Both the position numbers and the translations under genes were made by a program. DNA of 64,000 nt from contig NZ_CP067977.1 in assembly GCF_016656965.1 (NCBI RefSeq), positions 868,001 through 932,000 on the forward strand. The letters are read 5' to 3'. Under the pieces are notes generated by a model. That model was not told the DNA's origin. It worked only from the letters and a program-made list of their open reading frames with translations, and ran no database searches. This document shows positions 1 to 64,000 of the stretch, one piece after another (the first letter of the stretch is position 1; each line of letters opens with the position of its first letter). Source of the DNA: Brevundimonas vitisensis. GTDB lineage: Bacteria; Pseudomonadota; Alphaproteobacteria; Caulobacterales; Caulobacteraceae.

Positions 1-792
1 AATAAGCTTTCTGCCCGCGGGTACGACGAAAAGGGCGAATTCGTTGGTGAAAGAGAAGTTTTTCCCCTGCACGCCTCGCGGATTGTGAACGAGTACGACA
101 GGTATATATTCCTTAGCACCCTCCCCGAATATTTCCTTCAGAACTAAGTCAAGAGCTGAAACCTCGTTCTGGTCGATTGCGCATACCAAGACACCGTCTT
201 CTGCCAACAAATTTTTTGCCAGACGGAGAGGGGCATAGATGGATGACAGCCAATCGGAATGGAATCGTCCATTCGTCTGTAGGTTCGTTGAGAGCCGGCG
301 CCCTTCTTCATCAACGTCGCCCGATGATTCGAGAAACTCGGCGCGGCTGACCGAATAGTCGTTCTTGTATATTAGATTTCTGCCCGTGTTGTAGGGCGGG
401 TCGATGTATATCATCTTAACCTTGCCCAGATAGGTCTCCTGCAACAGCTTCAGGGCGTCCAAGTTGTCGCCCTCAATGAACAGGTTGCGGGTGATGTCGA
501 AGTCGACGCTGTCTTCGCGCATAGGACGCAGCGTCTTATCGATCGGCGAGTTGGCGGTCAGCAGCGCCTGGCGCTTTCCGGGCCAGTCTAACCGGTAGCG
601 CTCCTGAGGGCCGTCAACCAAATGATCGGACAGGGCTTGGCGCAGCAAGTCAAAATCAATGACGGGCTCACCGCGATCAGACGCAGACCCGGCCGGTCCT
701 TCAGTCGCGCATTCCGGGAACATTTCGGCCAGTCGAGCGATGTTCTGCCGCGTCAGGTCCACCGAAGTTGTAGTGAGTTTTTCGATCGGCAT
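1..792 (-). CDS. Type III-like site-specific DNA methyltransferase (Mod), 3' end outside window
   Basis: This is an open frame of 264 codons from an ATG at 792 that runs off the window edge without a stop, so only the N-terminal part is visible. It holds the motif IV signature DPPYNTG near residue 133, preceded by a GDNLDALKLL segment. That arrangement is typical of beta-class and type III Mod adenine methyltransferases, where the catalytic motif comes before the SAM-binding motif; the SAM motif would lie beyond the edge. It is the last visible gene of a minus-strand operon with a helicase, a DUF4391 protein and a PLD-like nuclease. It probably protects host DNA by adenine methylation, and a Res-type ATPase could follow outside the window. 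GC is visibly lower than in the helicase gene. The Mod-like identity is clear; the exact modification type is inferred. Confidence 0.85.
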   Translation of the reverse strand, partial: MPIEKLTTTSVDLTRQNIARLAEMFPECATEGPAGSASDRGEPVIDFDLLRQALSDHLVDGPQERYRLDWPGKRQALLTANSPIDKTLRPMREDSVDFDITRNLFIEGDNLDALKLLQETYLGKVKMIYIDPPYNTGRNLIYKNDYSVSRAEFLESSGDVDEEGRRLSTNLQTNGRFHSDWLSSIYAPLRLAKNLLAEDGVLVCAIDQNEVSALDLVLKEIFGEGAKEYIPVVLVHNPRGVQGKNFSFTNEFALFVVPAGRKLI

Positions 793-888
793 TTAAAGAT
801 CCAGAGCAGGCGCGTTGCGTCTCGCGGTTTTTGGCCACCATGGCCACTTCATGGCGCCCCGGAACGGACACCGCGACAGGGGGCGGAG

Positions 889-1854
889 CTAGAAGCCCGC
901 CTCCAGAGCGTAAAGTGAGAGATAGATCAACATTCGGGCGACGAGGCCACTGCCGCGCCCCCCTTCTACGCCATTCCGCACCGGCCTACCGCCCAAAGAG
1001 ATCGGAAGCTTGTTACGCCATTCCCCGCCGGCTCCTCCCGGGAAGCGGTGCCCTTGGGTACGCACGAAATCCGCAAATCGGAGCTTGGTGGCTCGGTTTG
1101 CGGACCAGAAAGTCATGGGTCGGTAGGCTTGGCTCGCCAAACTTGGTATCAAGTCGAGGTTCTGCCTGAGGAACTCTCTGATGCCGGGAAGCGCAGACTG
1201 AGTGTGCCCTCTCATGTTGTAGCCCGCGTCGGGATCAAATCGCGCCTCTATGTAGTCAGGATCAGCGCCGCCCTGTGTTGACAACCACAGTCGGAAGGCT
1301 GCTTCGCTATCCGCTGCTGGATTTCGTCTCAGCTGGGCTGGCTGCTCCGGCGTGGCAGTGTAGCTAACCCTCCCCTGAACAAGTAAATTTGTGAGGCGGC
1401 CCAAGTATCTTTGGCTAAGCCTTTCGGATCCTGATAGATAGTTATCGAACATTCTAGAAAGGGACGCGTACGTTGTCCGATCGGACGCAACGGCAAGAGA
1501 TTCAGGCCTGCTCCCGAAGCCAAATGATGTGAAGTTAGAGCTACCAAAGAACGCTTCATTGCCATTCATATACAGCTTTGTATGAACGTCTGGCATTCCG
1601 AATATCTGGACCGATCTACCAAACCGCGAACACAAGAGTAAGAAATCCCGTGGATCGTTGTCCAGCCTCAGAGGCACCGGATCAGACTGTCTTGGGAGCC
1701 GCGTTATGATACGGACACGCTGATGCTTCACCGGGTCTAGCTTCAGCAGTGGGCCTCTGCGCGCGAACGGGGCAATCAAGTCAATCCTATGACCATCTAA
1801 GACTCGGTCTAGTGTGTCTTGAGAAGGCCGATCAATCATATCATCGAATATCAT
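889..1854 (-). CDS. PLD-like nuclease-family protein with a single HKD motif
   Basis: The 321-residue protein has one phospholipase D signature: His91, Lys93 and, 14 residues on, Asn107 in a GSSNFTS segment. A single HKD motif fits the Nuc/DrmC-like nuclease branch, which builds its active site by dimerising. The C-terminal half has no motif I recognise. It lies 36 bases after the DUF4391 gene and 96 bases before the methyltransferase gene on the same strand, so co-transcription is likely. The coding sequence is AT-richer than the helicase gene (one 60-base stretch at 1381-1440 is about 43% GC), which suggests a separate origin. A role as the cleaving component of a restriction-like system is inferred; it could instead process RNA or lipid. 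Confidence 0.7.
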   Translation of the reverse strand: MIFDDMIDRPSQDTLDRVLDGHRIDLIAPFARRGPLLKLDPVKHQRVRIITRLPRQSDPVPLRLDNDPRDFLLLCSRFGRSVQIFGMPDVHTKLYMNGNEAFFGSSNFTSFGFGSRPESLAVASDRTTYASLSRMFDNYLSGSERLSQRYLGRLTNLLVQGRVSYTATPEQPAQLRRNPAADSEAAFRLWLSTQGGADPDYIEARFDPDAGYNMRGHTQSALPGIREFLRQNLDLIPSLASQAYRPMTFWSANRATKLRFADFVRTQGHRFPGGAGGEWRNKLPISLGGRPVRNGVEGGRGSGLVARMLIYLSLYALEAGF

Positions 1855-1890
1855 CGCGCAATCCGCTCGCTTTAAACTAGACTATTGATG

Positions 1891-2565
1891 CTAGATGATC
1901 AGCATCTTCAGTCGATCTTGCGCCGCCCGCAGCTCCCGGTTTTTCTCGATCTGGCGCGCGAAGTCCGCTTCGCGTCTCACCGCCGACCGCAACCGTTCCA
2001 CGGCTTTGGCCTGCGCCGCGACTTCGGACAAGCGTTCAGCATGCGCCCTGAGACCCTCATGATCGCGCGCCGGGTGGGGCCACAGGCTGCGCAAGAGCCC
2101 AGCATACAGGCCGTCTAACGTCACCGCAGGAGGCAGCGGAGACCGCGACGTTTCGATTGGAGCCCACCCGCCATGCCAATGCTCATGCGTCACAACGCGG
2201 CTCTGATCTGCCGCGCTGGTCCGCTTGAAAGCGGCGACGGCCTGCACCTCGGCGCCGTCCAGGGTGTTACGAACCAGTTCGAACCAAGTCTGTCGCGGCA
2301 GGGCCCTATCGATATGCGTCAGCACCCGCTCATCGAGACCGTCGGCCCTCAGCATCACCTGGATCACCTGAATCTCCGAGACGCCTCCCCCCGCCGGCAG
2401 ATTTACGCTCCGCTCGAACAGCTTCCAGGCCCAGTCGATGCGGTCGACTTGCGCTTCATAAAGGGCGCGGATGGTCTTTCCCCCGCCCGCGCGGCGAAAA
2501 AGCTGATCGCGAGGAATACGTCGATCTACCCGGGCGGCCTCGGGCCAAGCGTAGAGCGCGTTCAC
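1891..2565 (-). CDS. DUF4391 domain-containing protein
   Basis: This 224-residue protein resembles the DUF4391 family, which is found next to SNF2-type helicases and Mod methyltransferases in restriction-like loci. Features include a basic RRIPRDQLFRR segment near the N-terminus, a central DRIDWAWKL segment, and a charged helical C-terminus likely to form a coiled coil. No catalytic motif is evident. Its ATG overlaps the helicase stop by four bases (ATGA), so translation is coupled and the two products probably act together. The biochemical function is unknown; an adaptor role bridging helicase and methyltransferase is a guess. The family call rests on remembered sequence character and gene order. 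Confidence 0.65.
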   Translation of the reverse strand: MNALYAWPEAARVDRRIPRDQLFRRAGGGKTIRALYEAQVDRIDWAWKLFERSVNLPAGGGVSEIQVIQVMLRADGLDERVLTHIDRALPRQTWFELVRNTLDGAEVQAVAAFKRTSAADQSRVVTHEHWHGGWAPIETSRSPLPPAVTLDGLYAGLLRSLWPHPARDHEGLRAHAERLSEVAAQAKAVERLRSAVRREADFARQIEKNRELRAAQDRLKMLII

Positions 2566-5500
2566 ACCTCGGTCCGCCGGACGACGATGAAGGCGATGAG
2601 CTCAAAATCATCCAAGCCGGCCACCTCTCCGACCAACGCGGTGGTCGGGCCGGCGGAGAACAGGCTGTCCAGATCCTTCTGCTCTTTCACCTGGACCATC
2701 GAATTCACGGCGGAGTTCAGCAGATCCGAATATCGCTCCATCCGCCGCCCGTCGTCTGTCTCCTTGTTGAAAGGCTCGAAAAGAGCCGGGTCCGGCTCGG
2801 TCCGGCTGCGCGCCGCGCCGCGAAGCAAGTCGAGAACCTGCTTCGGCTCCGTATGACGGACCAGGGCGGACCCGTCTTCGCGAACGTAGACGAGGTAGAA
2901 GGGGTGGAGCCTATTGTGGCCACGAAGCTCGGTCGAAGCGTCGAGGTTGCGCAGGCAGAAGATGACACCAGCCGGAAGCTTGTCGCTGGCCGGGACAATG
3001 GCGTGCATGCCCAGCGGGGCGTCATCCAAACTGCCGTGCTCTCGTATATAGCTGACCAGGTCCATGCGGAAGTCGTTCAGCCCAAGATCCGTGATGCTGA
3101 CGCCCTGCCGGACGTCCTCAAGATCGACCACCTCAGTCTGAAGCTTCTTCAACTGGTCGCGGCGGTACTCGACATCGTTTTCTCGGGCCGTGAGGGGATT
3201 GTCGTCTCCGGTCGCGGTTAGGTCCGCGATGACCATACGGCCTTCGACCCGGTCCTTCAGGTTGATGTAGTCGTCCAGGCTGATGTTCGGCCAGTAGCTG
3301 ACCAGCTGGATTCGGTCGTTGGTGCTGCCGATGCGGTCGACCCGGCCGAAGCGCTGGATGATGCGAACCGGGTTCCAGTGAATGTCGTAGTTCACCACCA
3401 CATCGCAATCCTGAAGGTTCTGGCCTTCCGAGATGCAGTCGGTGGCGACCAGCACGTCGATGTCGCGGGCCTCGCCCTTGAGACGTGGGATCTGCGCCTT
3501 CTTTTTCGATACCGGCGAGAACAGAGTCAGGATGGCGCTGAAATCATACCCTTGGCCCAAGGTCGTCTTCGGAGCACCGCTACCGGTCACCAAGGCCAGC
3601 GCGCGCCCATCGCCAGCCTCCAGCACGGGCTTCAACTCGCGATAGAGATATTCGGCGGTGTCGGCGAAGGCGGTAAAGATCAGCAGCTTGCCATTGCCGG
3701 AATTGATCGGATCGCGCGCCTTGTCCTGCACGAAACGAATGAGGTGCTGCAGTTTCTCATCATCGCGCGGCGTGACCCGATGCATGACATCGAGCAGCGC
3801 CTCGATCACAGCCACATCCGCCTCAACGTCGCGCTTGTAACTGACCAGGTCCATGTCCTCGAAGGCGACGCGAACCTGACCACGCTCCAGCCCGGCCGAG
3901 GCGCCGTCATCATCATCGGGATCGACCTCGACCTCCGCTTCCAGCGCTAAGGCGTCCGCGCCCCCACGCTCGAAGCGTTCGATGGCCGCCAGCGTCTCCC
4001 GATGCACCCCGCCCAGCCGGTCCAGTGTGAGGCGGAAGGCTTCCACAGAGCTCTCCAGCCGCTTTAGCAGGTTCACTCGCATCAGCGACTTGATGGCCGT
4101 CTCCCGGTCTGCTTGCCGAAGGCGCGCACCGGCGGTCTCGGTGTCGTACATGTCGCCGTAGCGGGCCGCCCGACTGGGGTGGACGTAGGTGATGGGCGCG
4201 TAGACCGCCAAGGTCAGCCGCGTGAGCTCCTCATAGATGTCCTTAAAGCTGGGCACGTCGTCGCGTGCGGTCAGCGCCGGACTGAACGACCGGGGCGGCA
4301 GCCGCTGGGGAAAGCTTCCGATCTCGGCAGTGTCGTAGTGCGTGGTGATGTGCCGTCGCGACCGGGCGATGGTGACGCTGTCGAGAAGCTCGAAGAAAGC
4401 GAAGTCCAGCCGGTCCATGATGGCGGCGGGCGTGCGCTCGTCGACCGGTAGCTCCTGCCACTCGTTGAACGCGCGCTGAGCCTGACGGAAGATTTCCTCC
4501 ACGCTCTGCCCGCTGGACAACTTCTCCGACAGCGCCCGACTGTTGCCCTCGTAGGCGAGCGCCAGCTGGTTGCGAAGGTCATTGAAGCGATTGTTCACTG
4601 GCGTGGCCGACAGCATCAGCACCTTGGTGCGTACACCTTCGCGGATGACGCGGTTGAGCAGAGCTCGATACCGAGTGTCCGCCTCGCCCTGTTCCTGGGT
4701 GGCGTCGTCGTTCCGGAAGTTATGGGACTCGTCGATAACGACCAGGTCGTAATTGCCCCAATTCACCTGATCTAGAGGCATGCCGAAAGCTGACCCGCGC
4801 GTCCTGAGCAGATCGGTATGGGCCAGCACGTCGTAGCGGAAGCGATCCTCGACCAGGATGTTGGTCGTCAGGTTGCGGTTGTAGGTCAGCCAGTTGTCCG
4901 CCAACTTCTTGGGGCAGAGCACGAGTACCGATTTGTTCCTGAGCTCGTAATACTTGATCACCGCCAGCGCGGTGAACGTCTTTCCCAGGCCCACGCTGTC
5001 GGCGAGAATGCAGCCGTTGTAGGTCTCCAGCTTGTTAATCAGGCCTAGCGCGGCGTCCTGCTGGAACTTGAACAGCGTGTTCCAGACCTTGGTCTCCCGG
5101 AAGCCGGTCCGTTCGTTCGGTAGGAGGTCTTCGTTGATATCCTCCAGGAACGTCCTGAAGATCACCGACAGCATCAGATGGTAAATGCGCGACGGCGGAT
5201 TTTCGGCATAGACGCGCTCGAGCTGTCGACAAAGATCCTCGGTCACATCGACCAGGCGATCGCGGTCGTTCCAAAGCTGGTCGAAAAGGCCAACGTACCG
5301 ATCCAATGAAACGGGATCGTCGGTCTTGTTGATCATGGTGAGGTGACCGGGCTGATAGCCCAGGTCGGCTGCGGTCAGGCCTTGGAGTCCAGCGTAAACG
5401 GCGCCCGCACCTTCATCCCCCCGCGTGCACATGAACGAGGGAATGGGGTTGCCTGGGTTGGCTTTGAACGTCGCCCGTTGTCGTATCCACGCCGCGCAAT

Positions 5501-5810
5501 CCCGCGCCAGCGCCCGACTGGTCATCTGGTTGCGCAGGCGGATTTCGAAGGGCGTGCCCCCGAGGTCGCGCCTATGCATGACCGGTGGGATCAGGAATTC
5601 CCGATGCGACGCTCGGCCTCCGCCGTCTGTCACGAAGGACGGCCCGGTGAAGATAAAGTCTAACGCGGCGAGGTTGCGCAAAGCTGGTTCTAGCGCCGCA
5701 AAGGCGTGAATTGAAAAGCTGGCAGCGCTAACCTTCGCTTGCGTGCTCCTACGCAGCTCGTCCTTTAGGTCGTCGCCAAGGATTTCGGATACGTTGTCGA
5801 TGATCTTCAT
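2562..5810 (-). CDS. SNF2/RapA-type helicase of a restriction-like operon
   Basis: The 1082-residue superfamily 2 helicase has motif I LADSVGLGKT near residues 263-275, a DESH Walker B near 358, motif III LSATP, and a C-terminal helicase lobe with SEGQNLQ and QRFGRVDRIG near 800-825. The first 150 or so residues resemble the PLD-like N-terminal region of helicases in this operon type, but I see no intact HxK pair there. An acidic stretch EVDPDDDDG lies mid-protein. It heads the operon helicase, DUF4391, PLD, Mod. The start at 5810 (MKIIDN) was preferred to a GTG at 5843 because it matches the N-terminus usual for this family. It probably translocates on invading DNA to license cleavage. The specific system name is not settled by sequence alone. 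Confidence 0.85.
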   Translation of the reverse strand: MKIIDNVSEILGDDLKDELRRSTQAKVSAASFSIHAFAALEPALRNLAALDFIFTGPSFVTDGGGRASHREFLIPPVMHRRDLGGTPFEIRLRNQMTSRALARDCAAWIRQRATFKANPGNPIPSFMCTRGDEGAGAVYAGLQGLTAADLGYQPGHLTMINKTDDPVSLDRYVGLFDQLWNDRDRLVDVTEDLCRQLERVYAENPPSRIYHLMLSVIFRTFLEDINEDLLPNERTGFRETKVWNTLFKFQQDAALGLINKLETYNGCILADSVGLGKTFTALAVIKYYELRNKSVLVLCPKKLADNWLTYNRNLTTNILVEDRFRYDVLAHTDLLRTRGSAFGMPLDQVNWGNYDLVVIDESHNFRNDDATQEQGEADTRYRALLNRVIREGVRTKVLMLSATPVNNRFNDLRNQLALAYEGNSRALSEKLSSGQSVEEIFRQAQRAFNEWQELPVDERTPAAIMDRLDFAFFELLDSVTIARSRRHITTHYDTAEIGSFPQRLPPRSFSPALTARDDVPSFKDIYEELTRLTLAVYAPITYVHPSRAARYGDMYDTETAGARLRQADRETAIKSLMRVNLLKRLESSVEAFRLTLDRLGGVHRETLAAIERFERGGADALALEAEVEVDPDDDDGASAGLERGQVRVAFEDMDLVSYKRDVEADVAVIEALLDVMHRVTPRDDEKLQHLIRFVQDKARDPINSGNGKLLIFTAFADTAEYLYRELKPVLEAGDGRALALVTGSGAPKTTLGQGYDFSAILTLFSPVSKKKAQIPRLKGEARDIDVLVATDCISEGQNLQDCDVVVNYDIHWNPVRIIQRFGRVDRIGSTNDRIQLVSYWPNISLDDYINLKDRVEGRMVIADLTATGDDNPLTARENDVEYRRDQLKKLQTEVVDLEDVRQGVSITDLGLNDFRMDLVSYIREHGSLDDAPLGMHAIVPASDKLPAGVIFCLRNLDASTELRGHNRLHPFYLVYVREDGSALVRHTEPKQVLDLLRGAARSRTEPDPALFEPFNKETDDGRRMERYSDLLNSAVNSMVQVKEQKDLDSLFSAGPTTALVGEVAGLDDFELIAFIVVRRTEV

Positions 5811-6198
5811 ACACTGACTGAACCGCGTTCCACTCCGAACCACAACCGTTCATGCGCCGCCATAGTCGTGGACGAAGGCGTGGGCAGGTACCTGCCGCCG
5901 GACGGACGCAGCCCACCGAACTATTCAGGTACCGTGAGCTGTCACTAGGCCGTTGGCGGGCCGCGGGCCTCCTCGCAACCGTTCGAAGGCGCAAGTCCTG
6001 TGAATGCTCCGCCTCGATTGCGTTTCGAGCCTAGGTTGAGACAAACAGGTCAGACTGGCGTATGGCCAACCTCCTTTGAGGTCGCATCTCTATTCTAAAC
6101 CCTCGGCTGCCACTCTGCGCCATGAGCGGACGCTGGGCACCGGCTTGAGAGCGGACTTTCGAAGGCCCGTTTGTAGGGATGTCGCGATCGCCCGCTGC
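5811..6198. other. Intergenic region upstream of the helicase operon
   Basis: This stretch of 388 bases holds no gene I can support; short frames here lack ribosome binding sites and family resemblance. It must contain the promoter of the leftward helicase operon, but no convincing -35/-10 pair stood out. Its left part, near the end of the leftward hypothetical gene, carries a pair of AGCGGAC motifs listed separately. Confidence 0.5.
6125..6156 (+). repeat. Intergenic AGCGGAC pair, copy 1
   Basis: AGCGGAC occurs at 6125 and again at 6150, 25 bases apart, with CGGCTT between them. A second pair with nearly the same spacing and a CCGCTT in the same place occurs at 8316-8346, so the two look like copies of one short dispersed intergenic element. 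Confidence 0.4.
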
Positions 6199-7266
6199 CT
6201 AAGTTGGCCCCAGCTCGAGGACCTCAATGACGCCATCCGTGAAATGGTCTTGGTTAGGGCGTGTCCGCCAGAACGTCAGGAGGTCGACGTCGAGGCTCGC
6301 GTCGACCTTCCAAATGTTGTTGGTCGCCTCTTCTTCGTAGGGTGCCAGTATGCCGTCGGGCTGGGTCGCGTCGCCCACCACCGCATAGTCGAAGCGCTTG
6401 ATAACTGCTGGGTCAATCACGGCGACATTGTCGTGGAACTTGAGGCTCGCGGCAGGCCGCAAGCCGACGCGATAGATCGCCGGGTGGGCGCTTTCATAGA
6501 AGACGCCCCGCGCCTCCGGGGCGTGCCGCCAAACGTGCTGGCCCGCGACCGCCTCGCAGGGCACACGTAGCGCGAGCGTCGCCGTCCGATTGGCCGTCGT
6601 CTCGCGGTAAACCTTCAGCGGCACAACGCCTGCCGGCGGCGTATGGTCGTCCAACAGGAAGTAGATGACGCCGTCCGAGGCCATCGCGATCGCACGAAGG
6701 TCAAGATCGTTCGTGATCTTGGGGAGGCTCGTGAAATAGGCATAAGCGACGTTCTCGAGCTTGCGGTTTCCGCGGACGTTCCAGGCCGAACCCCACACTT
6801 CGCCGCTCGCCTTGATCGCCTCGAGCGCCACTTGAGTCGTGTGGTGGAACAGGTCGAGGTCGAAACCGCCGTCGGGTCGTTGATGCGCCCGCCCGGTGCT
6901 GCGATCGAGCAGGTCAGGCTGCCCGGCAACGCGGCATCGAAAGATCTGCGAGCGGTCGTCGAAGCGCGCCACGAACCGGTCGTCCGTGGTGGCCACGAGG
7001 ATTTCATCGCCGCCAGATGTCTCCACGGCAAGCTGCGCGTAGGCCGCGCCTTGGTAGAACGAGAGGACCGGCGGATCGAACATCTTGGGCTCGAACCATC
7101 GCCACTCGTCCCCGCGCGGCAGGAAGAGCGCGTCGGGGAGGAATACGCTGTAGCCTAGACCATGCGCGAGCTTGAACTTGATAAAACCCTCGAAACTCGG
7201 CGCGTCCCCGGCCGGAAAGGCCATCATCAGGTCGATTGCTCCGGTCTCTGCGCCAGCCTCAACCAT
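6199..7266 (-). CDS. Uncharacterised protein of a two-gene nuclease operon
   Basis: I do not recognise this 355-residue protein. It has no signal peptide or membrane segment. It appears to be mixed alpha/beta with many short hydrophobic beta-like strands and charged turns, for example VATTDDRFVARFDD near residues 90-105 and a GVIYFLLDDHTPP segment in the second half. No Walker, HKD, HEPN or TOPRIM motif is visible. It starts four bases after the stop of the upstream gene, which carries a PD-(D/E)XK signature, so the two are almost certainly one operon. Placement between a restriction-like operon and a Gabija-like pair suggests an antiviral or accessory role. A sensor, effector or immunity partner to the upstream nuclease are all possible. 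Confidence 0.6.
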   Translation of the reverse strand: MVEAGAETGAIDLMMAFPAGDAPSFEGFIKFKLAHGLGYSVFLPDALFLPRGDEWRWFEPKMFDPPVLSFYQGAAYAQLAVETSGGDEILVATTDDRFVARFDDRSQIFRCRVAGQPDLLDRSTGRAHQRPDGGFDLDLFHHTTQVALEAIKASGEVWGSAWNVRGNRKLENVAYAYFTSLPKITNDLDLRAIAMASDGVIYFLLDDHTPPAGVVPLKVYRETTANRTATLALRVPCEAVAGQHVWRHAPEARGVFYESAHPAIYRVGLRPAASLKFHDNVAVIDPAVIKRFDYAVVGDATQPDGILAPYEEEATNNIWKVDASLDVDLLTFWRTRPNQDHFTDGVIEVLELGPT

Positions 7267-7270
7267 CAGG

Positions 7271-8149
7271 TCATGACTTTGGGGCCAAGACGCCCTGCGT
7301 TACCAAGGCTGTCCATGCGAAGCGCGGATTTGCGCCCAGCGTCTCCATCTTTTCCTGGATGGCCGCTTGGGCGATCGCGGGCGTGACCTCCTTGCTGGTC
7401 GCGTAAATCAGCGAGATGAAGGTCGTGTAGTCGATCGAGCCGTAGTTTCCCTGATCGATGACGATTTGGTCGAGGACTGACGCTAGTTCCTTCAGGTCGC
7501 GCGCGAGCTTGAGTTCGACGCACGTCTTGAGACCTGGCACGCCGAGGTCAGGCTTGTAGCCCCGCAACAGCCCCCGGAACACGATTTTTCCGTCCGGAAG
7601 CGCGTCGGGGAACGCCGCACGACAAGTCGCATAGAGGATGTGCTTGACGTGGTCCTCTCGGCTTGGGAGCGCCAAGATTTCTTTGGCGACGAGATGCTCG
7701 ACGGTGGCACCGATCTGGCCGCACATCTGGTAGAGGAGCTTCTGTGCGCGGTTCGCGAAAATGTAGTCCTCAGGGTTCGCATGAAGGCCGTAGATACGAC
7801 TCAGGCGTTCAGCGAGACGGGTGAACTCCAAGGTCACCCGGAACTCCTCGCTCCAGGCCTCGACATGTTCGCCGCTCATGAGTTCAACAGTCTCGTCGAT
7901 GTTTTGGCCCGCACGTCGGATCGCAGCTTCGCTGTCGGCGCGCACGCCCTCTGCCACGCGGTCGAGGTTGACCAGCGCACGAAGCAGGTCCGTGACGTCG
8001 CACGCAAGAGGACCGACTTCCTGGCGCGCCCGGTCGACATCGGCGCCGAATTGCGCCCCGTCGTTGGCGATGAGGAGCTGCCAGTCCAGTTTTCCTAGCG
8101 TCGTGACGAGGTCCTTGTGGAGGCGCCGCGCTTCGTTTCGATCGAGCAT
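7271..8149 (-). CDS. Putative PD-(D/E)XK nuclease, first gene of a two-gene operon
   Basis: The 292-residue protein has a helical first half (about residues 1-170). The C-terminal region carries KPDLGVPGLKTCVELKLA near residues 205-222: an Asp, then ten residues, then Glu-Leu-Lys, which is the PD-(D/E)XK spacing. The following helix, with LDQIVIDQGNYG and a beta strand FISLIYAT, also fits restriction-endonuclease-like folds of the DpnII/MboI-like kind. The downstream gene follows after four bases. The ATG at 8149 faces a 419-base divergent region shared with another nuclease-like gene. Function as a DNA-cleaving defence effector is inferred from the motif and the island context; no exact family was recognised. 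Confidence 0.6.
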   Translation of the reverse strand: MLDRNEARRLHKDLVTTLGKLDWQLLIANDGAQFGADVDRARQEVGPLACDVTDLLRALVNLDRVAEGVRADSEAAIRRAGQNIDETVELMSGEHVEAWSEEFRVTLEFTRLAERLSRIYGLHANPEDYIFANRAQKLLYQMCGQIGATVEHLVAKEILALPSREDHVKHILYATCRAAFPDALPDGKIVFRGLLRGYKPDLGVPGLKTCVELKLARDLKELASVLDQIVIDQGNYGSIDYTTFISLIYATSKEVTPAIAQAAIQEKMETLGANPRFAWTALVTQGVLAPKS

Positions 8150-8568
8150 TCGTGTCCGCTTCTGTGACGCTCACTGTGTGCTTCGACGTCCACCGCCTGT
8201 CCAGCTTCAAGCGCCGTGAATGGGACTGCGGTCGTCGGTCGCGAGATCAGAGCGCATGTTCACCGCGTCGCCGCGCTGCGTCTATACAACCGTGCGGCTC
8301 ACGCTATGCGACAACAGCGGACATCCTTGCTCCGCTTAAAGCGGACCTTCGGTGCGTGGATCGTTGAGGGTCTGCCCCCGGCCGACCCAGCGATTTTGGT
8401 AGCCGTGTGACCGGTAGATTTGGAAGGTCGTGACAGAACCCCGCCTGACTCGACATCACAAAGCAATTTTTCCCTTTAAAAACAGCTCTAATCTCGTCGC
8501 TTCGAAAGCAGCTGCGTCTTGTCATGTATCATGATATTAAAAGCGCTGTGTGACATTTCGGGGCCGCG
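8150..8568. promoter_or_regulatory. Divergent intergenic region with AT-rich promoter-like segment
   Basis: These 419 bases separate two divergent defence genes and hold no convincing gene. The half nearer the rightward gene is AT-rich for this genome, notably 8455-8500. A perfect ten-base palindrome TATCATGATA lies at 8527-8536, overlapping a possible extended -10 (TGATATTAA, 8532-8540) upstream of the 8569 start. A perfect inverted repeat TCCGCTT-A-AAGCGGA lies at 8331-8345 inside the AGCGGAC repeat pair. The palindrome could bind a regulator of the island, but none is encoded nearby. Confidence 0.4.
8316..8346 (+). repeat. Intergenic AGCGGAC pair, copy 2, with perfect dyad
   Basis: AGCGGAC occurs at 8316 and 8340, 24 bases apart. 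The second copy forms a perfect dyad, TCCGCTT-A-AAGCGGA (8331-8345). It aligns with the pair at 6125-6156, including the -CTTCG/-TTTCG bases that follow the second motif. Both copies are intergenic, which suggests a dispersed non-coding element rather than chance. Confidence 0.4.
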
Positions 8569-10095
8569 ATGCCTGATCCTGTCGAGAAATATCTCGAACG
8601 CTACGGCCCCGCGCTTTCGAGCGAGGTAGCTGCGCATTTGATCAAGGCTGGCTCGGAAGCTCCAGCGGCGCGCAAACGCGTTTCCCGCGCGGGACCCAAT
8701 GTCAAACGTCTCGCCGGCATCACCTTCCCCCACAAAGCTCGGTTCCTGTATTTGCAGCAGCAGTTCGGGTCGCCGTCGTACTGGGCGAACCTAACGACTG
8801 CGCTGATCTCGACACGTTCGGCCTACGGCTACGCGATCGCCGCGCTTCGCCAGCGTAAAGGTCTCGTGCCCACGGCTCATTTCCCCATCGTTTGCGGCAG
8901 CCCGCTCCGGCAGTCTCGGCATCTCTCGCCTGAAACGGTTTACCTTCGACTTAGCCAGGCGGGACTGCTGACGAAGGTCACCGTGGGCGGCCTAGGTGAA
9001 TGCATCGCCCTCATTCAGGGCGACGGTCATTACGAGGCGTGGGCGGAACATGTTCGAGCGCGCCTGTTGACGGAAAACATCCTGCTTCTGGCGGTGAAGG
9101 ACTGGCTGAAGAAGACCGGGATTGTGAGCTACGGCAAGGTGGCGATCCGGGGCGACGATCCCGCCCCGCAAGTCGGCACCTTCCTCTGGGACCTCTCCGC
9201 CCCATCCTACCTGGGTCCCATGGTCCGCACCGGGAAGGACGGGACACGCAAGAACGGTTTCGTGGCGTGCGATGTCCATCTCGGGGAGTCGATGACGCTC
9301 GCCGGCGTCGCGCCTTTCGTTCGGAAGTGCCAGACGCTGCGGACCCTGCGCAAGGTCGGGGCATGCCTCCAGATCTTCGTGGCGGACCGCTACGACGGCG
9401 CGGCTTTTCAGCTTCTCAAGGAGAACGGGATCATCCCGGCGACGCCGGCGTCGCTCTTCGGAGAAGACGTCGCTTCCGGCCTTCGCCAACTGACGTCCGT
9501 CCTGGAGAACGCCGCCCACTCCATCATCAACGCTGACCAGTTCGACGAGTTATTCAGCAAGCTTGGAAAGATCGAAGGGGCGTCCATCCAGCTCCGGGGG
9601 ACCCTGTTCGAATATCTCGCCGCGGAGATCGCCCGCAAGACGATCTCCACTGACATCAAGATGAATCGCACCTTCAAGCCGACGACCGGAACCCCCGCGA
9701 AGGCTGAGGCCGACGTGATTGCGATCACGAGCCATCAATCGATCACCGTGATCGAGTGCAAGGGATACAGTCCCCGGGCGACCATCCCCGACGATCTGTT
9801 CAAGCGGTGGCTTCATCACAACGTCCCCACGTGCTTCCGCGAGATCAAGGAACACCCCGATTGGCGAAACCTCGCCGTTAGGTTTGAATTCTGGTCGACC
9901 GCCGGCCTGAGTGAAGATGCGCTCAAGCTGTTTGCCAGGGCCAAGGCCCTGATCAACGCTGATCGCTATTCGATCGAAGTCCGTCTTGGCCCCGAACTCT
10001 ATGTGAACTGTCAGGACACCCACGATCCAAGTTTGATCGCAGCCTTCGAGAAGCATTTCCTGAAGGTCGAGAAGCCGCCTGGGGATTGGCATTAA
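8569..10095 (+). CDS. Putative restriction-endonuclease-like protein with C-terminal PD-(D/E)XK domain
   Basis: I do not recognise a named family for this 508-residue protein. The first 100 or so residues look like a winged-helix region (YLERYGPALSSEVAAHL). The C-terminal third has the layout of an Mrr-like nuclease: a conserved helix TLFEYLAAE near residue 347, Asp in EADVIAI near 382, and ECK near 396-398, giving E...D...ExK. No ATPase motif is visible, so it may act alone. It is transcribed rightward, divergent from the two-gene nuclease operon, and is followed 168 bases later by the Gabija-like pair. The start at 8569 has only a weak CGGGG-type ribosome binding site. Likely role: sequence- or modification-dependent DNA cleavage, by inference from motif and context. 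Confidence 0.6.
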   Translation: MPDPVEKYLERYGPALSSEVAAHLIKAGSEAPAARKRVSRAGPNVKRLAGITFPHKARFLYLQQQFGSPSYWANLTTALISTRSAYGYAIAALRQRKGLVPTAHFPIVCGSPLRQSRHLSPETVYLRLSQAGLLTKVTVGGLGECIALIQGDGHYEAWAEHVRARLLTENILLLAVKDWLKKTGIVSYGKVAIRGDDPAPQVGTFLWDLSAPSYLGPMVRTGKDGTRKNGFVACDVHLGESMTLAGVAPFVRKCQTLRTLRKVGACLQIFVADRYDGAAFQLLKENGIIPATPASLFGEDVASGLRQLTSVLENAAHSIINADQFDELFSKLGKIEGASIQLRGTLFEYLAAEIARKTISTDIKMNRTFKPTTGTPAKAEADVIAITSHQSITVIECKGYSPRATIPDDLFKRWLHHNVPTCFREIKEHPDWRNLAVRFEFWSTAGLSEDALKLFARAKALINADRYSIEVRLGPELYVNCQDTHDPSLIAAFEKHFLKVEKPPGDWH

Positions 10096-10227
10096 CCAAT
10101 AGCTTGGGTGTCTTGGACGAACAGGAGCTTCGGATACGATGACCTAAGGCTCATGGACTTGGCTACGCCTCCTGTCCGATTAAGCCGCCAGCCAAGAACA
10201 CCTGTAGAGAGGCCGCGCGCCAGGTGA

Positions 10228-10260
10228 GCGGAGGTTGTGATAGCCTCCGCCGCAGGAGGC
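10228..10260 (+). promoter_or_regulatory. Leader with two mutually exclusive hairpins controlling the ribosome binding site
   Basis: GCGGAGG (10228-10234) pairs perfectly with CCTCCGC (10244-10250). The overlapping GCCTCC (10243-10248) also pairs perfectly with GGAGGC (10255-10260), which contains the Shine-Dalgarno sequence of the ATG at 10264. The two hairpins share the same middle strand and cannot form together. The layout is that of an anti-anti-SD / anti-SD / SD switch. Whether the transcript includes 10228 is unknown. Confidence 0.45.
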
Positions 10261-10263
10261 GAA

Positions 10264-12042
10264 ATGAACCAAGTCGAACCGCATAAGCACGCGGTCATCC
10301 GGAAGCTGTCGATCCGCCAGTACCGTGGGCTGAGGGCGCTCGACTGGCGGCCTGATCCGACCCTTAACCTGCTCCTCGGCGGCGGCGATGTCGGTAAGAC
10401 GACGGTTCTCGACGCCGTCGGTCTGCTGCTGAGCGCATCCAACGCCGGGACAGTGTCAGAGACTGACTACTGGCGGCGCGACAACACCACGGAGTTCTCG
10501 ATCGAGGGCGTCGTCTCCTTGGCGAACAGCGTCGATCCCACCAGTCTCCCGACGCTGCTCATGCCGTGGGAGTGGAACGGCGAGGACGCCGCCCTTCCGG
10601 GCAATCCGCAAGACGGCAATGTCGCGGAAGCCACAAATCCTGTTTACCGGCTGCGCGTCCGAGGAACCCCCGATCTGGAGTTGGTGTGGGAGTTCGTCCA
10701 GCCTGACGACAGCACCATTCCCTTGTCGACCGCGTTTCGAAAGAAAATCGGACTGATCCGGCTGAGCGCTGACGACCGCAATGACCGTGATCTGCGCTTG
10801 GTGTTCGGTTCAGCGCTAGACCGGCTCTTGGCAGATCCGGCGATCAAAGCGCGCATAGCCAAACAGGTAGCCGAGCAGGACTTCGCCGCTCCCGTGGGGG
10901 ACGATGGTCTCAGGGCGCTACAGCGGCTGGACAAGCGCTTGATCGCTGCCTCTCTGCCGCACGGCGTCCAACTGGGCCTGACAGCAAGCCAGGGGCTTTC
11001 CATCGGTGCCTTAATCGGCTTGCTGGCTGATCGCGACGGCGTAGCTCTCCCTTTGGCGAGCTGGGGCGCGGGAACACGCCGGATGGCTGCGTTGGAAATT
11101 GCCTCGTCGATCCAAGCCGATAATCCCGTCACCGTCATCGACGAGATCGAGCGGGGGCTGGAGCCTTACCGGCTTCGCCAGCTCATGGCCGTGCTGCAAA
11201 GCACGTTCGGCCAATGCTTCGTCACGACCCATAGTCCCGTCGCGGTCCATTGCGCCCACTGGGGCAAGCTTTGGTATATGGACCCGGCCGGACGGATCGG
11301 CGAATTGGTGCAGGATAAGATCGCTGCCCAGCAGCAGCGCGATCCGGAGACCTTCTTGGCCAAGCTAGCGGTGATCGCAGAAGGCCCCACCGAAATCGGG
11401 TTCCTGCGGCGGTTGCTGGAGCTAGCCTTCAAGGGCGATCCCCTGAATGTTGGTGTCCGACTTTGCGACGGCCAAGGAAACCAGCAGACCCTTGGCCTGC
11501 TCGAGGCCCTAGGAGAGGCGCGCGTAAGTTTCGCGGCCATCGCCGATGATGAAGGCAAGCAGGCCGGTCGATGGACCACGCTCAAGCAGGCCATGGGCGA
11601 CCGCCTTTTGCGATGGGACGGTGCCTGCACCGAAAAGATAGTGATCGACCTCCTTCCGGAAGGTCGGCTGCCGGACCTTCTGAAGACGGCGGCTGGCGGC
11701 TGGGACGGCGAACGCCTTCGCACCTTGGCGACGCGGCTCGGTATTGAGGACAAGTCGCTGTCGGCCATCCGCGCGGCCTTGGCGGCCAGCGGCGGATCGC
11801 TACGACAGGTGATGATCGCGGCCGCCACCGGCGATGCGACGGAAGCACCCGAGGGCGCGGAGAAGGAGTGGAAGGCTCACGCCGGACGATGGTTCAAGTC
11901 GAGGCCGGGCGGCTACGATCTGGCCGGCTACGCACTGGCCGATGACGTCTGGCCGAAGATGGAGCCGGTCGTCCTGCCGCTCCTCAACGCCATCCTGACC
12001 GCAGTGGCGATGCCGGCGATTGAAAGCCTCGACCGTGTCTGA
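10264..12042 (+). CDS. Gabija-like OLD-family ATPase/TOPRIM endonuclease (GajA-like)
   Basis: The 592-residue protein has an N-terminal ABC-type ATPase with Walker A GGGDVGKT near residues 39-46. A late Walker B TVIDEIERGLEP lies near 288-300, then a switch histidine in TTHSP near 322. A C-terminal TOPRIM domain begins at VIAEGPTE near 371 and has IADDEGK near 424. This is the OLD nuclease architecture, and the length is close to GajA of the Gabija system. The ATG at 10264 follows an AGGAGG by six bases and is preferred to the upstream GTG at 10237. The next gene, a UvrD-like helicase, overlaps its 3' end, as in gajAB. Likely role: nucleotide-sensing DNA endonuclease that degrades phage DNA. 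The Walker A is unusual, so it may be a divergent Gabija subtype. Confidence 0.8.
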   Translation: MNQVEPHKHAVIRKLSIRQYRGLRALDWRPDPTLNLLLGGGDVGKTTVLDAVGLLLSASNAGTVSETDYWRRDNTTEFSIEGVVSLANSVDPTSLPTLLMPWEWNGEDAALPGNPQDGNVAEATNPVYRLRVRGTPDLELVWEFVQPDDSTIPLSTAFRKKIGLIRLSADDRNDRDLRLVFGSALDRLLADPAIKARIAKQVAEQDFAAPVGDDGLRALQRLDKRLIAASLPHGVQLGLTASQGLSIGALIGLLADRDGVALPLASWGAGTRRMAALEIASSIQADNPVTVIDEIERGLEPYRLRQLMAVLQSTFGQCFVTTHSPVAVHCAHWGKLWYMDPAGRIGELVQDKIAAQQQRDPETFLAKLAVIAEGPTEIGFLRRLLELAFKGDPLNVGVRLCDGQGNQQTLGLLEALGEARVSFAAIADDEGKQAGRWTTLKQAMGDRLLRWDGACTEKIVIDLLPEGRLPDLLKTAAGGWDGERLRTLATRLGIEDKSLSAIRAALAASGGSLRQVMIAAATGDATEAPEGAEKEWKAHAGRWFKSRPGGYDLAGYALADDVWPKMEPVVLPLLNAILTAVAMPAIESLDRV

Positions 12043-13564
12043 CGTCTCCGTCGCGGCATTGTTGAGATCGGACGAGCCGTTGGTCGTCATCGAGGCGCCG
12101 GCGGGATGCGGAAAGACCTTCCAGGGCGCAGCCTATGCGCGGGACATGTCGCAGACGCTGGGCCAGGGCCGGCTGCTGATCCTCACGCACACACATGGCG
12201 CCTGTGGTGTTTTCGCAGAGCGCACGCGCGGCCTGTCCGCGCGCGTGGACATACGGACACTAGACTCCCTCATCGGCCAGGTTGCGACCCTCTATCGCCG
12301 CGCGCTCGGCCTGCCGGACAACCTCTCGACGTGGGCCTACCAGGATGACGGCGCTGGCTTTGGGATCATGGCGGAGAAGGTCGCGGGCTATTTGGAACGG
12401 CATCCGATCGTTCGCCAGGCGCTGGCACAGCGCTATCCGGTCATAGTCTGCGACGAGCACCAAGACGCCAGCGAAGCGCAGCATCGCACCATCATGGCGC
12501 TTCGTCTGGGCGGCGCGCGGTTGCGGATTTTCGGCGATCCGCTCCAGGCAATCTTCGCCAGCGACAAGTCCGACAGGGCTATGGCCGCCGCGCTCGCACA
12601 GTGGGAGGCGCTGAAGGAGAGCGCGGCGTTCGACGAACTGGCTCACCCCCACCGTTGGCAAGCGGGAACTCCCGCCCTCGGTCAGTGGGTTCTCGCCGCC
12701 CGAACTGAACTCAAGGCGGGCCGATCCGTACCGCTGAACGGGCCGGCCGTGCAGGGGCTGCACATCGTGCGCGCCGATAACGTTTCGCCCGCGCGCACGG
12801 CCTACCAGGTAAGTCGCGCGCAACGCACGCCGATCGACGCGGCGGTGCAAGGTCCGGTCATGGTCTTGGCCGCCAGCAACGAGCGCGTCGGGGCGTTAAG
12901 CGCGTTCTGGGGACGACGCATCCCTGTCTGGGAGGGCCATACGCGATCGGCCCTAGCGGACTTGGTACAGACCGCCAAGGCCCACAGAGGTGACGCCGAA
13001 CAGCTCGCGCAAGGCGTCGTTCGGTTCGCCTCCTCCATCGCAGGCAGCGGCTTTTCGGCCGGGAGCCATGGAGACCGGCTGGTCAAAGAGGTGCGCGACG
13101 GTTGCGCTAAGTCGGCGCGCGGTAAGCCGGGCAACATCCAGCGGCTCGCCCACCATGTTTTAGCGTCGCCCGACCATCGAGGCGTCGCCCTCGCCCTGAA
13201 AGAGTTAAGCGATCTCGTGGACGCCAAGGCCGATGGCTTCGGCGACATTAAGGTCGTCCACCGCAGCGAGCTTCGCGATGCGATCCGCCTGAAAGCCTTC
13301 GCCTGTCCCGACGAAGGCTATGCGGAGATCGCCCGGCGGCGGTCACAGGCGATGCCGGTGCCACCCGCCAGAACGCTGAGCACGATCCACAAAGCTAAGG
13401 GTCTGGAGTGCGACAACGCCGTGCTGATCGCCGGCGACCGCGACCAGTTCGGCGGAACCCGGTATGCCCGCTGCAAGCTCTATGTCGCGCTCAGCCGGGC
13501 CAGGCACTCGCTAACCATCGTCGTATCGCAGAACAATCCCAGCTCGCTGTTCAACGTCGCCTGA
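12020..13564 (+). CDS. Gabija-like UvrD-type helicase (GajB-like)
   Basis: The 514-residue superfamily 1 helicase has Walker A APAGCGKTF near residues 25-33, motif II CDEHQD near 148, a GDPLQAIF motif III, and C-terminal HKAKGLECD and YVALSRAR motifs (near 455 and 490). It is much shorter than housekeeping UvrD/PcrA, as is GajB (about 500 residues). The TTG at 12020 gives a 23-base overlap with the upstream ATPase gene; a GTG at 12035 with an eight-base overlap is an equally good start. Coupling to an OLD-TOPRIM gene makes a Gabija-type role (sensing DNA ends and activating the nuclease partner) the best reading. It could also belong to a related but unnamed OLD/UvrD pair. Confidence 0.8.
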   Translation: MKASTVSDVSVAALLRSDEPLVVIEAPAGCGKTFQGAAYARDMSQTLGQGRLLILTHTHGACGVFAERTRGLSARVDIRTLDSLIGQVATLYRRALGLPDNLSTWAYQDDGAGFGIMAEKVAGYLERHPIVRQALAQRYPVIVCDEHQDASEAQHRTIMALRLGGARLRIFGDPLQAIFASDKSDRAMAAALAQWEALKESAAFDELAHPHRWQAGTPALGQWVLAARTELKAGRSVPLNGPAVQGLHIVRADNVSPARTAYQVSRAQRTPIDAAVQGPVMVLAASNERVGALSAFWGRRIPVWEGHTRSALADLVQTAKAHRGDAEQLAQGVVRFASSIAGSGFSAGSHGDRLVKEVRDGCAKSARGKPGNIQRLAHHVLASPDHRGVALALKELSDLVDAKADGFGDIKVVHRSELRDAIRLKAFACPDEGYAEIARRRSQAMPVPPARTLSTIHKAKGLECDNAVLIAGDRDQFGGTRYARCKLYVALSRARHSLTIVVSQNNPSSLFNVA

Positions 13565-13893
13565 GGGGGTGTTCAGCCGGCCGGGCCGCAGAATGTCGGA
13601 AGAGTTGCGAACGACTAAGGACGTCGGAGATCGGGTACCTTCGCGTCCAAATGCCGACCAGCAGGCCTTACAACTTCGCAAATGAGTCAAAAGCGGCAGC
13701 TAAGCCCGCGGCGAAATATGGCAAAAACTTGTCGGATGGGTCATGTGGATTGAAGGCTTGAAATCGGCTGATGCAGAACCCTGTACAAAACTTATGCAAA
13801 GTTATTGCATGTGCGAACGGCTATCCTGTTGATTTTGTTTGTTTCGCGCAGCTGAAAAAGGCGACCCTACATCACCCACCATCGTCCCTGACT
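13565..13893. other. Right edge of the defence island; AT-richer gap with a perfect dyad
   Basis: This 329-base gap lies between the convergent helicase and RusA genes and has no supported gene. From about 13690 it is AT-rich relative to both flanks. A perfect dyad ATGCAA-N5-TTGCAT sits at 13794-13810. No tRNA, integrase or flanking direct repeat was found by eye, so the mechanism of island insertion is not visible here. Confidence 0.5.
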
Positions 13894-14262
13894 TCAGACC
13901 CTTGGAAACACGCGGATCGTGATCCGTTCGCGTTCGCCTTCCTTTCGCTCAACCAGCAGGCGGGCGACCTGGGCGTCGTCGTGGAACAGATAGCCCTTGA
14001 TGGCGTCCAGCAGCGCCTTGGCCAGATTATCCAGGTCCATCCAGGGCGGGTCGCCCACATGCTCCATCACGATCTCAACGACATAGTCGCCATAGGACGG
14101 GCGTGAGCCCCGCCATTCCTTGCGGAAGAATTCATAGACCAGCGGCTTGTAGTATTTCGCCTGGGTCGTCAGGCCGTCGATCATGATCTCGACGACCTCG
14201 CCGACCTCGCGCGCGCGGACCTTGCCCGACACGATCCATTCGCGGTTCATGGGATAAGACAT
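13894..14262 (-). CDS. RusA-family crossover junction endodeoxyribonuclease
   Basis: The 122-residue protein carries the RusA signature in its second half: [15 protein letters not shown] near residues 76-90, then DDAQVARL, giving the acidic cluster that binds metal in this Holliday junction resolvase family. The length is normal for RusA. It is divergent from fumC and convergent with the GajB-like gene, with composition like the chromosome. RusA genes are common in prophages but also occur alone on chromosomes; here it marks the junction between island and core genes. A role in resolving recombination intermediates is a family inference. Confidence 0.8.
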
Positions 14263-14334
14263 GGTCCGGCGGACCCGCCGACCATTATCCTGATCGGGAC
14301 ATCTGACATGCCCATTCCTCGACTGCTCTCGCGC

Positions 14335-14362
14335 TTGTTCGGTCGCAGGCCCGTGCTACACC
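14335..14362 (+). promoter_or_regulatory. Probable housekeeping promoter of fumC
   Basis: TTGTTCG (14335-14341), 13 bases, then GCTACACC (14355-14362) matches the Caulobacter-type housekeeping promoter pattern TTGACGS-N10-14-GCTANAWC with few mismatches. It lies about 40 bases before the ATG at 14401, which argues that fumC starts there and not at an in-frame ATG at 14308. Confidence 0.5.
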
Positions 14363-14400
14363 CCCCGCGCACCGAGAGCCAAGCCGAAGAGACCCTTCCC

Positions 14401-15801
14401 ATGACCGAGCGCCCGACCCACCGCAGTGAAACCGACACCTTCGGCCCGATTGAGGTCGCGGCCGACCGCTATTGGGGAGCGCAGGCGCAGCGGTCGCTGG
14501 GCAACTTCAAGATCGGCTGGGAGAAGCAGCCGCTGCCGATCGTGCGGGCCCTTGGCATCGTCAAACGCGCCGCTGCCGAAACCAATATGGCCCTGGGCCG
14601 TCTGGATCCGGCCATCGGCAACGCCATCGTCAAGGCGGCCGACGAGGTCATCGAGGGCAAGCTGAACGACCACTTCCCGCTGGTGGTCTGGCAGACCGGC
14701 TCGGGCACACAGTCGAACATGAATGCCAATGAGGTCATCAGCAACCGCGCCATCGAGATGCTGGGCGGGGAGATGGGGTCCAAGAAGCCGGTCCACCCCA
14801 ATGACCACGTCAATATGAGCCAGTCGTCGAACGACACCTATCCCACGGCCATGCACGTCGCCTGCGCCGAAGAGGTGGTCCACCGGCTGCTGCCCGCTCT
14901 GCAACAGCTGCGTAATGCCCTGAACGACAAGGCCGAGGCCTGGAAGGGCATTATCAAGATCGGCCGCACCCACACCCAGGACGCGACGCCCCTGACGCTG
15001 GGCCAGGAGTTCTCCGGCTATGTCCAGCAGGTGACCAAGGGCATCGAGCGGATCGAGACCACCCTGCCCGACCTGATGCAGCTGGCCCAGGGCGGCACCG
15101 CCGTCGGCACCGGCCTGAACGCCCCTGTGGGCTTTGCCGAGGGCGTGGCGGACAAGATCGCCTCCATCACCGGCCTGAAGTTCACGACCGCCCCCAACAA
15201 GTTCGAGGCCCTGGCCGCCCACGACGCCATGGTCATGAGCCACGGGGCGATCAACACGGTCGCCGCCAGCCTGTTCAAGATCGCCAACGACATCCGCTTC
15301 CTGGGCTCTGGCCCGCGCTCGGGTCTGGGCGAACTGGCCCTGCCGGAGAACGAGCCGGGCTCGTCGATCATGCCGGGCAAGGTCAATCCGACCCAGTGCG
15401 AGGCGCTGACCCAGGTCTGCGTCCAGGTGTTCGGCAACCACGCGGCGATCACCTTCGCCGGATCGCAGGGTCATTTCGAGCTGAACGTCTTCAACCCGGT
15501 GATGGCGTACAACTTCCTGCAGTCGGTGCGCCTGATGGCCGATGCGGCGGTGTCGTTCACCGAAAACTGCGTCGTCGGCATCGAGCCGCGGATCGACAAC
15601 ATCGAGCGCGGCCTGAACAACTCGCTGATGCTGGTCACCGCCCTGAATGGCAAGCTGGGCTATGACGCCTGCGCCAAGATCGCCAAGACCGCACACAAGA
15701 ACGGCACGACGCTGCGCGAAGAGGCGGTCGGCGGCGGCTATCTGACCGATGCCGAGTTCGACGAGGCGGTGCGGCCCGAGAAGATGATCTCGCCGGGCTA
15801 A
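14401..15801 (+). CDS. fumC: Fumarate hydratase class II
   Basis: This 466-residue enzyme catalyses the reversible hydration of fumarate to malate in the TCA cycle, in the cytosol. The class II signature [11 protein letters not shown] lies near residue 320; SSNDTYPTA and GRTHTQDA substrate-site segments are also present. Class II enzymes use no iron-sulfur cluster. The length is normal when the ATG at 14401 is used; an in-frame upstream ATG would add 31 arginine-rich residues not expected for the family and would start ahead of a promoter-like sequence. Its 3' end overlaps the convergent yccF gene by four bases, so there is no room for a separate terminator. Confidence 0.97.
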
Positions 15802-16220
15802 GAGGCTTCGGGGGCTACGGTCCGCGACCAAGGCTTGTCGCGGATCGTGGCACCGACCGGAGCGAGGGCCAGCTTGGCCAGCTCCAGGTCCTTGATCGCA
15901 AAGGGAATGCCGATGATCGTGATGGCCTCGGCCACGGCGATGATCAGGTGCGACAGGGCGATGTACCAGCCGGCAAAGACGAACCAGATCACGTTCAGCC
16001 CGACGCCGAAACAACCGACGTCCCGGCCCCCGGCCTCGCCGGCCCAGACGACCTCACGGCCGAACGGCCAGAAGGAATAGCTGGCGATCCGCCAGGCGGC
16101 GAAGCTCCATGGCAGGCCGACGACGGTGATCGCCAGGATCGCCCCGCCGATCAGCCACAGCAGGCCCGACAGCCAGCCTCCGAAGATCAGCCACAGGATG
16201 TTCAGGATCAGGCGGATCAT
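15798..16220 (-). CDS. YccF domain-containing inner membrane protein
   Basis: The 140-residue membrane protein has two similar halves, each with hydrophobic helices and the pattern of the YccF domain: [11 protein letters not shown] near the start and [15 protein letters not shown] near residue 75, each followed by a GIPF/GLPW-type segment. The duplication within one chain is the family norm. Function is unknown; YccF proteins are integral inner membrane proteins. It is transcribed divergently from the DUF4169 gene and converges on fumC, and shows no link to fumarate metabolism beyond position. Confidence 0.85.
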
Positions 16221-16338
16221 TCACGGTCTCCGGACGGGCCCGTCGCCCGCCAGCTCAAGGTAGGGCGCTCCGCCGCCGTCTGACAGGTGGCGCAGGGTGA
16301 ATTCGTGGTAAGTTCGCCGCTGCGCACCGGAGAGCGGC

Positions 16339-16515
16339 ATGGGCGATGTCATCAATCTGAACAAGGCCCGAAAGGCTCGCGCCCGAAGCGAGGCCAAGGA
16401 CCAGGCCGCCGTCAACCGGGTAGCCCATGGCCGCTCGAAGGCCGAACGCGACGCCGCAGCGGCCGAACGCGAGCGCCTGCAGCGCCTGCTCGACGGCAGC
16501 AAACGGGAGGACTGA
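16339..16515 (+). CDS. DUF4169 family small basic protein
   Basis: This 58-residue, highly charged protein begins MGDVINLNKARKARAR, the characteristic start of the DUF4169 family in alphaproteobacteria. It is rich in Ala, Arg and Glu and probably forms one long helix. The ATG at 16339 follows a GGAGAG ribosome binding site by a few bases. In related genomes DUF4169 genes are commonly near fumC and a ribbon-helix-helix gene; both are present here, although an exporter gene intervenes. Function is unknown. The next small gene begins one base after its stop. Confidence 0.85.
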   Translation: MGDVINLNKARKARARSEAKDQAAVNRVAHGRSKAERDAAAAERERLQRLLDGSKRED

Positions 16516-16516
16516 C

Positions 16517-16699
16517 ATGGCCGACGATCCCAAGAAGGACCCCCGCCTGGTCCACGGCCTGATCCCCATGCTGGTCGCGCAGCGGGTCAAGGGCGAGCGC
16601 GAACGGCGCATGAAGCTGGCGGCGGCCAAGGCGGCGCGCGAGGCGGCCTCCCCCGCCGATGGGCTCCAGAAAAAGAAGAAGCGCGGCTGGTTCGGCTAG
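16517..16699 (+). CDS. Small hypothetical basic protein
   Basis: This 60-residue protein starts one base after the DUF4169 stop and is probably translated with it; the ribosome binding site would be the GGGAGG within the end of that gene. It has no membrane segment. The N-terminus is charged, the centre is a Lys/Arg/Ala-rich helix, and the C-terminus is a lysine run followed by RGWFG. I do not recognise the family. It overlaps the stop of the convergent exporter gene by four bases. Confidence 0.65.
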   Translation: MADDPKKDPRLVHGLIPMLVAQRVKGERERRMKLAAAKAAREAASPADGLQKKKKRGWFG

Positions 16700-17625
16700 A
16701 CGACCTTGGGTGCGCGGATCAGCAGCCCCTGCCCCGCCAGCACCAGCACCAAGCCGACGAGGGCGGTCCACCCGAACCGGGCATCCTCGAACACCACCGA
16801 CACCAGCATGGCGATCGGCGGGGTCAGGGCGGAGATATAGCTGGCCAGGGCATAGCCCCGCGCCCGGGCAATGGTGAAGTACAGCACGAAGGCGATCACC
16901 GACCCGAACAGCGACAGATAGAGCAGCGAAAGCAGGTATCCGGCCGACAGATCAATGCTCCAGCTGACGCCGGTGATCAGGCCGTACAGCGCCAGCAGAC
17001 CGGTGCCATAGGCCATGGCCCAGGCGGTCGAGGGGATGACAGGAGCCCCCGCCATCTGACCGCGCCAGGAAAAGAAGTTGCCTACGGCTGAACTGCACAC
17101 AGCGATCACGGCAAAGGCGATGCCCAGGACGGCCGCAGGCTCCATCTTCGCGCCGACGACCTCGCCGCCTGACAGCACGACCACCCCGACGACACCCAGA
17201 CCGGCCCCCAGCCACGACAGGGCCGCAGCCTTCTGGCCCGCCGCGACGCGGAAGAGGATCAGGTTGAGGAAGGCCAAGGCCGCAAAGATCACGGCAACGA
17301 TGGCCGAGGCCACCAGACCCTCGGCCGCATAGACGAAGGCATAGCTGACCGCGAAGACGAACGCCCCCTGTCCCAGGGCTGCCAGATGCTGTGTCCGGTT
17401 CAGCACCAGCGAGCGCCCAGTCACCAGACACCCGGCGAACAAGATCATAGCGGCCAGACCGAAGCGCCAGACGCAGGACACGATCGGATCGACCGTGCCC
17501 AACTGCCAGGTGATCGCATACCAGGTCGTCCCCCAGATCAGGGCGCAGATGCCCACACCGACAATGGCCAGCGTTGCGGCGGACGGGCGGACGAAGGCGG
17601 GTCGGCTGGGCTGGGACGGGGACAC
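16696..17625 (-). CDS. EamA (DMT superfamily) transporter
   Basis: The 309-residue protein has about ten hydrophobic helices in two EamA repeats: the first begins near VGICALIWGTTWYAI, and the second follows a glycine-rich helix GAGLGVVGVVVL. Drug/metabolite transporter family members export amino acids, metabolites or drugs across the inner membrane; the substrate cannot be read from the sequence. The GTG at 17625 was chosen over a TTG at 17694 because the extra residues (cysteine- and proline-rich) are not expected ahead of the first helix and would crowd the divergent ribbon-helix-helix gene. The start remains uncertain. Confidence 0.85.
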   Translation of the reverse strand: MSPSQPSRPAFVRPSAATLAIVGVGICALIWGTTWYAITWQLGTVDPIVSCVWRFGLAAMILFAGCLVTGRSLVLNRTQHLAALGQGAFVFAVSYAFVYAAEGLVASAIVAVIFAALAFLNLILFRVAAGQKAAALSWLGAGLGVVGVVVLSGGEVVGAKMEPAAVLGIAFAVIAVCSSAVGNFFSWRGQMAGAPVIPSTAWAMAYGTGLLALYGLITGVSWSIDLSAGYLLSLLYLSLFGSVIAFVLYFTIARARGYALASYISALTPPIAMLVSVVFEDARFGWTALVGLVLVLAGQGLLIRAPKVV

Positions 17626-17731
17626 GGCGATGGATTTCGGCTCTGCGGGCGGGACCGGTTCCCTGAACGCGCACGGGGCGGCACACAAGCCCAAACTGGT
17701 CGCCGTCCGCGGGTTGGGCTAGTCATAGACC

Positions 17732-17956
17732 ATGTTGAAGAAGCGATCCGTGGTCCTGTCCGGTCACGCTACGTCGGTGGCGCTGGAACCGGAATTCTGG
17801 GCCTTGCTGGATCGCCTGGCTGCGTCCGAGGGCTTGAGCGGGGCTGCGCTGCTGGCACGGATCGACGCCAACCGCGGGCGCCGGCCGCTCGCCTCCGCCT
17901 GCCGTCTGGCCGCCCTTGCGGAGGCGACGCGACGACCGGCAGATGAGGTCGGTTGA
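17732..17956 (+). CDS. Ribbon-helix-helix domain protein
   Basis: This 74-residue protein matches the ribbon-helix-helix family found beside DUF4169 and fumC in alphaproteobacteria. It opens with MLKKRSVVLSGHATSVALEP (a beta strand with alternating polar residues), then a FWALLDRLAASEGLS helix and a second helix LLARIDANRG. Such proteins bind DNA as dimers or act as small regulators. No Shine-Dalgarno is evident before the ATG, so translation may be leaderless or weak. The divergent exporter is the nearest possible target, which is inference from position only. Confidence 0.8.
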   Translation: MLKKRSVVLSGHATSVALEPEFWALLDRLAASEGLSGAALLARIDANRGRRPLASACRLAALAEATRRPADEVG

Positions 17957-18026
17957 CACTGCCAGCGGCAGGCGCAAGGTGACCGAACAGAGGTCGCTGA
18001 GAGACCCGCCCGAGGATGACGCCGCC

Positions 18027-18740
18027 ATGATTGACCAGAAGCTGATCCCCGCCGCCGTGCTCGGCGGTGCGCTTGCCATCGGGCTGATCGCGGGCGGTGC
18101 CCTTGTCGGCCAGGGCATCGTCAATGCCCGGGTGGGCGACCGATCGGTCACGGTGCGCGGTGTGTCAGAGCGCAATGTCGTTGCGGACCTGGCCGTCCTG
18201 TCCTTGCGGTTCACCGCGTCCGGCGAGGAGCTGTCGGCGGTGCAGAGCCAGATCGATGCCGATCTGGCCATCGTCCGCGCCTTTCTGAAGGGCCAGGGAT
18301 ATGCCGACGACATCGTCAACTTGGGCCGACTGGAAGTCACGGACACCAAGAACCGCGACTATGCCGCCCAGCCTGGGACGCCGCGCTATATCATGGCCCA
18401 GACGGTGATCGTGCGGACCAATGACGTGGCGCGCGTGGCTCAGACCGAGCGCGCACTCAATGACCTGGTGCGTCAGGGCGTCGTCCTGGACTTCACGGCC
18501 CCGACCTATGTCTTCACCAAGCTGAACGACGTTCGCCCCGCCATGATCGGCGAGGCGACGGCCTCCGCGCGGACCGGAGCCCAGAAGTTTGCTCAGGATT
18601 CGGGGGCGGCCCTGGGGCCTATCAGCCGCGCGACGCAGGGGTCATTCGAGATTCTGGCGCGTGAGGATGTCGACGCCGAGAGCACCTCCCTGAACAAGAG
18701 GGTGCGGGTGGTGACGACCATCACCTATCAGCTGAAATAG
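18027..18740 (+). CDS. SIMPL domain-containing periplasmic protein
   Basis: The 237-residue protein has an N-terminal membrane anchor or signal segment (residues about 5-30, glycine- and alanine-rich). A SIMPL domain (BP26/OMP28 type) follows, starting with VTVRGVSERNV and continuing through alternating strands and helices to the C-terminus. SIMPL proteins are periplasmic or membrane-anchored and are often linked to oxidative stress, but their molecular role is not established. The start at 18027 follows a GAGGA by about ten bases; a longer frame from 17916 would overlap the ribbon-helix-helix gene and lacks a signal sequence. Confidence 0.85.
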   Translation: MIDQKLIPAAVLGGALAIGLIAGGALVGQGIVNARVGDRSVTVRGVSERNVVADLAVLSLRFTASGEELSAVQSQIDADLAIVRAFLKGQGYADDIVNLGRLEVTDTKNRDYAAQPGTPRYIMAQTVIVRTNDVARVAQTERALNDLVRQGVVLDFTAPTYVFTKLNDVRPAMIGEATASARTGAQKFAQDSGAALGPISRATQGSFEILAREDVDAESTSLNKRVRVVTTITYQLK

Positions 18741-18794
18741 ATCGCTCCGCCGCCTTCCCTTCCGCGAGGCGGATGGAGAGGCGACGGGTGCATA

Positions 18795-19085
18795 TCAGTT
18801 CGCGGGAACCGAGGGCGGCTCGACCGGCGGCAGGCTGGGGGCCTCGGGCAGGTCGGGCATTTGCGGGGCGGGGATATCCACGTCGACGTCCACCTTGGTG
18901 TCCGACGACGGTGCGGTGACGCCGCCGGAATAGACCACCCAGCCGATGATCAGGACCAGCACCAAAAGGCCGCCGATGACGAAGGGCAGGAACCCTCCAC
19001 CGCCGCGACGCTCGACCGGGGCCGTATTGATCGTGGTGTGATGGATCGGCCGCTCTTCAGGCGGCGGCGCATTGGGGTCGGTCAT
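18795..19085 (-). CDS. Small single-pass membrane protein, tandem relative of the gene upstream
   Basis: This 96-residue protein has a proline-rich N-terminus, one membrane helix (about residues 33-52, FVIGGLLVLVLIIGWVVY) and a C-terminal tail with KVDVDVDIPAP followed by repeated Pro-acidic units ending VPAN. The gene just upstream (19089-19277) encodes the same plan: glycine-rich start, one helix, VDVDVNLPEV tail ending VPGN. The two genes are three bases apart and look like a tandem duplication. Function is unknown. The pair sits behind an EcfG-type promoter, so both are likely general stress response genes. Confidence 0.7.
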   Translation of the reverse strand: MTDPNAPPPEERPIHHTTINTAPVERRGGGGFLPFVIGGLLVLVLIIGWVVYSGGVTAPSSDTKVDVDVDIPAPQMPDLPEAPSLPPVEPPSVPAN

Positions 19086-19088
19086 GGC

Positions 19089-19277
19089 TTAGTTGCCCGG
19101 AACGGCAGGGGCCGAGACTTCCGGCAGGTTCACGTCAACGTCGACGGATTTGGCTTCGGGCTCCATGCCGCCGCGCGCGAAGACGAAGTAGGCGATGATC
19201 GCCAGCACCACGACGATACCGCCGACGATGAAGGCCAGACCGGCATTGCCGCCGCCGCTGTTGGTGTTGTCAGCCAT
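19089..19277 (-). CDS. Small single-pass membrane protein, predicted stress-induced
   Basis: The 62-residue protein has a short Asn/Gly-rich N-terminus, one membrane helix (about residues 13-32, then ARGG) and an acidic tail with SVDVDVNLPEV. The ATG at 19277 has a clear ribosome binding site, GGAGGG, eight bases upstream; a longer frame from 19367 would read through the promoter and has no such signal. It is the first gene of a two-gene unit with a relative carrying the same VDVDV tail motif. It has no recognised family; membrane topology and the stress promoter are the only clues. Confidence 0.7.
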   Translation of the reverse strand: MADNTNSGGGNAGLAFIVGGIVVVLAIIAYFVFARGGMEPEAKSVDVDVNLPEVSAPAVPGN

Positions 19278-19311
19278 AATACAGTCCCTCCAGGGTTTCA
19301 GATGGCGCAGC

Positions 19312-19337
19312 AACGATTGGTGAGCGCCGACGGTTCC
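19312..19337 (-). promoter_or_regulatory. EcfG-type general stress promoter
   Basis: On the minus strand GGAACC (19337-19332), 16 bases, then CGTT (19315-19312) is an essentially exact match to the alphaproteobacterial EcfG/SigT consensus GGAAC(C)-N16-17-CGTT. It lies about 35 bases before the ATG at 19277 and reads into the two small membrane protein genes. Confidence 0.7.
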
Positions 19338-19413
19338 GCTTGGGCATTTCGGCACAGGCGCTGACATCGCCGCTTGTGCTCATTATGTTCCGTCGAATCT
19401 GCATACCTGCCCT

Positions 19414-21765
19414 TTGGTGCCCGTGAACGATTTCCTGCCTACGCCCCGCCTGTCCGACCTGGCCCGCGCCCGTCCACCGGGCGGCGAAGGCGGCGGCGAC
19501 TATCTGTCCGGGCTGAACCCCGAGCAGCGCATGGCGGTCGAGACGACCGAGGGGCCCGTTCTGGTCCTGGCCGGGGCCGGCACGGGCAAGACGCGGGTGC
19601 TGACGACGCGGCTGGCGCATATCCTGGCGACCGGAAAGGCACGGCCGTGGGAGTTGCTGGTCGTCACCTTCACCAACAAGGCCGCGCGGGAAATGCGAGA
19701 GCGCATCACCCATCTGATCGGCCCCTTAGCAGAAGGGCTGCGCTGGCTGGGCACCTTCCACAGCGTGGCGGCCTCGATCCTGCGGCGCCATGCAGAACTG
19801 GTCGGCCTGAAGTCCAGCTTCACGATCCTGGACACCGACGATCAGGAGCGGCTGCTGAAACAGCTGCTGGAAGCGGCCAATATCGACACCAAGCGCTGGA
19901 CGCCCAAATCGCTGGCCGGGCTGATCGATCACTGGAAGAACCGCGGCTGGACGCCCGACAAACTGCCCCCTTCCGAGGATTTCGCGAATGGAAAGGGCCA
20001 GACCCTTTATGCCGCCTATCAATCCCGTCTCGCGACGCTGAACGCCTGCGACTTCGGCGATCTGTTGCTGCACAACCTGACCATTCTGTCGAAGCACGCC
20101 GACATCGCCGAGGAATACCGCGCGCGGTTCCGTTACATCCTGGTCGACGAATATCAGGACACCAACGTCGCCCAGTATCTGTGGCTGCGGCTGCTGACCG
20201 CCTCGACCGGCAATGTCTGCTGCGTGGGTGACGATGATCAGTCCATCTATGGCTGGCGCGGGGCCGAGGTCGACAACATCCTGCGGTTCGAGCGGGACTT
20301 TCCCGGGGCCCGCATCATCAAGCTGGAACGAAACTATCGCTCGACCAGCCACATCCTGGGGGCGGCATCGGGCCTGATTGCGTCCAACCGCGATCGTTTG
20401 GGCAAGACCCTTTGGACCCAGGATCAGTCGGGTGAAAAAGTTCGCGTGCGCGGCGTCTGGGACGGCGAGGCCGAGGCGCGCCTGATCGCCGACGAAATCG
20501 AGACGGCCCGCAAACAGGGTATGAACTACAAGGACATGGCCATTCTGGTCCGCGCCTCGTTCCAGATGCGGGCGTTCGAAGAGCGGCTGGTCATGCTGGC
20601 CGTACCCTATGTCGTCATCGGCGGCCCCCGCTTCTTCGAGCGGGCCGAAATCCGCGATGCCCATGCCTATCTGCGGCTGATCCAGTCCGAAGACGACGAT
20701 CTGGCGTTTGAACGCATCGTCAACGTCCCCAAGCGCGGCATCGGCGACACCAGCGTGCAGAAGATCCTGCAGATTGCGCGCCAGAACGGCGTCTCGGCCA
20801 TGACGGCCGTCCGCGACCTGATCACCTCGGACGAGCTTCAGGCCCGCACGCGCACCGCCCTGTCCACCTTCGTGCGCGATCTGGACCGCTGGCGCGCCCT
20901 GGCCGGCGACACGCCTCACTGGTCGGTCACCGAGACCGTGCTGGAAGAGAGCGGCTATACCGACATGCAGAAGGCCGACCGCGTCACGGGTCAGACCCGG
21001 CTGGACAACCTGAAGGAATTGGTTGTGGCCATGCAGTCGTTCGAGACTCTGGGGGCCTATCTCGAACACGTATCCCTGGTCATGGACCTGGATCGCGGGG
21101 CCGGTGACGACCCGGATGGCGCGGGTGCGGTCCAGATCATGACCCTGCACGGGGCCAAGGGGCTGGAGTTCCCGCTGGTCTTCCTGCCCGGCTGGGAGGA
21201 AGGCGTCTTTCCCAGCCAGCGCAGCATCGACGAAAAGGGCGAAAAGGGCCTGGAGGAGGAACGCCGCCTGGCCTACGTCGGCGTGACCCGGGCCAAGCAG
21301 GACGCGCGGATCAGCTTTGCCGCCAACCGGCTGGTCTATGGCCGCTGGACCACCCAACTGCCCAGCCGCTTCGTTGACGAACTGCCGATGGACCACGTCG
21401 AGGCCCAGAGCGACACCGGCTATTACGGCGCGACCCCGGGCATGAAGGATGCCAAGTCCCGCTGGGACGATGCCCCCAGCTTCGGGGCGGGCTATTCGTC
21501 GCCGGGGTGGCAGCGCGCCAAGGCCTTCACCGCTCGCCAGACGCCGCGCTCTGCCCACGCGCGGCACGCGGTGATCGAGGGCGATGGGCGTCTGATCGCC
21601 ACCGCCGACCCGAAGTCCGGCGCAGGCTGGGCCAGGGGCGAGCGCGTCTTTCACCAGAAGTTCGGCTATGGCTCCATCCGCACCATCGAAGGCAACAAAC
21701 TGGTCGTTGCGTTCGAAAAGGCCGGCGAAAAGAAGGTCATCGACACCTTCGTGGAGAAGGCGTGA
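19414..21765 (+). CDS. ATP-dependent DNA helicase of the UvrD/PcrA family
   Basis: The 783-residue superfamily 1A helicase is of normal length and unwinds DNA 3' to 5' in repair and replication restart. Motifs in order: Walker A LAGAGTGKT near residues 50-58, motif II DEYQDTN near 247, QSIYGWRGA near 274, motif V TLHGAKGLEFP near 575, and motif VI YVGVTRAK near 623. The C-terminal 45 residues (VFHQKFGYGSIRTIEG) form the Tudor-like domain typical of PcrA/UvrD, which binds RNA polymerase in other species. Start codon choice is uncertain: TTG at 19414 or GTG at 19423. Confidence 0.95.
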   Translation: MVPVNDFLPTPRLSDLARARPPGGEGGGDYLSGLNPEQRMAVETTEGPVLVLAGAGTGKTRVLTTRLAHILATGKARPWELLVVTFTNKAAREMRERITHLIGPLAEGLRWLGTFHSVAASILRRHAELVGLKSSFTILDTDDQERLLKQLLEAANIDTKRWTPKSLAGLIDHWKNRGWTPDKLPPSEDFANGKGQTLYAAYQSRLATLNACDFGDLLLHNLTILSKHADIAEEYRARFRYILVDEYQDTNVAQYLWLRLLTASTGNVCCVGDDDQSIYGWRGAEVDNILRFERDFPGARIIKLERNYRSTSHILGAASGLIASNRDRLGKTLWTQDQSGEKVRVRGVWDGEAEARLIADEIETARKQGMNYKDMAILVRASFQMRAFEERLVMLAVPYVVIGGPRFFERAEIRDAHAYLRLIQSEDDDLAFERIVNVPKRGIGDTSVQKILQIARQNGVSAMTAVRDLITSDELQARTRTALSTFVRDLDRWRALAGDTPHWSVTETVLEESGYTDMQKADRVTGQTRLDNLKELVVAMQSFETLGAYLEHVSLVMDLDRGAGDDPDGAGAVQIMTLHGAKGLEFPLVFLPGWEEGVFPSQRSIDEKGEKGLEEERRLAYVGVTRAKQDARISFAANRLVYGRWTTQLPSRFVDELPMDHVEAQSDTGYYGATPGMKDAKSRWDDAPSFGAGYSSPGWQRAKAFTARQTPRSAHARHAVIEGDGRLIATADPKSGAGWARGERVFHQKFGYGSIRTIEGNKLVVAFEKAGEKKVIDTFVEKA

Positions 21766-21819
21766 CGCGCCATCGAGCGCTGGACGCCTAACGCAACATT
21801 AAGCCGTAGCGCCCACGCT

Positions 21820-23169
21820 GTGGCCGTGCGCGCGCCTCGCTTCCAATCCGGCCTGAGCGACCCTGGTCCCACATGGTGGGAGCAGGCGATCTGCATCGGC
21901 ATCATCGCCATGCTGACCGGCGCACTGATCGGGCCTGTGTTCGCCCCGACCCAGGAAGAGACGCCGGTGCTGCGCCTGATCTGGCTGCCGGTCTATGCCG
22001 CGATTGCCGGCATGATCCTTTATCGGCTGGATCGGATGTGGCGGGTCTGGCCGGCGGCGATTGCCGTGCTCGTGCTGGTCGCCATTACCTATGCCTCCAG
22101 CTTCTGGTCGATCGACGCCGAGACGACCGAGCGGCGATCGATCGCCCTGGCCATCAGCGGAGCCTTCGCCCTTTATCTGGGTGCCGTTTTCCGTGGTGCC
22201 CATCTGCCGCGCCTGCTGATGCATGCAGGTCTGATCATGGCGGTCGGCAGCCTGGTGATGGTCTTCGCCTTTCCGGCCATCGGCATCCATCAGGCGGACA
22301 ACGCGGGCCTGTGGCGCGGGCTCTGGTACGAGAAGAACCAGATGGGCGCGGTCATGGTGATCGCTGCGACGGCGTCGGCGGCCTGTCTGGCCTCGCCGGA
22401 CGACCGGCGGCTTTTGCCCTTCATCGCCCTGGGGCTGACCTCACTGCTGGTGCTGGTGACCCAGTCCAAGACCTCGCTGCTGTGCCTGTCTATCGGCCTG
22501 GGCATCGTCGGGGGCTTCTGGGCCATGAAGCGCGGCGGGGCAGTCTTCAGCATTGCCGCCGTCTGGGGCGGCGTGGTCGCGGCGGCCCTCGGCTATATGA
22601 TCTGGTCCAGCCATTCGGTGGAAATCCTCGAACTGCTGGGCAAGGATCCGTCGCTGACCGGGCGCACCGAGATCTGGGCCGCCCTGATGCGGCGAGTGGC
22701 CGAACGGCCCTGGACCGGCTTTGGCTATGGGGCCTTCTGGGGTCGCGATTCCGTACCGGCGGACTGGATCCGGCTGGAGACCGGCTGGCTGGTTCCCAAT
22801 GCTCACCACGGCTGGATCGACCTGCTGATCCAGGTCGGCTGGCCCGGGACCATCATCGTCGGCGTCATGATGGGCACGACCGTCCTGATCGGGCTGATCC
22901 GGTCCAATACGGCGGGAGCCGAAGAAGGCTGGTGGGCCCTGGCCTTCATGGTCGCCTTTCTGGTTCTGAGCCTGTCTGAGAGCGTTCTGCTGGCGCATCA
23001 GGGCCTGCCCTGGGTCCTGTTCATGGCCGCGATGACCAGGGCAATCCTGCCCGATCCACAGGCTTTGCAGGCACCGCTTGCGGCAAGGCCGCGCCGAGCC
23101 TACCAGACGGCTCCCCGAATCGCGCCAGACTATGCCCATGGCCCATCCCGCCGCCCCTTCCCTGTTTGA
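21820..23169 (+). CDS. O-antigen ligase-like (Wzy_C) membrane protein
   Basis: The 449-residue polytopic membrane protein has about ten to twelve helices and a large periplasmic loop with GRTEIWAALMR near residue 285 and NAHHGWIDLL near 327. These are the conserved positions of the O-antigen ligase/polymerase superfamily. Members transfer polysaccharide to lipid A-core or polymerise surface glycans; which of these applies is not visible. A GTG at 21820 is used, with no clear ribosome binding site. Its end overlaps the start of parE by 38 bases in another frame, which is long for coupling but plausible. Confidence 0.8.
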   Translation: MAVRAPRFQSGLSDPGPTWWEQAICIGIIAMLTGALIGPVFAPTQEETPVLRLIWLPVYAAIAGMILYRLDRMWRVWPAAIAVLVLVAITYASSFWSIDAETTERRSIALAISGAFALYLGAVFRGAHLPRLLMHAGLIMAVGSLVMVFAFPAIGIHQADNAGLWRGLWYEKNQMGAVMVIAATASAACLASPDDRRLLPFIALGLTSLLVLVTQSKTSLLCLSIGLGIVGGFWAMKRGGAVFSIAAVWGGVVAAALGYMIWSSHSVEILELLGKDPSLTGRTEIWAALMRRVAERPWTGFGYGAFWGRDSVPADWIRLETGWLVPNAHHGWIDLLIQVGWPGTIIVGVMMGTTVLIGLIRSNTAGAEEGWWALAFMVAFLVLSLSESVLLAHQGLPWVLFMAAMTRAILPDPQALQAPLAARPRRAYQTAPRIAPDYAHGPSRRPFPV

Positions 23170-25207
23170 TGATGTCCCCGAGCCGCCCCGGCCTGCTACG
23201 GTAGCGCCTCCGGTTACCCCGGCGCCGGCCCGCGTCGAACCGGCGCAGCCCTCGGCCCCTGCCGCGCCCTCGGTGCCGGGTTCCTATTCCGCTTCCTCGA
23301 TCGAGGTGCTGGAAGGACTGGAGCCGGTCCGCAAGCGCCCGGGCATGTATATCGGCGGCACCGACGAACGGGCCCTGCACCACCTGTTCGCAGAGGTGCT
23401 GGACAATGCCATGGACGAGGCCGTGGCCCGCCATGCCAAGCTGATTACCGTCGATCTGGACGCCGAGGGCCGTCTTTCGGTCCGGGACGACGGTCGCGGC
23501 ATCCCGGTCGATCCGCACCCCAAACACCCCGGCAAGTCTGCGCTGGAGGTGGTGATGACGGTGCTCCATTCCGGCGGCAAGTTCTCGGGCAAGGCCTATG
23601 AGACATCCGGCGGGTTGCACGGCGTGGGCGTCAGCGTCGTCAACGCCCTGTCGGAACGGCTCGACGTCACCGTCTGGCGCGACGGCCATGAATGGAGCCA
23701 GAGCTTCAGCCGGGGCCTGCCGCTGGGGTCCATCGCCAAGGGCGCACCGTCAAAGAAGCGCGGCACCCTGATCGCCTTCAAGCCGGACGAGGAAATCTTC
23801 GGCACCGGCGCGGCCTTCAAGCCGGCCCGTCTGTTCCGCATGGCGCGGTCCAAGGCCTATCTGTTCCGCGGCGTGGAAATCCGCTGGACCTGCTCGCCCG
23901 AACGGATCACCGATGCGACCCCCGCTCAGGCGGTCTTCCACTTTCCCAACGGTCTGGCCGATGCCCTGGCCGAGCGGATCGGCGAGTTGGAAACCGTCAC
24001 CCCGGCCTTCGCCGGTCGGGTCGAGCGCAAGGGCGAGGCCGGTGCGGTGGAATGGGCGGTCACCTGGTCGCCGATCGGCTTCGGAGAGGCCGACGGCTTC
24101 GTCTCCTCTTACTGCAACACCGTTTCCACGCCCGATGGCGGAACGCATGAAGCCGGTTTCCGCGCAGCCCTGGTCAAGGGGCTGAAGGCGTACGGCGAAC
24201 TGACGAACGAAAAGCGCGCGGCTCAGATCACCGCCGAGGACGTGATCGCCAATGCCGGGGCCATGATCTCGGTCTTCATCCGCAATCCGGAATTCCAGGG
24301 CCAGACCAAGGACCGCCTGTCTTCGCCCGAAGCCCACCGTCTGGTGGAACAGCTGCTGCGCGATCCGCTGGACCACTGGCTGACCGAAAGCCCGAAACAG
24401 GCGAACAGCCTGCTGAGCTTCGTGATCGAACGGGCCGAAGACCGGCTGCGTCGTCGCAAGGACAAGGAGGTGCAGCGCGCCTCCGCCACGCGCAAGCTGC
24501 GCCTGCCGGGCAAGCTGTCGGACTGTACGCGCCAGGGGGCCGACGGCACCGAGCTTTTCATCGTCGAGGGGGATTCGGCCGGTGGCTCGGCCAAGCAGGC
24601 GCGCGACCGCAATACCCAGGCCATCCTGCCCCTGCGCGGCAAGATCCTGAACGTTGCCTCGGCCACGGCGGACAAGCTGCGGGCCAATGCCGAACTGTCC
24701 GATCTGATGCTGGCCCTGGGCGTCCAGGCGGGGCAGAAGTTCAACATCGATGACCTGCGCTATGAGCGTATCGTCATCATGACCGACGCCGATGTGGACG
24801 GTGCCCATATTGCAGCGCTGCTGATCACCTTCTTCTATCGCACCATGCCCGAGGTGATCCGCCAGGGCCGCCTGTTCATGGCCCTGCCGCCCCTCTATCG
24901 CCTGTCCAGCGGCCCGCTGAGCGAATATGCCCGCGACGAGGCGCATCGTGATGAGCTGATGGCGACGACCTTCAAAGGCAAGAAGGTTGAACTGGGCCGG
25001 TTCAAGGGCCTGGGCGAGATGATGGCCTCCCAGCTGAAGGAGACCACCATGGATCCCAAGAAGCGGACCCTGGCCCGTGTCTCCCTGCCAGCTTCGGAAG
25101 AAGAGATCGAGGATCTGGTCGAGCGGCTGATGGGCAAGAAGGCGGATGCCCGCTTCCAGTTCATCCAGGAAAATGCCCAGTTCGCGGTGGCCGATCTGGA
25201 CGTGTGA
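23132..25207 (+). CDS. parE: DNA topoisomerase IV subunit B
   Basis: This 691-residue ATPase subunit of topoisomerase IV decatenates daughter chromosomes with ParC. GHKL ATPase motifs: EVLDNAMDEA near residue 89, DDGRGIPVDPHP near 120, and GGLHGVGVSVVNAL near 160. The TOPRIM domain has VEGDSAGGSAKQARDRN near 480 and DADVDGAHI near 550. ParE is told from GyrB by overall length and by the proline/alanine-rich N-terminal extension common in Caulobacterales ParE; GyrB would be about 800 residues. ATG at 23132 and ATG at 23138 are both possible starts; a frame from 23078 lies inside the upstream gene. Confidence 0.93.
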   Translation: MPMAHPAAPSLFDDVPEPPRPATVAPPVTPAPARVEPAQPSAPAAPSVPGSYSASSIEVLEGLEPVRKRPGMYIGGTDERALHHLFAEVLDNAMDEAVARHAKLITVDLDAEGRLSVRDDGRGIPVDPHPKHPGKSALEVVMTVLHSGGKFSGKAYETSGGLHGVGVSVVNALSERLDVTVWRDGHEWSQSFSRGLPLGSIAKGAPSKKRGTLIAFKPDEEIFGTGAAFKPARLFRMARSKAYLFRGVEIRWTCSPERITDATPAQAVFHFPNGLADALAERIGELETVTPAFAGRVERKGEAGAVEWAVTWSPIGFGEADGFVSSYCNTVSTPDGGTHEAGFRAALVKGLKAYGELTNEKRAAQITAEDVIANAGAMISVFIRNPEFQGQTKDRLSSPEAHRLVEQLLRDPLDHWLTESPKQANSLLSFVIERAEDRLRRRKDKEVQRASATRKLRLPGKLSDCTRQGADGTELFIVEGDSAGGSAKQARDRNTQAILPLRGKILNVASATADKLRANAELSDLMLALGVQAGQKFNIDDLRYERIVIMTDADVDGAHIAALLITFFYRTMPEVIRQGRLFMALPPLYRLSSGPLSEYARDEAHRDELMATTFKGKKVELGRFKGLGEMMASQLKETTMDPKKRTLARVSLPASEEEIEDLVERLMGKKADARFQFIQENAQFAVADLDV

Positions 25208-25240
25208 GACTAGCGTCTTCGCATTGATCGGGAGTTCCCA

Positions 25241-26035
25241 ATGCGTATAGCCGCCCTTCTCGCTGCTGCCTCGGTTGTGGTTGCTCCGCACAGCTTGGCC
25301 CAGGATGCCCCCGCGCCTGTTCCGATCGCCGAATGGCCGTTGGAAAAGATCGAGGCCATGGGGCGTGAAATCTATATTCAGGACGTCGCTGCCTGGGTGG
25401 CGACGGATGCCCTGATCGCCCATCTGGCGGGTGCCCAGCCGAAGGGGATCGCTGGCTGGATCGTAACGGGCGATGGGCCAGATCGTCTGGTTCGCTTCGT
25501 CACCCGCGATGGCGAAACGATCTCGGCAGGCTGGGACATCATGGTGACTGCCGGTCGCGCAGGTCCCGTCAAGGTCGTTACCGGCCAGCCCCTTTCGGAC
25601 TTGGAACAGGCTCGCTTCCGAGCGCGGCAAACTGCGATCGAAGGCATTGGTCCGCTGCGCTGCTCACCCAATCTGAACACTGTGGTCGCCGACGATCCTG
25701 ACGGTGATGGCTGGTTGGTGTGGCTGCTGACTGCGACGACGGATGCCAAAGTCGTACCGATGGGAGGCCACTACCGCTTCCACATTAGCACCGATGGTCG
25801 CGAGGTTCTGAGCCGGGATCAGTTGAGCAACACCTGTGTGTCGATGAACCTCGACCCCACGGGTTCACAAGGCCCAACTGCGGGTCTCTATGTTACGCAG
25901 ATAGTATCCAGCGCCCCGGTCGAGACCCACGTATTCCTTTCCCTGCAGAACCGGATGCCGATCTACGTAATCGCTGGCGAGAAAATGTTCGAGGTTCTGG
26001 GAGACGACATCACGATCGTAGCAGCCGAACGCTAG
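25241..26035 (+). CDS. Secreted hypothetical protein
   Basis: The 264-residue protein has a clear signal peptide: MRIAALLAAASVVVAPHSLAQ with cleavage likely after SLA or LAQ. The mature protein is a soluble periplasmic or secreted domain with one cysteine pair candidate (Cys in LRCSPNLN and in SNTCVSMN). I recognise no family or catalytic motif. The ATG follows CGGGAG by six bases. It stands alone, 33 bases after parE, and converges with the NRAMP-like gene. Confidence 0.75.
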   Translation: MRIAALLAAASVVVAPHSLAQDAPAPVPIAEWPLEKIEAMGREIYIQDVAAWVATDALIAHLAGAQPKGIAGWIVTGDGPDRLVRFVTRDGETISAGWDIMVTAGRAGPVKVVTGQPLSDLEQARFRARQTAIEGIGPLRCSPNLNTVVADDPDGDGWLVWLLTATTDAKVVPMGGHYRFHISTDGREVLSRDQLSNTCVSMNLDPTGSQGPTAGLYVTQIVSSAPVETHVFLSLQNRMPIYVIAGEKMFEVLGDDITIVAAER

Positions 26036-26045
26036 GCAATGACGC

Positions 26046-27326
26046 CTATCCGCTGAACAACCCGACAAGTTCTCGCCCCGCCAGGATCGCGAACAACACC
26101 GCGGCTCCGCCCAGCAGGAGGTTGGACACCCAGCCGCTGCGCCATTCGGGCGGCACCCGGCTGGAGTTCAGCAGCCACAAAAGCGTTCCCGCCAGGAAGG
26201 GCATGAACAGGCTGCCGAGCACGCCATAGGCCACGATCAGGCCGAAGGGGCGGTCCATGAACAGCAGCAGCATGGGCGGGAGGGTCAGCCACAGCACATA
26301 GGCCCGGAACGCCGGGCTGCGGTCGCCTCTGGCCCCTTCGTCCGCAGAGCGTCCGGCCAGATGGGCGGTGAAGTCGGCGAACATCAGGCTGACCCCCTGC
26401 CAGACGCCCAGCAGGCTGGTGAAGGAGGTGGCCCAGAAGCCGATCAGGAACATCACCGATACCAGCTGTCCGAACCGGTCGCGCAGCACCCGGTCCAGGT
26501 CCAGCAGGCCCCGCTCGCCCCCCGCCAGGGCGATGCCGCCCGCGTGCAGCAGCTCAGCCCCCACGATCAACATGGCGACGACGAAAAGGCCGGTGACGCC
26601 ATAGGCGATGCGGTTGTCGATCCGCATCACGCCGATCCAGGCCGGACCTCGCCAGCCCTTGGCATTCAGCCAGTATCCATAGGCGGCCATGGTGATCGTC
26701 CCGCCGACGCCCCCCATCAGCCCCAGGGTATAGAAGACCGATCCCGGCGGCAGGGTAGGCCACATCCCGGTCAAAAGGCGCGGAAGGTCAGGGGTCACGA
26801 TGATGGCCAGACCGACCACGGTCACGAACATCACGCCCACCAGTGCGGTCATCACGGTCTCAAACAGGCGATAATTGCCGAACCAGACCATGCCGAGCCC
26901 TGCAAGGCCGCTGAGGATTCCCCAGGTCTTCAGGTCCAGCAATGGAACCAGGGCCGCCAGCGGCAGGGCCGTGGCCGTCATCGCCGCCGCCCCATAGACG
27001 AAGCCCCAGACAACGACATAGAGGCCGAAATAGACCCCGGCCCAGTTCAACCGTCCGCCCATCAGGGTCGCCCCCGGCAGACTGGACCATCCGTCGAAGA
27101 TGGTGCGCCCGGACGACAGGACCCATCGCCCGACGCCTTCGGCCAAGGCGATCTTTAGAACCGCGCCCAGAACTGCCGCCCACAGCAGAGCATAGCCGAA
27201 CCGCGATCCGGCGATCAGCGTCGCGACCAGGTCACCGGCTCCGACCCCTGTTGCCGCAACCACAATTCCCGGCCCGATCAGGGACAGGCGTTTGGGCGGC
27301 ACGGCATCGGGCCGGGGATCGGTCAA
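26046..27326 (-). CDS. NRAMP-family-like metal ion transporter lacking canonical metal-site motifs
   Basis: The 426-residue membrane protein has about eleven helices. The first helix GPGIVVAATGVGAGDL aligns with NRAMP helix 1, but the metal-binding DPGN is replaced by GAGD. The helix 6 region GGVGGTITMAAYGYWL lacks the MPH motif. It therefore looks like an NRAMP-related branch with a different substrate, not a classic Mn/Fe importer. The start overlaps the stop of the upstream carboxylesterase by four bases, so the two are translated together. Transport of a divalent ion is possible but not assured. Confidence 0.8.
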   Translation of the reverse strand: MTDPRPDAVPPKRLSLIGPGIVVAATGVGAGDLVATLIAGSRFGYALLWAAVLGAVLKIALAEGVGRWVLSSGRTIFDGWSSLPGATLMGGRLNWAGVYFGLYVVVWGFVYGAAAMTATALPLAALVPLLDLKTWGILSGLAGLGMVWFGNYRLFETVMTALVGVMFVTVVGLAIIVTPDLPRLLTGMWPTLPPGSVFYTLGLMGGVGGTITMAAYGYWLNAKGWRGPAWIGVMRIDNRIAYGVTGLFVVAMLIVGAELLHAGGIALAGGERGLLDLDRVLRDRFGQLVSVMFLIGFWATSFTSLLGVWQGVSLMFADFTAHLAGRSADEGARGDRSPAFRAYVLWLTLPPMLLLFMDRPFGLIVAYGVLGSLFMPFLAGTLLWLLNSSRVPPEWRSGWVSNLLLGGAAVLFAILAGRELVGLFSG

Positions 27327-28846
27327 CGCACGCGCTCGTAATAGGCCTGGATCAGGTCCAGACGTTCGGCAAAGGGGATCGGCTTGTCGACCGGTCCGTC
27401 ATTGGTGAACTCCAGCAGCCGATCAGTTGCTTCCCGGAAGTCCGGCCAAGTGGGCCGGCCCACGCCATTGGGATCGCCGGAGCGGGCAAAAGTCGTCCAG
27501 TAGTCGGCCATGGCGGTCGCCGCCCTCTGGTCCCGTTCGCCCATCGGCCAGTTGGTGGTCCACAGATTGTCGAACACATAGGGCCGTTCGGACGCGTGGG
27601 TCGCGCCCTCGTGCTGAGGTTCGGGACTGGGGTCGGGCACGACGTCGAAGCGGTAGAGATAGGTTGGATGCCCGGCCCGCGCGTGCAGCCGGGCAAGGTT
27701 GCGGGCCGGTTCGTTGAAGGCCAGGTCACTGACCACATGGGCATTGTACCCGGCCTCGCCGCCATAGGCGGCATAAAGGGTCTCGCGCTCCTCAAAGGTC
27801 AGGGCGTCGTCGATCTCGCCATAGGGGCTGAGGTCGGTCGGCTTCATCCACCAGAATTCGGCGCTGTTGGTTCCGATCATGAAGGGGACCGGGGCCTGAA
27901 GCCCGGCAGCAAAGGCGGGCTCGACATCCCTGGTGACCACTTGTCCGTCGATGACCAGATTGTCTCCGCCGTAGAAACTGGGCGCAGGCGTCAGCAGGGT
28001 TTCGGCCGGGATCGCCCGCAGCTGGTCCGCCGTCGTCAGGTTCCAGGCATAGTTCAAGCCGCGATCCTGCAATGACGCACCGCCGATGGCGGAGGGCCGG
28101 TCCAGCGGCGTCCCGGTATCGCGTCCCAGGCCGGACTGCACGACCGCGCGATGGAACAGGCCTCTCGCCTTGGGCGAGATCATCAGCCGCGTCACCGCCG
28201 CGCCCCCGGCCGATTCTCCGAATACGGTCACATTGGCCGGATCCCCGCCGAAAGCGCCGATATTGTCCCGCACCCATTCCAGCGAGGCGACGATATCCAT
28301 CATGCCGTAGTTGCCGCCCGGCTCATCCTCGGTCCGCTCGGCCGCCAGGGCCGGGTGGTCGAAAAAGCCCAGCCGTCCCAGCCGGTAATTCACGGTGACC
28401 ACGACCACGCCGCGCCGCGCCAGATTGCGTCCATCGTAAAGGGTCGCGGTTCCCGATCCGTTGTTCATACCTCCGCCATGGATCCACACCATGACCGGCA
28501 GCGGCCCCTCAGCATCAGCGGGTGCCCAGACGTTCAGGGTCAGGCAGTCCTCGCTCATCGGGCCAGGGCCGACACCCGGATCGCCATTGCCGGGGGGCTG
28601 GATGCACAGGGCACCATAGGAACCAGCATCGCGTGGCGTCGCCCAGGCCAGCGGCGGCCGCGGCGCGCGCCATCTGAGCGGCCCGACCGGGGGCTCGGCA
28701 TAGGGTATGCCTTTATAGGCTGCGATGCCGTCCTCGACCCTGCCGACCAGTTCGCCCTGTGCCACGGCGACGATCGGGGGAGCTTCAGGCTCGGGTAAGG
28801 GGGACATCAGAACGGCGACCGTCGACAACAAGTTGGCAATGAACAT
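27323..28846 (-). CDS. Type B carboxylesterase/lipase family protein, secreted
   Basis: The 507-residue alpha/beta hydrolase starts with a hydrophobic signal-like segment, then GIPYAEPPVGPLRWRAP near residues 45-62, a hallmark of the type B carboxylesterase family. The catalytic nucleophile is the serine in FGESAGG near residue 209, and the oxyanion segment is WIHGGG near 120. It hydrolyses carboxylic esters of unknown identity, probably in the periplasm. Its operon partner is the NRAMP-like gene, whose ATG overlaps its stop. The divergent HWE kinase gene shares the 116-base upstream region. Confidence 0.9.
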   Translation of the reverse strand: MFIANLLSTVAVLMSPLPEPEAPPIVAVAQGELVGRVEDGIAAYKGIPYAEPPVGPLRWRAPRPPLAWATPRDAGSYGALCIQPPGNGDPGVGPGPMSEDCLTLNVWAPADAEGPLPVMVWIHGGGMNNGSGTATLYDGRNLARRGVVVVTVNYRLGRLGFFDHPALAAERTEDEPGGNYGMMDIVASLEWVRDNIGAFGGDPANVTVFGESAGGAAVTRLMISPKARGLFHRAVVQSGLGRDTGTPLDRPSAIGGASLQDRGLNYAWNLTTADQLRAIPAETLLTPAPSFYGGDNLVIDGQVVTRDVEPAFAAGLQAPVPFMIGTNSAEFWWMKPTDLSPYGEIDDALTFEERETLYAAYGGEAGYNAHVVSDLAFNEPARNLARLHARAGHPTYLYRFDVVPDPSPEPQHEGATHASERPYVFDNLWTTNWPMGERDQRAATAMADYWTTFARSGDPNGVGRPTWPDFREATDRLLEFTNDGPVDKPIPFAERLDLIQAYYERVR

Positions 28847-28887
28847 GAGGCCAGACTAGGCGATCGTGAGCGCGTTGCACAAATGCT

Positions 28888-28913
28888 GGAACCAAAGTTG
28901 CGCTTTGGCATTG
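28888..28913 (+). promoter_or_regulatory. Possible EcfG-type promoter of the kinase/regulator pair
   Basis: GGAAC (28888-28892), 16 bases, then CATTG resembles the EcfG consensus GGAAC-N16-17-CGTT with one mismatch in the -10. The spacer contains most of a perfect inverted repeat CCAAAG-N5-CTTTGG (28892-28908), which could bind a regulator. The start codon lies about 50 bases downstream. Confidence 0.35.
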
Positions 28914-28962
28914 CGAGACATCGGGCCGTGAGGAGTCACGCGTCCAGCGCGGCGGGGGAATA

Positions 28963-30486
28963 TTGAAAGACCTGGCTAAATCCGGCGCGGTGTCCGCAGA
29001 TCTTGCGACAGCATTTGACGCTTCACCCAATCCCTATGTGCTGTTGACCCCCGATCTCCGCATCGCAGGGATGAATGACGCCTATCTGGAGGTGACCAAC
29101 AGTCGGCGCGAGGACATCATCGATCGCCCGCTGTTTGCCGCTTTCGATTCCGGGCCGGGAGAGGAAGCCCCCGAAAACGTCCGCCAGGTGAAGGCCTCGC
29201 TCGAGAAGGCCCGCGACACGCGCCAGCGCGACCACCTGGCCCTGGTCCGGTTTTCCATCCCGAAGAAGGGGCCGGACGGGAAGGTGAACTTCGAGGACCG
29301 GTACTGGAGCGCCACCCACACGCCGATCCTGGATGCCGAAGGCAAGGTTGCCTATCTGCTGCAGCACACCAACGACATCACCGAACTGGAACGCCTGCGT
29401 CGCCAGCACGGCTTGAACGACTCCGAAACGATCAGCGCGCTGGACGCCATGATCGGCGGCAATGTCATGCGCCGCGCCCAGCTGGTGCAGGAGGATAATC
29501 GACGGCTGGAGACCGAGCGCAATCGCCTGATCGACCTGTTCATGTCTGCGCCCGGCTTTGTCGCCATTCTCAGCGGTCCAGAGCATGTGTTCGATATGCA
29601 CAATGCCGCCTATGGCCATCTGATTGGCCGCGGCAGCGTGGTGGGCAAGCCCATTCGCGAAGCGCTGCCGGACGTCGACGGCCAGGGCTATTACGAACTG
29701 CTGGACAGCGTCTTCGCCACGGGTGAACCGATCGAAGGTCGCGAGGCCCCGGTCAGTTTCCAGACCAGCGCGGACGGCCCGATCCAGGAACGGTTCGTCA
29801 ATTTCGCCTACCAGCCGATCCGTGACGCCGACGGCCAGGTGGCTGGTATCTTCGTTCAGGGCCACGACGTCACCGACAGCGTCCTGGCTGCGCAGCGCCA
29901 GAAGTTGATGATCGACGAACTGAACCACCGGGTGAAGAACACCCTGGCGACGGTTCAGTCCATTGCCATGCAAACCGCCCGCTCGCACAGCAATCCGGCC
30001 TCTTTCGCCGAGACCTTTCAGGCCCGGCTGATGTCCCTGTCGCACACCCATGACCTGCTGACGCGCAGTCATTGGGAAGGGGCCGATCTGAAAGACGTGC
30101 TGAAGCATGAGACCGAGGCCCACGGGTGCCACCGGGTCCTGGCCAACGGCCCGCATCTGGCCCTGCCGCCCGCTGCAGCCCTGTCGCTGGGCATGATCTT
30201 CCACGAACTGGCCACCAATGCCGCCAAGTACGGGGCCCTGTCGACGACCGATGGCAGGGTGATGGTCGACTGGTCCGTGAGCGAGGCGCCCGAGCGGCGG
30301 CTGAACCTGGTCTGGCGCGAGATCGGCGGCCCCGCCGTAAGTCCCCCCGTGCGACGCGGATTCGGCAGTCGACTGATCGAACGCAACGTTCGTCATGATC
30401 TGGCGGGCGAGGTGAAACTGAGCTACGCAGCCGAAGGCTTCGAAGCGGAACTTTCGGTTCCACTGACCAAGGGACAGATAAGTTGA
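28963..30486 (+). CDS. PAS-PAS sensor histidine kinase of the HWE family
   Basis: This soluble 507-residue kinase has two PAS domains (about residues 20-145 and 190-310) joined by a helical linker. A dimerisation segment with the phospho-acceptor histidine in DELNHRVKNTLA near residue 322 follows. The ATPase domain has FHELATNAAKYGALS near 412, the N box of the HWE/HisKA_2 type, and a GFGSRLIER G box. No membrane segment is present, so it senses a cytoplasmic signal, perhaps through a PAS ligand. A TTG start with GGGGGA upstream is used. The response regulator gene overlaps its stop. HWE kinases often feed the alphaproteobacterial general stress response. Confidence 0.9.
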   Translation: MKDLAKSGAVSADLATAFDASPNPYVLLTPDLRIAGMNDAYLEVTNSRREDIIDRPLFAAFDSGPGEEAPENVRQVKASLEKARDTRQRDHLALVRFSIPKKGPDGKVNFEDRYWSATHTPILDAEGKVAYLLQHTNDITELERLRRQHGLNDSETISALDAMIGGNVMRRAQLVQEDNRRLETERNRLIDLFMSAPGFVAILSGPEHVFDMHNAAYGHLIGRGSVVGKPIREALPDVDGQGYYELLDSVFATGEPIEGREAPVSFQTSADGPIQERFVNFAYQPIRDADGQVAGIFVQGHDVTDSVLAAQRQKLMIDELNHRVKNTLATVQSIAMQTARSHSNPASFAETFQARLMSLSHTHDLLTRSHWEGADLKDVLKHETEAHGCHRVLANGPHLALPPAAALSLGMIFHELATNAAKYGALSTTDGRVMVDWSVSEAPERRLNLVWREIGGPAVSPPVRRGFGSRLIERNVRHDLAGEVKLSYAAEGFEAELSVPLTKGQIS

Positions 30487-30860
30487 GCAATGGCCTGAAC
30501 GGTCGCCGGGTACTGGTCGTCGAAGACGAATCCCTGGTCGCCATGCTGCTGGAAACGATTCTCGAAGACATGGGGTGCACACCCGTGGGGCCGGCGTCCA
30601 GCGTCGCCGAGGGTCTGACCATGGCTGCGGACGAGCCTGAGCTGGACGCTGCCCTGCTGGACGTGAATGTCGCTGGCAGCCAGGTCTTCCCGGTGGCGGC
30701 GGCGCTGACGGCGCGCGGCGTGCCCTTCGTCTTTTCGACCGGCTATGGCGAAGGTGGCCTGCCTGACGAATGGCGCGGCCACGCCACGGTGCAGAAGCCC
30801 TTCACCGAAGCGGCCATCCGCCAGGCCCTGATGAAGGCCATGGGCGTGGCCGAAGCCTGA
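30483..30860 (+). CDS. Single-domain response regulator, FAT-GUY-like
   Basis: The 125-residue receiver domain has no output domain. The acidic pocket is EDE near residue 14, and the phospho-acceptor aspartate is in LLDVNVAG near residue 59. The PFVFSTGYG segment near 82-90 resembles the FAT-GUY motif of single-domain regulators that tune the general stress response (SdrG/MrrA type). Lys in VQKPF near 107 is the conserved lysine. Its TTG start overlaps the kinase stop, so the two form a pair. Phosphotransfer to or from the stress regulator PhyR is inference. Confidence 0.85.
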   Translation: MSNGLNGRRVLVVEDESLVAMLLETILEDMGCTPVGPASSVAEGLTMAADEPELDAALLDVNVAGSQVFPVAAALTARGVPFVFSTGYGEGGLPDEWRGHATVQKPFTEAAIRQALMKAMGVAEA

Positions 30861-30967
30861 CCGGCTCGCACGTCTGACACCCTGCGTCACTGTCGCCCGG
30901 CGCGATGATTGACCCCCTGCACGTCCCAAGGCTTAGGTGGGCGATCCCTGAACGATAGCGTGTGCCG

Positions 30968-32497
30968 ATGGCCTATAAATCCCTGCGCGACTTCATCGCC
31001 ATGCTGGAGGCGGAGGGCGAGCTGGTTCGCGTGTCGGAACCGGTGTCCACCGTTCTGGAGATGACCGAGATCCAGACCCGTCTGCTGCGCAATGGCGGGC
31101 CGGCGGTGCTGTTTGAAAAACCGGTCATGCCGGACGGCTCCATCAGCCCCATCCCGGCCCTGGCCAATCTGTTCGGCACGGTGAAGCGGGTCGCCATGGG
31201 CGTGACGCTGGAAGGCCGGACCCGCACCACGGCCGGCGAACTACGTGAGGTCGGCGAGCTGCTGGCCTTTCTCAAGAACCCGATGCCGCCGCGTGGCCTG
31301 CGCGAGGCATTCGACATGCTCCCCCTGGCCAAGACGGTCATGGGAATGCGGCCGAAGGTGGTGAAATCGGCTCCGGTCCAGGACGTCGTGCTGAAGGGTG
31401 AACAGATCGACCTGACGGCCCTGCCTGTTCAGACCTGCTGGCCGGGAGAGCCCGCACCGCTGATCACCTGGGGATTGGTCGTGACCAAGGGCCCGGGCGA
31501 AGACCGCGAGGACGACTTCAACCTGGGCATCTATCGGATGCAGGTGCTGGGCAAGGACAAGGCCATCATGCGCTGGCTGGCCCATCGCGGCGGGGCCCAG
31601 CACTATGCCCGGCACAAGAAGGCCGGCAAGCGCGAGCCCCTCCCCTGTGCCGTCGTTCTGGGAGCCGATCCCGGAACCATCCTGGCCGCCGTCACGCCGG
31701 TACCGGACACCCTGTCGGAATATCAGTTCGCCGGCCTGATGCGCGGGGCCAAGGCCGAACTGGTCCCCTGCAAGACCGTGCCCCTGATGGTCCCGGCCCA
31801 GGCCGAAATCGTATTGGAGGGCCACGTCCTGCTGGACGAGCACGCCGAGGAAGGCCCCTACGGCGACCACACCGGCTATTACAACTCGGTCGAGACCTTC
31901 CCGGTCTTTCAGGTCAGCGCAATCACGATGCGCCGCGACCCCCTCTATCTGACCACCTTTACCGGCCGCCCGCCGGACGAGCCCAGTGTGCTGGGCGAGG
32001 CCCTGAACGAAGTCTTCATCCCCCTGCTGCGCGCCCAGTTCCCCGAGATCGTGGACTTCTGGCTGCCGCCCGAGGGGTGTTCCTATCGCATCGCCGTGGT
32101 GTCGATGAAGAAGGCCTATCCCGGCCATGCCAAGCGCGTGATGCTGGGTATCTGGAGCTATCTGCGCCAGTTCATGTACACCAAATGGATCATCGTGGTG
32201 GACCACGATATCAACGCCCGCGACTGGAAGGACGTGATGTGGGCCATCTCGACCAAGATGGACCCGGCCCGCGACATCACCGTCATCAAAGGCACGCCGA
32301 TCGACTATCTGGACTTCGCCAGCCCGGAGAGCGGCCTGGGCTCCAAGATCGGACTGGATGCCACCGATAAGCTGCCGCCGGAGACGCAACGGGAATGGGG
32401 CGAGGAGATCCGCATGGATGCAGACGTGGTCGATCGCGTCTCTCAGATGTGGGACCGCCTGGGCCTGCCCGGAGACAGCACGCCCATCTGGAAGTAG
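30968..32497 (+). CDS. ubiD: UbiD family decarboxylase
   Basis: The 509-residue protein is a prenylated-FMN-dependent decarboxylase; in ubiquinone synthesis UbiD removes the carboxyl group of 3-polyprenyl-4-hydroxybenzoate. The family core is clear: [17 protein letters not shown] at the N-terminus, [12 protein letters not shown] near residue 295 with the catalytic Glu/Asp region, and [17 protein letters not shown] near 413. The length is close to E. coli UbiD (497). ATG at 30968 is used; a GTG two codons upstream is possible. It stands alone; a ubiX partner gene is not in the window. Confidence 0.92.
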
Positions 32498-32633
32498 GGG
32501 CTGCCCCGCCCCCCTAGTGGCCGCCGACCGCGCTCCCTCTGCGACCCTGGTTCGCATGGGTCGGATATTCGGGGTGACGGCTGATCGACGGAGCCATAGC
32601 CTGCGTCCGTGAATCGCGTCGGGGAGGGCCACG

Positions 32634-33260
32634 ATGAGCGCGTTCGAATTCTTCTTCAGCTTTTACGGGCTGCTGCTTGGCCTGTCGGTGGCCGAACTGG
32701 TCGGCGGGTTCGCGCGGCTGCTGCATGAGCGCCACCGCGTACAGTTCGGTTGGCTGACACCATTGCTGGCCCTGTTCGTGGCCCTGGATCTGGCGACCTT
32801 CTGGAACCAGGCCTGGATGTTCTTTCGCGGAGCCCCCTTCAACCCGGCGCTGCTGTTGGTCGGCCTGGTTATCGCCGCCACCTTCTACGTGGCGGCCAGC
32901 GTGACCTTTCCTCGCGTCAATGCCGAGGGCGCGGCGACCCGCATCGATCTCGATCAGCATTTCTGGGTCCACCGGCGCCTGGTCTTCGGCTGCGTGCTGG
33001 CGGCCAATGCCATGGTGTGGGTGCTGTTGGGTTTGCTGGCGCTGTGGGACGCCGAGTGGGCCGCCATCTGGTCACCGCGCCTGGCGATCGGGGTCTGCAT
33101 ATTTGCCTTCGGGACGGCGACAGCCGCCTTTGCTCCGTCCCGGAAGGTGGTCGCTGCAGCGCTTCTTGTCGTTCTGGCCTATACGCTTTGGAACATGCTG
33201 CGCGCCGGGACCATGCTGATCGCCTCAGGCGCCTGGTCGCCCGCCTTGGGTGGTGGCTGA
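32634..33260 (+). CDS. Polytopic membrane protein of unknown function
   Basis: The 208-residue protein has six likely membrane helices, starting with an aromatic-rich helix FEFFFSFYGLLLGLSVAEL. A charged segment INDLDQHFWVHRR-like loop lies between helices three and four (RIDLDQHFWVHRR near residues 103-115). I do not recognise a family. The ATG follows GGGGAGGG by about ten bases. It is followed after 37 bases by the M14 peptidase gene on the same strand, but no functional link is evident. Confidence 0.75.
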   Translation: MSAFEFFFSFYGLLLGLSVAELVGGFARLLHERHRVQFGWLTPLLALFVALDLATFWNQAWMFFRGAPFNPALLLVGLVIAATFYVAASVTFPRVNAEGAATRIDLDQHFWVHRRLVFGCVLAANAMVWVLLGLLALWDAEWAAIWSPRLAIGVCIFAFGTATAAFAPSRKVVAAALLVVLAYTLWNMLRAGTMLIASGAWSPALGGG

Positions 33261-33297
33261 GGCTTGCCAGACAGCCCGGATCGGCCGACGAAGACCC

Positions 33298-35127
33298 ATG
33301 CGCCCCCTCCTCTTCTCTGCGGCCCTGGCCGCCCTTGTCAGTAGCGTGAGCCCCGCCATGTCCCAAACCCTGCCCAACACCGCGCCCTGGGACCAGCCCT
33401 TCCTGCCGCCCGCCCCTGATTGGGACGGGGCCAGCCGTGCCCTCCTTCGCGATGCGTCCGACCCCTGGGTGACGGCGTTCGAAGCGGACGCCGAGCATGA
33501 TTTCTCGCCCGACTACGCGGACACGCGGGCCTGGTTCGATCGGCTGGACGCCGCCTCCGACCTGATCCGCATCGAGGTGTTCGGCACCTCGCCCGAGGGA
33601 CGGCCGATCTATGCCGTCGTCGCGTCCAAAGACGGCGAGACCCTTGATCCATCCAAGCCGGTCCTTCTGGCGCAGGCCGGAATCCATCCGGGCGAGATCG
33701 ACGGCAAGGACGCGGGCATGATGCTGCTGCGCGATATCGCCTTCTATGGCCGTGACGACCTGCTGGACGGGGTCAATCTGATCCTGATCCCGATCCTCAG
33801 CGTCGACGGGCATGAACGCGCTTCCGCCTATTCCCGGCCGAACCAGCGCGGTCCGCGCATCCAGGGCTGGCGCAATACTGCCACCAACCAGAACCTCAAC
33901 CGCGACTACATGAAGCTGGATCAGGCCGAGATGCAGGCCGTCCGGGGTCTGGTTCTGAAATATCAGCCCGACCTCTATGTGGACATCCACGTCACCGACG
34001 GCATGGATTACCAGTACGACGTGACCTACGGCTATAACGGCGAGGACGGAGCCTATTCGCGCAGTCCGGCCACAGCCACCTGGCTGGATACGGCCTTCAA
34101 GCCTGTCATGAACGCTGCCCTGGAGGCTCAGGGCCATATTCCGGGTCAGCTGGTCTTCGGGATCGACGACGCCAATCCCCGTGCGGGCCTGTCGGACGGC
34201 GGACTGGGCGAGCGTTTCTCGAATGGCTGGGGCTCGGCGGCCCATGTGCCCACCATTCTGATCGAGAACCACAGCCTGAAGCCGCACGAGCAGCGGGTGC
34301 TGGGCACCTATGTCTTCCTGGAAACCGCCCTCACGCTGCTTGCGACGGAGGGGGCCGGGCTGCGAACTGCCATTGCGGCCGACCGGGCGCTGAGGCCGGA
34401 GCAGATTCCCGCCAACTTCGTCTCCGATCCCACGCCCGTCGAGACCCGTGCGTTCAAGGGTATCCTCTATGAAACCTACGACAGCCCCGCCTCGGGCCGT
34501 CAGGAAATCCGCTGGCTTGGCCAAGCCGATCCCGAACTGTGGCAGATGCCCTTCTATGGCTCGCGGCCCAGCCTGATGCTGGACCGGCCGACCGCCTATT
34601 GGGTGCCCGCGCATCGGGCCGACCTGATCGCGCGGCTTCGCCTCCACGGCATTCAGATGGAGACCTTGGCCGAACCCCGAACCGTTCCGGTCCAGATGCT
34701 GCGCCTGAACGATCCGGTACTGGCGACACGCACCAACGAAGCGCACGTTGCCGTCACCGTAACCTCGGTCACACCGGTGGAACGCGACTGGACCTGGCCG
34801 GCCGGATCGGTGCGTATTCCGACGGATCAGCCTCTGGGGGACGTCGTGGTGCTGCTGCTGGAGCCGCAGTCCAGCGAGAGCTTCTTTGCCTGGGGCATGA
34901 TCACCGAAGTGCTCAATCGGGTGGAATACATCGAGGGCTATGCCATCGCCCCGCTCGCCGAGGCCATGCTGGCGGCCGATCCTGCGCTGAAGGCCGAGTT
35001 CGAGGCCCGCTTGGCCGCCGATCCCGCTTTTGCTGCCAATGGTGACGCTCGCCTGCAATGGTTCTATGAAAGGACGCCGTTCGCCGATGATCGGTATCGG
35101 CTCTATCCGATCGCGCGAGAGAACTGA
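33298..35127 (+). CDS. M14 family zinc metallopeptidase, secreted
   Basis: The 609-residue protein has a signal peptide (residues 1-22, ending SPAMSQ). An M14 carboxypeptidase domain follows, with zinc ligands in AGIHPGEIDGKDAG near residues 128-141 (HxxE) and the third histidine in DIHVTDG near 229. The C-terminal 250 residues form an additional domain seen in this subgroup. It probably trims peptides in the periplasm. The start at 33298 is preferred because the signal peptide begins there; an upstream frame from 33250 overlaps the previous gene. The MAPEG gene follows after eight bases. Confidence 0.88.
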   Translation: MRPLLFSAALAALVSSVSPAMSQTLPNTAPWDQPFLPPAPDWDGASRALLRDASDPWVTAFEADAEHDFSPDYADTRAWFDRLDAASDLIRIEVFGTSPEGRPIYAVVASKDGETLDPSKPVLLAQAGIHPGEIDGKDAGMMLLRDIAFYGRDDLLDGVNLILIPILSVDGHERASAYSRPNQRGPRIQGWRNTATNQNLNRDYMKLDQAEMQAVRGLVLKYQPDLYVDIHVTDGMDYQYDVTYGYNGEDGAYSRSPATATWLDTAFKPVMNAALEAQGHIPGQLVFGIDDANPRAGLSDGGLGERFSNGWGSAAHVPTILIENHSLKPHEQRVLGTYVFLETALTLLATEGAGLRTAIAADRALRPEQIPANFVSDPTPVETRAFKGILYETYDSPASGRQEIRWLGQADPELWQMPFYGSRPSLMLDRPTAYWVPAHRADLIARLRLHGIQMETLAEPRTVPVQMLRLNDPVLATRTNEAHVAVTVTSVTPVERDWTWPAGSVRIPTDQPLGDVVVLLLEPQSSESFFAWGMITEVLNRVEYIEGYAIAPLAEAMLAADPALKAEFEARLAADPAFAANGDARLQWFYERTPFADDRYRLYPIAREN

Positions 35128-35135
35128 GGGTGGAC

Positions 35136-35534
35136 ATGCCCGATATGACAGCCGCTCAGGCCGCCTCCCTCTGGAGCGGTTTGCTGGTTCTGCTGCTGGT
35201 GCTGCTGTCTGTTCGCGTCGTGATGGCCCGACGATCGCATCGGGTCCTGCTCGGAGACGGGGGCGTGGCTCAGGTGACATTGGCCGGGCGGGTCTTTGGC
35301 AATGCAGCGGAATACATTCCCGCCGGCATCGCAGCCCTGGCCCTGCTGGCACTGCTCGGCATGCCAGCCATGGCCATTCACATCATCGGCGGCCTGTTGC
35401 TGGCCGGTCGCGTGGTCCATGCCGTCAGCCTGAGCGACAAACGCCCGACGGCTGGGCGGGTCGCTGGCATGGCAATGACCTTCCTGGCCCTGATCGGGGC
35501 AGGATCGATGCTGGTGGTGCACGCCTTCGTCTGA
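35136..35534 (+). CDS. MAPEG family membrane protein
   Basis: The 132-residue protein has four membrane helices and the MAPEG pattern: a first helix followed by Arg-rich VRVVMARRSHR, then GRVFGNAAEYIPAGI near residue 50 with the conserved Asn-Glu pair, and a third helix ending GRVVHA. Family members are glutathione- or eicosanoid-handling enzymes in eukaryotes; the bacterial role is unknown. ATG at 35136 follows GAGGG; a GTG at 35130 is possible. It follows the M14 peptidase gene closely. Confidence 0.88.
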   Translation: MPDMTAAQAASLWSGLLVLLLVLLSVRVVMARRSHRVLLGDGGVAQVTLAGRVFGNAAEYIPAGIAALALLALLGMPAMAIHIIGGLLLAGRVVHAVSLSDKRPTAGRVAGMAMTFLALIGAGSMLVVHAFV

Positions 35535-35583
35535 GCAGGCCGCGCGCGGTTGCAGCATGGCCCCGGTCCCGCCATATCGGGGC

Positions 35584-36930
35584 ATGTCCGATGCCTCACC
35601 CTCGACCGCCCTCCTTCACGATCTGATCACGGCGGCCCGCAACGCCGGTGCCGATGCCGCGGAGGCCGTATCCTCTGAACGCCAGTCCCTGTCCGTCGGG
35701 GTCCGCAATGGCACTCTGGAGGATGTGGAGCGCGAGGAAGCGCGCGACCTGTCGCTGAGAGTCTTCGTGGGCCGTCGACAGGCTACGGTCTCTGCCTCGG
35801 ACCTGTCGGAGGGGACCCGCGCCCGTCTGGTCGAGCGGGCCGTCGCCATGGCCCGGCTGGCTCCCGAAGACCCCTACGCCGGACTGGCCCCCGAGGATTG
35901 GCTGGCGCGCGGCCCCTTCCCCGATCTGGATCTCTATGACCCCAGCGATCAGAATGCTGAGGCTCTGGAAGCGCAGGCACGAGAGGTCGAGGCCGCGGCC
36001 CTGGCGGTGCCCGGCGTCGCCCGGTCGGAGGGAGGCCACGCCTCTGTGTCCAAGACCCGGTGGCGGCTGCTGACGTCACACGGCTTCGACGGTGTGCATC
36101 AGGGCAGTGTGTTCTCACTGGGCGCTGGCGTGATCGCCGAAAAGGACGGGGCCATGGAACGGGGCGGCGAAAGCCGGGCTCTGCGCCACCTGTCCGACAT
36201 GCCGTCGCCCGTCGCCATCGGCACGGTGGCCGGGGAACGGGCTGTCGCCAGTTTGGGGCCGCGCAAGATCGCCTCGACGACCGCCCCGGTGATCTTCGAC
36301 CGTCGCGTGGCAGGCCAGGTCTTGTCACCCCTGCTGTCGGCCATATCGGGCCCCTCGATTGCACGGGGCACCTCGTTTCTGAAGGACCGCATGGGACAGG
36401 CCGTGCTGGCTCCGGGCGCGACCTTGGTCGACGACCCTTTCCGTCCGCGCGGCATGGCCTCTACGCCCTATGACGACGAGGGCGTCGAAGTCAGGCGCCA
36501 ATCAATCATTGACGACGGGGTCCTGACCACCTGGTTGCTCAACAGTGCATCGGCCGCCCAGCTTGGTCTCGTGTCGACAGGCCATGCGTCGCGAGGGGCC
36601 GCTGGTCCTGCTGGCGTCGCGGGTCATAATATGCACCTGGAGCCGGGTGAACGGGATCAGGCCGCGCTGATGGCCGACGCCGGCTCCGGCCTGTTGATCA
36701 CTTCCATGTTCGGCCCTTCGCTCAACGCCAATACCGGAGACTGGTCGGCGGGGGTGTCGGGCTTCTGGTTCGAAAACGGGCAGATCGCCTGGCCGGTCAG
36801 CGAGATCACGGTCGCGGGCAAGCTGACCGAACTGTGGCTGCGGATGGAGCGCGGATCGGACCTGGAGTTCCGTGGTGGCTTCAACGTGCCCTCCTTGATG
36901 TTCGATGCGGTGGCTATCGCTGGAAAATGA
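35584..36930 (+). CDS. pmbA: TldE/PmbA metalloprotease subunit
   Basis: This 448-residue protein of the TldD/PmbA family has ALLHDLITAARNAGADAAE near the N-terminus, FDRRVAGQVLSPL near residue 236, and the C-terminal MFGPSLNANTGDWS near 378, all conserved in PmbA. TldD supplies the HExxxH zinc site and TldE/PmbA lacks it; no HExxxH is seen here, which supports the PmbA assignment. The heterodimer degrades unfolded or modified peptides such as microcins and CcdA. Its stop overlaps the cysQ start (ATGA). The start at 35584 avoids the extra residues of a longer frame. Confidence 0.92.
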   Translation: MSDASPSTALLHDLITAARNAGADAAEAVSSERQSLSVGVRNGTLEDVEREEARDLSLRVFVGRRQATVSASDLSEGTRARLVERAVAMARLAPEDPYAGLAPEDWLARGPFPDLDLYDPSDQNAEALEAQAREVEAAALAVPGVARSEGGHASVSKTRWRLLTSHGFDGVHQGSVFSLGAGVIAEKDGAMERGGESRALRHLSDMPSPVAIGTVAGERAVASLGPRKIASTTAPVIFDRRVAGQVLSPLLSAISGPSIARGTSFLKDRMGQAVLAPGATLVDDPFRPRGMASTPYDDEGVEVRRQSIIDDGVLTTWLLNSASAAQLGLVSTGHASRGAAGPAGVAGHNMHLEPGERDQAALMADAGSGLLITSMFGPSLNANTGDWSAGVSGFWFENGQIAWPVSEITVAGKLTELWLRMERGSDLEFRGGFNVPSLMFDAVAIAGK

Positions 36931-37721
36931 ATGCCCTGGCTGACGATCTTGATCTGATACGCGAAGCTGCCATCGCCGCCGGTGCCCTGGCCGTGGCCGA
37001 GCGGGAGGCCGGGCTGAAGATTTGGTCCAAGTCCGGGGGTTCTCCCGTCACCAGTGCCGATCTGGCCGTCGATGCCTTTCTGAAGGATCGTCTGCTGGGC
37101 GCGCGCCCCGACTATGGCTGGCTGTCGGAAGAGACACCGGACGGCGCAGAGCGGCTGTCGAAAGCGCGCGTTTTCGTGGTCGATCCGATCGACGGGACTG
37201 TCGCCTTCATGAAGGGAAAGCCCTGGTGGTGCGTGCCCATCGCGGTTGTGGAAGACGGGCGTCCGGTCGCGGCGGTCATCCATGCCCCGATGCTGAACGA
37301 GACCTTCGAGGCGACCCTGGGCGGGGGCGCGCGCCTGAACGGCAGAGCCATTGCCGCCTCGGACGCCGATACGCTGGATGACGCCGCCGTCCTGGCCGAC
37401 GCCCGGCTGATGGAAGGACCGCAATGGCCCGAGCCCTGGCCGGAGATGCGCTTCGAGAAGCGGAACGCCCTGGCCTATCGCATGGCCCTCGTGGCAGCAG
37501 GCGCCTTCGACGCGACTATAGCCCTGACGCCGAAGTGGGACTGGGACGTGTGTGCCGGCGCTCTTATCGCCGAGGAGGCTGGAGCCAGGGTCAGCGATCA
37601 CCACGGCCGGTCTTGGGTTTTCAACCGCCCGGACCCTCGCCAGGCCAGCCTTGTCTGCTCGGCGCCGGCGCTGCACCCGTTGATCCTTCGCCGCACAGGG
37701 CCTATCCCGCTGGCCCCATAG
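36927..37721 (+). CDS. cysQ: 3'(2'),5'-bisphosphate nucleotidase CysQ / inositol monophosphatase family
   Basis: This 264-residue phosphatase of the inositol monophosphatase superfamily has the metal-binding motif DPIDGT near residue 80, EE in LSEETPDG near 66, and a C-terminal WDWDVCAGALIAEEAGA near 200-216. CysQ hydrolyses PAP to AMP, preventing toxic build-up from sulfate assimilation. Inositol phosphatase activity is the alternative; the order cysQ then DUF4170 before LPS-core genes is common in alphaproteobacteria. The start overlaps pmbA by four bases. Confidence 0.9.
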   Translation: MNALADDLDLIREAAIAAGALAVAEREAGLKIWSKSGGSPVTSADLAVDAFLKDRLLGARPDYGWLSEETPDGAERLSKARVFVVDPIDGTVAFMKGKPWWCVPIAVVEDGRPVAAVIHAPMLNETFEATLGGGARLNGRAIAASDADTLDDAAVLADARLMEGPQWPEPWPEMRFEKRNALAYRMALVAAGAFDATIALTPKWDWDVCAGALIAEEAGARVSDHHGRSWVFNRPDPRQASLVCSAPALHPLILRRTGPIPLAP

Positions 37722-37752
37722 CCCGTCCCCCCCCTTTTTGAGAGACCCTGCC

Positions 37753-38007
37753 ATGTCAGACGCCCCCAAGATGGACGATCCCCAACTGCTTCACCTCGTG
37801 ATCGGCGGAGAGCTGCGTCACCTGGATGCCCCGGTATTTCGCGATCTGTCCAAGGTCGAGTTCGTCGGTGCCTTTCCGAACTATGAGGAGGCCCGCAAGG
37901 CGTGGAAGGCCCGCGCCCAGGCCACCGTCGACAATGCCCACATGCGCTATTTCATCCTTCATGCGCACCGGATGATCGACCCTCGCGGCGACGCCAGCCA
38001 CGGCTGA
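37753..38007 (+). CDS. DUF4170 domain-containing protein
   Basis: The 84-residue soluble protein matches DUF4170, with LLHLVIGGELRHLD near residue 12, VEFVGAFPNYEEARKAWKA near 36, and a final FILHAHRM segment. The family is confined largely to alphaproteobacteria and often lies next to cysQ and the KDO-transfer genes, as here. Function is unknown. The ATG follows AGAGACC weakly. Confidence 0.88.
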   Translation: MSDAPKMDDPQLLHLVIGGELRHLDAPVFRDLSKVEFVGAFPNYEEARKAWKARAQATVDNAHMRYFILHAHRMIDPRGDASHG

Positions 38008-38069
38008 GCGGGAACGGCCCGTTTGCAAGGACGCTTTGCAGATGGGATTGAAACCGCAGGAGACGTGAC

Positions 38070-38288
38070 ATGGCCCCCACTCTGATCGTCCTGGCCCTGA
38101 TCGCGATGGGGGTCGGCATTGTGTTGTGGGCCACGCGTCGCAGGCCGGCCCGTCCCGTTGAGCAACGTCTGGACCAGGACACGGCCTGGAACGACCCGGT
38201 TACATCGCAAGGGGATGCGCCGCAGACCCCTGTGCAGCCCCCTCAGTCCCCGTTTCCCCCTGCCGACCCTTCGGAGCCACGCCAGTGA
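38070..38288 (+). CDS. Small membrane-anchored hypothetical protein
   Basis: The 72-residue protein has one N-terminal hydrophobic helix (residues about 3-21) ending in ATRRRPAR, then a proline-rich soluble tail. The ATG follows AGGAGACG closely, a good ribosome binding site. Its stop overlaps the GTG start of the next small gene, which also has one helix, so the two are probably made together. No family recognised. Confidence 0.65.
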   Translation: MAPTLIVLALIAMGVGIVLWATRRRPARPVEQRLDQDTAWNDPVTSQGDAPQTPVQPPQSPFPPADPSEPRQ

Positions 38289-38506
38289 CTGTATTCGGAA
38301 CGACGCTGGACACCATGGGAGTGTTCAGCCTGGTCAGCATGCTGACCCTGCTGGTCTATTGGATGTTCGTGCTACGCGACGAGAAGCGCTGGCTGTCATG
38401 GTTCCGCAGCTGGGAGGCCGATCGCAAGGCCCGCCGTCTGGCCGAAGAGGCATCCGAGGGCGCCCCGCCGCCGCATCCATCGTCGCGCAAGGGGCCCTGG
38501 GGCTGA
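38285..38506 (+). CDS. Small membrane-anchored hypothetical protein
   Basis: The 73-residue protein has one membrane helix (about residues 12-30, ending YWMFVLRDEKRW) and a basic C-terminal tail. It starts with GTG inside the end of the previous gene (four-base overlap). Position between DUF4170 and the lipid A operon hints at an envelope role, but nothing in the sequence proves it. No family recognised. Confidence 0.65.
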   Translation: MTVFGTTLDTMGVFSLVSMLTLLVYWMFVLRDEKRWLSWFRSWEADRKARRLAEEASEGAPPPHPSSRKGPWG

Positions 38507-38509
38507 CCT

Positions 38510-39175
38510 CTATTCCCGGCGAAGGATCTTGTCCGTCAGGACCGTGCCCCACCATCCGGCCTTGAACTCTGCACGAATAGCTTTGGGGTCATAGGCCGCA
38601 CTGTCGATCCAGTCGATGAAGCTCACGCCGGTCGGCTCCACCTCGGCGATGTATTTTTCCAGCATGAAGTCCAGCACGCCGGTCAGACCTTCGCGGTGGT
38701 GCAGGTATTTCTTGGACAGCTGTTCGATGGCTACCGAAATGGGCTCGCCCAGGTGAAAATGGCGATACAGGACCGCCATCATCCCGGCACGGTCCGCGCC
38801 CGACTTGCAATGGATCAGAACCGGGTATTCGATCTGTCGGAAAAGGTCGCGCGCCCGGTGGATGCGGTCGCGCCCCGGGGCGTCGCGCGAGTCGAGCGGC
38901 GCATCAATCAGGGTCAGTCCCAATCGGGCGCAGGCATCCTTTTCCAGCGCATAATAGCTTTCGTCCCGCGCCCCGCGCAGGTTGATCACCGTGCGGATCC
39001 CCTTGGCCTTCCACGCCTCCAGCTGCCGGGGTGAAGGCTGGTTGGTTCGCACCAGGTCCGGTCCGAGCCAATGGGCGTTGGAAAAGGCGAGACGCAGAAA
39101 GGCGTGATCGGTCCAGAAATAATCCCAGTGGGCCTTGAAACGCCCCCAGGGTGTCGAGAGATCGAACCGCGTCAT
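38510..39175 (-). CDS. Tyrosine/dual-specificity protein phosphatase family
   Basis: The 221-residue protein has the Cys-X5-Arg active site HCKSGADRAG near residue 121 and an upstream general acid candidate Asp in DAPLDSRDAPG near 94. An N-terminal WDYFWTDHAFLRLAF segment is seen in phosphatases located near LPS genes in alphaproteobacteria. Its substrate may be a phosphoprotein or a phospholipid. The start at 39175 (MTRFDL) was preferred to a frame from 39211. It is divergent from the ABC transporter gene, with 131 bases between. Confidence 0.85.
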   Translation of the reverse strand: MTRFDLSTPWGRFKAHWDYFWTDHAFLRLAFSNAHWLGPDLVRTNQPSPRQLEAWKAKGIRTVINLRGARDESYYALEKDACARLGLTLIDAPLDSRDAPGRDRIHRARDLFRQIEYPVLIHCKSGADRAGMMAVLYRHFHLGEPISVAIEQLSKKYLHHREGLTGVLDFMLEKYIAEVEPTGVSFIDWIDSAAYDPKAIRAEFKAGWWGTVLTDKILRRE

Positions 39176-39306
39176 GGCGGGGCAGATAGCCCATCGGCAC
39201 GCAGGCGTCATCTGGTCCGTTCAACGGCGGGCAACACCGCGATTCAGCGTCATCTCCCGTCCACGCCGCGCTTGACTTGGCCCGCGTCACGTCCGACCGA
39301 AGGGCC

Positions 39307-41151
39307 ATGACGACCACGCCTGCCGCCCACGAAGAAAAGGAACCGTTGCGCCCGCTGCTGCTGCGGATCTGGCGCGACTACCTGTCCACGCGAAAGGCGC
39401 GGCTGTTCACCTCCATGCTGTGCGCGGCGGTTGCCGGCGGGATGGCGGCGCTGACGCTGAAACTGCTGGAACCGGCCATCGACGGCCTGTTCGTCAACGT
39501 CGACAGCCCGTTCAGCCTGTGGGGCGTCATCGACATCCCGCCAGGCCAGGGGATGATCTATATTCCGATCGTCATCGTGCTGGTGGGCCTGGTCTGGACG
39601 GTTGCGTCGCTGGGACAGGCCGCGCTGGTCAACCGCCTGGGTCACGGCATTGTCGGCGACATCCAGATACGCCTGTTCGGCGCCATGATCCGCGCCGACC
39701 TGGCCCGGCTACGCAGCCAGCACTCGGGCGCCTTTGTCTCCAGTGTCCTGTTCGATGCCAACCTGGTGCGAGAGGCGTTCACCAACGGGGTGGTCAACTA
39801 CACCCAGCACAGCCTGACGCTGATTGCCGTTCTGGTCTCGATGGCCTTCATCGACTGGCAGCTGACGGCGATCGTCCTGTTGGGCGTTCCCCTGGTCAGC
39901 CTAATCCTGCGCCGGTTTTCCAAGCGCACGCGCAAGGCCACGCGCGGAGCCATGACCGAGACCGAGAACCTGTCCACCGCGCTGATGGAAAACCTGGACG
40001 GGGTCCGCCTGATCAAGATCGAAAACCGTGAGGCGGCCGAGGAGGCCCGCGTCGGCGCGGTCGTTGCCCGGCGTCAGCGGCACATCATCAAATCGGCCGA
40101 CAGCCGCGCCTTTGCCGGTCCGTTCAGCAATTTGGTGTCCATGATCGTCGTCGCGGCGGTGATGGCCTATGCCGGATGGCGCGCGCGGGACGGGGCGATG
40201 ACGGTGGGGGCGTTTGCCGCCTTCATCGGTCTGCTGATGGCTGCCGGCCAGTCGCTGCGTCAGGTGACCAATCTGCAGACGGTCATGAGCGAGGGCCTGA
40301 CGGCGGCCCAGCGCCTGTTCCGCGCCCTGGATATCGAGCCCGAGATCCGCGAGGCTCCCGATGCCGTGCGCCTGCTGCCCGGCCGAGCCACGGTGGCCTT
40401 CGAACATGTCTCGTTCGCCTATGGCACAGACCGCGCCGAGCCCACGCTTTCGGACGTCTCCCTGACGGTCCAGGCGGGCGAGACGGTGGCCCTGGTCGGC
40501 CCGTCCGGTGGCGGAAAGAGCAGCCTGCTCAGTCTCTTGCCGCGCTTCTACGACGTTACGGCAGGCACCGTCCGGATCAATGGGCACGACATCCGCCAGG
40601 TGCGGCTGCACGATCTCCGCGACCAGATTGCCCTGGTCACTCAGGAGCCTTTCCTGTTCGACGACACGGTCGCGGCGAACATCGCCTATGGGCGCCCCGG
40701 CACGTCAGAGGCGGACATTGTCGAGGCGGCGCGCTCGGCCGCTGCGCACGACTTCATTCAGGACCTGCCCGAGGGCTATGTCACCCGTGTCGGAGAGGCT
40801 GGGATGCGACTGTCAGGCGGGCAGCGCCAGCGCATCGCCATCGCCCGCGCCTTCCTGAAGGATGCCCCCATTCTGTTGCTGGACGAGGCCACCAGCGCCC
40901 TGGACACCGAGAGCGAAGCCCTAGTTCAGGCGGCCCTGGAGCGGCTGATGGCCGGTCGCGCCACCCTGATGATCGCCCACCGCCTGTCCACCGTGCGCCG
41001 GGCGGACCGGATTCATGTGATCTCTGCCGGCCGGATCGTAGAGACCGGCACGCATGAGGCGCTGACGGCCCAGGACGGCCTGTATGCCCGTCTGGCCCGC
41101 GCTCAATCCCTGGACGGAGAGCCTGCACCAAGCGTGGAGACCGTGGCATGA
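39307..41151 (+). CDS. MsbA-like lipid A-exporting ABC transporter (permease-ATPase fusion)
   Basis: The 614-residue half-transporter has six membrane helices (residues about 30-330) and a C-terminal ATPase with Walker A GPSGGGKSS near 397, the signature LSGGQRQR near 503, Walker B ILLLDEATSALD near 522, and an H-loop IAHRLS near 557. As first gene of an overlapping unit with a DUF374 acyltransferase, waaA and lpxK, its likely cargo is lipid A-core. Other lipids or drugs are possible for this family. The ATG at 39307 is used; a TTG at 39277 would add ten residues. Confidence 0.9.
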   Translation: MTTTPAAHEEKEPLRPLLLRIWRDYLSTRKARLFTSMLCAAVAGGMAALTLKLLEPAIDGLFVNVDSPFSLWGVIDIPPGQGMIYIPIVIVLVGLVWTVASLGQAALVNRLGHGIVGDIQIRLFGAMIRADLARLRSQHSGAFVSSVLFDANLVREAFTNGVVNYTQHSLTLIAVLVSMAFIDWQLTAIVLLGVPLVSLILRRFSKRTRKATRGAMTETENLSTALMENLDGVRLIKIENREAAEEARVGAVVARRQRHIIKSADSRAFAGPFSNLVSMIVVAAVMAYAGWRARDGAMTVGAFAAFIGLLMAAGQSLRQVTNLQTVMSEGLTAAQRLFRALDIEPEIREAPDAVRLLPGRATVAFEHVSFAYGTDRAEPTLSDVSLTVQAGETVALVGPSGGGKSSLLSLLPRFYDVTAGTVRINGHDIRQVRLHDLRDQIALVTQEPFLFDDTVAANIAYGRPGTSEADIVEAARSAAAHDFIQDLPEGYVTRVGEAGMRLSGGQRQRIAIARAFLKDAPILLLDEATSALDTESEALVQAALERLMAGRATLMIAHRLSTVRRADRIHVISAGRIVETGTHEALTAQDGLYARLARAQSLDGEPAPSVETVA

Positions 41152-41828
41152 GACCGCTGCACAATCCTGTCATCCAGGCCATTCTGGCCTGGATCATCGC
41201 GGTGTGGCTTCGCTTCTGTTTCGCCACCATCCGCTGGACGCGCGAGAACGAGCATCTGGCCGAGGAAGTCTGGGCTCAGGGCGGAGGCGTGCTGGTGGCC
41301 TTCTGGCATTGCCGCGGTCCCCTGTCTGCGGCCAGCTGGCCCCAAGATCGCGCCACGCCGGCAAAGGCCCTGGTGTCGCTCAGCCGCGACGGACAGTTCA
41401 TGACGCGCGCCATCGGACATCTGGGCTTTCCGGCCATTCGCGGATCTTCGGCCAAGAAGGGCGACGGCGCTGGTGAAAGAGGCGGTGCCATCGCGGTGCG
41501 CGAGATCCTGCGTCAACTGAAGGTGGGCGGGGTCGCCCTGTCGCCCGATGGCCCGCGCGGCCCCGCCAACCAGATGGGCCAGGGCCTGCCCGTCATGGCC
41601 AAGCTGTCCGGCGCGCCGGTCCTGATGCTGGGAATCTCCTGCTATCCCGCGTTCCGCCTCAAGACCTGGGATCGCAACATCATCCCGCGGCCCTTTGGCC
41701 GGGGGGCGATCGTCTGGGATCGCGTCGATTATCCCAAGGGGGCCGATCCGGAACAGGTCGCGCTGGATTGGACGGCACGCCTGAATGCGGTCGAGGCGAG
41801 GGCCGACGCGATCACGGGCCTGACGTGA
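41148..41828 (+). CDS. DUF374 lysophospholipid acyltransferase family protein
   Basis: The 226-residue protein has an N-terminal hydrophobic helix, then the DUF374 pattern: FWHCRGPL near residue 53, SRDGQFMTRAIGHLGF near 83-98, and SPDGPRGPANQMGQG near 133-147. The family is related to lipid A acyltransferases and LptA-type enzymes, but its own reaction is unresolved. It overlaps msbA and waaA by four bases each, so it belongs to the lipid A unit and probably adds or remodels an acyl chain. Confidence 0.9.
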   Translation: MRPLHNPVIQAILAWIIAVWLRFCFATIRWTRENEHLAEEVWAQGGGVLVAFWHCRGPLSAASWPQDRATPAKALVSLSRDGQFMTRAIGHLGFPAIRGSSAKKGDGAGERGGAIAVREILRQLKVGGVALSPDGPRGPANQMGQGLPVMAKLSGAPVLMLGISCYPAFRLKTWDRNIIPRPFGRGAIVWDRVDYPKGADPEQVALDWTARLNAVEARADAITGLT

Positions 41829-43123
41829 GCCTGGCGCTCAAGGCCTATCGACTGGCGACCCGCCTGTTCGAGCCGCTGGCACCGCGGCTGCTGGACGCCC
41901 GCGTGAAACAGGGCAAGGAGGACGCTCGGCGCGTGGATGAGCGTCTGGGTATTGCCGGTGTCGCCCGCCCGGACGGCGCGCTGATCTGGCTGCACGGTGT
42001 CAGTGTGGGCGAGACGCTGTCGCTGTTGCCGGTGGTGGAGCGAGCCAGGGCCGCCCGGCCCGACCTTGCGATCCTGGTGACGTCCGGCACCCTGACCTCG
42101 GCCCAGATCCTGTCGCGTCGCCTGCCACCGGGCGTGATCCATCAGTTCGCCCCGATCGACGGTCCGGCTGCGACCGCCGCCTTCCTGGACCACTGGCGGC
42201 CGTCACTCGGCGTCTTTGTCGAGAGCGAGCTGTGGCCCAATCTGATCCTGGCGGCGCGTGACCGCGGCATTCCTCTGGCTCTGGCCAGCGCCCGCATCAC
42301 GCAAAAGAGCTCCGACGGCTGGGCCCGCTTTCCGGCCGCCGCGCGTCAGCTGCTGGGCGCGTTCGACCGCATCCTGCCTCAGGATGCTGCATCGGCGGCG
42401 CGTCTGCAGAGTCTGGGCGGACGGGTCGATGGCGAGGTGAACCTGAAGCTTGCGGGTGGCCCCCTGCCCCATGACGCGGCAGCCTTCACAGCGCTCAGCG
42501 CCGCCATCGGCGACCGGCCCGTGGTCGTGGCCGCCAGCACGCACGAGGGCGAAGAGCTGGCTCTGGTCCGCGCCCTGGACCATCTGGCCGACCGCCTGTG
42601 CCTGATCCTTGTGCCCCGCCATCCCGAGCGGGCGGCGGCCATCGCCCAGGCCCTGACACGCGATGGCTATGCCCATGCCCAAAGATCGCTGGGTCAGCCT
42701 CTGACGGGCGAAACAGATCTCTATATCGCCGACACCCTGGGCGAGATGGGCCTGTTCCTGCGTCTGGCCGATGTCGTCGTCATGGGCGGGTCTTTCGGCC
42801 CGGCCTTGGGGCTGGATCCCGTTGGTGGGCACAATCCGTTGGAACCTGCACGGCTGAGCAAGCCCACGGTCGCCGGGCCAGACTGCAGCAACTGGGCCTC
42901 GGTCACCCATTCGCTGGTTCAGGCCGGTGGTCTGGCCATCGCCGCCTCCCTCAGCGATCTGCCGGGGCTTGTCGCACCGCTGCTGGCCGACCCGGCTCTG
43001 GCCCGCGCCATGGGCGAAAACGGTCGGCGGGCTGCGGCCGAGGCCGGCTCCGGGGTCGATGTCCTGTGGACGGCCATCAGCCCCCTGTTGCCCGCCGCCC
43101 CCGCCAGGAAGGCACGCCAATGA
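41825..43123 (+). CDS. waaA: 3-deoxy-D-manno-octulosonic acid (Kdo) transferase
   Basis: This 432-residue glycosyltransferase transfers Kdo from CMP-Kdo to lipid IVA in the inner core of LPS. Conserved parts include WLHGVSVGE near residue 47 with the catalytic Glu, VESELWPN near 128, ASTHEGEE near 240, and GGSFGPALGLDPVGGHNPLEPA near 322. The N-terminus is hydrophobic, as usual. A GTG start overlaps the DUF374 stop by four bases; the longer frame from 41768 is inside that gene. lpxK follows with another four-base overlap. Confidence 0.95.
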   Translation: MSLALKAYRLATRLFEPLAPRLLDARVKQGKEDARRVDERLGIAGVARPDGALIWLHGVSVGETLSLLPVVERARAARPDLAILVTSGTLTSAQILSRRLPPGVIHQFAPIDGPAATAAFLDHWRPSLGVFVESELWPNLILAARDRGIPLALASARITQKSSDGWARFPAAARQLLGAFDRILPQDAASAARLQSLGGRVDGEVNLKLAGGPLPHDAAAFTALSAAIGDRPVVVAASTHEGEELALVRALDHLADRLCLILVPRHPERAAAIAQALTRDGYAHAQRSLGQPLTGETDLYIADTLGEMGLFLRLADVVVMGGSFGPALGLDPVGGHNPLEPARLSKPTVAGPDCSNWASVTHSLVQAGGLAIAASLSDLPGLVAPLLADPALARAMGENGRRAAAEAGSGVDVLWTAISPLLPAAPARKARQ

Positions 43124-44124
43124 AGCTGTCGACGCCGCGTTGGTGGTACAGGCGCGATCGAAACCATGCGCCGATGACCCGGCTGCTGCTGAAGCCGCTG
43201 TCCTGGATCTGGGCTGGCGTTACGGCCCGCCGCATTGCCCGAACCCTCCCCACCGATGCGAGGGTGCCTGTCATCTCGATCGGCAATCTGACGGTCGGCG
43301 GATCGGGCAAGACGCCGGTCGCGCGCGAGGTTCTGCGCCTGCTGAACGCGAGCGGCCTTGCAGCCCATGGCCTTTCGCGCGGCTATGGCGGCACGCTGGC
43401 CGGACCGGTGCGTGTCGATCCGTCCGTACATACGGCCCTGGACGTCGGCGACGAGCCCATCATGCTGGCTCAGGACGCTTCGATGTGGGTTGCGCGCGAT
43501 CGAGTCGCAGGCGCGCGCGCAGCGGCCCAGAACGGGGCTCAGATCGTCGTGCTGGACGACGGCCATCAAAACCCGATCCTGAAGAAGCACCTCAACCTGA
43601 TCGTCGTGGATGGCGAGACGCGCCACGACGAATGGCCTTTCGGAGACGGCTCCGTCTTCCCGTCCGGCCCGATGCGCGAGCCCTTGCGGGCCGGGCTGGC
43701 GCGGGCCGATGCGGTGGTCATCCTGCTGCCTGCCGATCTGGAGGCGGCCGACCCTGACCTGACCGCCACCTTCGCGCCCCTGCCGGTCTTCATTGCCCGG
43801 CTGAAGGCTGACGCCCCGCCACCATCAGGGCCGCAGGTCGGTTTTGCCGGCATCGCCAAACCGTGGAAGGTCGAGCGGGCCCTGATCGCTGCTGGATGCG
43901 ATCTCGTCGACTTCGTGCCCTTTCCTGACCATGCGGCCTATTCGGAACCCGACCTGGAGCTTCTGGCTCAGAGGTCCGCGCTGTTCGAGGCCGGGCTGGT
44001 CACGACGGAAAAGGATTGGGTTCGGCTGCCCCCCGAGTGGCGAGCGAGGGTCGCCGTCTGGCCGGTTCGGGCGATATTCGACGACGAGGCGGCCCTCAAC
44101 GCCCTGCTTCAGTCGGCGCGGTAG
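43120..44124 (+). CDS. lpxK: Tetraacyldisaccharide 4'-kinase
   Basis: The 334-residue membrane-associated kinase phosphorylates the 4' position of the lipid A disaccharide. The P-loop is IGNLTVGGSGKTPVA near residues 50-64. The catalytic Asp/His pair region DDGHQN lies near 147, and a C-terminal TTEKDWVRLPPEW near 290 is typical of LpxK. It is the last gene of the msbA, DUF374, waaA, lpxK unit; its ATG overlaps the waaA stop. Its 3' end overlaps the convergent amidohydrolase gene by 16 bases, leaving no space for a terminator. Confidence 0.95.
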   Translation: MKLSTPRWWYRRDRNHAPMTRLLLKPLSWIWAGVTARRIARTLPTDARVPVISIGNLTVGGSGKTPVAREVLRLLNASGLAAHGLSRGYGGTLAGPVRVDPSVHTALDVGDEPIMLAQDASMWVARDRVAGARAAAQNGAQIVVLDDGHQNPILKKHLNLIVVDGETRHDEWPFGDGSVFPSGPMREPLRAGLARADAVVILLPADLEAADPDLTATFAPLPVFIARLKADAPPPSGPQVGFAGIAKPWKVERALIAAGCDLVDFVPFPDHAAYSEPDLELLAQRSALFEAGLVTTEKDWVRLPPEWRARVAVWPVRAIFDDEAALNALLQSAR

Positions 44125-45425
44125 ATCACACCGCCCCTCATCACAAAGGTGACGCGCTCCAGTTCGGTGACGTCGCTGAGGGGGTCGCCAGCGACCGCGA
44201 TCAGGTCGGCCGGCATGCCCGGCGCGATCCGGCCCGCTTCGTTCGAAATCCGCAGATGTTCGGCAGCGCCGACCGTGGCGGCCTGAATTGCCTCCAGAGG
44301 CGTCAGCCCCGCCTGGACCAGCAGGGCGAATTCCTGGGCATTGTCTCCGTGAGCCGAGACGCCGCTGTCGGTTCCAAAGGCAATGCGCACACCGCCATCA
44401 TGGGCCCGCCCGGCCATGGCCAGCATCCGCGGCCCTGCCTCCAGCGCCTTGGCGGTCTGGGCCGGGGTGAAGAAGTTGTCCGGACCCGACGCCACCCGCG
44501 CCACATAGTCCCCGGCCAGCAGGGTCGGCACCAGCCAGGCGCCGCTCTGGCGCATCAAGCGGATCGATTCAGCGTCCAGATAGGTGCCATGCTCGATGGA
44601 GTCCCCGCCCGCTCGCAGGAAGGCGTTGATGCCGTCCGCGCCATGGGCATGGGCGGTGACCTGACGGCCCATGCGATGGGCAACCTCGACGATGGCGGCC
44701 AGCTCCGCATCCGTGAACTGCTGCCCCAGGCCAGCGGCCGTGTTGGACAGGACGCCGCCCGTCGAGGTGATCTTGATGATGTCCGCACCGGAACGCACCT
44801 GCGTCCGGACCGCACGCATGCAGTCATCAGGCCCCGAGCACACCGATTCCGGTGACAGAATGTGCAGCACGTCGTCGCGATAGCCGTTGGCGTCGCCGTG
44901 CCCGCCATGGACCGAAACTGAGGAGCCCGACGCGATCACGCGCGGCCCCACCACGTCGCCGCGTGCGATGCCGGCCCTCAAGGCGAAGACTGCCTCGTTC
45001 GGTCCGCCAAGGTCGGCCACGGTCGTGAAGCCGGCCATCAGGGTGCGACGCGCATATCCTGCACCGATCATCGCGCGGTCGGCGTCGGTCCGGGTGACGA
45101 CATCCAGCCGCCCGGTGGGGCTCTGCTGGCTGGTCAGATGGACATGGCTGTCGATCAGTCCGGGCAGGACGAAACGGTCGCGCAGATCGACGACCTGCCC
45201 CTCCCCGACGAAGCCGTCGCGGATTTCGACCACCTGGTTCCCTGTGATCACAATAGTTTTATTGCGTAGCACAACGCCGTTCGACGGATCCGCAAGCAGC
45301 TGACCCACTTGAACGAACTGCGTTCGTGCCTCGGGCGAAACGGCAGGCTGCGAGGGGGTTTGCTGGGCCTGGCTCGCCGTTGCGAACAGGCCGAACACAG
45401 CAAGGGCCAGGGTCAGGGTCTTCAT
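44109..45425 (-). CDS. Secreted amidohydrolase (imidazolonepropionase/prolidase-like)
   Basis: The 438-residue protein has a signal peptide (MKTLTLALAVFGLFATASQAQ; cleavage after SQA) and the metal-dependent amidohydrolase fold. HxH occurs in DSHVHLTS near residue 83; further histidines are in VTAHAHGADG near 235 and IEHGTYLD near 254, and the catalytic Asp is in FGTDSGV near 342. Members cleave cyclic amides or Xaa-Pro dipeptides; the substrate here is unknown. The start at 45425 was chosen for the signal peptide. Confidence 0.88.
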   Translation of the reverse strand: MKTLTLALAVFGLFATASQAQQTPSQPAVSPEARTQFVQVGQLLADPSNGVVLRNKTIVITGNQVVEIRDGFVGEGQVVDLRDRFVLPGLIDSHVHLTSQQSPTGRLDVVTRTDADRAMIGAGYARRTLMAGFTTVADLGGPNEAVFALRAGIARGDVVGPRVIASGSSVSVHGGHGDANGYRDDVLHILSPESVCSGPDDCMRAVRTQVRSGADIIKITSTGGVLSNTAAGLGQQFTDAELAAIVEVAHRMGRQVTAHAHGADGINAFLRAGGDSIEHGTYLDAESIRLMRQSGAWLVPTLLAGDYVARVASGPDNFFTPAQTAKALEAGPRMLAMAGRAHDGGVRIAFGTDSGVSAHGDNAQEFALLVQAGLTPLEAIQAATVGAAEHLRISNEAGRIAPGMPADLIAVAGDPLSDVTELERVTFVMRGGVIYRAD

Positions 45426-45551
45426 GGTCGCCTCCCGGAACAAGGCTTGCACCATAACGACCGGACCGATTCCGCCAAGGCTCAGGTTGAAACGCCGGTC
45501 CGGTTTTGAAACAAACGGTCACCTGTGGTGAAACCGCGCGAAGGGCGTCGC

Positions 45552-46244
45552 ATGCGGCTATCGAGACGAGGACTGATACTGGGCGGTTCGGCCATGCTGG
45601 CCGGATGTTCTTCGGGCGCTGTCGCCACCGTGCAAGCGGCCGGAACGACCCCGCAAGTCGCGGTGCAGCCGCGCCCGCCGATGATCGTCACTACCGCCGG
45701 TCCAGAAATCCCGCCGCCGCTGGATCCCAATAATCTGGTTCGCAAGGATCTGATGGAGCGGGCCATGGCGGCCCTGGATATCCACCACCGCCGGGTTCCC
45801 CTGCGCGACCGAATGTATCTGGTGGACTTCAAGCGCCACTCGGGTGAGCCGCGACTGTATGAAGTCGATCTTGTCGCGGGCCGGGTGACAGCCCTGCGGA
45901 CCAGCCACGGACGCGGTTCCGATCCGGCGCATACCGGATATGCCGCCGACTTCTCGAACACACCCGACAGCTACATGTCCTCGATCGGGGCGTTCGCCAC
46001 CGCCGGGGCCAGCTGGGGCCCGCAGCAGGGCCCCAACATTCTTCTCGATGGCCTCGAGTATTCGAACGACAAGGCCCGCGAGCGCGCCATCATCGTGCAC
46101 GGCGCCGACTATGCCGATCCCGACTTCCTGGCCCGAGAGGGCAAGCTGGGCCGGTCGTACGGCTGCTTCTCGGTCGCGCATGCAGACCTGCCCAGCCTGC
46201 GCGAGCGGATGGGCGAAGGCCGCCTGCTGTTCGCCTTCGCCTGA
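45552..46244 (+). CDS. Murein L,D-transpeptidase catalytic domain family protein, lipoprotein-like
   Basis: The 230-residue protein has the twin-arginine-like start RLSRRGLILGGSAMLAGCSSG, whose LAGC lipobox suggests a lipoprotein. The C-terminal domain is of the YkuD_2 type: IIVHGADYAD near 180 and GRSYGCFSV near 200, with the catalytic Cys. Such proteins make or edit 3-3 peptidoglycan crosslinks or attach lipoproteins to peptidoglycan. ATG at 45552 is preferred to a GTG at 45525 because the Tat/lipobox signal starts there. Confidence 0.85.
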   Translation: MRLSRRGLILGGSAMLAGCSSGAVATVQAAGTTPQVAVQPRPPMIVTTAGPEIPPPLDPNNLVRKDLMERAMAALDIHHRRVPLRDRMYLVDFKRHSGEPRLYEVDLVAGRVTALRTSHGRGSDPAHTGYAADFSNTPDSYMSSIGAFATAGASWGPQQGPNILLDGLEYSNDKARERAIIVHGADYADPDFLAREGKLGRSYGCFSVAHADLPSLRERMGEGRLLFAFA

Positions 46245-46256
46245 GCCGCCTAGCGT

Positions 46257-46466
46257 CTATTCGTTGCCGTGGGCGGCTTCGTTGATGACCTGTGACGGCA
46301 TGGAAGAGAAATCCACGCTGACCGGCTTGGCCGCCTTCAACTGAAACGTCCTGATGACGTGCTCCAGGCGGCGACGCACTTCGCGTTCGGCCTCGCTCTT
46401 TCCATCCAGTTCCAGCGGGGCCAAGCAGAAGTCGATGATGGCCTGGGGGCGGTTCAGCGGTTCCAT
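46257..46466 (-). CDS. Small hypothetical protein
   Basis: The 69-residue soluble protein starts MEPLNRPQAIIDFCLAPLEL and has a charged helix SEAEREVRRRLEHVIRTF. An AGGAAAG ribosome binding site lies eight bases before the ATG at 46466, which supports this start over a longer frame from 46529. No family recognised. It is convergent with the L,D-transpeptidase gene. Confidence 0.6.
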   Translation of the reverse strand: MEPLNRPQAIIDFCLAPLELDGKSEAEREVRRRLEHVIRTFQLKAAKPVSVDFSSMPSQVINEAAHGNE

Positions 46467-46576
46467 GTCGGTCTTTCCTGCAAAATCGGCAGTCGGGAAG
46501 CACCGCCGAGTCCGATCGGAATCAAACACGCCGAACTCTGGATTGATACAGAAAAGCGCAGGGTCGCCGGCCGATC

Positions 46577-48472
46577 CTATGGAGCGTCCTGAAGCACGGC
46601 CATCAGGCCCGGTACGAAAAGCTGCGCCCCGGCCAGGCTGGGGTGGGTGCCATCGAAATACAGCAGGCCGCGGTTCGGCTCATAGATGCGGCAGCGTGCA
46701 GCATCGCAGAACAGGTCCGCCGGATCCACGACCGTGATGCCGCGCGGCGCGGCAAAGGCGCGGATATGGGATGCCACGGCACCCGTCGCCCGATCGTGGT
46801 CGGCTCGCGCCATGCCGAGGCTTTCTGGATCGCGCCCGAACCGCAGCGCCAGTCCCGCCTCCGACGGAGGGTCGAAGTCGTAGGAGGGAATGGGCAGGAT
46901 GATGACCACCTGCTTGCCCGCCTTTCGCAACTGATCTGCCGCGGCCAGCATGGTGTCAGGCATGCCCGAGGTCGGGTCGGCTGCGTGCCCCACATAGTGG
47001 GCCATCAGGATCACGGTCCGCAGGTCCGGGTCTGCGGTGATCGCGGCCATGATCTGGCGGTTATGGTCACCGCAGTTGTCGGTGCGGTCACTTACCTCGG
47101 CGGGACAGCCCGAGGCGGTGATGGAGCGCAGCGCCTGCCCTCGCTCACCCAAGGCCCGGCCCAGAACAGGAGCCAGTTCGGCCCCGATGCTGTCGCTCCA
47201 GATGGCCACGGCCGGTGCCGACCCGGCAGCGCCGTAACGGCAGGTCTCGGCATAGGGCAGCGTCCCGTTCGACCGCTTGTGACACCGATCGCGATCGGGG
47301 TTGTAGTTCTGGGCGGCGGCGAAAAGGGCCTGCTCCGGCGCGGCGAACCGCTGGGGCACACCGTTCAGATTATAGACGACGACGCAGATCAGGATGGAAG
47401 CCGTGGTCGCGGCCAGGGCCGGCCACCAGACCGGCTTGATGCGGCCATCCAGCCAGGGTTCCTCGACATAGCGCCGCGACACCCAGGCCAGACCGAAAGA
47501 CAGCACCACCGCCGTCGCCGTCACCCAGGGCGACAGACCAAACGCCAGATGCCCATAGACCAGCAGCGGCCAGTGCCAGAGATAGAGGGAGTAGGACATG
47601 TCCCCCACCACGACCAGAGGCCGCGCCTCCAGCAGCCGGTTCGCCTGACCGCCCGTGGCCACCAGCATCGCCGCCGTACCCAGACACGGCATCAGGGCCC
47701 ACAGCCCCGGAAATGGCGTCGTGTCGCTGAGCACCAACAGACTGACGGCAATCGCCGCGAACCCCAGCCAGGACAGCACCTGGCGCATCGGCTGACGCGG
47801 CCGGACGTATCGCACCACGCCGACGCACAGGGCTCCGATCAGCAGCTCCACGGCCCGGGCGAAGGGATGATAGAAGGCCTTGACCGGATCATTGGCCACA
47901 TAGTCCTGGGCCACGTACAGCGAGACCAGGGCCAGTATCAGCAGCACCGGCCAGAGCAGCCGCCGCGCGAACCGGTGCACTGCCAGGAGCAGCGGCGGAA
48001 ACAGCAGATAGAACTGCTCCTCAACCCCCAGGGACCAGGTGTGCAGCAGGGGCCGCAGCGCCGCATCCGGGTCGAAGTATCCGCTGATACGGATGAAGGC
48101 GAGATTGGAGACGAACAGGTTGGTGAAGAACTGCGTCAGCGCCAGCTCGGTCAGGGCGGTCGGCGACAGCAGGATCAGCCCGCAGATCATCGAAAACGCC
48201 AGCACCGGGAACAGGGCCGGAAACAGCCGCCGGATCCGGCGCTTGTAAAAGCCGGTCAGCGAGAACTGCCGCTGATCCAGTTCGCGCATCAGGATGCCGG
48301 TGATCAGGAAGCCCGACAGCACGAAGAAGACATCGACCCCGACGAAACCGCCCGGCAACAGCCCCGCCCAGGCGTGGTGGATGACCACGGCCAGCACGGC
48401 AACCGCCCGCAGACCCTGGATGTCAGCCCTGCGGTGATGGATGGGCGATGCCAGGTTCGATTCTGCGCTCAT
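46577..48472 (-). CDS. OafA/YrhL-type acyltransferase with C-terminal SGNH domain
   Basis: The 631-residue protein has an N-terminal acyltransferase-3 membrane domain with about ten helices, starting RADIQGLRAVAVLAVVIHHAW (the conserved R/H pair). A periplasmic SGNH-type domain has its serine in IWSDSIGAEL near residue 430 and DGTHPSLAG near 610. These proteins O-acetylate surface glycans or peptidoglycan-linked sugars. The usual GDS of the SGNH domain is SDS here. The start at 48472 was chosen because the upstream frame would enter a region with no homology. It is divergent from the 2OG oxygenase gene. Confidence 0.88.
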   Translation of the reverse strand: MSAESNLASPIHHRRADIQGLRAVAVLAVVIHHAWAGLLPGGFVGVDVFFVLSGFLITGILMRELDQRQFSLTGFYKRRIRRLFPALFPVLAFSMICGLILLSPTALTELALTQFFTNLFVSNLAFIRISGYFDPDAALRPLLHTWSLGVEEQFYLLFPPLLLAVHRFARRLLWPVLLILALVSLYVAQDYVANDPVKAFYHPFARAVELLIGALCVGVVRYVRPRQPMRQVLSWLGFAAIAVSLLVLSDTTPFPGLWALMPCLGTAAMLVATGGQANRLLEARPLVVVGDMSYSLYLWHWPLLVYGHLAFGLSPWVTATAVVLSFGLAWVSRRYVEEPWLDGRIKPVWWPALAATTASILICVVVYNLNGVPQRFAAPEQALFAAAQNYNPDRDRCHKRSNGTLPYAETCRYGAAGSAPAVAIWSDSIGAELAPVLGRALGERGQALRSITASGCPAEVSDRTDNCGDHNRQIMAAITADPDLRTVILMAHYVGHAADPTSGMPDTMLAAADQLRKAGKQVVIILPIPSYDFDPPSEAGLALRFGRDPESLGMARADHDRATGAVASHIRAFAAPRGITVVDPADLFCDAARCRIYEPNRGLLYFDGTHPSLAGAQLFVPGLMAVLQDAP

Positions 48473-48608
48473 GGGCTTGTGCCTAACACGCCGTTGCGAG
48501 GCGGCGAACGAGGGAATGCCAGGGGCTTGCTCTGGGCTGCGATGGACTTCACCGGCCGAAACTGGCAATTCCAGCCCTCAGTCCGCGCAGTCTGGAACAG
48601 GTATTGCC

Positions 48609-49325
48609 ATGTCCGCCGCCCATGCCGCCCCCGACGTCGCCCAGTCCACGCAGGGCCACGCGCCCGAATATCAGGGACCGCTGCTGAACCTGGCGGCGCT
48701 GGATGCCACGCCGTCCAGTTCCGAACCCTATCAGCACGTCCTGGTCGGCGACATGCTGTTCCCCGGCGCTGCCGAGGCACTGGCCGCCGCCTATCCGGAC
48801 ATTACCGTCAACGGCTACATCACGGTCGAGCCCGAGGCGCTGTCGCCCCTGTTCAAGCAGTTGGACGCCGAGCTGAAGGGGCCGGAACTGACCGAAGCCC
48901 TGTCGCGCAAATTCGGCCGCGACATGCATGCCTATCCGCGTCTTGTGACCATGCACCGCTGGTCCCACGGCAAGGAAGGCCACATCCACACCGATTCAGA
49001 GCGCAAGGTCATGACCATGCTGCTGTATCTGAACGAGAGCTGGGACAAGACCCAGGGGGGCAGCCTGCGCGTCCTTTATGACGGCAAGAATTTCGAGCCC
49101 TATGCGCTGGAAGTGCCGCCGCTGAACGGCACGGTGTTCGCCTTCACGCGCTCGGACAACTCCTGGCATGGTCACCGGCCCTTCGTCGGGGAACGCCGGG
49201 TGATCCAGGTGACCTGGCTTCGTGATGCCGACGCCCTGGAACGCAAGTCTTCGAACAACAGCTTCCATCAGAAGCTGAAGCGCTTGTTCACCGGCAAGAA
49301 GGCCAAGCCCGAACCGATGATGTGA
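48609..49325 (+). CDS. 2-oxoglutarate/Fe(II)-dependent oxygenase family protein
   Basis: The 238-residue protein has a double-stranded beta-helix hydroxylase core. Iron ligands are His and Asp in HIHTD near residue 123 and a distal His in NSWHGHRPF near 183; the 2-oxoglutarate-binding Arg is probably in VGERRV near 192. The C-terminus is basic (KLKRLFTGKKAK). Proteins of this kind hydroxylate proteins or small metabolites; many lie near surface polysaccharide genes. It is divergent from the acyltransferase. A substrate cannot be given. Confidence 0.85.
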   Translation: MSAAHAAPDVAQSTQGHAPEYQGPLLNLAALDATPSSSEPYQHVLVGDMLFPGAAEALAAAYPDITVNGYITVEPEALSPLFKQLDAELKGPELTEALSRKFGRDMHAYPRLVTMHRWSHGKEGHIHTDSERKVMTMLLYLNESWDKTQGGSLRVLYDGKNFEPYALEVPPLNGTVFAFTRSDNSWHGHRPFVGERRVIQVTWLRDADALERKSSNNSFHQKLKRLFTGKKAKPEPMM

Positions 49326-49340
49326 CGGCGGCGACCGCGC

Positions 49341-50324
49341 TCAGCGGCGTGCCATCGCCCGCTGTGCCGCCGCCAGTTCTTCGGCCATGACCTGACGCAG
49401 ACGCTCGGGAGCGACGATCGTGACCTGATCGCCCCAGGTGAACAGGTGCCAGGCCAGTTCGCGCATCCCACTGGCGGTGAACCGCACCACGACGCCGCCG
49501 TCAGCTTGATCTTCCAGCACCTGTGTCGGGTGCCAGCGCCAGCCCCTGGCCTCACCCGCCCCCGCTGCATCCACGCGCAGAACGACGTCTTCGACCTGAT
49601 CCTGATAGATGCCGAAGGACCGGTTGGCGAAAACGGCCAGGTCGAACTCTTGCGGCGGCGAGGCGACCCCATCGCCGGGTTCGACCGCACTCATCCGATC
49701 CAGTCGGAACGTCTGGATCTTGGCCGTTTCGCGGTCCGCCGCGACCAGATAGTTGGCCCGGCCGAACATCAGGCCGCAGGGGGCCACGCTGCGCCGCCGC
49801 GCCTCGGCTCCCGGCCGGCTGTAGGTGAAGTCCAGCGGCCGACCGGCCAGGATCGCATTGCGAATCCCGCTCAGCACCGCTTCATCCGCCGACGGGCGCG
49901 GCCCAGCCTGGATGGCGATCGTCTCGGCGCGGACCAGGGCCTCCAGATCCGGGGCCAGCCGGTTCAGGGTGGTGGACCGCATCGCCGCCTTGATCTTGCG
50001 CTCCAATCCCTCCAGCGCCGTCGCCCGCGCCTGTTCGCCTGACGCCCTCAGGCCCTGCGCCGCCTTTGACAGTTCGACCAGCTCGCCCGTGGTCGGGGCC
50101 TGTTCGAAGGCCGACAGTCCCCCACGGATGCGCCAGCGCTTGTTGGGGGGATCGGAGACTTCCTCCGCCGCTGGGAACAGCATCAGGACGGCATCCCGCA
50201 TCCGTTCAGCCGTGCGACGCCCGACGTCCATTTCACGCGCCATCTCGTCCAGCGTCAGGCCCTCGGCGCTGGCCGCCAGGCGCCGGGCCAGTTCGATAAC
50301 CATGACCGCCTTGTCGTGCCGCAT
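49341..50324 (-). CDS. WYL-domain transcriptional regulator (YafY type)
   Basis: The 327-residue protein has an N-terminal helix-turn-helix (LTLDEMAREMDVGRRTAERMRD, shown here in two parts: LTLDEMAREM and DVGRRTAERMRD, residues about 23-45), a central region, and a WYL domain. The latter has LDFTYSRPG near 158, RANYLVAAD near 189-197 and TFRLDRM near 205. WYL domains sense nucleotides or nucleic acid and are common in regulators of DNA repair and defence. No neighbouring target is obvious. It faces a 75-residue hypothetical gene across 89 bases. Confidence 0.9.
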   Translation of the reverse strand: MRHDKAVMVIELARRLAASAEGLTLDEMAREMDVGRRTAERMRDAVLMLFPAAEEVSDPPNKRWRIRGGLSAFEQAPTTGELVELSKAAQGLRASGEQARATALEGLERKIKAAMRSTTLNRLAPDLEALVRAETIAIQAGPRPSADEAVLSGIRNAILAGRPLDFTYSRPGAEARRRSVAPCGLMFGRANYLVAADRETAKIQTFRLDRMSAVEPGDGVASPPQEFDLAVFANRSFGIYQDQVEDVVLRVDAAGAGEARGWRWHPTQVLEDQADGGVVVRFTASGMRELAWHLFTWGDQVTIVAPERLRQVMAEELAAAQRAMARR

Positions 50325-50413
50325 GCCCTGCCCGTCCCGATACGTCCGAAACTGTCGTAACGGGGCTGCATAACACGATCACCGAGACGGCACATCGATT
50401 TCAGGAGACTTTC

Positions 50414-50641
50414 ATGGCTTCCGCCTTCGCCCCCCACGCCTCCATCGCCGCCAGCCGCTATCTGATCGTCCCTTGCGAGGCCGAGGGCCATACCGACCTG
50501 GCCATCATCTGGGATCGGCTGGAAGAACAGGTGGTGGACGTCATCACCGCCGCCGCCGCCCGCTATGTCGAGGAAGACGCCCTGTGGGACGAGTATCATG
50601 CGGCACCTCAGCCGATGGCCGACTTCCGCATGGCGGCCTGA
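50414..50641 (+). CDS. Small hypothetical protein
   Basis: The 75-residue soluble protein has a good AGGAGA ribosome binding site seven bases before the ATG. It has an alternating hydrophobic/acidic sequence with RYLIVPCEAEGH and LEEQVVDVITAAAARY segments and no recognised domain. It is divergent from the WYL regulator and could be its target, by position only. Its 3' end abuts the convergent acyltransferase gene. Confidence 0.65.
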   Translation: MASAFAPHASIAASRYLIVPCEAEGHTDLAIIWDRLEEQVVDVITAAAARYVEEDALWDEYHAAPQPMADFRMAA

Positions 50642-50642
50642 T

Positions 50643-51776
50643 CTAAGGCGTTCGGCTTGCCGGCCTGGTCAGGCGGTCCACCAGCCTCTGTGCCGGACGC
50701 TCGACGCCATGGTGGGCCAGGATGGCGAGGCCGACGATGCCGACGAACAGGGCCACAGCGAACAGGTCGTTGATCCACACCGATCCGAAGTCGATCCGCC
50801 GTCCGCCGGGCATCCAGTCCAGCTTTCGCGCCGCGATCAGCAGCACCACCAGCACGAACATGTGCACCATATATATGGCGAACGACCAGCGCCCCAGGGT
50901 GACCAGCGGCCGGGTGTCCAACAGCCGCGACAGGGCACCGTCCTCGCCCGCGAACACCCAGACGACCCCCACGAACAATACGGTCGCCCAGACCGCGACC
51001 GGACCCTGGGCCCAGGCGATGAAGGCGGCAATCGCCACGACCGTGACCACCTCCAGCGCGGTGGCCGCATGGCCTTTCAGCCGGGGAATGGCCGTCCACA
51101 CCCCCTGAAGCAGACAGCCCAGAAAGAACCCATAGACGGCGCGCGGAAAGGCATAGTCATAGGTGGTGTTCATCCAGCGCGGGGCCTGGGTCGCGACCAG
51201 CACCGCACCGATCACGGCCATAACCGCGCCGACGACCCGCCATACGCCGCGCTCTCGCCACGGCACGAACAGGACCAGGGCCGCGAACACGACATAGCAG
51301 GCCACTTCGACGCTCAGCGTCCAGGCCGGGCCGTTCCACGTCAGATAGGGATGAATATTCAGCGCCTGGATCAGAAGCAGGTTGGTGAAGATCGACGTCA
51401 CCGACCGGTCCCGCGTGAACGGGGTGGCGGCATCGATATCGAACCACAGCCGTGCCAGCTCCAATCCGATGAAGGCCGCCAGCATCAGGACATGCAGCGG
51501 CCACACCCGCCCCAGCCGCCGCACCATGAACCGCCCCGCGTCACGCGGCGTCTTCAGCCGACCGGCATAGGCATGGGCGATGACGAAGCCCGACAGCACA
51601 AAGAAATAGTCGACGAACAGATAGCCGTGCTGAACCAGGCCCCAGTCCCGCCAATGGCTGGCCACCGGCATGTGGAACATCACCACCAGCACCGCACAGA
51701 CCCCACGCAGGGAATCCAGCGCCTCGAACCGGCGGGCGTGTGGGACGGCGATCTTGGGTTCGGCGACAGGGTTCAC
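50643..51776 (-). CDS. Acyltransferase family (OafA-like) membrane protein
   Basis: The 377-residue acyltransferase-3 protein has ten or so helices and the conserved FEALDSLRGVCAVLVVMFH start (Arg and His of the active site). It has no C-terminal SGNH extension, unlike the other acyltransferase in this window. It probably O-acetylates a cell-surface sugar. A GTG start at 51776 is used. It is downstream of, and in the same direction as, the DUF1801 and cupin genes but separated by 40 bases. Confidence 0.88.
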   Translation of the reverse strand: MNPVAEPKIAVPHARRFEALDSLRGVCAVLVVMFHMPVASHWRDWGLVQHGYLFVDYFFVLSGFVIAHAYAGRLKTPRDAGRFMVRRLGRVWPLHVLMLAAFIGLELARLWFDIDAATPFTRDRSVTSIFTNLLLIQALNIHPYLTWNGPAWTLSVEVACYVVFAALVLFVPWRERGVWRVVGAVMAVIGAVLVATQAPRWMNTTYDYAFPRAVYGFFLGCLLQGVWTAIPRLKGHAATALEVVTVVAIAAFIAWAQGPVAVWATVLFVGVVWVFAGEDGALSRLLDTRPLVTLGRWSFAIYMVHMFVLVVLLIAARKLDWMPGGRRIDFGSVWINDLFAVALFVGIVGLAILAHHGVERPAQRLVDRLTRPASRTP

Positions 51777-51816
51777 GACCGCGTGATAGCGCCGCCAAAC
51801 CCGTGGCGATAGAGGC

Positions 51817-52242
51817 TCAGTCTTCGGACGGATACCTGGCGCGCATCAGGGCCACCGATTGCTCCGCCAACTCGCGCAGGACATCCATGTCGATGTCCGC
51901 CAACCGTTTCACATAGACGCACGAGACGCTGGTCTTGTGCTTGCCCAGCCGGGCCAGCAGCTCGGCGTGTTCGTCGAAGCCCGAGATGAAATACAGCGTC
52001 AGGTTCGCCTTGCGCGGCGAAAAGCCAATCCGCATCCAATCGCCCGGCTTTCCTGCCGCATTGCGATAGGTATATCGCCCGAAGCCGACGATCGCAGGGC
52101 CCCACATCACCGGTGGTTCGCCCGTGACCTCGGCCATCAGATCGCACACGACCTGGGCATCGGCCCGGCGCTGGGGCGGTTCGACGGCGGCCAGGAAATC
52201 GGCGACGCTGGCATCGTTCGCCTGGGTCTTCAGCTCGGCCAT
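51817..52242 (-). CDS. DUF1801 domain-containing protein
   Basis: The 141-residue protein has the DUF1801 pattern: SVADFLAAV near residue 12, RRADAQVVCDLM, then MWGPAIVGFGRYTY near 47 and SPRKANLTLYF near 73. The fold is of the YdhG type; function is unknown. It starts one base after the stop of the upstream cupin gene and is probably co-transcribed with it. Confidence 0.88.
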   Translation of the reverse strand: MAELKTQANDASVADFLAAVEPPQRRADAQVVCDLMAEVTGEPPVMWGPAIVGFGRYTYRNAAGKPGDWMRIGFSPRKANLTLYFISGFDEHAELLARLGKHKTSVSCVYVKRLADIDMDVLRELAEQSVALMRARYPSED

Positions 52243-52243
52243 G

Positions 52244-52669
52244 TCAGTTCACCTCCGGCTCCCAGCCCTCGGGGGCCATTTCGAACGCTTCGAACACAAA
52301 CCCTGGCGCCACGGTGCATCCGGTCAGGCTCCAGTCGCCCAGAGGCCGCGCCGCCTGCCAGGCCCCCGCCGGAACCACCGCCTGCGGCCGCTGCCCACCG
52401 GCCAGATCGGCACCCAGGATCACCGTCCGCACGCCGCCCGCATCGGCGATCCTCAGCTCCAGCGGCTCGCCCATATAGTGGTGCCAGATCTCGGTCGCAT
52501 CGACCATGTGCCAGTGGGACGCCTCGCCCGCCGCCAGCAGATAGTAGATCGAGGTCCCCACCGAGCGCCCCTGCTCCTCGCGCGGGTCCCTGAACATCTC
52601 GCGATAATGTCCGCCCTCCGGATGGGGCGTCAGCTGCAGCAGATTGATGATCTCGGCAGGGGTGAGCAT
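52244..52669 (-). CDS. Cupin domain-containing protein (DUF985)
   Basis: The 141-residue cupin of the DUF985 family begins TPAEIINLLQLTPHPEGGHYRE, with the conserved PHPEGG. It continues with STSIYYLL-like GTSIYYLLAAGEASHWHMVD (residues about 38-57), where paired histidines could bind metal. Family members are of unknown function, some suggested to be epimerase-like. First gene of a two-gene unit with DUF1801. Confidence 0.88.
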   Translation of the reverse strand: MLTPAEIINLLQLTPHPEGGHYREMFRDPREEQGRSVGTSIYYLLAAGEASHWHMVDATEIWHHYMGEPLELRIADAGGVRTVILGADLAGGQRPQAVVPAGAWQAARPLGDWSLTGCTVAPGFVFEAFEMAPEGWEPEVN

Positions 52670-52816
52670 GGGTTTGCGGATTCGGTCCTGTTTTGACCGG
52701 TGAAGACTGGCGAATGTCGCGCCTTAGCCCAAGCGTTTTCGGCAAGGGCTCTCCTAATGCGCGATCCGAATTGCGGTCGGGTGGTCAGACAACCGGCCAT
52801 GGGTGACAGGCCGCCG

Positions 52817-53653
52817 TCAGCCGGCGGCGGGCGGTATGCGGACCGGTCTGGGCGGGCCGGGAGCCAGGGGCACCCTGACGCAGCCGCCGTCGGCCATCGA
52901 GGTGCCGGGCGCGCACACGATGTGCTCCTGCGGCATGGGCGAAGGCTGTGCAAACAGCTGTCGGACGAAGGCCTGATCCGCCTGAGGAAAACGGGAAACG
53001 ACGTTGTCCACACACGCCTGAGAGCGATGTTCGATAAGCCGCGGCAGGGTCGAGAACTGACGCATCGCCACCAGCCATTGCGCCTGGGACAGCTCGCCTA
53101 TCCCCGCGCCGCGCACACCGCCCAGGCGGAGACGGCGACCGTCACTCGGGACAAGATGGAAAACCGGAAGATCGATCAGATCGTCGGCGCGTACGCTGCG
53201 TGGCCGACGCACCATGCGGCATTCGACGACGAGGGCACGAAGACTGTCGCGGGGCAGCGTCTCCAGCGGTCGAAACACACCCTCTCGAAGGATCACACCG
53301 TCCGGGAACAGCGCCATGCCGGGTCGCGAGGCAAGATAGCTTGAGGCCAGGGAAACGACCGCAATCAAGGCCACCCCGGGGTAGCCCAGCCACCAGCGCG
53401 GGCGGTCTCCCTTGCGGGTCTGATCCGCGACGAAGCCGGCGACGATGGCCCACATGGCGCAGACGCCGAAGGTCCAGAAAACCAGATCCGTAGGAACAGC
53501 CCACCAGACCAGCGGGGCCTCCGGCAAGTCGCGCCTGAACCACGCACCGTCACCCCACCATTGAAGGGCTCCATGCATCACCCCGAGGATGGCGACGATC
53601 AGGCCCGACGCATGCAGCAGACGCGCACGGCGAGCGGCGGAAGCGCGGGTCAT
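52817..53653 (-). CDS. Hypothetical membrane protein
   Basis: The 278-residue protein has four predicted membrane helices in the first 120 residues: LHASGLIVAILGVMHGALQW, WWAVPTDLVFWTFGVCAMW, then YPGVALIAVVSLASSYLA. A soluble C-terminal half follows with two cysteines (ACVDN and IVCAPG) and a proline-rich end. Its ATG is seven bases after the stop of the alpha/beta hydrolase gene, so the two form an operon. No family recognised; the start at 53653 excludes upstream frame sequence that lies inside the hydrolase gene. Confidence 0.65.
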   Translation of the reverse strand: MTRASAARRARLLHASGLIVAILGVMHGALQWWGDGAWFRRDLPEAPLVWWAVPTDLVFWTFGVCAMWAIVAGFVADQTRKGDRPRWWLGYPGVALIAVVSLASSYLASRPGMALFPDGVILREGVFRPLETLPRDSLRALVVECRMVRRPRSVRADDLIDLPVFHLVPSDGRRLRLGGVRGAGIGELSQAQWLVAMRQFSTLPRLIEHRSQACVDNVVSRFPQADQAFVRQLFAQPSPMPQEHIVCAPGTSMADGGCVRVPLAPGPPRPVRIPPAAG

Positions 53654-53660
53654 GCGACGC

Positions 53661-54710
53661 TCACAGCATGCCGAGCGAGCGCAGCCACTGCTCGACCTGT
53701 CCCGGCCATTCGCGCGTGATCGGATCGGCGGTGGCGCGCAGCCCGAAGGCGTGGCCGCCCCTGGCATAGAGGCGCAGGTCGACCGGCACACCAGCGTCGT
53801 TCAGCGCCAGAGCATATGCCATTGGGTGACGAACGTCGTCGACCGGATCATCCATGGCATGAAGGATCAGTGTCGGGGGCGCGTTCGGGCTGATGTCCAC
53901 CCAGGGCGCCAGTTCCAGCTCATTGCGCCGGCGGCCACTGTCCAGCACGCGGGCCGTATAGGCGACGATGGCGAAATCCGGCCGGGGCGATTGCCGGTCC
54001 GCTGCATCGGTCAGCGGATAGGTGCGCGCCTGGGTATTGCTCATGTTCGTCACCAGATAGGCACCGGCAGAAAAGCCGATGACGCCGATCCTGTTCGGAT
54101 CGATGCCATAGTCATCCGCCTGCTCGCGCAGCAGTCCCATCGCGCGCTGGGCGTCTTCCAGACCCAGCAGGATGTCCGGTCGCCGCTGGCGGCCGTTCTC
54201 CCTCGGCCACACCTGCGGTGTCCGGTATTTCAGCACCACGCAGGTCATGCCCTGCCGGACGACCCAGTCGCAGATTTCGGTGCCTTCCAAATCCATCGCC
54301 ACGGCGTAAAACCCGCCGCCGGGCAACACCAGCATCGCGGCCCCTGTATTGCGCCCCTTCGGCCGATAGATCGTCATGGTCGGCCGGGTGACATAGGTGG
54401 CCCAGTGCCACTTCCGCCCGCCCACGGTCGGCGAACCGTTCCCCGTCGCCTCAGGCCGATCGCCGCTGTCCGGCTTGGCCAGAGGGACGTTGGCGGGCCA
54501 GAGCGGGATCTGGGTCCCGTCGGCGTCTGGTTGCCACACGCCTTCGCGTTCGACCTTGGGCACGTCGACGCGGACGGAGGGCCCAGGGATGGGGTTGGCC
54601 GGTCCAACCTGCCCGGTGCGGTCAGGTTCGCCGACTGGACCGGCTTCGCCACAGGCGGCACCCGCCATGCAGATCACGAGGAGTAGATGCGAGAAAGGTC
54701 GTCGCAGCAT
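53661..54710 (-). CDS. Alpha/beta hydrolase lipoprotein (xylanase/esterase-like)
   Basis: The 349-residue protein has a lipoprotein-like signal (LLLVICMAGAAC, cysteine near residue 20). Its alpha/beta hydrolase domain is of the BD-FAE/acetylxylan esterase-like kind: LPGGGFYAVAMD near 128 (oxyanion), GFSAGAYL near 211 (nucleophile Ser), AMDDPVDD near 283 (Asp) and GGHAFGL near 318 (His). It probably removes acyl groups from a glycan. A GGGGGA ribosome binding site lies 12 bases before 54710. It heads an operon with the hypothetical membrane protein. Confidence 0.85.
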   Translation of the reverse strand: MLRRPFSHLLLVICMAGAACGEAGPVGEPDRTGQVGPANPIPGPSVRVDVPKVEREGVWQPDADGTQIPLWPANVPLAKPDSGDRPEATGNGSPTVGGRKWHWATYVTRPTMTIYRPKGRNTGAAMLVLPGGGFYAVAMDLEGTEICDWVVRQGMTCVVLKYRTPQVWPRENGRQRRPDILLGLEDAQRAMGLLREQADDYGIDPNRIGVIGFSAGAYLVTNMSNTQARTYPLTDAADRQSPRPDFAIVAYTARVLDSGRRRNELELAPWVDISPNAPPTLILHAMDDPVDDVRHPMAYALALNDAGVPVDLRLYARGGHAFGLRATADPITREWPGQVEQWLRSLGML

Positions 54711-54743
54711 GATCAACGCGCTTCCCCCAAGCAATGCCTACCG

Positions 54744-56159
54744 TCACAGCCCCTTCACGATCCCCTCGACCATCTTCTTGGCGTCGGCGAACAGCATCAT
54801 GGTGTTGTCGCGGAAGAACAGCTCATTCTCGACCCCGGCATAGCCACTGCCCATGCCGCGCTTGATGAACAGGACGGTGCCGGCCTTTTCGACGTCCAGG
54901 ATCGGCATGCCATAGATGGCGCTGGTCGGGTCGGTCTTGGCGGCGGGATTGGTGACGTCGTTGGCGCCGATGACGAAGGCCACGTCGGCGGATGAGAACT
55001 CGCTGTTGATGTCCTCCAGTTCGAACACCTCGTCATAGGGGACGTTGGCTTCGGCCAGCAGGACGTTCATGTGGCCGGGCATGCGGCCGGCGACGGGGTG
55101 GATGGCGTATTTCACCTCGACCCCCTCCTCCTTCAGCTTGTCGGCCATTTCGCGCAGCGCATGCTGGGCCTGGGCCACGGCCATGCCATAGCCGGGCACG
55201 ATGATGACCTTGGAGGCATTCTTCATGATAAAGGCGGCGTCCTCGGCACTGCCCTGCTTGACCGGGCGCGTCTCCTTGGCCCCGCCGCCCGCCGCGGCCG
55301 TCTCGCCGCCGAACCCGCCCAGGATCACGCTGACAAAGCTGCGGTTCATGCCCTTGCACATGATGTAGCTCAGGATCGCGCCCGACGACCCGACCAGGGC
55401 CCCGGTGATGATCAGGGCGATGTTCTCCAGGGTGAAGCCCAGCGCCGCCGCCGCCCAGCCGGAATAGGAGTTCAGCATCGACACCACGACGGGCATGTCG
55501 GCCCCGCCGATGGGAATGATCAGGGTCGCACCCAGGATCAGGGCGATCAGGAACACCCCCCAGAAGGCCCAGACAGCCGTGCCGCCAGATCCGATCATGA
55601 TCCCGATCAGGAAGATCAGACCCAGGGCCAGGCCGATGTTGATCAGGTGCCGCGCCGGCAGGATGATCGGAGCCCCGCTCATGTTGCCGTTCAGCTTGGC
55701 AAAGGCGATGACCGAGCCGGTGAAGGTGATAGCCCCGATGGCGACGCCCAGCGACAGTTCCACGATCGACAGCACCTTGATGCCGCCCAGCCCGTCCGAA
55801 ATGCCGAAGGCATCGGGGGCATAGACGGCGCCGATCGCCACCAGACAGGCCGCCATGCCGACCAGGCTGTGGAAGGCGGCGACCAGTTGCGGCATGTCGG
55901 TCATGGCCACGCGCTTGGCGATCAGGGCCCCTGCCCCACCGCCGACGATCACCCCGCCCGCAATCAGGCCCAGTGTCAGCGGATCCAGCGCCTCGCTGGC
56001 CCACAGCGTCAGCAGGGTGACCGCGATGGCCACGCCCATGCCGATCATGCCGAAGGTATTGCCCTGACGGCTCGTCTCGGGGCTGGACAGCCCCCGCAGG
56101 CTCAGGATGAACAGGACGCCGGAGACCAGATAGGCCAGGGCCGCGATGGATGCGTTCAT
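54744..56159 (-). CDS. pntB: NAD(P) transhydrogenase subunit beta
   Basis: This 471-residue proton-translocating subunit couples hydride transfer from NADH to NADP+ to proton entry. It has nine membrane helices in the first 260 residues and a C-terminal NADP-binding domain III with VPGYGMAVAQAQHALREM near residue 320 and IGANDVTNPAAKTDP near 397. It is the last gene of the pnt operon, 54 bases after a small membrane gene, and supplies the membrane and NADP parts of the enzyme. Confidence 0.96.
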   Translation of the reverse strand: MNASIAALAYLVSGVLFILSLRGLSSPETSRQGNTFGMIGMGVAIAVTLLTLWASEALDPLTLGLIAGGVIVGGGAGALIAKRVAMTDMPQLVAAFHSLVGMAACLVAIGAVYAPDAFGISDGLGGIKVLSIVELSLGVAIGAITFTGSVIAFAKLNGNMSGAPIILPARHLINIGLALGLIFLIGIMIGSGGTAVWAFWGVFLIALILGATLIIPIGGADMPVVVSMLNSYSGWAAAALGFTLENIALIITGALVGSSGAILSYIMCKGMNRSFVSVILGGFGGETAAAGGGAKETRPVKQGSAEDAAFIMKNASKVIIVPGYGMAVAQAQHALREMADKLKEEGVEVKYAIHPVAGRMPGHMNVLLAEANVPYDEVFELEDINSEFSSADVAFVIGANDVTNPAAKTDPTSAIYGMPILDVEKAGTVLFIKRGMGSGYAGVENELFFRDNTMMLFADAKKMVEGIVKGL

Positions 56160-56213
56160 GTGGTCAGGTCCCCCAGCAGTCGGTCGAAATCGGTAGTCTG
56201 GATGATTGGCAGT

Positions 56214-56504
56214 TCACGACCGCCCCTCCGGCGGGCAGGCGGTGCGGGCCAGGCGCCACAGGGCGGCGGTGATGAACAGGGGCCCGACGAAGACCATGGC
56301 CCAGTCGAACACGCTCATGGCCCGCTCCTGCACCACGATCCGCGTCAGGATGGAGGCGAAGATCAGCACCACGCCGCAGTCGCTGAAGCGCAGCCGCTTG
56401 ATCGGATCCTTTTCCCGCACCCAGGTCCACAGCCACATGGCCATGCCCAGACCCGTGGCGATCCACGAGGCGAACAGCGCGAGCTGGGCAGGCTGAAAGC
56501 TCAT
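56214..56504 (-). CDS. Small membrane protein within the pnt operon
   Basis: The 96-residue protein has three hydrophobic helices: QLALFASWIATGLGMAMWLW, CGVVLIFASILTRIVV and WAMVFVGPLFITAALWRLAR. Its ATG overlaps the pntA part 2 stop by four bases (ATGA), so it is translationally coupled to it, and pntB follows 54 bases on. It is not a standard transhydrogenase subunit. An assembly or regulatory role for the complex is suggested by position only. Confidence 0.7.
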   Translation of the reverse strand: MSFQPAQLALFASWIATGLGMAMWLWTWVREKDPIKRLRFSDCGVVLIFASILTRIVVQERAMSVFDWAMVFVGPLFITAALWRLARTACPPEGRS

Positions 56505-56848
56505 GACGCGGGGGTAGCCTCGACCGGCTTGGCGGGCCGTTCCTTCTTCTTGTACATCGCCAGCATCCGCCGGGTGACCATGAAGCCGCCGAAGATGTTG
56601 ACCGAGGCCAGGGTGACCGCTGCCACGCCCGCGCCCTTGGCGATCCAGGCGTTGGGGCCCGCGACATCCTGCGACACCGCCGCCGCCGCGATCAGCCCAC
56701 CGACGATGATGACGCTGGAAATGGCATTGGTCACCGCCATCAGCGGCGTGTGCAGGGCCGGCGTCACGCTCCAGACGACATAGTAGCCGACGAAGATCGC
56801 CAGCACGAAGATGGCCAGCCGGAAGATGGTGGGATCGACGTGTTCCAT
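56501..56848 (-). CDS. pntAB: NAD(P) transhydrogenase subunit alpha part 2 (membrane part)
   Basis: The 115-residue protein carries the three or four membrane helices that form the C-terminal part of the alpha subunit in species where alpha is split: VGYYVVWSVTPALHTPLMAVTNA near residues 20-42 (two adjacent segments: VGYYVVWSVTPALHT and PLMAVTNAIS), then IVGGLIAAAA and NIFGGFMVTRRMLAMY near 84-99. Together with the soluble NAD-binding part and PntB it forms the proton channel. Its ATG overlaps the upstream small gene's stop (TGATG). Confidence 0.93.
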   Translation of the reverse strand: MEHVDPTIFRLAIFVLAIFVGYYVVWSVTPALHTPLMAVTNAISSVIIVGGLIAAAAVSQDVAGPNAWIAKGAGVAAVTLASVNIFGGFMVTRRMLAMYKKKERPAKPVEATPAS

Positions 56849-57099
56849 CAGGCACCTCTGTTTTGAATGCGCTCGTCAATGCTTAGCAAGACGAGCAAAA
56901 CTCCACCTTGCACGACAACGGCCGCTGCCCTGCTCAGCAGTGTTAAGATTGTCGAGATCGGATCACCATTCACGGTGATGCTAGGGGGCGACATGAGCCC
57001 AACCTCGCGAAGACCCGAAATCAGCACCAAGACGAGGCCAAGAAAGATCAAACACCAAGCGATAGCCTGTAAAAACTGGCGTAAATTCTCGGAAAGCAT
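56848..57099 (-). CDS. Small membrane protein inserted between the two pnt alpha genes
   Basis: The 83-residue protein has two membrane helices: AIAWCLIFLGLVLVLISGL (residues about 13-31) and a second AAAVVVQGGVLLVLLSIDERI near 57-77. It overlaps pntAA and pntAB by one base each (TGATG at both ends), so it is built into the operon. Its coding sequence is clearly AT-richer than its neighbours. I do not recognise it; split pnt alpha genes are normally adjacent, so this gene is unusual. Confidence 0.65.
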   Translation of the reverse strand: MLSENLRQFLQAIAWCLIFLGLVLVLISGLREVGLMSPPSITVNGDPISTILTLLSRAAAVVVQGGVLLVLLSIDERIQNRGA

Positions 57100-58229
57100 C
57101 AGTGCAGCCCCTCATGCACCACTGCCCCGCCATGGGTGACGACGGCGGCCTTAAGGATCTCGTCTTCCAGGTCCAGGGCCACGGCCCCGTCCTTGATCAG
57201 CAGGCCCGCGAAGGCGACCAGATTCTTGGCATAGAGGGCGCTGGCATCGGCGGCGATCCGGCCGGGCAGGTTGGTATGGCCTACGATCTGGACGCCGTTC
57301 GGGGTGGTGATGACCTCGCCCGCCCGAGCTCCCTCGACATTGCCGCCTGCCTCGACGGCCAGGTCAATCAGGACCGAACCCGGCTTCATGGTCGCCACCT
57401 GATCGGCGGTGACCAGGACGGGCGCGGCCCGGCCGGGGATCAGGGCGGTGGTGATGACCACATCCTGCTTTTTGATGTGTTCGCCGGTCAGGGCCGCCTG
57501 CTTGGCCTGATATTCGGCGCTCATCGGCTTGGCATAGCCACCGGCGGTCTGGGCGTTTTTGAACTCCTCGTCCTCGACGGCCAGGAATTTCGCGCCCAGC
57601 GATTCGACCTGCTCCTTGGTCGCGGGCCGCACGTCGGTGGCGGTGACGACGGCCCCCAGACGCCGCGCCGTGGCAATGGCCTGAAGGCCCGCAACGCCCA
57701 CGCCCATGACGAAGACCTTGGCCGGGGCGACCGTGCCCGCCGCCGTCATCATCATTGGGAAGCCCTTGCCATAGGCATAGGCCCCCTCGATCACCGCCCG
57801 GTATCCGGCCAGATTGGCCTGGGACGACAGGGCGTCCATAACCTGGGCCCGGGTGATCCGGGGCACGAATTCCATGGCAAAGGCGGTGACGCCCGCGCTG
57901 GCCAGGGTCGCGACGGTCTCCTTGTCGCGCCAGGCATCCAGAAGGGCGACCACGATCGCGCCGGGCTTCAGCGCGCTGGTTTCCTGAGCCGTCGGCCCGC
58001 GCACCTTCAACAGAATGTCCGCCCCGGCCAGCACGCTGGCGATATCGGCGGCGACGGTCGCCCCGGCGGCGGCATAGTCGGCGTCGGGGATGGACGATCC
58101 GGTTCCCGTCCCGGCCTCGACCGTGACGGTCGCGCCCATGGACACGAACTTCTTCACCGTCTCCGGCGTGAGGGCACATCGCGTTTCGCCGTCTCGGCGC
58201 TCGCGGGTCACGGCAATGGCAAAGGCCAA
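57099..58229 (-). CDS. pntAA: NAD(P) transhydrogenase subunit alpha part 1 (NAD-binding)
   Basis: The 376-residue soluble subunit has an alanine dehydrogenase-like fold: RERRDGETRCALTPETVKKF near the N-terminus, GAYAYGKGFPMMMTAAGT near 147-164, and the NAD-binding GVGVAGLQAIATARRLGA near 176. It oxidises NADH on the cytoplasmic face of the transhydrogenase. First gene of the pnt operon. A TTG start with a GGGGAG ribosome binding site six bases upstream is used. Confidence 0.95.
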   Translation of the reverse strand: MAFAIAVTRERRDGETRCALTPETVKKFVSMGATVTVEAGTGTGSSIPDADYAAAGATVAADIASVLAGADILLKVRGPTAQETSALKPGAIVVALLDAWRDKETVATLASAGVTAFAMEFVPRITRAQVMDALSSQANLAGYRAVIEGAYAYGKGFPMMMTAAGTVAPAKVFVMGVGVAGLQAIATARRLGAVVTATDVRPATKEQVESLGAKFLAVEDEEFKNAQTAGGYAKPMSAEYQAKQAALTGEHIKKQDVVITTALIPGRAAPVLVTADQVATMKPGSVLIDLAVEAGGNVEGARAGEVITTPNGVQIVGHTNLPGRIAADASALYAKNLVAFAGLLIKDGAVALDLEDEILKAAVVTHGGAVVHEGLH

Positions 58230-58267
58230 GCGAATCTCCCCGTTCCTGTCATCAGGATCGGATCGAC

Positions 58268-58295
58268 GTTAGGCGGAACGGGGGTGTCAGGTCAA
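58268..58295 (-). promoter_or_regulatory. Possible promoter of the pnt operon
   Basis: On the minus strand TTGACC (58295-58290), 16 bases, then CCTAAC (58273-58268) lies about 40 bases before the pntAA start. The -35 is good and the -10 moderate. Confidence 0.35.
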
Positions 58296-58360
58296 AGCGG
58301 ATAGGCGATGAAACGCATGATCCGTGCTCTGACGGCGGCCTCGCGGCGGCCGGGATGGAA

Positions 58361-58618
58361 TCAATGCGCGGCGGGCTTGGACTTCAGCGCGAAAAATCCG
58401 ATCACGGCAAAGACGACGGCCGCTCCGGCCCCCATCACGAAGCTGCCGCCCGGCTGGAACCACAGCGTCAGGAACAGCAGGACGGCACCCACGGCCAGCG
58501 AGCCCCACTTGGCCAGGTTCATGAACAGCGCATAGGTCGATTCCTGCTCGCCGATGGCCTGGCTGCCGCGCAGATAGGCTTGGGCGTCCTGATCGGCGGG
58601 CTTGTGCGGGTCGGCCAT
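58361..58618 (-). CDS. aa3-type cytochrome c oxidase subunit IV family protein
   Basis: The 85-residue protein has one or two hydrophobic helices (WGSLAVGAVLLFLTLWF and GAGAAVVFAVIGFFAL) after a conserved soluble start with YALFMNLAKWG, the pattern of the alphaproteobacterial aa3 oxidase subunit IV family. It would associate with the terminal oxidase in the inner membrane; the main oxidase genes are not in the window. It lies upstream of the pnt operon on the same strand, 131 bases before pntAA. Confidence 0.85.
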   Translation of the reverse strand: MADPHKPADQDAQAYLRGSQAIGEQESTYALFMNLAKWGSLAVGAVLLFLTLWFQPGGSFVMGAGAAVVFAVIGFFALKSKPAAH

Positions 58619-58694
58619 GGGAGAGGTTCCGGTCTGGGAAGGCAATTGAAGTCGGTCGTCTTATAGCGATGCAGGCAAAAGGCTCAAGCGGTCC

Positions 58695-59264
58695 TCAACC
58701 GTCGATCAGTCCCTGGATGGTGGTGGCCACCCGCTCGCACATCCGCTCGCATTCTTCGGGGCTCAGGCCAAAGCCGCCCCCCATGTCCCGGCTGACCGAC
58801 ATGCCCATCATCATGCCCGCCACCATTCGCGCCCGGACAATGGCGTCTTCGCCGCCGATCCACTCGGCAAAGGGGATGAAGAATCGGTCGGCCGAAGAGC
58901 GCTGCACGACCTCGGCCGCCTTGGGCGAGCCGATGGACCGCAGCATGATGGCGAATAGCCGCAGCTTTTCCTCATTGGGTGCGCCATAGACCAGCTCGTG
59001 CGCCATCCGGCGGCCGAAATCGGCGCGGTCGCCCTCCATCAGGTCGGACTTGTTGGTGCAGCTGTCGAGCACGGCCGAGAACAGCTCTTCCTTCGAGCCG
59101 AAATAGCGCGAGATCAGAGCCGGATCGACGCCGACGTCACGCGCCACGTCGCGGATGCCGACCTCTTCATAGCTTGCAGCCGCGAACCGGCGATTCGCCG
59201 CCTCGAGAATGGCTGTGCGCGTGGCAAGCGCGTTCCTGGGTCGCGGGCCGCAAACCGGCAACAA
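58695..59264 (-). CDS. TetR/AcrR family repressor of the RND efflux operon
   Basis: The 189-residue regulator has an N-terminal TetR DNA-binding domain (AILEAANRRFAAASYEEVG near 18-36, then IRDVARDVGVDPALISRYF near 37-55, GSKEELF) and a helical ligand-binding C-terminal domain with a methionine-rich segment (ARMVAGMMMGMSV). It is divergent from the efflux operon across 168 bases that contain a TetR-type palindrome over the operon promoter, so it most likely represses the pump until bound by a substrate. A TTG start with GGAG six bases upstream is used. Confidence 0.9.
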   Translation of the reverse strand: MLPVCGPRPRNALATRTAILEAANRRFAAASYEEVGIRDVARDVGVDPALISRYFGSKEELFSAVLDSCTNKSDLMEGDRADFGRRMAHELVYGAPNEEKLRLFAIMLRSIGSPKAAEVVQRSSADRFFIPFAEWIGGEDAIVRARMVAGMMMGMSVSRDMGGGFGLSPEECERMCERVATTIQGLIDG

Positions 59265-59317
59265 TTCGATCTCCGTGGATAATGTCCCCAGACTTCATAT
59301 GGCTTTGTCATCCGCTG

Positions 59318-59346
59318 TTGACAAGCGGAGCCTTCATCACCATTAA
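59318..59346 (+). promoter_or_regulatory. Promoter of the RND efflux operon
   Basis: A perfect TTGACA (59318-59323), 17 bases, then CATTAA (59341-59346) stands 87 bases before the adaptor ATG. The -10 runs into the TetR-type operator. TTGTCA with CATATG 17 bases away on the opposite strand, overlapping the same -35, could drive the regulator gene. Confidence 0.6.
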
Positions 59347-59365
59347 GTCACCAAGCGTTGACTAA
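59344..59365 (+). promoter_or_regulatory. Candidate TetR operator
   Basis: TAAGTCA (59344-59350) and TGACTAA (59359-59365) form a near-perfect dyad with an eight-base centre. It overlaps the -10 and likely start point of the efflux promoter. A related half, GTTGACAAGCGG at 59317, resembles GTTGACTAACGG at 59357 exactly 40 bases on, suggesting a second site on the same helix face. Confidence 0.55.
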
Positions 59366-59432
59366 CGGCCTCCTCCCCGATCGCCTTGGTCTCGCTCGAC
59401 AGGGAATCCGCCCGACAGGGAGTTGTACGCCG

Positions 59433-60635
59433 ATGCGCGTGCTGAAGACATTTGCCGTGTCCGTCATGCTGACGGCCGCGCTTTACGGCTGTTCGCAATC
59501 CGAGGCCCAGGCCCCAGCGCCCAGTGCGCCCGCCGTCTCCGTCGCTGTGCCTCTGGTGCAGCAGGTGGTGGACTGGGACGACTTCGTCGGCCGGTTCGAG
59601 GCCACCCAAACGGTCGACGTCCGCGCCCGCGTCGGCGGCTATGTGCAACAGGTTCACTTCCGTGACGGCCAGTATGTGCGCCGCGGCCAGCTGCTGTTCA
59701 GCCTGGACCCCCGCCCGGCCCAGGCCGCCCTCGCCGCCGCCCGGGCCCAGCTGGCCCAGGCCCAGGCCCAGGTCGATCTGGCCCGCACCGAACTGGCGCG
59801 GTCGGAGGCCCTGTTTGCGTCCCAGGCCGTGTCCCAGGCCGAGGTGGATCAGCGCCGCGGGGCTGTCCTGACGGCCGAGGCCGCCATCGCCGGTGCCCAG
59901 GCCAACGTCCGCGCCCGCCAGCTGGATCTGGAGTTCACCCGCGTCACCGCCCCGGTGTCCGGCACGGTCTCGGATCGCCGCATCGATGCGGGCAATCTGG
60001 TTGCCGGCGGATCGTCGGCCGGCGACGTCCTGACCACCATCGTTTCGGCCGCACCGATCTATTTCGTCTTTGAAGGCTCCGAGGCCCTGCTGCTGAAATA
60101 TCAGCGCGACGCCCGCAACGGTTCCGCCGCCCCGGTGCGCATCCGCCTGCAGGACGAGGGCGAGTATCGCTGGTCCGGCACGCTGGACTTTACCGACAAC
60201 GCCCTGGACCCCGCCTCGGGCACCATCCGCCTGCGCGCCGTGGTGGCCAATAGCGACGGCTTCCTGAAGCCCGGCCTGTTCGGTCATGCCCGCGTCGCCG
60301 GCGGCACCCCCTATCAGGCCATGCTGGTCCCCGACGCCGCCATCGGCACCGATCAGGCGCGCAAGGTCGTCTATGTCGTCGCCGCCGACGGCAGTGTGAC
60401 GCCGCGCCCGGTGGTTCTGGGCCCCCTGGCCGACGGCCTGCGGGTTATCCGCTCGGGCATCGCGCCGACCGACCGCGTCATCGTCAACGGTCTGCAACGG
60501 GTCATGCCGGGTCAGAAGGTCAATCCGACCGTGGTCCGCATCACGCCCCAGCCGCGCACGGACCAGGCACCCGTGACCACCGCACCGCCTGCCGCCACCG
60601 CAACCGCGGCGGGCGCTCTGCCCTCGGGCGACTGA
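59433..60635 (+). CDS. RND efflux periplasmic adaptor subunit (membrane fusion protein)
   Basis: The 400-residue lipoprotein (signal ending ALYGC, cysteine near residue 20) is of the AcrA/MexA family. It has a lipoyl half VDVRARVGGYVQQVHFRDG near 65-83, an alanine/glutamine-rich coiled coil AAARAQLAQAQAQVDLART near 104-122, the second lipoyl half ITRVTAPVSGTVSDRR near 170-185, and a beta-barrel C-terminal part. It links the inner membrane pump to the outer membrane channel. ATG at 59433 was chosen because the lipoprotein signal begins there. The pump gene follows after 22 bases. Confidence 0.95.
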   Translation: MRVLKTFAVSVMLTAALYGCSQSEAQAPAPSAPAVSVAVPLVQQVVDWDDFVGRFEATQTVDVRARVGGYVQQVHFRDGQYVRRGQLLFSLDPRPAQAALAAARAQLAQAQAQVDLARTELARSEALFASQAVSQAEVDQRRGAVLTAEAAIAGAQANVRARQLDLEFTRVTAPVSGTVSDRRIDAGNLVAGGSSAGDVLTTIVSAAPIYFVFEGSEALLLKYQRDARNGSAAPVRIRLQDEGEYRWSGTLDFTDNALDPASGTIRLRAVVANSDGFLKPGLFGHARVAGGTPYQAMLVPDAAIGTDQARKVVYVVAADGSVTPRPVVLGPLADGLRVIRSGIAPTDRVIVNGLQRVMPGQKVNPTVVRITPQPRTDQAPVTTAPPAATATAAGALPSGD

Positions 60636-60657
60636 TCGACAGGACCGGCGCAACGCC

Positions 60658-63600
60658 ATGAACATTTCGCGCTTCTTCATCGACCGGCCGATCTTCGCGG
60701 CCGTGGTCGCGGTCTTCATCACCCTGATCGGGGTCTTCGCCTATCCGCTGCTGCCGCTGTCGCAGTATCCGGAGATCGCGCCGCCGACGATCACCATCAC
60801 GACCGCCTATTCCGGCGCCTCGGCCGAAACCCTGGCCGAGACCGTCGCCGCCCCCATCGAGCAGGAGGTGAACGGCGTCGAGGGGATGCTCTACATCTCC
60901 TCCTCCTCGACCTCGGACGGCGTGGTGGCGATCACCGTGACCTTCCAACCGGGCACCGATCTGGATGCCGCCCAGGTGCTGGTCCAGAACCGGGTTGCCC
61001 TGGCCGAACCGCGCCTCCCGGCCCAGGTCCGTCAGGTCGGGGTGACGGTGAACAAACAGGAGTCAGGCTTCCTGATGATCCTGGGGCTGACCTCACCCGA
61101 CGGCAGCCTGAACAACGACTATGTCGGCAACTATGCCAACTCGACCCTGCGTGACCGCCTGCTGCGCATCGAGGGCGTGGGCAGTGTCCAGGTCTTCGGC
61201 GGCGGCAACTATTCGATGCGCGTCTGGATCGACCCGGCCAAGGCCGCTGCGCGCGGCCTGAACGCCTCGGACATCACCGGTGCCCTGGCGGCCCAGAATA
61301 TCCAGGCCGCTGCCGGCTCGATCGGTCAGCCGCCCTTCACCACCAGCGCCTCCGCCTTCCAGCAGCCGATCGAAGTCCAGGGCCGTCTGTCGACGCCCGA
61401 GGAGTTCGCCGACATCGTCATCAAGACCGATGCTGAAGGCCGCACGACCCGCATCCGCGACGTCGCCCGCGTCGAGCTTGGCGCTCAGGACTATGGCATC
61501 GAAGGCTATTTCGACGGCGAACGCGGCGTCGGCATCGCCGTCGTCCAGCAGCCGGGGGCCAACGCCCTGGGCACCGCCGAGCGCGTGCTGGAAGAGGTCG
61601 AGAATTTCAAGGCCGAGGCTCCGGCCGGGATGCAGATCTCGGTTCCCTACAACCCCACCGAATTCGTCGCCGCCTCTGTGGAGTCGGTCCAGCACACCCT
61701 GATCGAGGCCATCATCCTGGTGGTTCTGGTCGTGCTCGTCTTCCTTCAGACCTGGCGAGCGGCCGTCATCCCGATCGTCGCCATCCCGATCGCCCTGGTC
61801 GCCACCTTCGCGGTGCAGCTGGCCCTGGGCTATTCGATCAACTCGCTTTCGCTGCTGGCCCTGGTGCTGGCGGTGGGCATCGTGGTCGATGACGCCATCG
61901 TCGTGGTCGAGAACGTGGAGCGCTATGTCCGCGAGGGCCTGACGCCCAAGGAGGCAGCCTACAAGTCCATGCAGGAGGTATCGGGGGCCCTGATCGCCAT
62001 CGGCCTGGTGCTGGTGTCGGTGTTCATCCCGACCATGTTCGTGCCGGGAATTCCCGGGATCTTCTATCGCCAGTTCGCCGTGACCATCGCCTCGGCGACG
62101 GTGGTGTCGCTGTTCGTCTCGCTGACGCTCTCACCGGCCATGGCTGCTCTGCTGCTGAAGCCGCATGTGCATCATGACGAGACCGCGCCGCGCAAGACGG
62201 GCCTGTTCAACCAGGCGAAATACTATGGCGGCTGGGCGGGTCGGAAGTTCAACGAGGGCTTCGACTGGCTGTCGGACCGCTATGGCCGTCTGACCGCGCG
62301 TCTGGTCCGCATGGTGATGATGGTGCTGATCGTCTACGTCGGCCTGCTGGGCCTGACGGCCTGGCGCCTGATCGACACACCGTCCGGCTTCATTCCGGAT
62401 CAGGATCAGGGATTCCTGATCGGCGTCGTTCAACTGCCCGCCGGGGCCTCGCTGGAACGCACCAAGGCCGTGATGGAACGCGCCCGCGTCATCATCGAGG
62501 GCACCGAGGGCGTGGACGGCACCGTCGCTTTTGCCGGTCTGGACGGCACCAGCTTCTCGTTCGGATCCAATGCCGCCACCCTGTTCGTGCGCCTGAACGA
62601 CTATAGTGACCGCGAGACGCGCGAGACCTCGGCGACCGCGCTGGCCGGGGCCATCACCGGTGCCACGGCCGGCATCGAGGACGCCAACATCTTCGTCATC
62701 GCCCCGCCCGCGGTTCAGGGTCTGGGCACCGGCAACGGCTTTGCCATGATGATCCAGGATCGCTCCGGCGCGGGCTATGTCCCGCTGGAAGGGGCCACCT
62801 TTGCCATGATGGGTGCTGCTGCCCAGGTCCCGGATCAGGTGCAGCAGGTCTTCTCGACCTACAACACCGCTTCGCCCCGCGTCGAAGCCGATGTGGACCG
62901 CGACCGCGCCCTGATGATGGGGGTCCAGCCCAGCGACATCTTCTCGACCATGGGAATCTATCTGGGTTCGTCCTACGTCAACGACTTCAACCTGCTGGGC
63001 CGGACGTTCCGCGTCACCGCCCAGGCCGAGCCCGCCTATCGCGACGACATGGCCGACATCGCCAATCTGAAGGTGCGCTCTGCCGCCGGGGCCATGGTTC
63101 CGATCGGCTCGGTGGCTACCCTGAACGAGACGACGGGTCCGTCGCGGATCGTCCGCTACAACCTGTTCCCCGCAGCCGAACTGCAGGGGCAGGCCGCTCC
63201 CGGCGTTTCGTCCGGCACCGCCCTGACGCACATGGAGGCCATCGCCGCCCAGGCTCTGCCGCAAGGCTTCTCGTATGAATGGACGGGCCTGGCCTATCAG
63301 GAGAAACAGGCTGCCGGGGGTGCGACGATCATCTTCGTCATCGCCGTGCTGCTGGTCTTCCTGGTGCTGGCGGCCCAGTACGAAGCCTTCACGCTGCCGC
63401 TGGCGGTCATCCTGATCGTGCCGATGTGTCTGCTGGCGGCCATGCTGGGGGTCAACGCCCTGGGTCTGGACAACAACATCCTGGTTCAGGTCGGACTGGT
63501 CGTCCTGATCGCCCTGGCGGCCAAGAACGCCATCTTGATCGTGGAGTTCGCCAAGCAGCAGGAAGAGCACGGGATGAACCGCTGGGATGCCGCGGTCGAG

Positions 63601-63906
63601 GCCGCCCGCATCCGCCTGCGTCCGATCCTGATGACCTCCTTCGCCTTCATCCTGGGCGTTCTGCCCCTGGTGCTGGCGCATGGAGCCGGGGCCGAGATGC
63701 GCCAGTCCCTGGGCGCGGCCGTGTTCTTCGGCATGATCGGGGTGACCATCTTCGGCCTGGTCTTCACGCCGGTCTTCTATGTGATCTGCCGTGGCCTGGC
63801 CGAGCGCCTGAACCGGGGGCCCGATACCCCCCGCCAGACGCCCGCCGTGCCGACTTCCTTCGACCCCGACGCGCCGGTCACGGCCGCCCGCAGCGGAGAC
63901 TCCTGA
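60658..63906 (+). CDS. RND multidrug efflux permease (HAE1 family)
   Basis: The 1082-residue proton-driven pump is of the AcrB/MexB type. It starts MNISRFFIDRPIFAAVVAVF, has twelve membrane helices in two repeats, and the proton-relay aspartates in VVDDAIVVVENVER near residue 405. Two large periplasmic domains carry the porter and docking loops. It exports drugs or other lipophilic compounds from the periplasm; the substrate cannot be read. Its stop overlaps the ATG of the outer membrane factor by one base (TGATG). Confidence 0.96.
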   Translation: MNISRFFIDRPIFAAVVAVFITLIGVFAYPLLPLSQYPEIAPPTITITTAYSGASAETLAETVAAPIEQEVNGVEGMLYISSSSTSDGVVAITVTFQPGTDLDAAQVLVQNRVALAEPRLPAQVRQVGVTVNKQESGFLMILGLTSPDGSLNNDYVGNYANSTLRDRLLRIEGVGSVQVFGGGNYSMRVWIDPAKAAARGLNASDITGALAAQNIQAAAGSIGQPPFTTSASAFQQPIEVQGRLSTPEEFADIVIKTDAEGRTTRIRDVARVELGAQDYGIEGYFDGERGVGIAVVQQPGANALGTAERVLEEVENFKAEAPAGMQISVPYNPTEFVAASVESVQHTLIEAIILVVLVVLVFLQTWRAAVIPIVAIPIALVATFAVQLALGYSINSLSLLALVLAVGIVVDDAIVVVENVERYVREGLTPKEAAYKSMQEVSGALIAIGLVLVSVFIPTMFVPGIPGIFYRQFAVTIASATVVSLFVSLTLSPAMAALLLKPHVHHDETAPRKTGLFNQAKYYGGWAGRKFNEGFDWLSDRYGRLTARLVRMVMMVLIVYVGLLGLTAWRLIDTPSGFIPDQDQGFLIGVVQLPAGASLERTKAVMERARVIIEGTEGVDGTVAFAGLDGTSFSFGSNAATLFVRLNDYSDRETRETSATALAGAITGATAGIEDANIFVIAPPAVQGLGTGNGFAMMIQDRSGAGYVPLEGATFAMMGAAAQVPDQVQQVFSTYNTASPRVEADVDRDRALMMGVQPSDIFSTMGIYLGSSYVNDFNLLGRTFRVTAQAEPAYRDDMADIANLKVRSAAGAMVPIGSVATLNETTGPSRIVRYNLFPAAELQGQAAPGVSSGTALTHMEAIAAQALPQGFSYEWTGLAYQEKQAAGGATIIFVIAVLLVFLVLAAQYEAFTLPLAVILIVPMCLLAAMLGVNALGLDNNILVQVGLVVLIALAAKNAILIVEFAKQQEEHGMNRWDAAVEAARIRLRPILMTSFAFILGVLPLVLAHGAGAEMRQSLGAAVFFGMIGVTIFGLVFTPVFYVICRGLAERLNRGPDTPRQTPAVPTSFDPDAPVTAARSGDS

Positions 63907-64000
63907 TGCTGTACCCTTCCCTTTCGGAGCCTGTCCGCAGGCTTCGTCCGTTCCTGACCGTAACGGCCGCCGCGTCTGTTCTGGCGGCCTGCGCGGTCGG
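63906..64000 (+). CDS. Outer membrane efflux lipoprotein, start only
   Basis: Only 31 codons are in the window. They encode a lipoprotein signal: basic start, hydrophobic core VTAAASVLAAC, with the lipobox LAAC. Coupling to the pump gene (TGATG overlap) and operon order adaptor, permease, third gene indicate a NodT/OprM-type outer membrane factor. The identity rests on context because the body of the protein lies outside. Confidence 0.75.
   Translation, partial: MLYPSLSEPVRRLRPFLTVTAAASVLAACAV

Follow-up and report, generated by a model that had tools for sequence, protein, structure and literature searches.

Two genes that lie four nucleotides apart in a defence island of Brevundimonas vitisensis raise the question of whether they form one antiviral system. 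Both genes are in a stretch of 64,000 nucleotides (contig NZ_CP067977.1, positions 868,001 to 932,000), which we call the window. A preliminary description had regarded them as a two-gene antiviral unit, in which a nuclease is coupled to a partner of 355 residues. We examined each protein, the relatives of each, and the genes that surround these relatives.

The two genes and their setting

Both genes are on the minus strand. The upstream member (7271..8149) encodes a protein of 292 amino acids (aa), which has an N-terminal part without a match and a predicted C-terminal DpnII/MboI-type PD-(D/E)XK domain; we refer to it as the REase. The downstream member (6199..7266) encodes a conserved 355-aa protein of an unnamed family, which we propose to be a divergent H-Y-E ADP-ribosyltransferase (ART). 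As read from the sequence, 4 nt (CCTG; 7267..7270) lie between the TGA that ends the REase gene and the ATG that starts the 355-aa gene. The coordinates and the four-base spacing that had been described are correct, and the two genes may be on one transcript.

The defence-island setting was also found as it had been claimed. Scans with Pfam and PADLOC models were made of the genes on both sides of the pair. The genes of the first flank encode a type III methyltransferase, a PLD protein, a protein matching DUF4391 (a domain of unknown function; 8.6e-36) and an SNF2-type helicase. The helicase gene (2562..5843, minus strand, with a GTG start as listed) is a defence neighbour outside the pair, and its product matches PF00271, PF00176 and the PADLOC model C3a139 (1.9e-117). 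On the other, divergent flank, a gene for a 508-aa protein is followed by the genes for a GajA-like OLD nuclease and a GajB-like helicase (10237..13564, plus strand; PADLOC GajA 5.3e-65, GajB 4.8e-52). These plus-strand neighbours resemble Gabija, but they constitute a separate divergent locus outside the two-gene unit.

Two further observations were made on these flanks. The 508-aa protein, encoded just before the GajA- and GajB-like genes (block 8569-13564, plus strand), has weak matches to NERD (E 0.0094) and CARF_PDDEXK (E 0.0013), and the three genes may represent a form of Gabija to which a further nuclease has been added. On the minus strand, window positions 1-5843 and L032:13770-18463 carry a single cluster of methyltransferase, PLD, DUF4391 and SNF2 helicase genes together with a 1018-aa ORF, which on visual inspection looks like a type III restriction subunit.

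The G+C content was 61.5% in the first 13.8 kb of the window and 66.2% at 14-64 kb. A tRNA-Lys gene is located about 11 kb before the window start (L032:6943-7018), and 4.6 kb past it, still upstream of the window, there is an ORF (L032:11628-13757) that we take, from its N-terminus, to encode a probable large serine recombinase. The tRNA-Lys gene and this probable recombinase gene are likely the left end of a mobile island. Because of the low G+C content, the tRNA gene and the putative recombinase, the region therefore looks like a mobile defence island.

The upstream gene encodes a predicted nuclease of a known kind

The first gene product had been called PD-(D/E)XK-like, and its sequence supported this by a profile match, by the annotation of its relatives and by a BLASTP comparison. 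Residues 165-255 matched PF18742 (DpnII-MboI REase) with an E value of 4.7e-6 and 26.7 bits, which is 0.3 under the curated cut-off of 27. At E<=1e-3 we found three relatives of the protein, with identities of 91, 89 and 53%, and PF18742 is present in the precomputed annotation of all three nearest relatives. The BLASTP comparison with a clear PF18742 protein of another genome (the REase of locus L012) gave 28% identity over 93 aa with an E value of 4e-6. A PDB sequence search with the 292-aa protein gave no match.

The Asp-X10-Glu-X-Lys signature that had been noticed in the C-terminal half is indeed present, as D201-x10-E212-x-K214, and its spacing is equal in the L012 REase and in the REase relative P0036. 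The motif by itself was rejected as sufficient proof of a nuclease, because it occurred at least once in 5.8% of 5000 composition shuffles; it is the homology that carries the claim.

The REases of the DpnII/MboI type, including the REase of class II prokaryotic Argonaute (pAgo) systems, resemble the 292-aa protein in its C-terminal domain with D-x10-E-x-K. Unlike the Aga_Helical-REase of class II pAgo, however, the 292-aa protein matched the PADLOC models of that name (6.4e-8) at residues 165-264 only, at the C-terminal end of the models, and no pAgo was found by Pfam and PADLOC among the seven neighbouring island proteins scanned. In contrast, both features are present in the locus L012/L024, where the REase gives a full Aga_Helical-REase match (5.1e-159) and its gene, taking the listed ORF boundaries, overlaps the last part of a class II pAgo gene (pAgo_II, 7.3e-224). 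On these sequence relationships, the 292-aa protein is a DpnII/MboI-type PD-(D/E)XK nuclease. The nuclease half of the pair is ordinary and belongs to a known kind.

The 355-aa protein belongs to a scattered and rare family

The 355-aa protein had no match at E<=1 in Pfam (2025), PADLOC (2023), NCBIfam (2026) or PHROGs. A single-sequence search found 33 relatives, and a search with a family profile found 64, of which 40 were new, giving a total of 73 in Pseudomonadota, Actinomycetota and Bacteroidota; both searches scored the 8000 candidates sharing most words. The members are mostly 330-380 aa long. In six sampled genome sets, relatives were present in 2 of 398, 2 of 398, 1 of 385, 1 of 369, 1 of 217 and 2 of 218 genomes, where the counts include the central genome of each set and the central genome is the sole match in the set of 369. 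Two plasmid records contained a relative, and two other family members used as queries led to the same two records. One locus with a relative was found among viral contigs, and no match at E<=1e-5 was found among phages. The relative in a Hyphomicrobium MAG (L011:9858-10864) is split into two open pieces.

The AlphaFold2 model of the 355-aa protein had a pLDDT of 93.7 and a pTM of 0.91, and was beta-rich throughout. Its secondary structure delimits an N-terminal beta-rich domain at about residues 24-129 (6880..7197, minus strand), which in the light of the model is a possible sensor or regulatory part. We infer a defence role of the protein from its location only.

The two genes are mostly not found together

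In order to see which genes accompany the 355-aa gene, we used BLASTP (E<=1e-6) to compare all ORFs of at least 80 aa over 17 distinct loci, namely the window, L002-L011, L012/L024, L013/L025, L014, L015, L016 and L023/L026. The ORF calls in the high-GC loci were mechanical, and the domain scans covered selected ORFs. The 355-aa gene was the sole ORF common to all 17 loci. Other matches joined two or three loci only: GmrSD genes (L005/L011), Dcm- and Vsr-like genes (L016/L025), recombinase genes (L014/L025) and a few more, with an unrelated gene pair common to L005 and L008. At this threshold the comparison misses the link between the REases of the window and L024, which was found by the separate BLASTP.

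Upstream genes were counted in 15 loci, as in L009 and L010 the sequence breaks off a short way upstream of the 355-aa gene. Five of the 15 have, immediately upstream and on the same strand, a gene for a protein with a nuclease domain: the REase in the window, PIN_4 in L003, GmrSD in L005, HEPN_LA2681 in L007 (with a run of N in the gap before the 355-aa gene) and a DpnII-MboI REase in L012. An REase of the DpnII/MboI type therefore occupies this position in two loci, and in L012 it lies 78 nt before the 355-aa relative. At E<=1e-5, PADLOC gave no match for the PIN protein of L003 or the HEPN protein of L007. In the remaining ten loci we found, upstream of the 355-aa gene, genes for P63C (L014), DUF6367 (L015), a phage integrase (L004) and a transposase-like protein (L008), an unmatched 400-aa ORF (L013), opposite-strand or unrecognised ORFs (L002, L006, L016 and L023) and the broken gene of L011.

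Within about 6 kb on either side, a restriction-modification (RM), pAgo, GmrSD, PIN, HEPN or HipA gene was present in 11 of the 15 loci, as a raw count among the ORFs scanned; L016 is included by the BLAST similarity of two of its genes to the methyltransferase and Vsr-like genes of L025. No such gene was found within this distance among the scanned ORFs of L004, L006, L014 and L023.

Several arrangements around the 355-aa gene are recorded here. In L024:6914-13619, the genes for a class II pAgo, a helical REase and the 355-aa relative stand in a row on the minus strand, and a GmrSD_N/HNH gene is located just beyond on the other strand. Genes for a Dcm-like methyltransferase and a Vsr-like protein are near the 355-aa gene in a Rhizobium plasmid (L016:13851-16418) and in a genome of the same taxonomic order as the window (L025:11870-13991). 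Related recombinase-like genes, whose products are 44% identical and which we take to be serine recombinases, are near the 355-aa gene in a viral contig (L014:2655-4016) and in L025:2296-4032. These related genes suggest that the 355-aa gene is carried on phage-like islands.

The REase was also followed in plasmids. Seven plasmid records carried relatives of the window REase (E<=0.01) and six carried relatives of the L012 REase (E<=1e-5), some of them near-duplicates; none of these 13 records was among the two with a 355-aa gene. In five of the 13, the neighbours named in the incomplete gene tables include restriction-modification (RM) genes, an AAA ATPase, Piwi, NERD, NADAR, transposases and housekeeping genes.

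These results do not bear out a conserved two-gene antiviral unit. The survey of homologues for conserved pairing showed that the upstream neighbour of the 355-aa gene keeps changing, and most homologues do not have a DpnII/MboI-type REase gene directly upstream. Since the neighbours change and the plasmid records do not overlap, the pair is therefore not a conserved unit, and we rejected conserved pairing on the neighbour survey and the plasmid searches. The two REase adjacencies in 15 loci mean that an occasional partnership may exist. The new item here is probably the 355-aa protein, and the pairing is probably mostly local.

The 355-aa protein as a candidate ADP-ribosyltransferase

The 355-aa protein had been described as having no motif that could be named. 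This holds in so far as no library family matched it; the family does, however, have the pattern H-x-T ... Y ... E (H141-x-T143, Y177 and E258), which is the residue order of the H-Y-E ADP-ribosyltransferases. In all 16 intact distinct loci, H141, T143, S160, W162, N163, G166, N172, Y177, T179, M195, R227, H244, H248, E258, R266 and others are invariant, and the second H of the HHT segment is variable, being I or V in three loci. From the alignment we ourselves assign H141, Y177 and E258 as the putative catalytic columns. The H-Y-E triad is described in the consulted parts of PMC3482391 and PMC11618068.

The proposed ART core comprises residues 135-278 (6433..6864, minus strand), as delimited by the invariant columns and by the start of a match to PF15633 (Tox-ART-HYD1) in the relative P0050, which begins exactly at the H-x-T segment. 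The model of the 355-aa protein has, in this order, a strand at 135-143 (HHT), a helix at 145-154, a strand at 174-179 (YAYFT) and a strand at 256-259 with E258.

When 85 family sequences were compared with Pfam, we obtained weak matches only, and none of the members scanned reached a known ART family profile over its cut-off. PF15633 appeared at E<=1 in 1 of 32 and 8 of 53 members, with a best E value of 0.023, and did not reach its cut-off; the one bit score available was 14.8 against a cut-off of 25. A PDB sequence search with the single 355-aa protein gave no match. The lone PDB match of the family profiles, the MS2 coat protein (E 0.037 and 0.25), was taken as chance.

Foldseek searches with the model gave nothing at E<=0.001 in PDB and BFVD. 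Among the BFVD matches there were a 1488-residue uncharacterised phage protein (probability 1.00, E 0.032, rmsd 7.8) and, at rank 29, a PARP-domain protein (probability 0.14). The proposed core folded alone had a pLDDT of 50 and was left out of the structure searches. RNA 2'-phosphotransferase (PF01885) was considered as an ART yardstick and dropped, because it is absent from the organism's own genome.

Proposed mode of action and other explanations

Taken together, we give about even chances to the reading that the 355-aa protein is a divergent H-Y-E ADP-ribosyltransferase encoded by a solitary defence cargo gene of mobile islands, whose fold, catalysis and anti-phage function we infer. According to this reading, the N-terminal beta domain would keep the protein quiet or sense infection by some trigger. 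On activation, the C-terminal domain would transfer ADP-ribose from NAD+ to a presumed target, a nucleic acid or a protein of the infected cell, or it might plainly consume NAD+, and either output would stop phage growth. The separate DpnII/MboI-type nuclease would cut DNA independently, possibly from the same transcript. In a bolder form, which we think rather improbable, the protein would be the founder of a new single-gene anti-phage ART family with a built-in sensor, moved between islands behind unrelated nucleases (REase, pAgo-REase, PIN, HEPN and GmrSD) as a common second-strike or regulatory module.

The most serious competitor, which we nevertheless hold to be unlikely, is that the protein is not an ART, that its beta-rich structure represents a new fold (such as that of a sensor which binds nucleic acids or ligands), and that the H, Y and E columns are structural. 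This would agree with a model that is beta-rich throughout, with PF15633 matches that are all under the cut-off and with the lack of a confident fold match in PDB or BFVD. However, many of the invariant residues are polar (H, S, N, Y, T, R and E), as expected of an enzyme. The order of H-x-T, helix, strand, Y-x-T and an E on a later strand fits the H-Y-E ARTs, and both the profile lead and the strongest structural one point towards ARTs.

The two genes might also work as a two-component system. The 355-aa protein would then act as the sensor or licensing part and leave the cutting of invading DNA to the REase, or the two proteins would strike in series. The spacing and common strand of the two genes fit such a system, as does the second, diverged REase upstream of a 355-aa relative in the pAgo operon of L012/L024. 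There are also relatives of the window REase (91, 89 and 53% identical) whose genes might adjoin a 355-aa gene. But the REase of L012/L024 is part of a pAgo operon, single-sequence queries found far fewer relatives of the REase than of the 355-aa protein (3 against 33), and the REase-bearing plasmids lack the 355-aa gene. Moreover, in Caulobacter L002, whose 355-aa protein is 64-66% identical, the place of the REase gene upstream is taken by an ORF on the opposite strand and a methyltransferase gene. We consider that this arrangement has a small chance of being right. Least probable of all, in our estimate, is a role of the 355-aa protein as an antitoxin or regulator that ADP-ribosylates the upstream nuclease (REase, PIN, HEPN or GmrSD) and so restrains or resets it. 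MNT enzymes, which modify and so restrain HEPN toxins, are the model for such a role. It would explain the five loci with a nuclease-domain gene directly upstream on the same strand, and it recalls the operons of a pEK499_p136-like HEPN family with R-M genes and ART-like enzymes in the consulted part of PMC3710099. Against it, ten of the 15 loci have another or no recognised upstream gene, and the upstream nucleases are from unrelated families, which one enzyme could hardly recognise. The 355-aa proteins of L004, L005 and L012/L024 are 65-76% identical, yet they have three different upstream genes.

A toxin with a dedicated antitoxin, as in the ART systems DarTG and CmdTAC, was also considered and is not favoured: no neighbour of at least 80 aa was common to most of the 17 loci (BLASTP E<=1e-6), but smaller antitoxins may exist.

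Comparison with known systems and meaning of the finding

The family resembles Tox-ART-HYD1, an H-Y-E clade of polymorphic toxin systems, in the H-x-T start segment and in the downstream Tyr and acidic residue. In contrast to Tox-ART-HYD1, the 355-aa proteins score under the cut-off and add an N-terminal beta domain, and the scanned neighbours of their genes included no recognisable secretion or immunity gene. In its proposed mode, and set side by side by description, the protein is like CmdTAC, an HY-[E,D,Q]-type ART that acts against phage inside the cell according to the part of PMC11618068 consulted. There, the mRNA ADP-ribosyltransferase CmdT needs the antitoxin CmdA and the SecB-like chaperone CmdC, whereas in the 355-aa family none of the neighbours of at least 80 aa is found again in most of the 17 loci.

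The 2013 survey PMC3710099, in its portion on this subject, noted that ART-like genes share operons with R-M genes and with genes of one HEPN family. The ART-like gene beside a HEPN RNase gene is the arrangement that we propose for L007; however, the case in the survey is the pEK499_p136-like HEPN, and the LA2681 family of L007 is listed there with TPR proteins only. In the portions of the literature searched, including those of PMC6299218, PMC12839542 and PMC7187390, we found no account of the 355-aa family or of an association of pAgo with an ART.

ART anti-phage effectors are already known, and the 355-aa protein, if it is an ART, adds a new variant to a known kind of effector. If our reading is right, a scattered but rare protein family would gain a chemistry and a testable active site, and the defence repertoire would gain an intracellular ART without a recognised antitoxin. 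The hypothetical genes that stand behind several nuclease genes, including the one in the pAgo operon, would then be explained.
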